From: a virus
Strand: one strand, 5' to 3'
DNA: 35,763 bases
IMG/VR virus record: IMGVR_UViG_3300020442_000313
Location: 1 to 35,763 of that record
Of this stretch, positions 1 through 35,763 are shown piece after piece (position 1 is the first letter of the stretch; each line of letters begins with the position of its first letter). Below the pieces are notes generated by a model. That model did not search any database. It had not been told where the DNA came from and worked only from the letters and a program-made list of their open reading frames with translations. The translations under genes and the position numbers were made by a program.

Positions 1-58
1 CTGTTCCAGTTCCGTTATCAAATGATACAGAGCCTTCTTCACCACGAAAAAATGCCAT
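1..58 (-). CDS. Partial N-terminus of a tail tube-like protein
   Basis: Reading leftward from an ATG at 58, the 19 visible residues begin MAFFRGEEGSVSF and then a Gly/Thr-rich stretch before the window ends. This N-terminus resembles major tail tube proteins that I associate with marine siphoviruses; that is recognition from a short stretch, not proof. A tube gene normally sits just upstream of the gpG-like chaperone, but none is present there (34365-34405 is non-coding). This gene, found after terL, may therefore be the tube gene in a displaced position. About 58 bases separate it from the gene before it, with A+T-rich TATA-like elements and no clear ribosome binding site. Confidence 0.5.
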   Translation of the reverse strand, partial: MAFFRGEEGSVSFDNGTGT

Positions 59-116
59 GATTTTTGCGAAATATACTATATAGCACTATATTACCGTGAA
101 ACTGCAACTTTTACAG
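59..116 (-). promoter_or_regulatory. Intergenic region with candidate promoter/operator for the tail tube-like gene
   Basis: On the minus strand this 58-base gap contains TTGCAG followed 19 bases later by TATATAG, and the half-site ATATAGTG next to CTATATAG. The same ATATAGTG core recurs near other promoters in this window (4871-4886, 5217-5227). I infer a separate promoter for a highly expressed tube protein. The -35/-10 spacing is long, so confidence is low. Confidence 0.3.
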
Positions 117-371
117 TTATTTTTTCTTCTTTTTTCGTCTATGTTGATAACTTATCTTCTTACTGCCCGTTTTTTCACGTTTGAATCGTGCTTTTTCGGC
201 TGCTGACATCTCTCCGACAGTCTTAGGTGTCTTACTTGAGACACGATTTTTAGGTCTACAAGCTGGATAACCTCTTTTTTCGCCTTTTTGACGGCCACAA
301 GGTTTGCCAGTTTTGACATCTACCCAATTTTCTTTGAACCAACGGGTTAGACCGCCACTACTTCTTGCCAC
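117..371 (-). CDS. Small basic protein of unknown function, 84 aa
   Basis: I choose the GTG at 371 as start (MARSSGGLTRWFKENW...), not the ATG at 425. The upstream extension is out-of-frame shadow of the preceding gene, and GAGG lies a suitable distance before the GTG. The protein has a conserved-looking core (GGLTRWFKENWVDVKTGKPCGR, here split for brevity) with two cysteines, followed by SAAEKARFKREKTGSKK and a terminal Lys/Arg run. I recognise the style from phage and large algal virus genomes but know no function. It is highly basic, so nucleic-acid or virion association is possible. It overlaps the preceding gene by 14 bases, so translation is probably coupled. Confidence 0.7.
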   Translation of the reverse strand: MARSSGGLTRWFKENWVDVKTGKPCGRQKGEKRGYPACRPKNRVSSKTPKTVGEMSAAEKARFKREKTGSKKISYQHRRKKKKK

Positions 372-525
372 GTTTCTTTGCCTCGGTGCGATAAGTGCCA
401 CCACGCTTTTTGTACTCTCGTACAAGCCATGCGTTAGCGTAAGCAGAAGGGTAAACCTTAAATTTACGTTTAGCTTCCGCTTTTACCCTAGAGTATAACG
501 CTTTATTTACAGGAACATTCGCCAC
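358..525 (-). CDS. Small basic protein (VNKALYSRVKAEAK family), 55 aa
   Basis: This short gene begins with GTG at 525, preceded by a strong AGGGAGG Shine-Dalgarno sequence 8 bases upstream. The product starts MANVPVNKALYSRVKAEAKR and continues KFKVYPSAYANAWLVREYKKRGG. This is a compact basic unit I recognise as a recurrent uncharacterised small protein of aquatic viruses. No enzyme motif is visible. It lies between terL and the tail tube-like gene and overlaps its downstream neighbour by 14 bases. An upstream Lys-rich peptide in another frame (503-580) may be its original N-terminus; see findings. Confidence 0.7.
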   Translation of the reverse strand: MANVPVNKALYSRVKAEAKRKFKVYPSAYANAWLVREYKKRGGTYRTEAKKRGKK

Positions 526-580
526 GCTTCTTACCTCCCTTCTTTTTCTTCTTCTTTTTCTTTGTAGTGGAATGATACAT
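503..580 (-). CDS. Possible 25-aa Lys-rich peptide or frameshifted N-terminal extension
   Basis: An ATG at 580, 18 bases after the terL stop, opens a 25-codon frame: MYHSTT, eight lysines, GGKKRGECSCK, stop. No ribosome binding site precedes it. Its end overlaps the start of the 55-aa gene in another frame, and homologous small viral proteins often carry a Lys-rich head. It could be a real peptide, a frameshift-fused head of the next gene, or chance. Confidence 0.3.
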   Translation of the reverse strand: MYHSTTKKKKKKKKGGKKRGECSCK

Positions 581-598
581 GAGGAAACAAGGAAACTC

Positions 599-1855
599 TT
601 AATATATTCTAAACGAAGTTTGGCCTAATGTCTCTGGTTTTGCAAGGTTAAATTGTTGGAGACAGAGGTAGCCAAAAGCGTCAAATGCGTGGTCGACTCC
701 AAGGTTTTTATTCGGCATACCTGTGTTTGGAGCGTAAGTCAGGGTGCGGAGGGATTTTATCAATTCTTTACAGCGTGGGTGGATTAAAGTTCGTCTTTCT
801 CCTGCTGCATCGAATAGTGCGGTGTTTACTGATGTAATTTTGTCTCGTATTTTCCAGGGTGATTTTGGGGAAGATACAGTAAATCCGCTTCTGCGTAGGA
901 TAGTGTGGTCCGTTGAACCTACTCCTGATGTCTTTCGGGCTGCACCTGTTGGGTCGGGGCAAGCTATTATTCTTCTGTCTACCCCGTATCGGTGGGTTAC
1001 TTCTTCTGCGAAGTCCCAGGTTGTTGCACCACCCGTCATAATTATTTCGTCAAAGACGTAGAGGATGTCTCGGTGGCGGACAGCACAGATTCCGCAAAGT
1101 GGATCTACGTTAAAATCAACTCCTAATAAAAGTGGGGCGATGGATATGTCCTCCGCTTCGGTAGAAATGTTGGAATCTGAAAAGGAGACTGCAACGAGAC
1201 CCGTGAGATTCTCGAAACTTGCCTCGAACTCCTGCTTGAATGTTCTGCTATCTAATTGGGCCTTTGCTGCTTCGACTTCTTCTTCTGGAACATTACCCCC
1301 GTCTATTGTTGTGAAGCTCCAGCGTTTCCAATCACCTGTTTCATCTTCTGGAACGTAACACCATAAATCGTAGAACCATGAGGCTGTGCCGTCTGGTGTG
1401 GATATGAAGAGTGCCCAACCTTGTTTATCTGCGAGGGCTGGTCTGATTACCTGGAACCAGACATCAGAATCCATGAAGGCTGCTTCGTCAAGTACTACTC
1501 CAGCGAGGCTTCGGCCACGCAGGGTTGTTGCGTTTTCTGTGCCTTTGAGTTCGATTAGCGATCCATTGATTAGTTCGATTTTTAAGTCGGTTTCGTTTTT
1601 GGACTGTATCCATTCTCGTGGGATAAGTTTTTTAATTTCTTTCCAGGCGATGTCTTTTGCCATGCGGTAAGTGGGGGCACAGTAGAAATAGGTTTCGCCA
1701 GGGCGGTCTATTGCTGCTTTTAAGAGTTCGATACAGGATAAATATGATTTTCCGAATCTTCTGCCAGCTACCAGGACTCTAAATCGGTTTTTTGCGTTGA
1801 ACACCTCCCCCTGTGCCCATCGCAGGGAGAGATTTTCGGCTGTTTTTGTACTCAT
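599..1855 (-). CDS. terL: Terminase large subunit
   Basis: This 418-aa protein is the ATPase-nuclease motor that packages DNA into the prohead. The ATPase half has a Walker A variant GRRFGKS (residues 31-37), Walker B VVLDEAAF (D123-E124) and the coupling motif ISTPDG near 151. The C-terminal RNase H-like nuclease shows GVDFN (D247), an Asp in the CPDPTG stretch near 300 and a final VDHAFDAFGY motif (D388/D392), the expected three-acid arrangement. Length is typical. It starts at the ATG at 1855 and is transcribed leftward toward the tail tube-like gene. The probable small subunit is divergent, on the other strand, which is less usual than a terS-terL operon. Confidence 0.95.
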   Translation of the reverse strand: MSTKTAENLSLRWAQGEVFNAKNRFRVLVAGRRFGKSYLSCIELLKAAIDRPGETYFYCAPTYRMAKDIAWKEIKKLIPREWIQSKNETDLKIELINGSLIELKGTENATTLRGRSLAGVVLDEAAFMDSDVWFQVIRPALADKQGWALFISTPDGTASWFYDLWCYVPEDETGDWKRWSFTTIDGGNVPEEEVEAAKAQLDSRTFKQEFEASFENLTGLVAVSFSDSNISTEAEDISIAPLLLGVDFNVDPLCGICAVRHRDILYVFDEIIMTGGATTWDFAEEVTHRYGVDRRIIACPDPTGAARKTSGVGSTDHTILRRSGFTVSSPKSPWKIRDKITSVNTALFDAAGERRTLIHPRCKELIKSLRTLTYAPNTGMPNKNLGVDHAFDAFGYLCLQQFNLAKPETLGQTSFRIY

Positions 1856-1904
1856 GTAGTAAAGAATAGCTTAAATATGAACAAATTTCCGTGTTTTGGT
1901 CGAC

Positions 1905-1933
1905 TAAATAGTGTTTTTAGGGTTATTATTCAA
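1905..1933 (-). promoter_or_regulatory. Promoter for terL
   Basis: On the minus strand TTGAAT (1933-1928) is separated by exactly 17 bases from TATTTA (1910-1905), a good sigma70-like arrangement. It places the start site near 1898, about 43 bases before the terL ATG. The decamer ACACTATTTA (1914-1905) overlaps the -10. The same decamer lies just upstream of the gpG-like gene near 34374. Confidence 0.6.
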
Positions 1934-1954
1934 GTATTAGTATTTATTTAGTCC

Positions 1955-2395
1955 GTGGCTCAAGCATACTATCGACCAGATGTAGACAGTCCAAACGCTC
2001 CGTTGGGTGGTAAGGTCTGTGGAAAGAGAAATCCAGATTCAGTTATTGAAGCGAGGAGGCAAAGATTGTATAGTCGTCAGCTTGAGGGCTTGACTACTAG
2101 ACAGTTGGTACTCGATCACGCTTCCAAAGAGAATATTGGGGTGGATACAGCGTGGAGAGATTGGGGTAAGGTCAAAGAATGGAACGATGAGGATTGGGAA
2201 AAGGATAGAGAGAAGATGGTGGCACGACTCCAGGGAATGAGAATGAGACTTTTTAACAAGGCTATGAAGAGAGGTCAGCTTCAGACTGCTGCTCAGATAT
2301 TGGATTCGCTAGGTAAAGTGCTTGGGGAGAGTGAAGAGACAATTAATCTAAACACTCCACAGCTTTCTATAAGCGTAGAAGGAAAGAAAAAGTAG
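1955..2395 (+). CDS. Probable terminase small subunit, 146 aa
   Basis: The GTG at 1955 is the first possible start after an in-frame stop at 1949-1951. There is no Shine-Dalgarno, so a leaderless or nearly leaderless mRNA is possible. Residues 35-85 look like a DNA-binding helix-turn-helix region (QLEGLTTRQLVLDHAS...VDTAWRDW). A helical segment follows (MRMRLFNKAMKRGQLQTAAQ) and a short beta-like tail (NLNTPQLSISVEGKKK). This plan, small size and divergent placement beside terL match a TerS, which recognises the packaging site. The family call rests on architecture, not on a diagnostic motif. The G-rich repeat region just downstream would be a natural place for its target site. Confidence 0.6.
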   Translation: MAQAYYRPDVDSPNAPLGGKVCGKRNPDSVIEARRQRLYSRQLEGLTTRQLVLDHASKENIGVDTAWRDWGKVKEWNDEDWEKDREKMVARLQGMRMRLFNKAMKRGQLQTAAQILDSLGKVLGESEETINLNTPQLSISVEGKKK

Positions 2396-2583
2396 TCTTA
2401 ATTTGTAGATTTATCAGTAGGTTCAGGGTTAGATAAAAAATTTTGTGGCATTTTGCAACCCTGCCCCCCTGCCTGTGAGGTGTGTGGTGCATGCGGTGGG
2501 CTGTGTGTGCGGTGGGCTGTATGACTAACGGACAATAAAAAACCCGCACGGGGCGGGCGTGGTGGATAGTGTGCGGGCGTGGA
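2396..2583. other. Non-coding G-rich repeat region next to terS
   Basis: The stretch is unusually G/C-rich for this genome. It contains two copies of TGCGGTGGGCTGT (2492-2504 and 2508-2520, period 16) and two of GCGGGCGTGG (2553-2562 and 2573-2582, period 20). The minus-strand terminator at 2535-2557 lies inside. No convincing gene is present. Position and iterated repeats make it a candidate packaging (pac/cos) or origin site. Confidence 0.5.
2535..2557 (-). terminator. Rho-independent terminator of the MSTRS-family operon
   Basis: On the minus strand CCCGC, loop CCCGT, GCGGG is followed by six T residues and ATT. It ends the leftward unit 3438-2584 and protects the convergent terS-like gene. 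Confidence 0.75.
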
Positions 2584-2742
2584 TTATCTCACGTTTGCGG
2601 GTGGGGTGGTGTAGCCGTTTATGTATTCGGGTGCGTACCAGCTAGCAAACAAAAAAGAAAATAGAAACAAAGTCATTGCAATAATCTGTTTTTTGCGTTG
2701 CGTGGTAGTTGCTGCGGTTCGGTGGCTGTTTTGGTTGTACAT
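2584..2742 (-). CDS. Small membrane protein, 52 aa
   Basis: The ATG at 2742 opens a 52-codon frame. A polar, Thr/Lys-rich head (residues 1-18) precedes one hydrophobic helix (about 19-35, IIAMTLFLFSFLFASWY) and a short Pro-rich tail ending PPANVR. This is a single-pass or signal-anchor topology. No clear Shine-Dalgarno is seen. It is the last gene before the terminator at 2535-2557 and lies 46 bases after the 41-aa gene. Function is unknown; small inner-membrane phage proteins often act in exclusion or lysis control, but nothing here shows that. Confidence 0.6.
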   Translation of the reverse strand: MYNQNSHRTAATTTQRKKQIIAMTLFLFSFLFASWYAPEYINGYTTPPANVR

Positions 2743-2788
2743 TGTTTTGTGTTTGTGTGGTTGCTATGAGCAGTGAGACTAAAAACAA

Positions 2789-2914
2789 CTAATCATTTTT
2801 TATTTTTAAAAATAGTTTTAATTGTTTCTCACCATTGTAAAAACTTGTTTTACTTCCCGATAAAGAATAATTTTTTGGCATCTGTGCAAGCCATTTGATA
2901 AGTTCAGAATCCAT
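2789..2914 (-). CDS. Microprotein, 41 aa, translationally coupled
   Basis: The ATG at 2914 overlaps the TAA of the preceding gene (TAATG) and has a near-perfect GGAGGT ribosome binding site 6 bases upstream. The product begins MDSELIKWLAQMPKNYSLSG and ends with a Lys/Leu-rich helix (KQLKLFLKIKND). The Shine-Dalgarno and stop-start overlap are strong evidence that it is translated. No family is recognised. Confidence 0.65.
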   Translation of the reverse strand: MDSELIKWLAQMPKNYSLSGSKTSFYNGEKQLKLFLKIKND

Positions 2915-3438
2915 TATGCGACCTCCTTAATTCTTGATACTTTAGAAAATCCATAAACAAACATTTCCTTATCTGCATCAAAAAATCTTGATGTGTCAGG
3001 AATAGAAATTGTTGGGGCTGGTTTTGTTGGGTCGCTGGTTTCGTAACACTTCCAAACACCCTTAGAGTTATAGTTCCAATTACCACTAGGTAGAAACAAA
3101 TACTTAAACTCATCACAACAATCTCTTTCAAAAAATTCTAAAACGCCTTTGTGTTTTTGTGGTTTGACACTTTCCCAACTTTCGGGACGGTCTATATAGT
3201 ACAAAGTTTTTAAAACTTGTTTGTTATTAATCATAGGGTGTTTTTCTCTATTCCAATTTTGATTAGATACTAGAGAACTAATATCACCATTTGATATTAA
3301 ATTTTGTACCTTTTCGGTGGTGTCAAAAAACTTTTTTAAAAAATAACCTGTGTGTTCGGGGTATCCGTCAAAATGACAGTAAACAGAATTAACCGTTTTA
3401 TCTTCGTTTAAAATTCCAATAACTGAACGTGTAGACAT
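2914..3438 (-). CDS. MSTRS-family conserved phage protein, 174 aa
   Basis: The N-terminus MSTRSVIGI... followed by VYCHFDGYPEHTGYFL (about residues 19-34) is a hallmark of a widespread uncharacterised family in phages. The rest is rich in aromatic residues and acids, with a Cys pair (CCDEF, near 107) and no transmembrane segment. No catalytic motif can be assigned. It is the first gene of a three-gene leftward unit with two microproteins, closed by a terminator. Its upstream region (3439-3520) lacks a clean sigma70 promoter. Confidence 0.8.
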   Translation of the reverse strand: MSTRSVIGILNEDKTVNSVYCHFDGYPEHTGYFLKKFFDTTEKVQNLISNGDISSLVSNQNWNREKHPMINNKQVLKTLYYIDRPESWESVKPQKHKGVLEFFERDCCDEFKYLFLPSGNWNYNSKGVWKCYETSDPTKPAPTISIPDTSRFFDADKEMFVYGFSKVSRIKEVA

Positions 3439-3718
3439 AATTAATTTGTGGGTGAAATTTAAATTAGGCTTATTGCCTACCCTAATATTAACACGTATTT
3501 CTTTTGTAAGCTAGTACAGTATAAGCAATAACACACATAAAAACCCAATAAAAAACAGTAAGATTAATGAGATTAGCAACGTAAAAACCTAGTGATAGCA
3601 ACACTTCTTTAGTCTTAAGTTAATAATCATATAATTTAAAAAGTACTACAATACAAATACACCTTAACAACTTTAAAATTATGCCATTCTCAGTTAGTCT
3701 CATTTGAGATTCGGCCAA
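3439..3718. other. A+T-rich intergenic region, no gene seen
   Basis: This gap separates two leftward units. A CAGTATAAG-like element (about 3517-3525) and TACAAT (about 3646-3651) are possible -10 boxes, but neither has a good -35. A short inverted repeat TCTCA-TT-TGAGA lies near 3698-3709. I see no protein or RNA gene. Confidence 0.4.
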
Positions 3719-3742
3719 TAAAAAACCCCGCTTTTGGCGGGG
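3719..3742 (-). terminator. Rho-independent terminator of the DUF932-like gene
   Basis: Minus-strand stem CCCCGC, loop CAAAA, GCGGGG (3742-3726), followed by a T run and ATTGG. It lies 27 bases after the stop of the leftward gene. Confidence 0.8.
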
Positions 3743-3768
3743 TGTATAGTGTGAAATAGTATCTTAAC

Positions 3769-4845
3769 TCATAAAGCTAGACACAATTCCTTTGATCTAT
3801 CAATAATATTTGCATTTTTACCATAATAGTTCTGTTCCATTCTTATTCTTGCCTTTTCGCTTTCGTCTTTTATATTACTTGCACCCATTTGATGAGAATA
3901 ATAATAATTAATTCCATTGTGTAGGCTGTAAGCTGTCCTACCGTTTAACTGGAATTCCTTTTCTAAATTCTCTTTAATTTGTTTAACCTCTACTAAATCT
4001 AAATATGTCTTATCCCTCTCTTGTTTTAGTGTTCTGTCAATACATACTTTTTTATTATTCCACTTGTCAAAATACAACCTTTCTAAAACTTCCTTAACTT
4101 GGTTGTCTGTTATCTCTTTGCGTACCATCAATTTATAATCCTCTATAGATTTTGTAAACTCACCTTTATTAAAATCTATTATTGAATTTATGCGGGCTAC
4201 ATTATCGTTGATGCTTTTGGTGTGTTTGAAAATAAGCGGGTTAGATTGTTTTAATTTATTCATTTGATTAAAACAAAACATTCTAAAATGTATAAATGAT
4301 ATATGACAACTAACACTTGAATCATGTGATGACACTATTACAAGTCTTAATTTGTGTGGATCATCTTGTTTGACATCCTCAACCGCACCATCTACCGCAA
4401 GATTGAAAACAAATCTTTTGTCGTCAACATTCATAATACTTTCTATAGTTGTATTCCCTCTTATCTCACTAATTAATTTTTTAATAGTAGATAATTGTAG
4501 TGTGGTGTACTGTAGCTTTGGAATATTCAAAAGGTTGTTATTTTGGTTATTAATAATTGCTTGGTGATCTTTAACCTCTATCAACTCACCGTTTACACCT
4601 TTATAAAATAGAGGTGCTTTAACTGCTTCAAAATTTAGCCCGTTATCGTTCCATATAATATCTAAATCATTTTTAAAAGTGTCATCAATAAATTTTGAAC
4701 CTTTGAAAATTGTTTCATTAGATGAGTTTTGGTAACCTAGTTTTTCTGCGGTTAATTGGTTGTTGATGTTGTTAGAAAATTGCTCATTAGAAATACTTAA
4801 TGTATTTTCTAATTGATTTTTAAAAAGTTCGATTTGATTGTTCAT
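3769..4845 (-). CDS. DUF932-like phage/plasmid protein, 358 aa
   Basis: I place the start at the ATG at 4845 (MNNQIELFKNQLE...). The GTG at 4875 lies inside the palindrome at the predicted transcription start and is unlikely. Motifs typical of the DUF932 (phage/plasmid-like, TIGR03299-type) family are visible: SSHDSSVSC...FRMFCFNQM (about 172-200), KHTKS (about 210), and a C-terminal NGRTAYSLHNGINYYYSH segment (about 307-324). The family occurs on phages and plasmids and has no established biochemical role. It is a single-gene unit with its own promoter, operator-like palindrome and terminator, suggesting independent regulation. Confidence 0.75.
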   Translation of the reverse strand: MNNQIELFKNQLENTLSISNEQFSNNINNQLTAEKLGYQNSSNETIFKGSKFIDDTFKNDLDIIWNDNGLNFEAVKAPLFYKGVNGELIEVKDHQAIINNQNNNLLNIPKLQYTTLQLSTIKKLISEIRGNTTIESIMNVDDKRFVFNLAVDGAVEDVKQDDPHKLRLVIVSSHDSSVSCHISFIHFRMFCFNQMNKLKQSNPLIFKHTKSINDNVARINSIIDFNKGEFTKSIEDYKLMVRKEITDNQVKEVLERLYFDKWNNKKVCIDRTLKQERDKTYLDLVEVKQIKENLEKEFQLNGRTAYSLHNGINYYYSHQMGASNIKDESEKARIRMEQNYYGKNANIIDRSKELCLAL

Positions 4846-4870
4846 TTTAATTTTTGGGTGTAATTGAAAA

Positions 4871-4886
4871 GACACTATATAGTGTC
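4871..4886. promoter_or_regulatory. Perfect 16-bp palindrome at the DUF932 promoter
   Basis: GACACTATATAGTGTC is perfectly self-complementary. It begins at the predicted transcription start (about 4886) and lies 26-41 bases before the ATG. This is a typical position for a dimeric repressor site. Half-site copies occur elsewhere in the window. Confidence 0.6.
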
Positions 4887-4892
4887 CTTTAT

Positions 4893-4921
4893 ATATTACT
4901 ACAATAATAAAATCTTTTCAA
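4893..4921 (-). promoter_or_regulatory. Promoter for the DUF932-like gene
   Basis: Minus-strand TTGAAA (4921-4916), a 17-base spacer and TAATAT (4898-4893). The start site falls on the first bases of the palindrome at 4871-4886. Confidence 0.65.
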
Positions 4922-5206
4922 TATATATATTGACTATTTTTGTATATAAATTATCTTGAATTACCAGTATTTTTTACTAGGTATTTTTACTCATACAATC
5001 TACTACGCTTAATTTGATTTTTTCACACTGGATAGTGTGCGGGGTCAGATTTAGCACTATTTTGTGCGGATTCTTGAAAATAACTCACTTTTTGTGAAAA
5101 ATATTCAAAAAATTTCAAAAATTTAAAAACTAGAAAACTACTATTAAAGGGCGGCCAACTTAAAATTCTCAGAATTATCAGTAAAAATAAAAAGTGAGAA
5201 AAATTT
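4922..5206. other. A+T-rich regulatory-looking region without a gene
   Basis: The region lies between divergent units. It holds an imperfect palindrome CACACTGGATAGTGTG at 5024-5039 and long A/T runs. The short leftward open frame here overlaps that palindrome, has no ribosome binding site and is not credible. The 14-mer GGATAGTGTGCGGG (5030-5043) is repeated at 2564-2577. Confidence 0.45.
5024..5039. promoter_or_regulatory. Second operator-like palindrome
   Basis: CACACT-GGAT-AGTGTG has perfect 6-base arms and shares the ACACT...AGTGT arms with the 4871-4886 palindrome. It sits in the non-coding region upstream of the rightward operon, about 170 bases before that promoter. Confidence 0.5.
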
Positions 5207-5235
5207 TTGCAAAGGGACATATAGTGTACTACAAT
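5207..5235 (+). promoter_or_regulatory. Promoter of the five-gene early-type operon
   Basis: TTGCAA (5207-5212), a 17-base spacer and TACAAT (5230-5235). The spacer contains ACATATAGTGT, a half-site of the palindrome family, where a bound protein would block polymerase. The promoter overlaps an upstream ATG (5234), which helps fix the real start of the first gene at 5264. Confidence 0.65.
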
Positions 5236-5263
5236 GAGAGTGTTCACTAATCCACCTTTAATT

Positions 5264-5830
5264 ATGGGCTTAGATATGTACCTGTATGGTACTAAAACAT
5301 TTTCTGCATACGACAGACAAATTGGTAACGAACCAGTTACACGAACTACTGAGTTTCAGTCTTTATTAATTGAGACTAATTTTGAGAACGCTCCAATAGA
5401 TGATACTCTTTGGAGTTCTTACATAGTGGACTACCCACTAGCTTACTGGTGTAAAACAAATGCAATCCACAACTGGTTTGTACAGAACGTACAAAATGGT
5501 GTAGATGATTGCGGTAGACACTATGTCTCTGCCGAACAGTTAGTTCAGTTAAGTGACCTAGTAAACAACACGCTTAACAATCCAGATAAAGCCAGTGCTT
5601 ATCTTCCTACTGTAAGCGGTTGCTTTTTTGGAGGACTTGAATATGATGACTGGTACTTTAATAAGCTACAGTACACTAAGAAAAGACTTGATTCCATACT
5701 GTCATATCAGTCAGTCGCACTTGCTGAAGAAGATAGAAGATTAGTTCAAAAAAGTTTAAATACAAATGTAGTTTTATTGCCTAGCAAGAATTCTACTTTT
5801 GATGGCTTTTATTATTCTTCTAGTTGGTAA
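5264..5830 (+). CDS. MGLDMYL-family conserved phage protein, 188 aa
   Basis: I choose the ATG at 5264 (MGLDMYLYGTKTF) because the ATG at 5234 lies inside the -10 box. The MGLDMYL start is typical of a widely distributed uncharacterised phage family. Other conserved-looking features are YWCKTNAIHNWFV (about 63-75), a VDDCGRHYVS segment with one Cys (about 81-90), GCFFGGLEYDDWYF (about 121-134) and a long final helix. Conserved His, Cys and aromatic residues hint at an enzyme or metal-binding fold, but no known motif is matched. It is the first gene of a tightly overlapped operon. Confidence 0.85.
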   Translation: MGLDMYLYGTKTFSAYDRQIGNEPVTRTTEFQSLLIETNFENAPIDDTLWSSYIVDYPLAYWCKTNAIHNWFVQNVQNGVDDCGRHYVSAEQLVQLSDLVNNTLNNPDKASAYLPTVSGCFFGGLEYDDWYFNKLQYTKKRLDSILSYQSVALAEEDRRLVQKSLNTNVVLLPSKNSTFDGFYYSSSW

Positions 5831-6174
5831 TGGACAAAAAGAAGGCAACTGACTTCATCCAAAAGTTACTTGTTTCTAATGAAGATAAAAAACCCGAAGA
5901 ACAACTACAAAGAAAAGATATTGTTGACATTCTTGTAGTGGATCACAAGATACCTGAAAGCACTGCTTATAGGTATTATGCTGATTCTCTTAGGGAATAC
6001 GAATGGGAACAAGAAAAGTCAGGCGATCCAACACGAATAGACAAGAACAAACAAGTTCTCGATCAAGTGTGGGATATAGCACAAAACTACAAGTTAGTTG
6101 AGGGGGACAACGAAAGATACCTCGCAACGATCCAGATATGGTCAAAATTATCTACCCGATTTAAAAAACTATGA
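5830..6174 (+). CDS. Hypothetical HTH-like protein, 114 aa
   Basis: The ATG at 5830 overlaps the preceding TAA (TAATG). The product (MDKKKATDFIQKLL...) is charged and helical. Residues about 27-52 (QRKDIVDILVVDHKIPESTAYRYY, split here) could form a helix-turn-helix, with STAYRYY as recognition helix. A second helical part follows (LDQVWDIAQNY, YLATIQIWSKL). A DNA-binding or packaging-adaptor role is conceivable, but I assign no family. Confidence 0.75.
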   Translation: MDKKKATDFIQKLLVSNEDKKPEEQLQRKDIVDILVVDHKIPESTAYRYYADSLREYEWEQEKSGDPTRIDKNKQVLDQVWDIAQNYKLVEGDNERYLATIQIWSKLSTRFKKL

Positions 6175-6380
6175 ACTTAAACGATTACGACAAGTTTGTT
6201 AGACGTTTTGTAAAAGACTATGTAAACAACTTAACACCCGATCAAATGAGAAATCATTTAACAGAACAGTTCCATATTGACTTTGAAAATGTACGCAAAG
6301 ATACTGGGATTGATGACGCATTATTAGAGATGCAAAACTGGGATAGTGACCTGTACGAAACAATTAAGGAGAATGATTAA
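6171..6380 (+). CDS. Hypothetical acidic protein, 69 aa
   Basis: It overlaps the previous gene by ATGA and the next by TAATG. It is an all-helical-looking acidic protein (MNLNDYDKFVRRFVKDYVNN...LLEMQNWDSDLYETIKEND). No recognised domain. The stop-start overlaps on both sides indicate coupled translation. Confidence 0.75.
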   Translation: MNLNDYDKFVRRFVKDYVNNLTPDQMRNHLTEQFHIDFENVRKDTGIDDALLEMQNWDSDLYETIKEND

Positions 6381-6550
6381 TGGACTCATTTTTACACAAC
6401 CATCAATCCGCACTGGATAGTCAGCGTGAGGAAGCTGAAATCAACTGGTTATTTCCAGAAGATGAAGATAACTTCCCTGCTGAAGAATACGAACCAGCAG
6501 ATGAAGAAATGATGGCTTCATTTGGTACTATATGGCACGACTGGTTATGA
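6380..6550 (+). CDS. Hypothetical very acidic protein, 56 aa
   Basis: The ATG at 6380 overlaps the upstream stop (TAATG), and the TGA overlaps the next ATG (ATGA). The protein is strongly acidic (EEAEINWLFPEDEDNF, PAEEYEPADEEMM) and ends GTIWHDWL. Small acidic phage proteins are sometimes DNA mimics or inhibitors of host DNA-binding proteins; here that is only a possibility. It was supported by frame-to-frame overlap on both sides. Confidence 0.65.
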   Translation: MDSFLHNHQSALDSQREEAEINWLFPEDEDNFPAEEYEPADEEMMASFGTIWHDWL

Positions 6551-6744
6551 CTAACGATCCAACAAATAAAATAGGTGTTAGGTTACAAGTTCAATGCTCA
6601 ACACCTACTCATAAAATTTTAAACAAGATAGCTGACTTACAAAATATTCCAATATCCCAAGTAGCTAATTATGCTATAAACGAATGGGTAAGGGAAAATG
6701 CGGATAAAGTAATTAAAACTTATAGATTATTAGACCGTAGCTAA
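6547..6744 (+). CDS. Small RHH-like protein, 65 aa
   Basis: The ATG at 6547 overlaps the previous stop as ATGA, and this is preferred over an in-frame TTG-type start upstream. A strand-like GVRLQVQCSTP is followed by two helices (THKILNKIADLQNIPISQVANYAINEWVREN). This is the layout of ribbon-helix-helix (Arc/CopG-like) DNA-binding proteins. As the last gene of the operon controlled from 5207-5235 it is a candidate autoregulator. Its 3' end overlaps the convergent nuclease gene by 15 bases. Confidence 0.65.
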   Translation: MTNDPTNKIGVRLQVQCSTPTHKILNKIADLQNIPISQVANYAINEWVRENADKVIKTYRLLDRS

Positions 6745-7572
6745 CTGCCTTAAATTTTTGTGGTAACGATCCACTCTATCTAAAAATATTGTTTCTGATC
6801 CTCGCAATTCTAAATTGTTGAGGATTTTTATTTGGGGTTTTCCACTTCTACGAGCTACTACGACTGCTCCGTATTTTGGTTTGATGCCTGTGAGATGCTG
6901 TAAACCTAAACTATACGCTCCAAGTTGATGACAGAATTGTTCGATCATATCGTCAGATCGTACTTCTTTGGCAGTTTTCCAGTCCACTATGAATGGGCCG
7001 TCTCCATCAATATCCAGTAAAGCGTCTGCTGTGCCAGCAAAACCGTATCCTGGTTTGTACACGGAGAACTCGACTGCATGAATGGCCGTTACACGATCCA
7101 GTATGAATGATCGTAAACCTCTTGCGTAGCCTGACGCACTCCAGCTAACACGAGGTGCGGATTCGGCTGCTTTTTCGAGACCCCACTGTGTGACTTTTTT
7201 CGGACAGCGTTCCAGTCCATCCGATCCAGTCCTCCATATTCCTCTTTTGTTTGAGCTTTGCCTTGCAAATTTTGCTGCAAGTTTGAGAATAAACTCTGCG
7301 TGGCTGTGTGCGAGCTTGCCTCTTTCGCAAGCAACATCACGCTCCAAAGCAGAATCGGACTTCTTAAGCCAGTTTTCAAGGGCATCTTTAGTATGTTGGG
7401 GTGCGGTTTCTTTTAAAATATGGGTAACTGAGTGATATACGTTGTTTTCTTCGTCACGGTAGACTCTGTACGGTCCACTATTATCTTGAATTAAAGGCCA
7501 CTTTCGTAGAGAAGCTAGTGCGTTTTGTTTGTCTAGCGAATCCATAAGTGGTGAGTAAATACACGATCCCAT
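6730..7572 (-). CDS. RecB/Cas4-like PD-(D/E)XK exonuclease, 280 aa
   Basis: The nuclease core is readable: RGKLAHSHAE (84-93, the RG..H motif of RecB/Cas4-type nucleases), E168 in VEFSV, GTAD (180-183, catalytic Asp183), VDWKT (196-200, D197 and K199) and QLGAY (216-220). These residues form the metal-binding PD-(D/E)XK site. No Cys cluster for an iron-sulfur centre is seen. Such phage enzymes process DNA ends in recombination or degrade host DNA. The start at 7572 lies 2 bases after the upstream stop; an internal Met10 (7545) is an alternative. The 3' end converges on and overlaps the RHH-like gene. Confidence 0.85.
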   Translation of the reverse strand: MGSCIYSPLMDSLDKQNALASLRKWPLIQDNSGPYRVYRDEENNVYHSVTHILKETAPQHTKDALENWLKKSDSALERDVACERGKLAHSHAEFILKLAAKFARQSSNKRGIWRTGSDGLERCPKKVTQWGLEKAAESAPRVSWSASGYARGLRSFILDRVTAIHAVEFSVYKPGYGFAGTADALLDIDGDGPFIVDWKTAKEVRSDDMIEQFCHQLGAYSLGLQHLTGIKPKYGAVVVARRSGKPQIKILNNLELRGSETIFLDRVDRYHKNLRQLATV

Positions 7573-7574
7573 TC

Positions 7575-7808
7575 TTAATGTACCTTAAATAGTTGTTTTA
7601 GCCAAGTCTCTGGGTAATAAAAGACCTTAGTTTCAAATGTGTAACCCTCTCTGGTAGACATTTTGTGAGGTAATTTAGGTGGTTCACTTCCGTACTGTAT
7701 AACATACTGCTCCTTTACCCATTTTCCGATATTAGGTAAAAATCGTTGAATGTGGCAGTAGGAGTAGTCTGAGTCGTACATTTGAAAATTAAGGTATGTG
7801 AGTAACAT
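7575..7808 (-). CDS. Hypothetical protein, 77 aa (or 68 aa)
   Basis: This small gene is immediately upstream of the nuclease. Two starts are possible: ATG at 7808, or Met10 (7781, MYDSDYSYCHIQRFLPNIGKW). The first nine codons coincide with a direct repeat shared with non-coding DNA at 7861-7878, which favours the later start and a regulatory role for the repeat. The body is rich in Tyr and basic residues with a PKLPHKMS turn. No family is recognised. Confidence 0.65.
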   Translation of the reverse strand: MLLTYLNFQMYDSDYSYCHIQRFLPNIGKWVKEQYVIQYGSEPPKLPHKMSTREGYTFETKVFYYPETWLKQLFKVH

Positions 7809-7942
7809 AGCAGAATAATTACTGTGCTAAATTAGTAAGCTGTTTAATGCTCTTTCAGGTTTAGGTATGTGGGTAACAATCACGGTCCATAAGGATCAAT
7901 AAATACGTACTTATAACGAGATTGTCATAAAATTACATATTG
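7809..7942. promoter_or_regulatory. Intergenic region with minus promoter and direct repeat
   Basis: A minus-strand promoter candidate has ATGACA (7928-7923), a 17-base spacer and TATTTA (7905-7900). The sequence TTAGGTATGTGGGTAACA (7861-7878) is nearly repeated as TTAAGGTATGTGAGTAACA at 7789-7807. Both copies would be in the 5' part of the transcript. Confidence 0.45.
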
Positions 7943-8446
7943 TTAAGGGATTTTTCTGAAAGCTATGTTTATAGGATTCCACAAATAGGCCCTGCGTAAT
8001 ATGTTGTATTTCCAGTGGACATCCTTAATAAAGTTTATGTCCTTACCTTCCTTTACCCATCTTCTTAAAGTATCCCCTCTGACCCCTAAAATTTGTGTGG
8101 CTTTACGTGTAGTACACCAAAGATCAACACCCCTTCCGTTATACACTTTATGTTTTAGCTGGTTGTCGAACTTTTCACTTATTTTTATTAAAAGGTCTGA
8201 GGCGAGCATACCTATAGGATCATACGAATTATATTGTTCACCCCAACTAGCCCTTAACTCCGCTAATGCTTTTAACTCACGAGATACTATTAGCACCTCG
8301 TAATTGGTCAAAGAGTATAAATCGGTATAACTATTGAAGTAATTAGCTAAGTGAAACTGCATACTTACTTGCTTACCTTTTCTCTGGCCTTTAGCTTTGT
8401 GCAGAATATCGTTTGATATTTTATCGGGTATTTTGGGGTTTTTCAT
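7943..8446 (-). CDS. HTH (excisionase/MerR-like) protein, 167 aa
   Basis: The N-terminal two thirds is helical and charged, with no assigned domain. The C-terminal segment (about 108-150; LWCTTRKATQILGVRGDTLRRWVKEG split) matches the pattern of a winged helix-turn-helix of the excisionase/MerR type: a Thr/Ala turn, GVxxDTLRRW recognition helix and a following wing (KDVHWKYN). It is probably a transcription regulator. An excisionase is less likely because no integrase is in the window. It lies downstream of the SSB-like gene's terminator, so expression may depend on read-through. Confidence 0.7.
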   Translation of the reverse strand: MKNPKIPDKISNDILHKAKGQRKGKQVSMQFHLANYFNSYTDLYSLTNYEVLIVSRELKALAELRASWGEQYNSYDPIGMLASDLLIKISEKFDNQLKHKVYNGRGVDLWCTTRKATQILGVRGDTLRRWVKEGKDINFIKDVHWKYNILRRAYLWNPINIAFRKIP

Positions 8447-8457
8447 AAAAATTCGTA

Positions 8458-8487
8458 CTAAAAAGAGGGTCGTTAGACCCCCTCTTA
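8458..8487 (-). terminator. Terminator after the SSB-like gene
   Basis: Minus-strand stem with a GAGGGGGTC arm, loop TAAC and GACCCTC arm (two unpaired bases), followed by TTTTTT-A. It sits directly after the stop at 8498. Confidence 0.65.
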
Positions 8488-8497
8488 TGAATGGCGA

Positions 8498-9094
8498 TTA
8501 TTCCTCTTCTTTGAAAGGATTACCACCATCTAAAAGTCTAGAAAGATCAAACTCTTTCTCTGCTTTCCAAGCATCTTCTACAGCAGCAGCCATAGCTTTT
8601 TTCTTGGGGGCAGCTTGCACAGTGTACTTTGTGTCTGTGCCTTGTCCTTCACGAGATAGATAGAAGTCACAGTCAGTCATAGAGTCTGCATAATCTTCTA
8701 ATTGGCTGATTACGTCAAACTGTTGAGTGATTGTTTTTTGAGTCCAAGAGAATACCTGTACACGTTCCAAGTCATAATTGTAGACGGGAACTGCGTGAGC
8801 TATCCTGCATGATTCAAAGGCTTTACCATCTCTAGAAAGCGATCTTACAAAATCTTCGCCTAACTTCTCAGTGACATCCTCTGGGGTAGGTTCTTCTGCG
8901 AAGCGGAATGGTCTACGCTTTTCAGGATCATTAACGTGATTACCCCATAGTTCATAGAACATATAAGGTTCTTCAGCTAATAAAGCGAAGCGTACTTTTT
9001 GACCAGCTTTAATACTTGAAGGATTAAGATAATCGTCTTTTGTGCTACTTGAAGCAGCAGCATCTTCTCTAGCAATAGTAGAAATGAAAGGCAT
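8498..9094 (-). CDS. Probable ssDNA-binding protein, 198 aa
   Basis: The protein has an acidic C-terminal tip (GGNPFKEEE), the partner-binding tail common to phage and bacterial ssDNA-binding proteins. It also has a mixed beta-rich body with aromatic residues (YMFYELWGNHV, PFRF, VPVYNYDLERVQVFSWTQKTI). An Ala/Lys-rich linker (KKKAMAAAVEDAW) precedes the tail. This plan resembles gp2.5/gp32-like OB-fold SSBs of marine phages, but there is no invariant motif that I can cite. Its strong promoter is interleaved with that of the primase-helicase, consistent with abundant early expression for replication. Confidence 0.6.
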   Translation of the reverse strand: MPFISTIAREDAAASSSTKDDYLNPSSIKAGQKVRFALLAEEPYMFYELWGNHVNDPEKRRPFRFAEEPTPEDVTEKLGEDFVRSLSRDGKAFESCRIAHAVPVYNYDLERVQVFSWTQKTITQQFDVISQLEDYADSMTDCDFYLSREGQGTDTKYTVQAAPKKKAMAAAVEDAWKAEKEFDLSRLLDGGNPFKEEE

Positions 9095-9131
9095 AATGCG
9101 TGTTGGCTATAAAAGCCTAAGGTGCATTATT

Positions 9132-9160
9132 ACTGTAGTACATAGACAAATGATTGTCAA
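9132..9160 (-). promoter_or_regulatory. Strong promoter of the SSB-like gene
   Basis: Minus-strand TTGACA (9160-9155), a 17-base spacer and TACAGT (9137-9132). It is a consensus -35 and interleaves with the plus promoter at 9143-9171. Confidence 0.75.
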
Positions 9161-9171
9161 TGCTTTATAAT
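9143..9171 (+). promoter_or_regulatory. Promoter of the replication operon
   Basis: TAGACA (9143-9148), a 17-base spacer and a consensus TATAAT (9166-9171). The predicted start, about 9178, lies at the edge of the hairpin at 9176-9207. Confidence 0.65.
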
Positions 9172-9175
9172 GAAA

Positions 9176-9207
9176 AAACCCTAAAGGGTGGAGTTCCTTC
9201 AGGGTTT
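9176..9207. promoter_or_regulatory. Hairpin at the 5' end of the replication mRNA
   Basis: AAACCCT (9176-9182) pairs with AGGGTTT (9201-9207); after one mismatch the inner AAGG pairs with CCTT, with an 8-base loop. A run of A on its left could make it a minus-strand terminator, shielding the SSB promoter from antisense transcription. It would also cap the 5' end of the rightward mRNA. Confidence 0.55.
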
Positions 9208-9239
9208 CAACATATAGGCTACAAGAGGTATTGTAACAC

Positions 9240-11672
9240 ATGAGTGACATAAATTTCATCCCCGAAATACCATTAACATGGTTGACCTGTCCGATATATG
9301 CAGAGGGCGTACTGTTACCAAAACGTAACGAAGCGAGTCCAGATAGGTACTCTGATGGAAAAGTTCCTTTCGGTAAAGCGTGGAAGGAAGAACTCACAGT
9401 AGATGACTCTCGTTTAATGATTGAAAGAGAGCCTGATAAGTTTAAGGCTATTGGTGTATTTACAGGACAAAAATCAGACGGTCTTGTGATATTTGACGTA
9501 GATAGAAACTTGGGTGTTATCGAAAAGAAATGGGGTAAGGACTTAAAGAAAGCCCCAAAAGTTACTTCACTTAGAAAAAATGCTGCTAAATTTCTTTTCA
9601 AAGTTCCACAGGATCTTGTAACTGAAGTTGCGTCTATATCACAGACTGCTGCTGGACAAGAAGGTTGGGAAGTTTTATGGGGAGGACAAGGTGTAATAGC
9701 TGGTGAGTATTACAAAAAAGGTGTAGGTAAAGGTGAATATAAATTAGAGGGTGATTTGTTTGACGTTCCAGTAGCTCCTGAATGGTTGCTGTCTCGTATG
9801 AAAGATCAGTATAAAAAGAATAATCAAGACGTTGATATTAAATATGTTGATAACAGATGGAGTAAACGTACTAAGGAAGAAAGAATTGCGATTGTTAGCG
9901 GTTGCTTGAGTGTTATTGGACATAAAGGACCTAACCAAGAACATTATTGGTGGGAAATTGGTGCAATGATAAATAATGAACTTCCAGGAATTGAAGGATT
10001 AGAGCTTTGGACTGAGTGGAGTAAGCGAGATCCAGACTATGAGCATTGTTGGGATGGAGGTGAAGATCCTTGTGCTGCTAGATGGTACGCAACATGGAGG
10101 AATGATGGTGCAAGATATAACATGGCTCACCTTATAGATTTAGCAGATAGGGTTGATCCAGAAAGAAAAAGATTTAAACAGGTTGGATTAGACAAACTGA
10201 TAGAAGATGTAGAGTCTATACCACTTAGATACAAAGAAGAGGTGCTGGATGGTGAGGATCTTATTCAGCGTTACATGGATATTGACAATGATCCTAAGAA
10301 TGAGAACCCTGCACTACATAACCAAGCGGTCCATAAATTAGCTATTGAGGCCAAACGTGGTAATGCTGCTGAGATTGAAAGATTAGTTGATACTCACGAA
10401 ATGTTCAATAGAACTAAGGGGCAGAAACCTTTAGCTATTGACGAGTTAGACGATACACCTTTTGAATATCTGATTCCAGGATTGCTGCCTAAACCTTGGA
10501 CTTTGTTGGTTCATGCAGATGGTGGTACAGGAAAGACTGCTATGTGTCAGACGATAGCCAAGCATATTGGACACGGTAAAGCATTTAATGTTTATGGTGC
10601 TTTGGTAAACGTGCCATCTGGTAAGGTTCTTTGGTTAAACGGAGATCAGAACGAGAGGATATTGCGTAGACAGATGAAACTTATTGGATGTGATAAGAAT
10701 GTTCGAGTAGTTACTGAGTGGGATATGCAGTGGTATAGCAGATTCAAAAAGATGCAAAACAAATATGCGTATGATCTAGTGGTTATTGATAGCTTGGACG
10801 GCTGTAATGATAGCAACCCATACGAGGAGAACAGAAGAGAGTATGCGTTGCCTATAAAGAAACTTGTTAGACGAAATGGACAGGACTTTCCTGCTTGTTC
10901 GATAATCATTATTCATCACAACACCAAGGAAGGAAAGTTTAGAGGAACTACTGCTATAAAAAATGCGGTGGATGAAACTTGGAATATGAAAAAGCTGTCA
11001 ATGAATGATGCTGCTGAGATGGGTCTTACAGCAAATAGCAGATTAGTTAGTGTTGAGAAGTCCAGAGAGGACCGTGAAGGGCTTAGGATGATATTTACCC
11101 TGCTACCTGATTACACATACTCTATAAGCCCTGCACCAGATCGTACAGAAGAGGTTGTAATAGACACTCCAAACAAACATACTTTGGATATATTGCGTTT
11201 GATGAGGACAGAAACTAAACCATGGTGTGTTAAGGATTTAGTAGATCACGATACAGTAGGCGGTGCACACAGAAAACGTGCCATAGTATATAGCTTGAAT
11301 AAGCTGGAGGATCAGAAGTTGATAGAAGAAGTTGACGTACCAAAAACTAAAAGTAGGGGAGGTAGACCATCTAAATTTTATAAAGCAGTTGGGAAGGAAT
11401 TACCCAAGTCTTTTACTTCCCTCACGCGTGATATACCCGATAATGATGTGTATAAACCTAATAATGTAGATACTGGAACGGATTTGAACAACAATGAGAT
11501 TTGTAAAAACCCTAGTTTTGTAAAAACCCCTGAAGATGATGGAGGTTTATACAAAGAGGAGGTTAATACAAAACCGATTGTTGTTGAAAACCCTTCCGAT
11601 GGAACGGAACAGGGTTTATACACCGAGTCCTCTGGGTATATAGAGGAAAACGAAAAATTTTGGGAGAGCTAA
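9240..11672 (+). CDS. Primase-helicase (AEP prim-pol plus AAA/RecA-fold helicase), 810 aa
   Basis: The N-terminal third is an archaeo-eukaryotic primase (bifunctional primase/polymerase) domain: AIGVFTGQKSDGLVIFDVD with the metal-binding Asp pair near 85-87, TSLRKNAAKFLFKVP, and a WEVLWGGQGVIAGEY motif. A PriCT-2-like region follows at about 215-300. The helicase part has Walker A GGTGKT (about 428), Walker B VVIDSLDG (about 517) and an SIIIIHHNTKEG sensor-like segment. A winged-helix region lies near 655-715, then a polar, low-complexity tail of about 75 residues. It should synthesise primers and unwind DNA at the fork with the DNA polymerase encoded downstream. The start at 9240 has AGAGGT upstream. 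Confidence 0.9.
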   Translation: MSDINFIPEIPLTWLTCPIYAEGVLLPKRNEASPDRYSDGKVPFGKAWKEELTVDDSRLMIEREPDKFKAIGVFTGQKSDGLVIFDVDRNLGVIEKKWGKDLKKAPKVTSLRKNAAKFLFKVPQDLVTEVASISQTAAGQEGWEVLWGGQGVIAGEYYKKGVGKGEYKLEGDLFDVPVAPEWLLSRMKDQYKKNNQDVDIKYVDNRWSKRTKEERIAIVSGCLSVIGHKGPNQEHYWWEIGAMINNELPGIEGLELWTEWSKRDPDYEHCWDGGEDPCAARWYATWRNDGARYNMAHLIDLADRVDPERKRFKQVGLDKLIEDVESIPLRYKEEVLDGEDLIQRYMDIDNDPKNENPALHNQAVHKLAIEAKRGNAAEIERLVDTHEMFNRTKGQKPLAIDELDDTPFEYLIPGLLPKPWTLLVHADGGTGKTAMCQTIAKHIGHGKAFNVYGALVNVPSGKVLWLNGDQNERILRRQMKLIGCDKNVRVVTEWDMQWYSRFKKMQNKYAYDLVVIDSLDGCNDSNPYEENRREYALPIKKLVRRNGQDFPACSIIIIHHNTKEGKFRGTTAIKNAVDETWNMKKLSMNDAAEMGLTANSRLVSVEKSREDREGLRMIFTLLPDYTYSISPAPDRTEEVVIDTPNKHTLDILRLMRTETKPWCVKDLVDHDTVGGAHRKRAIVYSLNKLEDQKLIEEVDVPKTKSRGGRPSKFYKAVGKELPKSFTSLTRDIPDNDVYKPNNVDTGTDLNNNEICKNPSFVKTPEDDGGLYKEEVNTKPIVVENPSDGTEQGLYTESSGYIEENEKFWES

Positions 11673-11675
11673 TTC

Positions 11676-11933
11676 TTGAACAACAGAACAATTAACGTCA
11701 CTATCTACGAAGAAAAATACCCTTCAGATGATAGTCCATTAGCTACTGTGCGTTATACAGAATATGACCCTGTAAGACGAAGAGTAGTAAAAGTGAATCA
11801 AGTTGAGTATTACGATCCAGAATATTTTCACAGTCAGGTTTTACAGGCAGTTAGCTATGGGCTCGATGTTTCTATATGCACACAACTTAGTGTTAAAACT
11901 TTACAGAAGAAGCTAGATCTCTGGACAAACTGA
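11676..11933 (+). CDS. Hypothetical protein, 85 aa
   Basis: It starts at TTG (11676), 3 bases after the primase-helicase stop, with GGGAGAG upstream at a suitable distance. The product (MNNRTINVTIYEEKYP...) looks like an alternating beta protein followed by a helix (FHSQVLQAVSYGL, SVKTLQKKLDLW). No recognised family. It probably depends on the primase-helicase transcript. Confidence 0.7.
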   Translation: MNNRTINVTIYEEKYPSDDSPLATVRYTEYDPVRRRVVKVNQVEYYDPEYFHSQVLQAVSYGLDVSICTQLSVKTLQKKLDLWTN

Positions 11934-11950
11934 TACTAGACTACTACAAT
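11922..11950 (+). promoter_or_regulatory. Internal promoter before the 236-aa gene
   Basis: TGGACA (11922-11927), 17 bases and TACAAT (11945-11950). The predicted start is about 16 bases before the ATG at 11973. The -35 overlaps the end of the preceding gene. Confidence 0.6.
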
Positions 11951-11972
11951 ATTAAAACCAACAAATTCATTT

Positions 11973-12683
11973 ATGGAATTTAAAGAAGAGGAAGTAGTAA
12001 CTAAAAAATCTACTATTGATGTACAGTCAGGCGAAGTACACAAAGTTCTTGAAAAGGACAATACAGTTAGTGTTGTATTTCAGGAAGAGAAAAATGATGT
12101 ACTTATTAAATGTGTCCTAAATCTTACTAAAGATCAACTTGCACATATTAATAGAGAGCATAATATTAAGCCCCTGGCAAAAGAGCAATTACAGGCTATT
12201 CATGCAAAAAATGATGAGGCAGAAGCAAAGGAAGCTGCACTATCTACTGCTGCTGAACCAATAGTAGAACTTACGATTCCAGCAAAACTAAATGCACCTG
12301 TAAAACACTTGCCTACAGAGAGTTATCCTCCATTAAATTGGAAAGACAAGACTCCAGAAAGAGAGGCAAAAATCTATCGTTCCAAGATAGACCCAGACAA
12401 GATTACATACTTGCTTAACTACATATTTAGGTGGCATAAAAAGAATAAGTATCACAGAGCTAAAAAAGATAAAAACTGCAACTTAGCTCATTTCCTGAAG
12501 TCCTATCTACCAAACAACAATGGTATGGACTTTCAAACGGCTAGACGTATTTATCTTGCACAAACTTATAAAGAAATTACAGAACCGTATAGATCACAGT
12601 GGGTCGCATTAGTCCAAGATTTAGACAGTAGAGGTTATCACAACGAAGTTCCCGATTACATACGAAAGCATTACAAGTGTTGA
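11973..12683 (+). CDS. Hypothetical protein, 236 aa
   Basis: The N-terminal half is acidic and appears to contain a small beta region (VSVVFQEEKNDVLIKCVLNL, split) then a charged linker (KNDEAEAKEAALSTAAEP). The C-terminal half (about 125-236) is basic and helical with many Tyr/Lys/His residues (RWHKKNKYHRAKKDKNC, FQTARRIYLAQTYKE). The basic half may bind nucleic acid. Its place between primase-helicase and DNA polymerase suggests a replication accessory. No known family is recognised. It has its own promoter at 11922-11950. Confidence 0.75.
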   Translation: MEFKEEEVVTKKSTIDVQSGEVHKVLEKDNTVSVVFQEEKNDVLIKCVLNLTKDQLAHINREHNIKPLAKEQLQAIHAKNDEAEAKEAALSTAAEPIVELTIPAKLNAPVKHLPTESYPPLNWKDKTPEREAKIYRSKIDPDKITYLLNYIFRWHKKNKYHRAKKDKNCNLAHFLKSYLPNNNGMDFQTARRIYLAQTYKEITEPYRSQWVALVQDLDSRGYHNEVPDYIRKHYKC

Positions 12684-12725
12684 CAAATGTGCTACAGTAA
12701 TAAAGCATATAATTAAGGTTCTCCC

Positions 12726-14588
12726 ATGACCTCAACACTTACTAAACAAGAGTATTCTGTTTACTACGGAATATCAGAATTAAAAAGATTGCGTACTGCA
12801 CACAGTCTTGCGTTTGATACAGAAACATTACAACTACAACCAGAAGAAGGTAAGCTCCGACTATTGCAGTTGGGGTCTTTTTCTTCTCGGACCATAGTAA
12901 TTATTGATTGTTTCGAGCTAGAGCGTAGCGATTGGAATTATTTAGAAGAATTTTTCAGCAGTACTAATAGATACTGGCTGGCACATAACGCAGTGTTTGA
13001 TATTGGCTGGCTGCAAGAGCATGGCATATACCCTAACGGTTTTGTTAGATGCAGCATGATAGCCAGCAGACTTCTTACTAATGGAATACCCCAGACTAAG
13101 CATGGTCTTGATGCACTTGCCAAAAGGCAACTAAATATTGAAGTATCCAAAGAACAGCAGAAATCTGACTGGGGTGCAGAGGTCTTATCAAAAGAGCAGT
13201 TGATATATGCTGCAAAAGATATAGAAATATTACTTGAATTAGATCAAGTAATAGAGCAGAAACTTAGAAATGCAAAACTTACTAGGGCATACATACTAGA
13301 GTGCAGAGCATTACCTGCTATGGCACAAATGTGGCGAACAGGGCTACCTTGGAATAGAAAAGAATTAGATCAGTGTCGTATTGACTATGAAGATGACATT
13401 AAAGAGTTGGGTAAGGAATTTATTAGAGAACTTGATAATGACTTACCACCTGGAAAAAAACTACCTAGAAATGATGATGGTTCGTTCAACTTACGAGCAA
13501 AAGATGAAGGATCAAAAAGACTAGGTACTAAGAAGTATGCAGGATTTAATATTAAAAGTTCTAAGCAACTATTGGAAAAACTTGAGATAGTTCTTGGTTA
13601 TACACCAGTGAACAATGATGGTAAGCCTAGTGTTGCTAAAGATGCTTTGAAGAATTGTGCTGCTGATTCTCCTACGATCCAAACACTTATGACTTGGAAA
13701 CGTAGAGAAAAACGTAGGCAGATGATAGAAAGCATACAGGATAAAATGACTTTACATAGAAAGTTTAAGGATATTTATTTTGTTAGAGCATCTTATATGC
13801 AGCTTGGGGCAGACACAGGCAGAATGTCCAGTATCAAGCCAAATAATCAGCAGATACCGAGGGACTCAGAGTTTAGACAATGCGTACAAGCCCCTAAGTA
13901 TTGGAAGATTGTAGATGCTGACTTCTCACAGATGGAGTTACGTCTTGCTGCTGCACTAGCTAAAGATAAAAACATGACTGCTGCATTTCAACGTGGCGAA
14001 GATTTGCATGACTACACCGCTAATCAGATGGGTTGTGATAGACAGATTGCCAAATCCGCAAACTTTGGTCTGTTATATGGTGCTGGTGCTGAAGGTCTAC
14101 GAAAATATGCTGGAAGCAGTGGTGTAATTATGTCAACAGAAGAAGCAGTCCAAATTCGTGATAATTGGCTAACTACATATAGCGGTATTCGAGATTGGCA
14201 GAGACAAATGAACTATCTTTCACGATCCACCGAAGGAGATGAATGGCCTGAGACTAGAGTTCCAGTATCCAATATGCGTAGATTCTTAAAAGGCGATCTT
14301 AATAGAACTACAGTTAGATGTAATACTCCTATTCAAGGTGCTGGTGCAGCGATACTAAAATGTGCATTAGGTAATCTATGGCAGAGAGTTAAAGATACAG
14401 GCGAGGATAAAGTGATGATCGCAGCAGCCGTTCACGATGAATTGATACTTCTTGTTAAGGAAGATTTAGCAGATGAGTGGGCTCAAATTCTTAAAACTAC
14501 AATGGAAAAAGCGGAGGCCAAATGGTTAGGTGACGTACCAGCATTAGCCGAAGTGTCTATTGGCGATAAATGGAGTGAAGTTCATTGA
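12726..14588 (+). CDS. Family A DNA polymerase with 3'-5' exonuclease, 620 aa
   Basis: The exonuclease domain has D31-T-E33 (AFDTETLQL), HNAVFD (D92) and YAAKD near 158-162, so proofreading residues are intact. Polymerase motifs follow: A (VDADFSQMELRLA, about 396-408), B (RQIAKSANFGLLYG, with F447 at the position equivalent to E. coli Phe762) and C (VHDELILL, about 569). There is no 5'-3' exonuclease domain, as is usual for phage enzymes. AAGG lies 7 bases before the ATG at 12726. It is the replicative polymerase of this phage, acting with the primase-helicase. Confidence 0.95.
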   Translation: MTSTLTKQEYSVYYGISELKRLRTAHSLAFDTETLQLQPEEGKLRLLQLGSFSSRTIVIIDCFELERSDWNYLEEFFSSTNRYWLAHNAVFDIGWLQEHGIYPNGFVRCSMIASRLLTNGIPQTKHGLDALAKRQLNIEVSKEQQKSDWGAEVLSKEQLIYAAKDIEILLELDQVIEQKLRNAKLTRAYILECRALPAMAQMWRTGLPWNRKELDQCRIDYEDDIKELGKEFIRELDNDLPPGKKLPRNDDGSFNLRAKDEGSKRLGTKKYAGFNIKSSKQLLEKLEIVLGYTPVNNDGKPSVAKDALKNCAADSPTIQTLMTWKRREKRRQMIESIQDKMTLHRKFKDIYFVRASYMQLGADTGRMSSIKPNNQQIPRDSEFRQCVQAPKYWKIVDADFSQMELRLAAALAKDKNMTAAFQRGEDLHDYTANQMGCDRQIAKSANFGLLYGAGAEGLRKYAGSSGVIMSTEEAVQIRDNWLTTYSGIRDWQRQMNYLSRSTEGDEWPETRVPVSNMRRFLKGDLNRTTVRCNTPIQGAGAAILKCALGNLWQRVKDTGEDKVMIAAAVHDELILLVKEDLADEWAQILKTTMEKAEAKWLGDVPALAEVSIGDKWSEVH

Positions 14589-14689
14589 ACACACAAGATC
14601 GTATCAATGCAGCTAGAAAACGCATTGAAGAATTAAAAACTTTAATCAAATACTGGACTAAAACAAATGATTGCAATTACCAAAGATGA
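14585..14689 (+). CDS. Microprotein, 34 aa
   Basis: A TTG at 14585 overlaps the polymerase stop, with TGGAG upstream at a fair distance. The peptide (MNTQDRINAARKRIEELKTL...) is one charged amphipathic helix with a Cys near the end. Its 3' end overlaps the next small gene. Real translation is plausible because of the overlaps. Confidence 0.5.
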   Translation: MNTQDRINAARKRIEELKTLIKYWTKTNDCNYQR

Positions 14690-14816
14690 AAACGGTTGGT
14701 ACTTTTATAGGCACAAGAAGCCAGACAGAGTACAATACTACAAGAACCTAGCGGATGTTATGCCTCATGCTTATGCAGAAGAACATAAGAGTAGACTTAA
14801 TGAAGGATCTCTATAA
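14667..14816 (+). CDS. Small hypothetical protein, 49 aa
   Basis: It begins MIAITKDENGWYFYRHKKPD and ends with an acidic helix (LADVMPHAYAEEHKSRLNEG). It overlaps its neighbours on both sides by about 20 bases. The sequence looks like a small folded beta-helix protein. No family is recognised. Confidence 0.6.
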   Translation: MIAITKDENGWYFYRHKKPDRVQYYKNLADVMPHAYAEEHKSRLNEGSL

Positions 14817-14976
14817 AGAGATCCCAAAAGCTACTACTAAGGATATAGCTAGTATCATTGATTTCTTAAAAAGAGCCAGAGAAGTTCGTACTGGAAAGAC
14901 TAAAAAACGTAGAGAAGCTAGAAAAAAGTATGTGGAAAAGCAACTTGATAAAGCCGATTTACCTTTTTGGTGGTAG
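14800..14976 (+). CDS. Small basic hypothetical protein, 58 aa
   Basis: I choose the ATG at 14800 (MKDLYKEIPKATTKDIASI...) rather than upstream starts that only shadow the previous gene. A short helical region precedes a Lys/Arg-rich helix (RTGKTKKRREARKKYVEKQL) and ends DLPFWW. The basic helix could bind nucleic acid. No known family. Confidence 0.6.
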   Translation: MKDLYKEIPKATTKDIASIIDFLKRAREVRTGKTKKRREARKKYVEKQLDKADLPFWW

Positions 14977-15000
14977 AGTAGTACAAGAACAACATTGTAA

Positions 15001-15246
15001 ATGGCTCTAAAACACGGAAACAAAAGTTATTATCAGGTGCTAATCGACCCAAATAGAGCAGAACTTATAGAAAAAGCTGCTGATAAAGAGGGTATGCGTG
15101 GTACTGCATGGGTTAGAAAAGTAGCTTATGAGGCTTTACAACGTGAATTTCCTAGTTCAGAATATAAAATTGCAGAAGCCAAAGATGAGTTGATGTGGAG
15201 ACAATCTGTACAGAGACGAATTGATGGAAGAAAGCAGAAAGACTAA
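15001..15246 (+). CDS. Ribbon-helix-helix-like protein, 81 aa
   Basis: A strand-like SYYQVLIDPNRAELIEKAADKEG leads to a helix (RGTAWVRKVAYEALQREF), the pattern of Arc/CopG-type dimers seen as small regulators in cyanophage-like genomes. A charged C-terminal helix follows (DELMWRQSVQRRIDGRK). It may be a regulator or a Met/Arc-like DNA-binding protein. The start at 15001 is preceded by a TACAAG-containing, A+T-rich gap without a clear ribosome site. Confidence 0.65.
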   Translation: MALKHGNKSYYQVLIDPNRAELIEKAADKEGMRGTAWVRKVAYEALQREFPSSEYKIAEAKDELMWRQSVQRRIDGRKQKD

Positions 15247-15257
15247 GTGCTGTGTCA

Positions 15258-15398
15258 ATGACAGAAAAACAGTATCACCAAGCACTAGCCGATTTGTCTG
15301 ATAGATACCTGTTTGAAAATATGACAAACAGAGAATATGCAGAGCAAAGAAATGCTATTGAAACTGCTTATTTAAAAACAATTTACAACAAACAGTAA
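15258..15398 (+). CDS. Small hypothetical protein, 46 aa
   Basis: It starts MTEKQYHQALADLSDRYLFE and is predicted to be two helices (TNREYAEQRNAIETAYLKTI). The stop overlaps the next ATG (TAATG), indicating coupled translation. No family recognised. Confidence 0.65.
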   Translation: MTEKQYHQALADLSDRYLFENMTNREYAEQRNAIETAYLKTIYNKQ

Positions 15399-15595
15399 TG
15401 AAAAGAATTACATGGGTCGAGTGCCCAGGCTGTAAGACATACAGCGATCAGAAGGTTGTCCGATCTGATAGAAACTCAAAACATATAATAATTCGTAGAA
15501 GAGAGTGCTACGAATGTGGGCATAGATGGGAAACGATCCAATATCCTGAGATGATAGTTTCTAAGCAACAAGCAGCTTACTCTCGGTGCGAGTGA
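15398..15595 (+). CDS. NrdR-like zinc-ribbon protein, 65 aa
   Basis: Two CxxC pairs are clear: CPGC (9-12) and CYEC (37-40), followed by GHRWET. Between them lies the signature RRRE. The spacing and the KVVRSDRNSKHIIIRRRECYEC order match the N-terminal zinc ribbon of NrdR, the repressor of ribonucleotide reductase genes. The ATP-cone domain of full NrdR (about 150 aa) is absent. It may be a DNA-binding zinc ribbon or competitor of host NrdR; this is inference. It ends the rightward replication operon and overlaps the convergent gene by 19 bases. Confidence 0.75.
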   Translation: MKRITWVECPGCKTYSDQKVVRSDRNSKHIIIRRRECYECGHRWETIQYPEMIVSKQQAAYSRCE

Positions 15596-15909
15596 TTTTT
15601 TTGGTATTGTCTTATCTGTCTTATAAGTTTTAGTTTTTCTAGGAATAAACGGAATTTGTATAACAATCTGTTTTTTATTGGCGGTGTCTGTATCACAGCT
15701 AGTTTTGCTTCAAGTTCCAACATACGCATCATTGCGTTAGATAAAACCAGTTCGCTTCTTGCATGGTTTTTCATCATGTCTATACAGAAAGCCTTTAACT
15801 TATCTAAATCGTCACAGCCCATAACTTCTCTGCACCTTACTTCAACCGCTAACTGTGTTTCAACAGGCAGAGGGGTAGAGATAAATCTTATAAAGCCGTC
15901 ATTCTTCAT
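15577..15909 (-). CDS. Hypothetical protein, 110 aa
   Basis: The product has a mixed N-terminal part with Cys residues (VEVRCREVMGCDDLDKLKAFCIDMM) and a long helical, Lys/Arg-rich C-terminal part (LLYKFRLFLEKLKLIRQIRQYQ). No domain is recognised. It is the last gene of a three-gene leftward unit (16283-15577), 1 base after the 58-aa gene, and overlaps the convergent NrdR-like gene by 19 bases. Membrane or coiled-coil association is possible. Confidence 0.65.
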   Translation of the reverse strand: MKNDGFIRFISTPLPVETQLAVEVRCREVMGCDDLDKLKAFCIDMMKNHARSELVLSNAMMRMLELEAKLAVIQTPPIKNRLLYKFRLFLEKLKLIRQIRQYQKNHSHRE

Positions 15910-15910
15910 A

Positions 15911-16087
15911 TCACTGAAGCTTTGTAGTAGAGCCTGGGTACATCCTAGATTCGATGAAGCTTACTGCTTGATCGTCTAGGGTATTGTCCGTTTGTTTAGC
16001 TATTGCTTTTAATAGATCAATTATTAACCTCTTCATTGCTTTGGATTTAATAAATACAAGAAGAATAGGTTTTAAAATCTTTAGCAT
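15911..16087 (-). CDS. Small amphipathic/hydrophobic protein, 58 aa
   Basis: It starts MLKILKPILLVFIKSKAMKR, a hydrophobic then basic helix, and continues LIIDLLKAIAKQTDNTLDDQAV before an ESRMYPGS tail. The RLIIDLLKA..TDN.LDDQAV pattern recalls short phage proteins found beside lysis genes, but I cannot name a verified family. It overlaps no neighbour but lies 1 base before the 110-aa gene, so they are cotranslated. Confidence 0.6.
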   Translation of the reverse strand: MLKILKPILLVFIKSKAMKRLIIDLLKAIAKQTDNTLDDQAVSFIESRMYPGSTTKLQ

Positions 16088-16121
16088 TTGTTTTGTTTAT
16101 CTTTTCTAAACATACCAAAAA

Positions 16122-16283
16122 TTAACGATTCTGACCTTCTATGCGACTTACAGCCTTTTCTAGCTGATTGATTCGGTTAAATATTTCTCGAATGTCACGT
16201 TCTCTTCGGTTACTCATGTTGGATAGCACCATAAGAAAAGCGGTGGCTGCTGCTCCTATTAACGCTCCATATACCTCTGGCAT
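16122..16283 (-). CDS. Small membrane protein with coiled coil, 53 aa
   Basis: MPEVYGALIGAAATAFLMVL forms a single N-terminal transmembrane helix. It is followed by a basic, coiled-coil-like segment (SNRRERDIREIFNRINQLEKAV). The topology is that of small holin-associated or Rz-like phage membrane proteins, but no function can be fixed. It is the first gene of the leftward unit. Its start region overlaps the plus-strand promoter at 16283-16311. Confidence 0.65.
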   Translation of the reverse strand: MPEVYGALIGAAATAFLMVLSNMSNRRERDIREIFNRINQLEKAVSRIEGQNR

Positions 16284-16311
16284 TGATTTAAGCTATATTT
16301 ATGTATAGTAT
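16283..16311 (+). promoter_or_regulatory. Possible promoter of the secreted/membrane gene cluster
   Basis: TTGATT (16283-16288), 17 bases and TAGTAT (16306-16311), with a start site about 12 bases before the ATG at 16330. Both boxes depart from consensus. Confidence 0.4.
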
Positions 16312-16329
16312 GACTAATAAAACCTAGTT

Positions 16330-16740
16330 ATGACAGAAGAAGTCAAAAAAGGTCCTCTTCAAAAACTTAAAGAGAACATTACAGACAAGGAAGAACAATT
16401 AGCTTTTATTTCAGTTGTAGTAAGACTTGTTGTTGTTGCTTGGAGTGGATTTATAGTTTCTCTGAATTACATTTCAATCCCAGGATATAGTAACGAACCA
16501 AAAGATATTACATTTCCAGCTTCTCTGCTAACTGGTGCGTTAGCTAGTTTCGGTTTAGAAGGTGCTAAGAAAAGAGGTGATGGTACATTCAAACCAGAAG
16601 ATAAACCATTAAACAAAAAAGAAGTAGAAGCGTTACTAGCATCACAGTCAGGAAGTTATCAAACAATTAGAATAGAGACACCCATCAAGATTCTTGGTGC
16701 GGAAGTTGTTGATCGTGACCGCACACCACCTAAAAAATGA
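16330..16740 (+). CDS. Holin-like membrane protein, 136 aa
   Basis: A charged N-terminus (MTEEVKKGPLQKLKEN) precedes a transmembrane helix (about 25-48, FISVVVRLVVVAWSGFIVSL). A second, weaker hydrophobic stretch follows (ITFPASLLTGALASFGLEGA), then a basic, hydrophilic C-terminus. Two-segment small membrane proteins with this layout are common holin candidates in marine phages; direct evidence is absent. Its stop overlaps the ATG of the first secreted-protein gene (ATGA). Confidence 0.6.
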   Translation: MTEEVKKGPLQKLKENITDKEEQLAFISVVVRLVVVAWSGFIVSLNYISIPGYSNEPKDITFPASLLTGALASFGLEGAKKRGDGTFKPEDKPLNKKEVEALLASQSGSYQTIRIETPIKILGAEVVDRDRTPPKK

Positions 16741-17255
16741 AAAAACTAATCCCACTTTTACTATTAGCAACAACACCTGCTTACGCTAATATCAAACAGG
16801 AATTTGTAACTTCTGCACAAATTTCTATTGACTCGCCTTATGTAATTACAAATGCTGCACCATCGAGTTACAGCATAAGCGGAAACAATATTACAACTTC
16901 AACAGGGACAGGAGAGAATATCGTAACTAATGGAATTGGTGGATTAAATCTTGGTAGTTTCGGTAATAATGGAGCACCAAACGCAATACATACAAATAAA
17001 ACAGTAACAACTGCTGGATCTGCTTTTTCTCTCAGCGAAAGTTATCAAGCTGGAGATGGATCTCAAAGTGCAATAACTCCTTCTAGCGGAATAGCAAGCC
17101 TCCCTGTGCTTGGTGGTACAACTACTGTTATCTCAGGAGGTACTGCTGGTAATCTTGGTCTAACTTCAGTTTCATCAGGAATCCATACCTGTACTGCTGG
17201 AGGGTCAGGTACTAGCTGTATTGGCTCTACTACTGTCCGTATTACGATTGACTAG
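16737..17255 (+). CDS. Secreted Ser/Thr/Gly-rich protein, 172 aa
   Basis: A classical signal peptide (MKKLIPLLLLATTPAYA, cleavage after residue 17) starts the protein. The rest is low-charge and rich in Ser, Thr, Gly and Asn, with TTGGTGENIVTNG-like repeats and a Cys pair near the end (HTCTAGGSGTSC). It is likely exported through Sec and has a beta-rich, adhesin-like composition. It shares YSISGNNI and GSAFSL.E motifs with the next gene, suggesting tandem duplication. It overlaps the previous gene by 4 bases and the next by 8. Confidence 0.75.
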   Translation: MKKLIPLLLLATTPAYANIKQEFVTSAQISIDSPYVITNAAPSSYSISGNNITTSTGTGENIVTNGIGGLNLGSFGNNGAPNAIHTNKTVTTAGSAFSLSESYQAGDGSQSAITPSSGIASLPVLGGTTTVISGGTAGNLGLTSVSSGIHTCTAGGSGTSCIGSTTVRITID

Positions 17256-17685
17256 ACTTTGGCTGTTGGTTTTATTAGCATTACCAGTAAGAACCCTTGC
17301 TGTACCTGTTGTGCCACAGTTTCGCACAGGGTCCAGTACGACTTCAAGCACTTCTGAATCAGTAATTAATGAAACTATCACGAGCCATCAGTACCGTACA
17401 GGATACTCCTATTCTGCATCAGGGCATAATATCGAAAGTAATGACGTTGATGGATATATCAATCCTACAGCTACTACTCTTACAGAACAAACAGTTGGAG
17501 GGGTAAATTTTAGTTGGACTGCACCAAGCCTACAAGACGTTCCAAGGTGGAAAATAGTAACTCCAGGATCAGCCTTTTCTCTTCAAGAAACTCTGATAAC
17601 ACCAGGATTAGACACAGTAACGACAATAACAAGAACAATAAATACAACAACCACCGTAGAAACTACAACTACATTTGGGCAATAG
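17248..17685 (+). CDS. Second secreted protein, tandem paralog, 145 aa
   Basis: I choose the TTG at 17248 (MTRLWLLVLLALPVRTLA), which gives a short, credible signal peptide. A TTG at 17221 only adds shadow of the preceding frame. The mature part contains YSASGHNIES and TPGSAFSLQET, matching YSISGNNI and TAGSAFSLSES in the previous protein. The C-terminus is a Thr-rich stretch (TTITRTINTTTTVETTTTFGQ, split). It overlaps the preceding stop by 8 bases and the next gene by 13. Function unknown. Confidence 0.65.
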   Translation: MTRLWLLVLLALPVRTLAVPVVPQFRTGSSTTSSTSESVINETITSHQYRTGYSYSASGHNIESNDVDGYINPTATTLTEQTVGGVNFSWTAPSLQDVPRWKIVTPGSAFSLQETLITPGLDTVTTITRTINTTTTVETTTTFGQ

Positions 17686-18260
17686 CTATAATCCTCTGCC
17701 CTGCAAGGGTTTTGGCTAATACAACTGTAGCATCCCCCTCGTCAAACGCACAGGGGGTCGTTAACAACAATGCCACGATGATTACACCATCTAGTATGCC
17801 TTCTTTTCGTATGAGTCAGGGTATTGTCTGTTCTTCTCCTAGCCTAACGATTACACCTTATGTAACCGATGCTCATTCTTTTTCTTTACCTAGAGAAAAT
17901 GTTACCAGACAGAATATTTATGATGAGAATACTGGAGAAATATTATATGTACAAGAAACTCCTAGATTTGAAAAGGAAAACTTTAATTTAAACTATGGGA
18001 TAAGTATGCAGCTAAACATTCCATTAGGAAAAGCACCAGCCTTGTGTCACGAAGCAACTGAAGTAAATATTGATGCTCAAAAATTATTGATAAAGAAAAC
18101 TAAAATGGAGATCAGTTTATATCGTTTGGAGATGTGTTCAAAGATGGCAAGGGAAGGAGTTTACTTCAAACCTAATACTCCTAGTGCTGTTACCTGTGAA
18201 GATATTGTTGTTGAGATCCCACCAAATCAAGTTATCCCACATACGCACGAAATAAAGTAG
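17673..18260 (+). CDS. Third secreted protein, unusual start, 195 aa
   Basis: The open frame extends upstream only as shadow of the preceding gene, and no ATG, GTG or TTG gives a sensible start. An ATT at 17673 would give IWAIAIILCPARVLA, a plausible signal peptide with cleavage after VLA. The mature part has two Cys pairs (VCSSPS, ALCHEA, EMCSKM, VTCEDI) and a predicted helical region (NIDAQKLLIKKTKMEISLYRLEM). I recognise the overall type, with its QGIVCSSPSLTITPYV segment, from marine phages, but function is unknown. ATT start is inferred, so the exact start is uncertain. Confidence 0.6.
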   Translation: MWAIAIILCPARVLANTTVASPSSNAQGVVNNNATMITPSSMPSFRMSQGIVCSSPSLTITPYVTDAHSFSLPRENVTRQNIYDENTGEILYVQETPRFEKENFNLNYGISMQLNIPLGKAPALCHEATEVNIDAQKLLIKKTKMEISLYRLEMCSKMAREGVYFKPNTPSAVTCEDIVVEIPPNQVIPHTHEIK

Positions 18261-18374
18261 GCAGTGACAGTCTAATCCCGTAAGATTTCGAGGTATGCCT
18301 AAAATAAGCAACTGACGCTCCAACAGAGCAGTGGCAGGAGATGTATCAGTTAGTCCGTTAGGATTGATTGTCAT
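18138..18374 (-). CDS. Doubtful hypothetical protein, 78 aa
   Basis: The first 40 residues (MTINPNGLTDTSPATALLERQLLI...) lie in otherwise empty DNA and look protein-like. The remaining half is antisense to the end of the third secreted protein. It also conflicts at the start with the plus-strand frame at 18368. It may be a real short gene read through, or chance. Confidence 0.3.
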   Translation of the reverse strand: MTINPNGLTDTSPATALLERQLLILGIPRNLTGLDCHCLLYFVRMWDNLIWWDLNNNIFTGNSTRSIRFEVNSFPCHL

Positions 18375-18628
18375 TTAAGGACATAGACAACCTCAGTTCA
18401 AAGAACCTAACATACCATTCACAAAGCATGATGCTGGGTCTGGTTGCTTATGTACTATTCTACACTATCTTTCTTCTTTGTCAGTTTCTTTACAATATTT
18501 TTTATAGCTGGTTTGATTATATTGAGAATAAGAGGGCTACTCGCAGCCACAAGGCCAATAACAGCAGTAGATACAATAGTGCTTGGTTCTGGGATGTATT
18601 GATCCACAAAAGGAACGTCTTCATATAG
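18368..18628 (+). CDS. Doubtful small membrane protein, up to 86 aa
   Basis: A TTG at 18368 with AGGA 6 bases upstream opens a frame whose first 45 residues (MSFKDIDNLSSKNLTYHSQS, then a hydrophobic helix MMLGLVAYVLFYTIFLLCQF) look like a real membrane protein. The rest runs antisense to the end of the Pro-rich membrane gene. The TM start and gap position support it; the overlap argues against the full length. Confidence 0.4.
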   Translation: MSFKDIDNLSSKNLTYHSQSMMLGLVAYVLFYTIFLLCQFLYNIFYSWFDYIENKRATRSHKANNSSRYNSAWFWDVLIHKRNVFI

Positions 18629-19096
18629 AGTGATGCACTCAATCCCATCATCTCCTCTTTTATGACCAATGACACGTTCCAATCGTTTTTCGTTACGAAA
18701 ATCTCCAACCCTCTGATCTCTTTTACCAGGACAGGGTTCTAATTCGATAACTTCATCTTTTGGTATTTCTGGTATATTCTGTTGCTTTGTTTCTGGTAAG
18801 GGTGGGGTTTCATTATTAACAGGAACTTCTTCTGTAACGACAAGATTCTCAGGTGTATAGTCAAGAGGAACAAAACTAGGAAGTTGAAAATCACACGTTG
18901 TATATACACCATTAGGATCATCCAATAACAAATTACGATTACCTGTATTTTTTATATCACGATGCTGATAAGTACAACCAGGAACATCAATCTCAGGTGG
19001 CTTTGCTATCTCAATATAGTGCGGACTATAGATCTCTGGAACGTCTGGGACATATATCTCAGGAATACTTATATTAGGTATCTCAGTCAAAGGCAT
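18455..19096 (-). CDS. Pro-rich, C-terminally anchored protein, 213 aa
   Basis: The N-terminal part repeats short Pro/Ile/Glu motifs (IPNISIPEIYVPDVPEIYSP, split) typical of extended rods. It continues PGCTYQHRDIKNTGNRNLL, a signature I recognise in marine phages. A second, Pro/Glu-rich linker and RVGDFRNEKRLERVIGHKRG follow. A C-terminal hydrophobic helix (about 175-198) is followed by a Lys-rich tail, indicating a membrane anchor. The ATG at 19096 has GAGGG directly adjacent; a TTG at 19090 would have normal spacing. The start is within the preceding gene's end (14-base overlap). Function unknown. Confidence 0.75.
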   Translation of the reverse strand: MPLTEIPNISIPEIYVPDVPEIYSPHYIEIAKPPEIDVPGCTYQHRDIKNTGNRNLLLDDPNGVYTTCDFQLPSFVPLDYTPENLVVTEEVPVNNETPPLPETKQQNIPEIPKDEVIELEPCPGKRDQRVGDFRNEKRLERVIGHKRGDDGIECITLYEDVPFVDQYIPEPSTIVSTAVIGLVAASSPLILNIIKPAIKNIVKKLTKKKDSVE

Positions 19097-19244
19097 CCCT
19101 CTTTTTTAATACTTCTACTTCTGAAAAGCATTTAGGACAGGATAAATTAGTCATCACCGAAAACTCAGGATAGCCAATCATATCTTCTTCGATGTCAATA
19201 TCACCACCTATGATTAATTCGGTATCGCACCAATAACAGTTCAT
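19083..19244 (-). CDS. Small zinc-ribbon protein, 53 aa
   Basis: MNCYWCDTELIIGGD with CxxC at 3-6 and a second pair CPKC at 36-39 indicate a zinc ribbon. A central acidic loop (DIDIEEDM) precedes a NLSCPKCFSEVEV strand. I recognise this type as a recurrent small protein of marine phages with unknown role. The stop of the upstream gene overlaps its ATG (ATGA). Confidence 0.75.
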   Translation of the reverse strand: MNCYWCDTELIIGGDIDIEEDMIGYPEFSVMTNLSCPKCFSEVEVLKKRDAFD

Positions 19245-19462
19245 TTTTTAATAAAAGGAATAGATTGTCCTGTTTGACTTGGTAAAGCGTTATCTAATAC
19301 TTTAGGCATCATTCCTTGTACATTTCTTAAAACTTTGTTCATCATTTTTGTCTGGAACTGTTCTGAAGTTACATACTTGTAACCAAAGTACCCTCCACCA
19401 ATAACAGAAGTTACCATTACAAATGAGACAATACTCAAAATGTTAGCAATTTTTTGAAACAT
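19241..19462 (-). CDS. Small membrane protein, 73 aa
   Basis: One hydrophobic segment (about 6-26, ANILSIVSFVMVTSVIGGGYF) is followed by a soluble amphipathic region (QTKMMNKVLRNVQGMMPKVLDNALPSQTG). This is a single-pass membrane protein type common in marine phages. Its ATG is in a CATG palindrome shared with the plus-strand gene at 19461. Function unknown. Confidence 0.7.
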   Translation of the reverse strand: MFQKIANILSIVSFVMVTSVIGGGYFGYKYVTSEQFQTKMMNKVLRNVQGMMPKVLDNALPSQTGQSIPFIKK

Positions 19463-19592
19463 GATAAAATTTGCAATTTTAAAAGCACTATCTTTTTCAA
19501 GTGTGCTTGTATTACTGCTAATTATAGGTCTATCTCCTCTCTACGTCACGATGAGCCTTATGACAAGACAAATGCAGGAACTTAAGCGTTAG
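19461..19592 (+). CDS. Possible small membrane protein, 43 aa
   Basis: The ATG at 19461 opens a frame MIKFAILKALSFSSVLVLLL... with one transmembrane helix and a basic C-terminus (MTRQMQELKR). It fills a gap that otherwise holds no gene, ends by overlapping the tail operon by 11 bases, and its start codon overlaps the divergent minus-strand ATG. No ribosome binding site is visible, so it is only likely. Confidence 0.45.
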   Translation: MIKFAILKALSFSSVLVLLLIIGLSPLYVTMSLMTRQMQELKR

Positions 19593-20115
19593 GATCTACT
19601 GGATATTGTGTCATGTTAGGCGTTCCATCATCTTTTGTTCCATAAAGAGTAACTAAGGCTGCAGTATTTGCACAGTTATCAATCTCTGTTTCTCTTGTCA
19701 AACAAGCAGTTCTAACAGCAGTTCTGTAAGTTTTAATTACTGTAGGAATAGCTTTTGATGCTTCATATTTTCTAATAACGTACCAATCATATTTAGCTAA
19801 CAAAGAACCAGCAGTAGCTTTTTCCTGTGCCTTCAATACTGACTTAACACCTAAAGTAACAACTTGATTTCCATTTTCATCTTTTAATAAATTACCTTCT
19901 TCATCTGTTGCATTTACATCATCTAATGCTCTTGCAGTTCCATCATTCCAATAGAAACGTGAATCATACGTTGGTGCGTCAGCAACCTCTGTAATACCTA
20001 AATCTTTTTTCTCTTGTGCTGATGATAGTCTTAACCAATTAGCAGGGTAATTTATATCCCCTACTGTAAAGGGAACATCAACTGCTAAAGGTTTTCCGTT
20101 TAGTAAAAAAGCCAT
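19582..20115 (-). CDS. Tail fibre-associated protein, 177 aa
   Basis: The product (MAFLLNGKPLAVDVPFTVGDINYPANWLRLSSAQEK...) belongs by pattern to small proteins encoded after tail fibre genes in many siphoviruses. A beta-rich head is followed by a helical Ala/Lys region (VLKAQEKATAGSLLAKYDWYVIRKYEA). It may be a fibre chaperone or minor fibre tip. It is the last gene of the long leftward structural operon. Confidence 0.6.
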   Translation of the reverse strand: MAFLLNGKPLAVDVPFTVGDINYPANWLRLSSAQEKKDLGITEVADAPTYDSRFYWNDGTARALDDVNATDEEGNLLKDENGNQVVTLGVKSVLKAQEKATAGSLLAKYDWYVIRKYEASKAIPTVIKTYRTAVRTACLTRETEIDNCANTAALVTLYGTKDDGTPNMTQYPVDPNA

Positions 20116-20124
20116 ATCTATATA

Positions 20125-22866
20125 TTACCTTGCCCTTGCATTTTTGAAAGGTGATTTTGCATATGCCATGTAGATAAATGTGCCTCCAGACGTATTCGGC
20201 TGATAAGTCGCTACCCGAAGCTTAAATCCATTACTTAAAAAATCTAAATTATCGTCGGAAGCTTCAGCGGCGCTTGTGTCAGCATACAAATAATTGTCTA
20301 CTACATTAAACGTATTTCTTTGAGCATCATGTATCCACCAGTTGCCAACGTTGTCCGTTCGTTTTATCAAAACCCATGACGGCTTAAACCCTGTATAAAC
20401 AAACGTGCCATCAGCATTTCCATTGCCTGTATATTTTCCAAACTTGCTATACCCTGCTACTTCGCTGAAAGCATAAAGAACATAGTTATCACCAGCGTTA
20501 CAAGTATCAGCATTGTTAGTACCTACTGTGATTACACTTGAAGTTGGTGCAGTATCCCAAGGTGAAACCCCAGAAGCAGAAGCATTAGTAGAATTTAAGA
20601 TAAGATAATCAGAACCTCCATCAATCGCTGTTGTATAAACAACCCAATTTGCTGCATTACTTCTATTCTTAAAAATCCAAATTTTTGGTGCAACTCCTAA
20701 ACCATGTCCAATCGTTTGGCTTGAGCCTGTATCAGTACCACTATAAGTAGTAACTGAAAACCCTGCTGTTGTATTTGCTTTTACAGTTGATTGAATAGAT
20801 CCATCAAAATTACTTGAACCAAGAGTTGAGTTTGTATTTATCTGCCCTCCCATTCCAGCGTGTACAGAGCATTGATAATAGAGCGTAGGAGCAGAAGCAG
20901 CTACAACAATTTGTGTATAAGCACCGCTAGATCCAGGCGTACCAGCAGTAGTGACTCCTGTTGTATATTCTCCACCAGTTTTATCTGCTGCTGTGTAGAA
21001 CCTTAAGGGGTGTCCAGAATTAGAACTATCAGATTGATCGAATATATAAGTTCCACCTTCTGCAAGATCAAGAGTTACAGCAGACGTTCCAAATCCATCA
21101 AATCTATATTTATTACCAGAATCAGAAACAACTGTTACTGTATAAGTTTTGCCATCTGTATCGCCAGCGTTCCAGTTCCATGTAACATAATTATTTGATG
21201 CGTCATTTACATAATCATCACCACTGCTACCAGCCGACACTGAAAAACCATCTGAGGTAAATCCTGTAAAATATCCGTATTCTGCATCATTCCCAGATCC
21301 CTCTGCTAGATTTGTTGAAGTATCAAGGTGCTTATCAACTCCTAAACCTCTTACACTGTCATATAGCATGTGCCCTATTGAATATGCTTGGTTTCTTTCT
21401 TTTTTCCAAGTCCAATCAGGTTTAAATCCAACCCCAGTAAGAGTTCTTGTACTACTTCCATCACCTGTATAAAGCAAAGTATTAAAATGCTGGTTAGGTA
21501 GCTTTATTGTTGGGTCGGGTAAGTTTGCGGAACATAATGCTTTATATCCACTGGGAACTGAATATTTAAAATCTCCTTGCCCATTTCCATCTGTATTGCC
21601 ACCCGAAGAAGTTGCACCAGCAAATGTACTATCTTGACCAAAATTAACAGTAATATCTGAATTATTTGCGTGAAAACCAGGTAAATAAAGAAACCCATCA
21701 GCTAAAGTAACTGTATAACCCTGTGATGAATTATTTTTTAAAAAATCAATTTCTCTTGTATCAGCATTAAATTTAACACTAAGTATATCTCCAGCACTTA
21801 AGGTTGCTCCATATCCTGCTGCTGTAGAACTTTCATTTATAGTCGTATAAAACTGACCATTTGTTGAATATCCATAATGTCTTGTTAAGTCATTTAACGC
21901 AGATCCTCTTCTTGATTCGCCAATTCCTACTCCAAAAACACCTCCGCTAGAACTATTAAAATAAATTTCCCAGTACCATTTACCGCTTTGCATCCCGAAA
22001 GTTCCAGATGTATTAGTCGCACCAGAATTATCTTGCTTTAAATTACCTTCTGCTAAAGAACCTCCATTAAAATCAACAGCATTTAAAGTTGCAAAATTAT
22101 TTGTAGGACTGTCTTTCACAGCATCACTAACTGCGAAATTATTTGGCGTAAAGTTGTTGCCGTTACCAGAATAATCTTTGCCAAGTGTTGTTGCAGTAGT
22201 TCCAGAATTGTCTGAAAAGTTTAAATAAAATCCATTTGTACCATAACCACCGCCATACTTCTTAGGATTCCATTGACCTGTTAATGGGTCTGTTTTTCCA
22301 AAATATGATGGGTCATAAGCCTGTCCATCAACAAAATTAACTTCTGCCATGTAGCCGTCTAGATAATCATTATCCTGTGCACCCTCACGACCTAAAGCGT
22401 GTGCATAAGTATTATTAATTTGACCTTCATAATTCTGAGAGGGATAAGTAGAGGTTGAAAAACTTGTTATTTGTTCTCCATTTACATAAACTTTTAATCT
22501 ATTAGAAGATGTACTATCTGTAGTATTACTGACAATTACAAAATGATACCAAGCAGAAGGATCTCTAAAAACTTGATTTGTTTTTAAGCGAAAATTTATA
22601 TCATCATCTAAAAAATCTAATCCATCAGTTAGTCTTATAATTGTTCTTACACTTGCTGATTCTCTGACACTAAATAAATTCATATTTGTATCTGCGTTTG
22701 CCCTTTTAACCCATCCACTCCAAGTCCAAGTTCTTCTATCTCCAGCACTGCTAGGTGTTCTAGTTAAATAAGCACTATCAGCATCATTAAACCTTAAACT
22801 ACGTTCTACTTCATACGCTTTCTTTCCTGCTATAAAGAAAGGATTAGGACTGCCAAGACTGCTCAT
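20125..22866 (-). CDS. Large tail fibre/lectin-like protein with cupredoxin-like segment, 913 aa
   Basis: Residues about 25-215 form a LamG/concanavalin-like domain (RTWTWSGWVKRAN, WYHFVIVSN, LKVYVNGEQITSF). A SPRY-like part (about 285-400, GKWYWEIYF...GVGIGESRR) follows, with further WTWKKERN and WNWNAGDTDG repeats. Near 600-680 is a segment with H619, C666, H669 and M672 (YYQCSVHAGMGG), the ligand set of type 1 copper sites. A final repeat (KFGKYTGNGNADGTFVYTGF) ends the protein. It is probably the receptor-binding fibre. Copper binding is inference from ligand identity; the C-H-M spacing is tighter than plastocyanin. It overlaps the previous gene's stop. Confidence 0.8.
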   Translation of the reverse strand: MSSLGSPNPFFIAGKKAYEVERSLRFNDADSAYLTRTPSSAGDRRTWTWSGWVKRANADTNMNLFSVRESASVRTIIRLTDGLDFLDDDINFRLKTNQVFRDPSAWYHFVIVSNTTDSTSSNRLKVYVNGEQITSFSTSTYPSQNYEGQINNTYAHALGREGAQDNDYLDGYMAEVNFVDGQAYDPSYFGKTDPLTGQWNPKKYGGGYGTNGFYLNFSDNSGTTATTLGKDYSGNGNNFTPNNFAVSDAVKDSPTNNFATLNAVDFNGGSLAEGNLKQDNSGATNTSGTFGMQSGKWYWEIYFNSSSGGVFGVGIGESRRGSALNDLTRHYGYSTNGQFYTTINESSTAAGYGATLSAGDILSVKFNADTREIDFLKNNSSQGYTVTLADGFLYLPGFHANNSDITVNFGQDSTFAGATSSGGNTDGNGQGDFKYSVPSGYKALCSANLPDPTIKLPNQHFNTLLYTGDGSSTRTLTGVGFKPDWTWKKERNQAYSIGHMLYDSVRGLGVDKHLDTSTNLAEGSGNDAEYGYFTGFTSDGFSVSAGSSGDDYVNDASNNYVTWNWNAGDTDGKTYTVTVVSDSGNKYRFDGFGTSAVTLDLAEGGTYIFDQSDSSNSGHPLRFYTAADKTGGEYTTGVTTAGTPGSSGAYTQIVVAASAPTLYYQCSVHAGMGGQINTNSTLGSSNFDGSIQSTVKANTTAGFSVTTYSGTDTGSSQTIGHGLGVAPKIWIFKNRSNAANWVVYTTAIDGGSDYLILNSTNASASGVSPWDTAPTSSVITVGTNNADTCNAGDNYVLYAFSEVAGYSKFGKYTGNGNADGTFVYTGFKPSWVLIKRTDNVGNWWIHDAQRNTFNVVDNYLYADTSAAEASDDNLDFLSNGFKLRVATYQPNTSGGTFIYMAYAKSPFKNARAR

Positions 22867-23291
22867 TAGCTAAAGTTTCCAATAAACTGTGCAGCTATAT
22901 TTGTATTGGTTCGTGCTATCCAAGCAATAACATCTACTTGGTTTGCACCTGTTGATAATGTAGGTGCTGTACCATCACTGAAATCCCAATACGATCCAAA
23001 TGCTGCGGTTCTACTTCCTGTACCATCTTGAGTTATAAACAAAACACCACTCTGTCCAGCAGAGATATTAGAAGGGTTGGCAAAGGTAGTATTACCAGTG
23101 AGTGTTGTAGAAAAATTATTAGCAGTTCTGAAATCTAATGTGATTGTAGAAGCGTAGGAGACAGCAGATATTTCTCCGATAGTTCCTTTTGTAGTGACTC
23201 TTCCGTTACCAGAACCACCACCATTATCAAATACAAGCGTGTTTAAGGTGCTTGTTTCGTGTGCGACATTAGTGACTTTAAGTGTTGACAT
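22866..23291 (-). CDS. Tail fibre protein, 141 aa
   Basis: A beta-rich, Thr/Ser/Gly protein (MSTLKVTNVAHETSTLNTLVFDNG...) with repeated short strands such as TLTGNTTFANPSN and WIARTNTNIAAQF. This is typical of fibre or tail-spike segments. It overlaps both neighbours by one base each, so translation is coupled. No enzymatic motif. Confidence 0.7.
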   Translation of the reverse strand: MSTLKVTNVAHETSTLNTLVFDNGGGSGNGRVTTKGTIGEISAVSYASTITLDFRTANNFSTTLTGNTTFANPSNISAGQSGVLFITQDGTGSRTAAFGSYWDFSDGTAPTLSTGANQVDVIAWIARTNTNIAAQFIGNFS

Positions 23292-23482
23292 TAATCAGCC
23301 TCCTCTGCGGTGTTTCCCTCTGCTACCCAAGCAAGGTACTGTTGATAGTCGGTGTTTGCAGGGTCAAATGGAACTTCAAAAACCTCATTAATTAATACTG
23401 AGACAGAATCTTTTACAGTTGTACCATCAATATCAAGATGTTTAACAAGTTTTGCTGAAGTAATTGTTTCTTTAGTAATCAT
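23291..23482 (-). CDS. Small tail fibre-associated protein, 63 aa
   Basis: A mixed strand region (VKHLDIDGTTVKDSVSVLIN) is followed by the motif DYQQYLAWVAEGNTAEEAD. The motif is common in small proteins between phage fibre genes. A chaperone or fibre linker role is possible. It overlaps the next gene by ATGA-like coupling. Confidence 0.65.
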   Translation of the reverse strand: MITKETITSAKLVKHLDIDGTTVKDSVSVLINEVFEVPFDPANTDYQQYLAWVAEGNTAEEAD

Positions 23483-24636
23483 AATTCTGCGTCTAATTTT
23501 GCTCTACCTGCAAAAGCGTGAGTGTTTGAGCCTACAGTAATACTACAATGAGTTTCATTAATATAGCCACCATTGCTCCACGCACTTGGACTTGCTGTAC
23601 CTGTATTAGACCCTCTTGAACTTGATGACATAGTTGGTGTTGCTCTCATTTGTTGATAATAGGATATATTTGCTGCATAGACGTAAGCATAAGACGCAGA
23701 ACCAGTGTTTGAATAATAATCTATAAACTGGTAATACCTCTGACATAAAGCAAGCTCCTGACCGAATGACCTATGCTCAAAATCTGTTGCCACATCTGAA
23801 TCACTTGCTTCTAATTGTACACCTGTCAAATAAAATTCATTACTGGTGTTGTCCATAAAATTGGATTGTCCTGTAACAGCTGCGTTAACATCACCTGATG
23901 TCCAAGAAGTAACAGCACTTGCTATATCATCAGGTCCAGCAGCTAAATGCCACATTATTCTTAAACCTTCTCCATTTCCTGTAATGATATTGTTTGAAGT
24001 ATCGGCTGAAAATGCAACAGTAAATCTTTGCCAACTTGAAGTAACTGTAAAACTTCTATTTTGGTAATAAAATTGACTACTAGAATTTTTCTTGCTTAAC
24101 TGTACAGAATATTGATGATTATTATTTTGTGAAGCTGATTTAGCATAAAAAGATAAAACAAATTTTTTTGCAGATGAAGTTCCAGAAGCAAACCCAATAA
24201 GATTATCTGCTTCAATAAGTTGAGCTATTACTCCGTTATGACTTCCAGTTGGTGTTTGAGTACTATCAGGTGTAATTTTTAAAGATTTAGTAAATCCATC
24301 TGGTGCAGATGAATCCTGTGTTGTAGTTGTATCAAATGTAAATCCACTACCAGTTCTGTGATGAAATCTATCTAATGTATATTCTTCGCCTGTTGCTGTA
24401 TATGAGCTTGCCCTTTGATTAACAATCATCGAACCGTTTATAACTCTGTTTCTATTACCTAACTGACCTCCATTTATACCAGCTATATTTTGCAGACTGT
24501 TTGATGAATCTTTACTGACAACAGTTCCATCAACATCACTAGGTAATGTAAGAGTTTTATCCGATGCAGGGTTGCTGGTTGGAGCAGCTATGATAACTCC
24601 ATTTCCACCGCTATGTTTTAGCTTAATACTTGCCAT
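23479..24636 (-). CDS. Tail fibre protein with carbohydrate-binding-like domain, 385 aa
   Basis: The start MASIKLKHSGGNGVIIAAP is a common fibre N-terminus (also used by other phages). NRNRVINGSMIVNQRAS near 62-78 is followed by a jelly-roll-like region (about 90-285, FVLSFYAKSAS, WQRFTVAF, EFYLTGVQLE). It then ends with a region FEHRSFGQELALCQRYYQF near 290-308 shared with many phage fibre proteins. Likely a side or central fibre protein binding host surface sugars. Confidence 0.8.
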   Translation of the reverse strand: MASIKLKHSGGNGVIIAAPTSNPASDKTLTLPSDVDGTVVSKDSSNSLQNIAGINGGQLGNRNRVINGSMIVNQRASSYTATGEEYTLDRFHHRTGSGFTFDTTTTQDSSAPDGFTKSLKITPDSTQTPTGSHNGVIAQLIEADNLIGFASGTSSAKKFVLSFYAKSASQNNNHQYSVQLSKKNSSSQFYYQNRSFTVTSSWQRFTVAFSADTSNNIITGNGEGLRIMWHLAAGPDDIASAVTSWTSGDVNAAVTGQSNFMDNTSNEFYLTGVQLEASDSDVATDFEHRSFGQELALCQRYYQFIDYYSNTGSASYAYVYAANISYYQQMRATPTMSSSSRGSNTGTASPSAWSNGGYINETHCSITVGSNTHAFAGRAKLDAEL

Positions 24637-24638
24637 AA

Positions 24639-24965
24639 TTAACTAGGTTTTGGGTTAGCGTCTTTAACCGCTTTGATGTGGGTAGCCCACGTTCCAGTTG
24701 TATCTAGTTTACCCGCCTTCATGTCGGCATACAACATATCAAGTTGATCTCCAAAAGAAGCATAAATTGTAGAACCATCAGTTGTTCTATCAGTTTTGTA
24801 CTTAACAGCAGCAGCTTCAGCGTCTAGTGTGGTTCGTGCAGCATCTATCTTGCTTTGCTCTAAGGTAATAGATTTTCCATCTTTATCAAACGCACCTTTA
24901 GAGTCATCAATAAAAACAACTGTCCCTGCATATGCTTTATAAATAGCTTCGTGATCTAATGCCAT
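24639..24965 (-). CDS. Small tail fibre-associated protein, 108 aa
   Basis: The C-terminal pattern YASFGDQLDMLYADMKAGKLDTTGTWATHI...PKP is shared by many small phage fibre accessory proteins. The N-terminus is a polar helix region. It starts one base overlapping the previous stop. Function probable chaperone; not demonstrated. Confidence 0.65.
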   Translation of the reverse strand: MALDHEAIYKAYAGTVVFIDDSKGAFDKDGKSITLEQSKIDAARTTLDAEAAAVKYKTDRTTDGSTIYASFGDQLDMLYADMKAGKLDTTGTWATHIKAVKDANPKPS

Positions 24966-25534
24966 TATGCTGCTATCTCCATCACTGTAATACTTGAGGG
25001 TACACTTGCTCTATAATTAGCATCTGCCCATGTATAACTTCTGTTTACATATACGTCATAACCAGTGTAAGAACTTGCAAATTGTACTTTATAAGTAATA
25101 GCAGATGTTGTATTTGGAGAATCTAAGAAATGTCCATTAAAATCATTCATCTCTCTATCACTTGCACCACCATTTGAAGCAAATTGATAACTTGATGCCT
25201 GTATTCTATTACCATTTGCATCACCAACATATATTGCAGTTGAATCTCTTACTAGACGAGCAGTTGAAGAGAAGTTTAATGCAGGAGACGATAGTGCAAT
25301 TTTATACATTACCAAAATTTTATTTGAACTTGAAGATGGAGTAATAGAAACTGTCACCGCATCTTGAAAAGTCATACTTTGAGTACTTGCTGTATCGGTT
25401 TTAACTGTTTGTTTAACTTGAAGAATACTACCCTTTGCTTCTGTTGCTAAAGTATCACGATCTACGATTCCGTCAGGCAAACCTCCTACTGAGATTCCTG
25501 TAACTGTTCCTGATCCGTTGATTGCAATAGCCAT
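24965..25534 (-). CDS. Tail fibre protein, 189 aa
   Basis: MAIAINGSGTVTGISVGGLPDG is a fibre-type N-terminus (short strands, Gly-rich). The body is beta-rich (VTVSITPSSSSNKILVMYKI...) and low in charge, with no catalytic motif. It lies between fibre genes in the same operon. Confidence 0.7.
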   Translation of the reverse strand: MAIAINGSGTVTGISVGGLPDGIVDRDTLATEAKGSILQVKQTVKTDTASTQSMTFQDAVTVSITPSSSSNKILVMYKIALSSPALNFSSTARLVRDSTAIYVGDANGNRIQASSYQFASNGGASDREMNDFNGHFLDSPNTTSAITYKVQFASSYTGYDVYVNRSYTWADANYRASVPSSITVMEIAA

Positions 25535-25536
25535 AA

Positions 25537-26121
25537 CTATAAGATAACTAATTTTGCACCAGAAGGCACGGTAATCGTGACTCCGTTATTAATTGTAGGA
25601 CTTACGCTATGAGCGTGTTTATTAGCAGTAATACTATAAGAAGTTGTTGCAGTTTGGTCATTCTCAAAGAACACTTCATCAGTACCTCCTCCCGTAGCTC
25701 CAGCACCTCCACCAATAGCACCCCATTGTCCGTTGTTGTACCCTTCAAACTGGTTAAGAGTTGAGTTATGTCTAAGCATACCAACAGCAGGGCTGCCATC
25801 TCTCTGAGCCGTTGTACCAGATGGTATGGTCAAACTAGATGTATAGTTATGCGTTATCTTTCCTGTAAAAGTACCTCCAGCTTGAGGCATTAATCCTAAA
25901 TTAGTACTAGCTACTGTTCCTACAGTTACATATCCATTATTTGCTGCATTTCTTATCTTTAAAAGTCCATCAGATGTATCAACGTGCCATTGGAACGCAT
26001 AGTTGGTTGTTAACGCACCAGATTTACTGTTATTAGACGCAATAGCTTGTAAAACACTATTGATGTCACTACGGACTGCACTTCCCGTTCCGTTATCAAT
26101 TATAAAATCGTGTTCTGCCAT
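25537..26121 (-). CDS. Tail fibre protein, 194 aa
   Basis: It begins MAEHDFIIDNGTGSAVRSDIN, continues with a beta-rich, Thr-rich region and LGLMPQAGGTFTGKITH (a frequent fibre motif), then a Gly-rich linker (GAIGGGAGATGGGTDEVFF) and a beta C-terminus ending VPSGAKLVIL. It is the first fibre gene after the gpJ-like protein, so it may connect fibres to the tail tip. Confidence 0.75.
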   Translation of the reverse strand: MAEHDFIIDNGTGSAVRSDINSVLQAIASNNSKSGALTTNYAFQWHVDTSDGLLKIRNAANNGYVTVGTVASTNLGLMPQAGGTFTGKITHNYTSSLTIPSGTTAQRDGSPAVGMLRHNSTLNQFEGYNNGQWGAIGGGAGATGGGTDEVFFENDQTATTSYSITANKHAHSVSPTINNGVTITVPSGAKLVIL

Positions 26122-26146
26122 TTAAACAAGTAACATTGTGCCTATT

Positions 26147-29100
26147 CTACCCTCCTTTACCAAATCCGACAGCCTGATAAGTGAAATTTCTATCAATCGA
26201 AGCATTTGATGAGTTTTTAAAGTGAACAGTAAAACCCGTTCCAGATATACTGGACACTTCAAAGTAATCTCCTGATGCCATATTCTGAGCATTGATACCA
26301 ATAGAGGGTAGATTGGAATTTGCTCCTAATAACGCTGACGTTCCAGTGAAGAACGGATGAGTGAAAGTAATAGCCTTTGCACCCGCTCCGCTTGCTGTTA
26401 GATTACCTTGTTCTGTTCTTCTCTGTAAAGATGCTGTATAGCCTAACTGCGAAACTCTTATATCCTGTGCAGTATCATTACTTGTTAACTTAGCCCTAAA
26501 CTGAAATCCTCTACCCTTATAAGTACCATTTGCAAAGGTTTGAAAATCAGAGTAGGTAGGAGATCCAGAACTAGGATTATCTTGTGTAACCCTTACTAAC
26601 ATCTCAGCATTAACCTCTGTGGCTGTAGCCCCATCAAAGTCAGTAATATCATCAATCAAACCTCTCGAATCAAACAAATCTGATGGATAGAAACCTTCTG
26701 TCAGGAAGTGACGTTTAAGATCAAGACTGAACACACCACCTAAATCTAAAGTTGTACTACCTGCTGCTCCTCCAAAATCATAAGTACCAGAACTTGCAAT
26801 ACCACCAAAATCATCTAAAGAACCAATAGCATCAAAATCTGTAATCGTATCAAACAACCCAGAACCAGCTAAGTTGATAGTTCCTGTAGCAGAATCAAAA
26901 TCAATACTGGTTTTTGTTCCTTGAAACTTAGGGCTATCTAAATCTTCTCTTCTAGTTTGTGTAATCAAAGGAGCTTGGTTATCAGGAAGATCAATGATTA
27001 CACTTGTCTCACCTGGACTGAATCTATCTCCATCATCTCTAAACTTAAGAATGTACTCACCTTCAAGATATGGAACTTCCGCAGTTGTTGTATTACCAGC
27101 TAACGCTTCAATCAAATCAACAGAGTTAGTAAATGTACCACTTCCATCGGTTTTTGTGGAGTGTCTTACATAAACACGACCACCATGAATAACGTCAACG
27201 TCAGTAGATAAATTCCATCTAAGTCTTACTAATTTTTCACTAATAGGCTCTGCGGTTAATCCAGTAACATTTCCTGGTAATGCAGTTTTACCTTGTGCTG
27301 TAAAAGTTAAGTTGGCAGAGGTAGCACTTGTCTGTAATGCTGTGTTATAGCTAAATACTTGAAACTCGTACGTTCCAACATCACTATTAAATATTTCAAA
27401 GTCAGGAGAAGATACTGTTTGTGATACAAAGTTTCCATTATTAAATCTGTAATTGACCTGATACTGCGTAACACCGACAATAGGTTGCCAACTGAGAATT
27501 AACTTAGATACAGCTTGGTTATTAATAACAACAATTTTTTCTTCAGCCTGTAGTGCAGATGGAGGATCTTTTGGCAGGTTTAATATTGATACTGTTCTTG
27601 TTGGTAAACTTGCACCATCCTCGATAAAAGCATATTTAGCATTTACATAGGACAAAGCAGTAATCGCATAATTAATACCATCAGATTCCTCTACTGTTAT
27701 CACTCTAAATTTTTGAGCTTCAACTGTATCATTCTGTAAAAGCCAACCTGCATTTACATTTGGTGCTTGAGAAAAAGCACTATCAACTGTAATTACTGCA
27801 CCTGAGATAGATGAGACACCTTTAGTTTCCATCGTTCCATCAGGTAAAATAACAGATAAAGTTGGGTTATTTGTTGTTGCCAAATCAGTTGCAGCAGAAT
27901 CATCTACAGTTATTTCAGTCGTTGTTGCAGCACTTACTCTTCCTCCTCTTCTTACACCAGAACGTACAGGATCAGCTATTTCTATAACAGCACCAGGTCT
28001 TACAACAACTCCAGAATCTATTGAAGTTCCGAAAGTAACAATTTCACTTTCATTTTGTTCAGCAAATAAAATAGCTTTTGCTAATCTTCTAGCTTGACCT
28101 CTGGATGTACACGCAAATCCTTTTACCTGCTTAATAATTACTCCTAGCTTGGCTATCGAAGCAGTGTCTTCATAAACCTCATAATCTATTTCTCTACTAT
28201 CCATATTGAAGTAAGAAACAGAAATAACAGTATTTCTTGTTTTTAATCCACTTCCTGAGTAACTAAATCCTTCGGAAGTTACATTAGACAAATTAAATAA
28301 ATAACTTGCATCTTTTGGACTATCTTGTGCAAGTTGAATACTACCAGCAGACCATATCGGCATACATCTCATAACACCTGCCAGTTCATTTATAAGATCA
28401 AATGCTTCACTTGATGATTGAATATTTACGTTACAACTAAATCTAGCTTCTTGTCCTCCTAATCCATCTGATACCAAGGTATTTGCAAATTTACTGGCAG
28501 TTACAAAAGAGAATAAATCAAGAGAACTTTCTGTTATATGATTTCCAAATCCATAGCGTGTATCTAAAAGTAAATCCAACAAGACCATCGCAGGGCACGA
28601 GCACCATTGAGCAGCACCCATAACTCCATTAAAAATATATCCGTCTGGATAAATAATTCGACCAGTATTAGCATCAACAGTAGGAGTACCAGAACTATTT
28701 GCACCTGCTCCTGGAATCCTTACTTTTATTCCTCTAATACGATATTTTCTTGTAGGTATTGATTGAAACTGCATAGAGTCCAATCTGACAGAAGCATAAG
28801 CACTGTTAGGGTAAGTAGAAGCATCATCAATAATTTCACCAAAACTTGTCCATGCAAAAGCATCAATAAGACTTGAAGTTGTACTATCTGCTGTGACTCT
28901 TGTAACTCTTATATCAACAGGAAAAGCACCCGTAAGATTTATTCTGTAATCTCTTTGGTACGCATCAGCACTTCGACCTGTAATAGTGTCATCAATAACA
29001 TCAGTAAAACCACCAGAATTGTATTGAACTCCTATTTTTAATTGAACAGAAGAACCTAATAAATCTCCTTTATCTGTAGCTCTCTGTAATTGAGGAAATG

Positions 29101-29551
29101 TGATAGTTACATTGACGGCATCAACATTTGAATTTGTGATTTGTCTTGTAACAGGAGAAGATTGAGTAACTGTTATACCTACTGATGTAACAGAAGAACT
29201 GCTTTCAATACCTTCAACTTTTGTCTGACCTGACGTTCCAAAACGAGGATTGAATGTTACATCTTGAAAGTTAAAATCAGTTGTAACTGGATTAGTAGAA
29301 TCAGCAGATGATTTTAAAACAGGAGTGTCGTTAAGAAATACATCTTTTAGTGCAGCATTATTATATGCAGCAGTTCCCTGCGTTCTACCTTCTTTTGAAG
29401 CAGTAGCAAAACCTTCAATTTCTCCTTCAGAAATAAGATCAAGAAAAGTAGCAAACTGCCTACTATGTAAGGTATCAGGTGCTCTAGTTGGTTGAGGTGG
29501 GGTAGGAGGAGAAGGTGCTCCAGATCCTCTAATAACTTTAGGTTTGGTCAT
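26147..29551 (-). CDS. Tail tip/host specificity protein (gpJ-like), 1134 aa
   Basis: The size, operon position after gpI/K/L/M-like genes and the N-terminus rich in Pro (GAPSPPTPPQPTRAPDTLHSRQFATFLDLISEGEIEGF) match lambda gpJ-type central tail fibres. The middle (about 250-550) has the conserved tail-tip segments (RYGFGNHI..., GSIQLAQDSPKDASYLF). Fibronectin type III-like regions appear at about 655-830 (LSWQPIVGVTQYQVNYRF, VTGLTAEPISEKLVRLRW). The C-terminus is beta-rich with FDGATATEV and TYKGRGFQFRA segments and should contact the host receptor. Length is near the usual 1100-1200. Confidence 0.9.
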   Translation of the reverse strand: MTKPKVIRGSGAPSPPTPPQPTRAPDTLHSRQFATFLDLISEGEIEGFATASKEGRTQGTAAYNNAALKDVFLNDTPVLKSSADSTNPVTTDFNFQDVTFNPRFGTSGQTKVEGIESSSSVTSVGITVTQSSPVTRQITNSNVDAVNVTITFPQLQRATDKGDLLGSSVQLKIGVQYNSGGFTDVIDDTITGRSADAYQRDYRINLTGAFPVDIRVTRVTADSTTSSLIDAFAWTSFGEIIDDASTYPNSAYASVRLDSMQFQSIPTRKYRIRGIKVRIPGAGANSSGTPTVDANTGRIIYPDGYIFNGVMGAAQWCSCPAMVLLDLLLDTRYGFGNHITESSLDLFSFVTASKFANTLVSDGLGGQEARFSCNVNIQSSSEAFDLINELAGVMRCMPIWSAGSIQLAQDSPKDASYLFNLSNVTSEGFSYSGSGLKTRNTVISVSYFNMDSREIDYEVYEDTASIAKLGVIIKQVKGFACTSRGQARRLAKAILFAEQNESEIVTFGTSIDSGVVVRPGAVIEIADPVRSGVRRGGRVSAATTTEITVDDSAATDLATTNNPTLSVILPDGTMETKGVSSISGAVITVDSAFSQAPNVNAGWLLQNDTVEAQKFRVITVEESDGINYAITALSYVNAKYAFIEDGASLPTRTVSILNLPKDPPSALQAEEKIVVINNQAVSKLILSWQPIVGVTQYQVNYRFNNGNFVSQTVSSPDFEIFNSDVGTYEFQVFSYNTALQTSATSANLTFTAQGKTALPGNVTGLTAEPISEKLVRLRWNLSTDVDVIHGGRVYVRHSTKTDGSGTFTNSVDLIEALAGNTTTAEVPYLEGEYILKFRDDGDRFSPGETSVIIDLPDNQAPLITQTRREDLDSPKFQGTKTSIDFDSATGTINLAGSGLFDTITDFDAIGSLDDFGGIASSGTYDFGGAAGSTTLDLGGVFSLDLKRHFLTEGFYPSDLFDSRGLIDDITDFDGATATEVNAEMLVRVTQDNPSSGSPTYSDFQTFANGTYKGRGFQFRAKLTSNDTAQDIRVSQLGYTASLQRRTEQGNLTASGAGAKAITFTHPFFTGTSALLGANSNLPSIGINAQNMASGDYFEVSSISGTGFTVHFKNSSNASIDRNFTYQAVGFGKGG

Positions 29552-30162
29552 GCTTGTACCTGCTGAGTATCAACTGCACCACTTATAACAACTGATCCTG
29601 TTACTATTTCTCCATAAACTAAAGGCACAGGTGTACCTGCCCTTGATGTATTTTGCGTACCAGAAAAACTAAATGACAACTGTGGATCTTGCTCTGACTT
29701 AAATTCTTTTGGTTTAGGTAGGGGGAATAACATTTCACTAACACCCATTATCGTTAGTCCTACTCCAAGGTTCATTGCAAATTTTCCTGCAAAAGTAGCA
29801 GCTTTTCCTCCAAACGCTAAACCAGCTTCAGAAAACAGAGCAGTAAATCCACCACCTGCAATAATCGTTCCACCTATCAAAGCAGCACCTAATAAAATTT
29901 TCCCCATACCTCTACCAGCACCAGCTATTACAGGAACAATATGTATATTTTCCTGTCCTATTGGGTGGTGTATCTCTTCTTCGCTAACAGCATAATTACC
30001 AACCTTTACTTGGTAATATTTAGGATTCATATATTTTTCTACTTGCGGAAAGTTATTAATAAGAAAACTAACTGCTTTTGTAAGACTATCTACCTGTATT
30101 TCAAATTCTTTATGACCCACAAACTGAGCAAGTTCGCCATATAGCTTCAGTTTACGCAACAT
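29548..30162 (-). CDS. Tail assembly protein gpI-like, 204 aa
   Basis: The N-terminal half has a small ubiquitin-like fold pattern (LRKLKLYGELAQFVGHKEFEIQVD...). A Gly/Ala-rich hydrophobic C-terminal half follows (KILLGAALIGGTIIAGGGFTALF). Lambda gpI-type proteins have this shape and sit between gpK and gpJ, as here. The gene overlaps gpJ by 4 bases and gpK by 11. Confidence 0.8.
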   Translation of the reverse strand: MLRKLKLYGELAQFVGHKEFEIQVDSLTKAVSFLINNFPQVEKYMNPKYYQVKVGNYAVSEEEIHHPIGQENIHIVPVIAGAGRGMGKILLGAALIGGTIIAGGGFTALFSEAGLAFGGKAATFAGKFAMNLGVGLTIMGVSEMLFPLPKPKEFKSEQDPQLSFSFSGTQNTSRAGTPVPLVYGEIVTGSVVISGAVDTQQVQA

Positions 30163-30853
30163 AACGATACCTCCCTCCTGTACATTTTAATAACCATTGA
30201 GAATAAGGCTCTCTACAAGATAGTCTATCGGTTAAATGATGTAAAACATCTCCATCTAGAAAAATAGCTACATGATTTAAACCAGGAGATCCAATAGACA
30301 TGAATAACAAATCTCCATTCATTGTTTTTTCTTCTGGCCTTAGTTGTCTAAAACCAGTTCTCCAAGCACATTGCTCAAACATCGGGTTTAATATAAATTC
30401 TTCTGGTGTTGTAGGTCTATCCCAATCTCTAAGTTCAATATTTTTATCTTCTTTATACCAATCTCTTACTAAACTCCAACAATCAGTTACACCCCAAACC
30501 CAAGGTCTACCCAGTAAAGGTGGTTTGTATCCACATGGTTCGCAGTAACCCCATCTTTCTGTTTTTGGATTAACGATATGCCACGGAAGATTACTTTGCT
30601 CACAGGCTATCTGATCTGCCTGACTAGGGACAGGAGGTGTTACAGGATGACTATGAACAACGGCTGTTATCTCTCCTGTATTATCTGCTTTTACATAATC
30701 TTCTGGATCAATAATAAAACATTGATGATCTGTCATTGAAAGATTACGACAGGGAAAATATCTTTCTTTCCCTCGAATATTTAACAATAAACCACAAGAT
30801 TCTTTAGGGTCTTGGTCTTTCGCATGAGTAAGTGCTTCTTCTTTCCAATTCAT
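30152..30853 (-). CDS. Tail tip peptidase gpK-like (JAMM plus NlpC/P60), 233 aa
   Basis: The first domain is JAMM/Mov34: Glu18 in KESCG, HSHP (H67, H69) and D80 in VPSQAD, the metal-binding set. The second is NlpC/P60-like with catalytic C125 (GVTDCWSLV) and H194 (GLNHVAIF). Such tail-tip proteins cleave a tail component or peptidoglycan during assembly or entry. Length and order match lambda gpK. Neighbour overlaps indicate operon translation. Confidence 0.9.
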   Translation of the reverse strand: MNWKEEALTHAKDQDPKESCGLLLNIRGKERYFPCRNLSMTDHQCFIIDPEDYVKADNTGEITAVVHSHPVTPPVPSQADQIACEQSNLPWHIVNPKTERWGYCEPCGYKPPLLGRPWVWGVTDCWSLVRDWYKEDKNIELRDWDRPTTPEEFILNPMFEQCAWRTGFRQLRPEEKTMNGDLLFMSIGSPGLNHVAIFLDGDVLHHLTDRLSCREPYSQWLLKCTGGRYRYVA

Positions 30854-31428
30854 GCTATAAACGTACCAATCGAGGGGAACTCTGTTCTAGTACATTGTCT
30901 TTTAGGAGCACGGATACCAGCAAGATCAAATACTGCTGCTAATTCAAATTGTACAATTTCTCTATTCTCTGTTGATTTTCTATCAATCTTATATATCTCT
31001 TGTGGAAACTCTGCTGTAGGATCTGGTGTTCCAAGTGGATTAGTATTACCAGCAAAATTAGCTCCATCAAGATAACGTGCCAAAGTTCTAATTCTTGTTA
31101 CAGTAGCTCCTGTTAAATCATTACCTGTTGTGATTGAGTTTACATTCAGCAAAATAGCAGTAATAGTTCCAAGTGCGTTGCTGACAGTAAGTGTTGGTCT
31201 GGGTAATTGACCTTTTCTAAAGGCAAAACCCTCTGCCTGTATTGGCATCTTTATATAAGTATTACCAGCCCAGATAATATCTCCGTTACTTAGTGCATTT
31301 GTTCCGTTATGAAATCTATAAGTAGCTGCTGATCCATGTAATGCAGCATCAGTTGTAATACTGAATAATTCAATTATTGCCGAAGGATTGATCTTTTGTA
31401 GATCAGTAATAATAGGAGCAGTGCTCAT
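30850..31428 (-). CDS. Minor tail protein gpL-like, 192 aa
   Basis: Positioned between the gpM-like and gpK-like genes with ATGA-type overlaps. The pattern AIIELFSITTDAALHGSA, GNTYIKMPIQAEGFAFRKGQLPRPTLTVSN and a final Cys-containing region (APKRQCTRTEFP) matches lambda gpL-type proteins, which sit at the tail tip and can carry metal or Fe-S-binding Cys. Only one Cys is visible here, so no cluster is claimed. Confidence 0.85.
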   Translation of the reverse strand: MSTAPIITDLQKINPSAIIELFSITTDAALHGSAATYRFHNGTNALSNGDIIWAGNTYIKMPIQAEGFAFRKGQLPRPTLTVSNALGTITAILLNVNSITTGNDLTGATVTRIRTLARYLDGANFAGNTNPLGTPDPTAEFPQEIYKIDRKSTENREIVQFELAAVFDLAGIRAPKRQCTRTEFPSIGTFIA

Positions 31429-31772
31429 GGTTCAAATACTTCTCTAAATGTTGCCTGTATTGTAGCTCTATTGTTATATGGTATAGATTTTGACCATGCC
31501 TGACAAACAAATTTTTGTGCAGTAGCTTCTCCAGGTGCAGTAAAATCAAAACTATCACTATCATTTGCACGGGCATCAAGGAAGGTTTCTATTTCATCTG
31601 CTTCCGTTTCAGATACATTAAAGGTAAAATTATAAACTTTTGGATTCTGGTGCTCTGCCAATCCAAATAAAATTCTATGCTCATAACCATCAGCAAAACG
31701 AATTGTTCTAGTATTTGGTGCGGATCTTTTTTGCTGTCCGTATGTAGGTTTTATTGAAGGAAAAGTAGCCAT
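31425..31772 (-). CDS. Minor tail protein gpM-like, 115 aa
   Basis: A compact beta-rich protein (MATFPSIKPTYGQQKRSAPNTRTIRFADGYEHRILFG...) immediately after the tape measure gene. It contains a central YNFTFNVSETEADEIETFLDA and a FDFTAPGEATAQKFVCQAW segment, typical of gpM/phage minor tail domains. It starts one base from the tape measure's stop. Confidence 0.85.
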   Translation of the reverse strand: MATFPSIKPTYGQQKRSAPNTRTIRFADGYEHRILFGLAEHQNPKVYNFTFNVSETEADEIETFLDARANDSDSFDFTAPGEATAQKFVCQAWSKSIPYNNRATIQATFREVFEP

Positions 31773-33775
31773 TATGCAAGTAATCCTCCTGGGCGTTTTT
31801 GCTGTACTATTTCAGATTGTACTGCAACTGATATAAGACGACCAAGTTCTCTACCTTGTTCTTCATCACCTTCAACAGAAGAACCAGAAGCATCCACATT
31901 CACCACTATATTTGTTGAACCAAGATTATGATTTGGAATTATAGTACCTGAACTATTAGGAACAAAAAGTTCTGGACCTCTTTCTCCTACTATCGAAGGT
32001 CTGCCAACAGGAGGTCTACCACCATTAGCAAAACCGAGAAGTGGATCTGGACCACCCTCACCAGTAAAACCAGCACCACCTAAACTTGGAACGAAAGGCA
32101 CTGAGCTTAGTCCACCACCAAACCCAAACAAACCTAGAATACTTCTTTGAAGTTGAGTAGCAGCTAATTGTGCAGCAGTGTCTAAGAAAAAGTCTGCTAT
32201 TCTATTCAACATATTTCTAAACGCATCGGCAACAGTCATTGTGCCTTTAATTATGCCCTTAAATGAATCTTCAAATGATTCACCCATTGCTTTAGATAAA
32301 TTGACAGCTTGAAGAGTTGTATCGTTTAGATCACGCATTTTTCTATTTAGCTCGTCTATACGACTTAAAGCTGGATCGGCTGCTCTAATTCTTTCATCAG
32401 CTATTAAAGTTGTTAAATGTAGTTCTTTTATAAGGTTTCTAATTTTTTCTTGTTGTGCCTCTATTTCTGCTTCAGTGGCTTTTCCTGTACTTTCTAAAGA
32501 TTTTAAATTCTCTTTAGCTATAAGTAGTTTATTCTCTACTTTCTGCAGATCTATTTGTCTCTGCTTTAATGCCACTGCCTTCTCATCTTCAGTTCCCCTA
32601 GTAACCTGTGCTCTTAGTTTTTGTAGTTCTATCTGACCTTCTAGTAGTCGACCTTCAGACAGAAGTACGTCTCTTTGTAATTTTCTTATTTCTAATAATC
32701 TTTCGTTTTTACTTATACTTTCTCTAGTAATTTCGAGTAGTTCCTCAAAGTTATTAATCACGCTTTGGATCCTCGCTTCGTCACCTGGTAACGCAGTAGC
32801 AGGGTCTAAATCGGCCAACTTCTTCCTTTCTTGTTCAATTTGTTTAAGTAAAAATGCTTCGTCTTTTAAATCTTTATTTAACTTATCTTGTTGAACTGCT
32901 ATTGCTCCTGTTGTTGTAAGGTCCCTGTTGGCTGAGTCGGCACTACCACTAATAAGATTTAATGTCTTAAATAGTAAGGTAAGTGGTCCTGCTACTAAAA
33001 TACTTAATCGTGTAGTCAGGGCTGCTGCCCCCTGCTGGAACTTAGTCATCTCTTTATTTAAATTTTTAACAGAATCTAATCCTTTAAATTGCTGTTGCAT
33101 AGTTAAGCTGGCAAGTTCTCCTGCTACTTGATCTAGTCCTGCATTTTTAAGTGTGCTTACACTTACTTCTATAGACTTATCAAACTTCTTTACTCTGTCG
33201 GTTAGTGCATCTAGATTTTTTGCAGGATCATTTAATTCCTCGCCAAATTGATTAACGCTATCCTTTATATTATTGAATACTTGGAGTGCAGCAGTGGCAA
33301 CAAGACCTCCTGCAAAGCCTCCCATCTGACCGCCTACGGCAGAACCAATCCCTCCACCTAATCCACCAGCTATTGCACCTGGTAGTCCTTGTCCAAATAG
33401 TAATGGAAACGAACCACTAATTAGTGCACTTGCAACAATACCTTTACCCTTGGGCTGATTTCCTCCACCTCCGCCCGTACCTCTATTAAAACCTCCTGCT
33501 TGTCTATTTGTTATATTTGCAGATTGTTGTTGTACTTTTAAATTATCTTTAGCTATTTTTAGTTCTAATCTATCTTTTTTTATTTTTTGATCTTGCGCTC
33601 TGTTTTCTTTAATCTTTATGGCTAGTGCTTCTCTATCCGTTTTTAGTATTTGCTTACTGGCTTTACCTTTTAACGCTAATCTATTCAGTTTGGCAATGCG
33701 ATTTTCAAGCTCTCTTAACTGATCTTTAGCCTGTTTTGTATCTAGTTTTATATTTACTTCGTAATTAGAGGCCAC
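31772..33775 (-). CDS. Tape measure protein, 667 aa
   Basis: The N-terminus is a long coiled coil (about 10-90, Lys/Glu/Leu-rich). A Gly-rich hydrophobic region follows (about 95-165, KGIVASALISGSFPLLFGQ...GGLGGGIGSAVGG). A second coiled coil spans about 290-460. The C-terminus has VGERGPELFVPN (about 600), common to phage tape measures. Length sets tail length. It is relatively short, suggesting a shorter tail than lambda. It directly follows the gpG/gpGT-like frame. Confidence 0.9.
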   Translation of the reverse strand: MASNYEVNIKLDTKQAKDQLRELENRIAKLNRLALKGKASKQILKTDREALAIKIKENRAQDQKIKKDRLELKIAKDNLKVQQQSANITNRQAGGFNRGTGGGGGNQPKGKGIVASALISGSFPLLFGQGLPGAIAGGLGGGIGSAVGGQMGGFAGGLVATAALQVFNNIKDSVNQFGEELNDPAKNLDALTDRVKKFDKSIEVSVSTLKNAGLDQVAGELASLTMQQQFKGLDSVKNLNKEMTKFQQGAAALTTRLSILVAGPLTLLFKTLNLISGSADSANRDLTTTGAIAVQQDKLNKDLKDEAFLLKQIEQERKKLADLDPATALPGDEARIQSVINNFEELLEITRESISKNERLLEIRKLQRDVLLSEGRLLEGQIELQKLRAQVTRGTEDEKAVALKQRQIDLQKVENKLLIAKENLKSLESTGKATEAEIEAQQEKIRNLIKELHLTTLIADERIRAADPALSRIDELNRKMRDLNDTTLQAVNLSKAMGESFEDSFKGIIKGTMTVADAFRNMLNRIADFFLDTAAQLAATQLQRSILGLFGFGGGLSSVPFVPSLGGAGFTGEGGPDPLLGFANGGRPPVGRPSIVGERGPELFVPNSSGTIIPNHNLGSTNIVVNVDASGSSVEGDEEQGRELGRLISVAVQSEIVQQKRPGGLLA

Positions 33776-33802
33776 TACTTTCTAATAAACATTGCTTTTA
33801 GT

Positions 33803-34364
33803 TTAGCGTAACTTGCGGTATTGAGCCTTCTTTTTTGCATCTTCGTAGGCTTTTTCCTCTCTCTCACCTTTTAAAGTGAAGTATGCGTTCCATGCACACG
33901 CTTCTTCTAGTGACATTTCTTTCTGAAGGCTAGAGACTGTCATCCCTAACTTTTCGGCTATAAAAAACTGTAAGTATAGGTAGTTGTCTTTATCAAGTTG
34001 TGCTTTTTACGGCATCGGGGGTAGCCTCCTCGCCCAACTCTTGCATTTTTGTCATAAGCTCTAACAAGACTGCCAAAGGTATCTCTCTTCTTAGACTAGG
34101 TTTATCAGCTTCAACAAATAGCTTTTGACCATTTTCATCTTCAGCTTTACTTATTACTACCTGCAAGGCAAAGTCTAAGTTTCCCTCTTCTTGACCTTTA
34201 TTAGATGCTGCTAAAGTAGCATTTATGGTGTCTCTATCTGCAATAGTTAGGGGCGACCAGTAAACTTTTAAAATTAGTTCTCCGTTTTTGTAAATTGGGT
34301 AACTGCTTTTGCTGTTTATGCTAAATGCTTTCTTTAGCTTGTCGATTGCTCTATCTGTTGGCAT
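33803..34364 (-). CDS. gpGT-like frameshift fusion tail chaperone, about 186 aa
   Basis: The 123-codon gpG-like gene and a downstream frame (34003-33803, DKDNYLYLQFFIAEKLGMTV... to AQYRKLR, stop) are read as one product if the ribosome shifts at the five-A run (34008-34004). Re-pairing of Lys-tRNA one base forward gives ...DAVK-AQLDKDNYLYL. The extension has a helical tail with LEEACAWNAYFTL and KGEREEKAYEDAKKK, the size and position expected of a T domain between gpG and the tape measure. In lambda the shift is -1; here the geometry is +1 (or -2). The extension has no start of its own. Confidence 0.6.
33993..34364 (-). CDS. Tail assembly chaperone gpG-like, 123 aa
   Basis: An acidic protein (MPTDRAIDKLKKAFSINSKSSYP...) with a beta-rich first part (VYWSPLTIADRDTINATL) and helical second half (PLAVLLELMTKMQELGEEATPD). 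Its place just before the tape measure and the extended frame behind it identify it as the gpG-type chaperone that coats the tape measure during tail assembly. A decamer ACACTATTTA and A+T-rich DNA precede the ATG. Confidence 0.75.
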   Translation of the reverse strand: MPTDRAIDKLKKAFSINSKSSYPIYKNGELILKVYWSPLTIADRDTINATLAASNKGQEEGNLDFALQVVISKAEDENGQKLFVEADKPSLRREIPLAVLLELMTKMQELGEEATPDAVKSTT

Positions 34365-34405
34365 ACAAATTAAATAGTGTATTCACTTACTATACTACTA
34401 CTTTA

Positions 34406-34900
34406 TTACTTAAAACCAACCTTTTTAAATGCTTTAGCAATATCAAACTTTATAAAGTTACCTTTTGTGTAAATATTGTACCAATTTGGACCTTTTCTAG
34501 CTGTTAATGTTTTTGGCGGTGGCCCATCTCTATGTTGTGCATAGGTTACTTGCTTTCCTGTTCTGTCAGGTAATGTTTGCCCTGGAGCATTTATAGCAAA
34601 ACCAGCGTATTTTGCTCTGTTGCCTACATATAAGTCTTGCTGTAAAGGAGATGTGGGAACTCGTGCGTTTTTTATTTTTCGGCCTGTTCTGCCTGGGATT
34701 TCGTTAAAAGATGTTTCTGGTATTCTTTTTCTTGTGGGTTGTACTGGATTTTTGGATACGACCCAGTTTTCTCCGAATGTTCCTGTCCACCAAGGACCTT
34801 CTTCAGTTAGTGTCTTTACAATAGTTTTCGCTAATTGTTTCTTTCCCTTTACAAGTTGCTTTTCAAGATCTTCGGTTAACTTTGTGATTGGTTTAGGCAT
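34406..34900 (-). CDS. HK97 gp10-like head-tail protein, 164 aa
   Basis: The basic protein (MPKPITKLTEDLEKQLVKGKKQLAKTIVKTLTEEGPWWTGTF...) shows the pattern of HK97 gp10/tail-component proteins: an N-terminal helix, then TGTFGENWVVSKN, a VGNRAKYAGFAINAPGQ core and a basic C-terminus. It is encoded between the tail terminator-like protein and the chaperone. Probable function is tail completion or head-tail joining. Confidence 0.7.
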   Translation of the reverse strand: MPKPITKLTEDLEKQLVKGKKQLAKTIVKTLTEEGPWWTGTFGENWVVSKNPVQPTRKRIPETSFNEIPGRTGRKIKNARVPTSPLQQDLYVGNRAKYAGFAINAPGQTLPDRTGKQVTYAQHRDGPPPKTLTARKGPNWYNIYTKGNFIKFDIAKAFKKVGFK

Positions 34901-35321
34901 TAGCGGTAAATTGACAGCTTACAACTGATAGAAAATGACTATCTCCCTCTACAGTAACAGAAGTTGGACCTTCTATCTCAGAAACTCTTGGAGTTACAGA
35001 AAATGTATCTGAATATCCTGGTGCGTTTACGGAAGTCAATCCATCAATAACTGACTCAGCTATAGCAGAGGCAACGGCACTTCCTTTATTTGGCGGTGTC
35101 ATAATTCCGCATCTTATAGATCCAGCATAATAATCCTGTGCAGCACCATGAGTTTGTGTAGTGGACTGTGTAAAATCGAGGCTTACCATCACATACTTTT
35201 TATTTTTACCTGGAGTTGTGAAGGGCATATTATCAAACACCACCGTTACTGTGTTGTCAGCAGTAGTTACTGCATTTTTGATTGCAGTTTCAAATGCTGC
35301 TCGTGCGTTTACTAAAGTCAT
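34893..35321 (-). CDS. Tail terminator-like protein, 142 aa
   Basis: A short beta/alpha protein (MTLVNARAAFETAIKNAVTTADNTVTVVFDNMPF...) in the gpU/tail terminator position, after the head closure gene and before the gp10-like gene. The segment YVMVSLDFTQSTTQTHGAAQDYYAGSIRCGIMTPPNKGS recalls such proteins. Both ends overlap their neighbours (the next gene by 8 bases, the previous by one). Confidence 0.7.
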   Translation of the reverse strand: MTLVNARAAFETAIKNAVTTADNTVTVVFDNMPFTTPGKNKKYVMVSLDFTQSTTQTHGAAQDYYAGSIRCGIMTPPNKGSAVASAIAESVIDGLTSVNAPGYSDTFSVTPRVSEIEGPTSVTVEGDSHFLSVVSCQFTANA

Positions 35322-35704
35322 TAGAAGATAACGTCAATGCGGAATAGATATTCTTGACCGCCACGTAAAGTTCTTACATCTGTAATCTTTGCAACTCTGG
35401 TCGATCCAGAAAATGTAAGGGTTATTTCATCTGATAATAAAGGTTGGCTATCCCCTATAAGATCGGGTGTTACATAAACTCTAGCTATGTTCTCCTGGAA
35501 TCCCGTTTCTTCACTGGATTGTATGAACTCTACGGGAACTTTGATTGTATAACTTGTGTCGCTGGTAGTTACTGCACCAGTAGATGTGTTATAGGAAGCT
35601 GATGATTTTCGAGTATAGATGATTGTTGTGTCTAATGAGTCCCCTAGCTGAGACACAACTTGTTTAGCTATATTTTTTAGTGCTGTATCTAGTTGTCCTG
35701 CCAT
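35321..35704 (-). CDS. Head closure/connector-like protein, 127 aa
   Basis: MAGQLDTALKNIAKQVVSQLGD followed by a beta-sandwich-like region (TSYTIKVPVEFIQSSEETGFQENIARVYVTPDL, ITLTFSGSTRVAKITDVRTL). This matches small head-tail closure proteins (SPP1 gp16/lambda gpFII-like) by size and place. The ATG overlaps the preceding stop (TAATG). Confidence 0.65.
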   Translation of the reverse strand: MAGQLDTALKNIAKQVVSQLGDSLDTTIIYTRKSSASYNTSTGAVTTSDTSYTIKVPVEFIQSSEETGFQENIARVYVTPDLIGDSQPLLSDEITLTFSGSTRVAKITDVRTLRGGQEYLFRIDVIF

Positions 35705-35763
35705 TAGCCTCTAACCGCCCTTAGTTGAAAAGTTCCTGCTCCACCTAGCATATACGCTCCAAG
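35704..35763 (-). CDS. Partial C-terminus of an upstream head gene
   Basis: Nineteen residues before the TAA at 35706 are visible (LGAYMLGGAGTFQLRAVRG). They are the end of the preceding leftward gene, probably a head protein by its place before the connector. No identification is possible from this length. Confidence 0.4.
   Translation of the reverse strand, partial: LGAYMLGGAGTFQLRAVRG

Follow-up and report, generated by a model that had tools for sequence, protein, structure and literature searches.

A probable +1 ribosomal frameshift at NUR_AAA_AGN in the tail assembly chaperone genes of aquatic phages

How a reading frame that lacks a start of its own can be translated is the question raised by the tail genes of the window, by which we mean the whole stretch of marine phage DNA that was analysed, 35,763 bases that make up an entire IMG/VR record classed as linear. 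Two overlapping open reading frames immediately precede the tape measure gene, as is expected of lambda-type G/GT genes, and all three are on the reverse strand. The first (34364-33993) encodes a gpG-like protein of 123 amino acids in what is called here the zero frame and ends at TGA 33995-33993. The second, the T frame (34006-33803, 67 codons), is offset from the gpG frame by one base in the forward direction, runs from just after TAA 34009-34007 to TAA 33805-33803 and contains no ATG, GTG or TTG before residue 22; its product begins KAQLDKDNYLYLQFFIAEKLGMTVSSLQKEMSLEE... The tape measure gene (33775-31772, 667 amino acids), whose product is the partner expected for the chaperones, was recognised by its similarity to the tail length tape measure family PHROG 12798 (E=6e-5) and by tblastn alignments with genes annotated as tape measure genes in cyanophages.

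The gene order and the profile matches fit a tail chaperone pair, which is what the earlier note had proposed from the letters of the DNA. In profile searches the G protein matched phrog_20784 (E=4e-15) as well as PHROG 344, a family annotated 'tail assembly chaperone' (E=2e-7), and the T part matched PHROG 337, 'tail protein' (E=6e-5), which is modest sequence support. When 50 relatives of G were scanned, phrog_20784 was matched by all of them and PHROG 344 by 33. A structure model of G was of moderate quality only (mean pLDDT 64.5), and its best match among solved structures was the HK97 tail assembly chaperone 2ob9, a weak one (E=0.39). Neither G nor the T part was recognised in a Pfam search, a search of solved structures by sequence gave no useful match, no relative of G was found in bacterial genomes, and Rfam and tRNA scans yielded nothing. 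The first frame is thus a tail assembly chaperone by profile, and the second combines the lack of a start with conservation at the protein level, both of which are expected of a lambda-type pair.

The position at which the two frames can be joined is narrowly defined. They overlap between the two stops by 17 nt, TAAAAAGCACAACTTGA, which in the zero frame read GTA AAA AGC ACA ACT TGA. The candidate shift site is GTA_AAA_AGC (34010-34002), with the slip tetramer AAAA at 34007-34004, the P-site codon AAA at 34007-34005 and the A-site codon AGC at 34004-34002; the T-frame TAA directly 5' of the slip codon (34009-34007) sets the upstream limit of the T frame. A one-base forward slip from AAA to AAA gives GCA CAA CTT GAT AAA GAC, with which the T domain begins; GCA 34003-34001 is the first codon decoded in the new frame. 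The −1 shift on a slippery heptamer that is used by lambda does not apply, as the earlier note had recognised: the T frame is in the +1 register and AAA_AGC in the zero frame does not have the form X_XXY_YYZ.

Judged from the sequence, it is very probable that this locus produces lambda-type G and GT tail assembly chaperones by +1 ribosomal frameshifting. Most ribosomes would read the G frame to the TGA, giving gpG. In a minority, peptidyl-tRNA-Lys would occupy the P-site AAA while the A site still presents the rare AGC; these ribosomes would slip one base forward on AAAA, read GCA next and continue through the T frame, giving a G-T fusion of about 189 amino acids (...DAV-K-AQLDKDN...). In tail assembly, gpG would be expected to cover the tape measure protein, with the T part bringing in the major tail protein; this role in the tail and a low ratio of fusion to gpG are presumed. 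AGC, which makes up 11% of the Ser codons in the window, would act as a slow codon. NUR codons make up 12% of all codons, and only two of the 20 in-frame AAA_AGN sites in the window follow a NUR codon. A second in-frame AAA_AGC occurs early in the G gene (34310-34308), where the preceding codon is AGC and not NUR; it can be regarded as an internal control that nature provides.

For the conservation of this arrangement, relatives were fetched from IMG/VR with G and T queries and scored for their frame relation. This gave 397 records of +1 loci, several of which represent one contig found by different searches, and 238 distinct junctions were left after removal of repeats: 111 in group G1, to which the window belongs, 66 in G2 (the AG-345-A17 group, about 38% identical), 51 in G6, nine in G7 and one in G3. 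The +1 relation was present in every scorable relative from G1 and G2, and likewise in G6 and G7. Since the relation is kept across relatives, it is due neither to chance nor to an assembly error; a wrong length of the A run, which the earlier note had named as a way in which the +1 geometry could be spurious, was rejected on the same ground. Between the connector genes and G (window 35321-34406), neither G1 nor G2 showed a recognisable separate gene for the major tail protein, whereas G3 and G6 loci have a 252-aa gene at that place.

All 238 distinct junctions carry AAA_AGN, and 237 carry NUR_AAA_AGN with GTA, TTA, TTG, ATG or CTG before the AAA; the sole exception, L511, has TCC_AAA_AGT. Because the codon before AAA is NUR, a TAA or TGA of the T frame abuts the 5' side of the slip codon, and this was found in all +1 loci except L511. 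AGC occupies the A site in 230 of the distinct junctions. In 78 of the 238 a zero-frame stop follows directly after AGN, which leaves the P-site AAA as the sole possible place for the shift, in agreement with the slip on AAA that had been suggested for the window. The earlier emphasis on the A5 run did not hold in the same way. The comparison of homologs that the earlier note had suggested, for conservation of the A run and of the frame relation, was favourable, but a run of five is not essential, since only A4 is present in 91 distinct junctions; A4 is evidently enough, and the key feature is NUR_AAA_AGN instead. At such A4 junctions tRNA-Lys would face GAA after a −1 slip and UGA after a −2 slip, so that only +1 gives full re-pairing of tRNA-Lys.

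The same codons allow a −2 slip as in phage Mu to be weighed, which would lead to the same frame with one extra lysine. Frame analysis alone cannot tell the two apart, since −2 and +1 reach one frame, and the earlier note had kept both. However, after a −2 slip tRNA-Lys would face UAA or UGA at 237 of the 238 distinct junctions, with a U-U mismatch in the first position and, for UGA, G-U in the second, which indicates that −2 pairing is not selected for. Moreover, a Mu-like site needs a run that extends two bases further in the 5' direction, and wherever the E codon is NUR the second base ahead of AAA is invariably T. A −2 slip is therefore considered very unlikely.

Selection on the T frame supports its translation in the +1 register. 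Past the overlap, the pN/pS ratio of this frame was 0.27 in G1, 0.29 in G2 and 0.13 in G6, as compared to 0.8–3.6 for the other two frames, which means that purifying selection acts on T in the +1 register only. The low values imply that T is translated, including the part ahead of its first ATG; the T domains of G2 have no early ATG whatsoever.

Upstream of the shift, synonymous sites are frozen. In the last G codons of G1, GAG-GAG stands at 100% against a background of 23%, GCC at 93% against 7% and GTA at 100% against 43%, and AGC is at 99% at the site as compared to 14% of Ser codons. In G2, AAG-GAG makes up 100% of the Lys and Glu codons in these positions, with backgrounds of 15% and 12%, GCC is at 99% against 2%, and AGC accounts for 97% of Ser against 3%. 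Synonymous sites downstream of the shift vary freely. Forward shifts usually proceed without downstream RNA structure, and at this locus no downstream hairpin or pseudoknot was found by consensus folding (energy 0.0), with single folds resembling those of shuffled sequences. An upstream hairpin is weak: GGC...GCC pairing is possible in both G1 and G2, in a segment that is nearly invariant.

The frozen GAG codons form a Shine-Dalgarno-like element, GAGGAGG (34031-34025), 17 nt before the P-site codon, and in G2 the corresponding distances are 23 nt for AAGGAGG and 14 nt for AGAGG. GAGGAGG is proposed to be a stimulator or pause element, with a role that is uncertain because it is 17 nt away from the P codon instead of the 3 nt in prfB and is displaced in G2. 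In influenza virus, UCC_UUU_CGU offers a precedent for a signal that spans the E, P and A sites, in which a weak E-site codon favours the +1 shift (PMC3498833), and upstream duplexes between mRNA and rRNA favour +1 and damp −1 shifts (PMC6321510). Since a weak E codon and an upstream duplex have these effects in other systems, the NUR codon and GAGGAGG are plausible, unproven helpers that may raise the shift rate. Nine nucleotides after GAGGAGG a start-stop mini-ORF of two codons, ATG-CCG-TAA (34015-34007), occurs in the T frame; it is kept throughout G1, and G2 lacks it.

The conserved spacing of 9 nt between GAGGAGG and this ATG in G1 could suggest that T is made alone, without fusion to G, either by initiation at ATG 34015 or by reinitiation after the TGA. 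That ATG is followed by CCG-TAA, however, so stop readthrough would be needed, the G2 loci do not have the ATG, and no usable start exists in the conserved beginning of T. Protein-level selection spans the stretch right after the slip, before the first ATG, and separate synthesis of T is as improbable in our opinion as the −2 slip. Least probable is transcriptional slippage, in which RNA polymerase would drop one A and leave some mRNA with fused frames: an A run is indeed located where the frames meet, and shortening A5 to A4 would join them, but a run of just 4 or 5 bases is shorter than the runs of about 8 or more bases that are known for such slippage, and the conservation of AGN and NUR is codon-phased, which points to decoding and thus to the ribosome, rather than the polymerase, as the probable site of slipping.

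Apart from the loci with the +1 relation, there are relatives in which the direction is reversed. The cultured cyanophages KBS-S-2A, S-H1, MED4-184 and S-2L and the pelagiphages HTVC202P and HTVC026P have homologous G and T genes in the same order, with T domains that can be aligned to those described above, but in their chaperone genes T lies in the −1 register, in most cases with the site A_AAA_AAC (GTA AAA AAC TAA in KBS-S-2A and GCA AAA AAC in S-H1), whereas the window requires +1 at AAA_AGC. Homologs with T in the −1 frame were regarded in the earlier note as counting against a forward shift. Since they carry a −1 slippery site of their own, they show that the direction has switched, and the +1 reading of the window stands. 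In the MED4-184 group (L343-L422 and L153; Prochlorococcus phages) the −1 junction is a near-invariant AAAGGAATC(C/T)TAA, which fits a slip on A_AAG and not the classical heptamer.

When the direction is mapped onto a tree of joined G and T sequences, four changes are required, at least three of them imposed by well-supported branches; the exact number is uncertain because the tree has long branches. A +1 clade (L326, L327, L329 and L335) is placed among the −1 relatives of KBS-S-2A, and around the junction its T aligns with theirs without gaps (KALKLELRKDN versus KKLKQELKKDN). It can be envisaged that NUR_AAA_AGN is a self-contained bacterial +1 signal, composed of a weak E codon, a slipping Lys codon and a slow AGN, that was reached repeatedly in evolution, and that tail chaperone genes switch between this signal and the −1 signal A_AAA_AAC with the fusion kept in register, although we hold this view with somewhat less than even confidence. 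Tail chaperone fusions go unannotated in these genomes, as no joined chaperone gene is given in the records of KBS-S-2A, S-H1 and MED4-184. In Synechococcus phage S-H1 (L150 3375-3518) the record gives the T part as a hypothetical protein of its own that begins at a late start, and a likely G-T fusion is absent from the annotation.

Compared to known systems, the locus is closest in layout to lambda gpG/gpGT (Xu, Hendrix, Duda), where the tape measure gene is likewise immediately preceded by two short overlapping frames, but lambda shifts by −1 and the frame of the window requires +1 at AAA_AGN. The forward relation, which had been called a notable variant, is real, but its novelty is weaker than was thought, since a +1 shift in a G/GT pair is not new as an idea. 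For the haloarchaeal virus HSTV-2 the same gene pair was described as very likely using +1 (PMC5009743), and in the HF1 group of haloviruses a +1 shift was proposed for this pair at TTT-CGC (PMC7230728), a site without a classical slippery run; these archaeal myoviruses resemble the window in gene pair and in the direction of the proposed shift. Among actinophage tail chaperones, the same kind of gene, the hand-annotated PRFect set contains 350 forward as compared to 2368 backward cases; no common motif was reported for the forward ones and no general motif for forward shifts was known (PMC10885494). The influenza PA-X site UCC_UUU_CGU shares a homopolymeric P codon that re-pairs one base on, a conserved rare A codon and a conserved E codon, but belongs to a eukaryotic virus, with bases and tRNAs unlike those of the window. 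Bacterial prfB likewise combines a +1 slip of the P-site tRNA with an upstream SD-like element, but there the site is CUU_UGA, with a stop codon in the A site and the SD 3 nt upstream, whereas the window has the sense codon AGC in the A site and its SD-like element 17 nt away. Bacterial signals for forward frameshifting are ill-defined, and here one short motif recurs across several divergent groups of an abundant class of aquatic phages. As far as the open-licence literature shows, the new elements are the NUR_AAA_AGN signature, its wide occurrence in phages of aquatic origin and the change of direction between homologs, and close relatives that use opposite directions for homologous proteins provide a natural set for testing what sets the direction of a frameshift.
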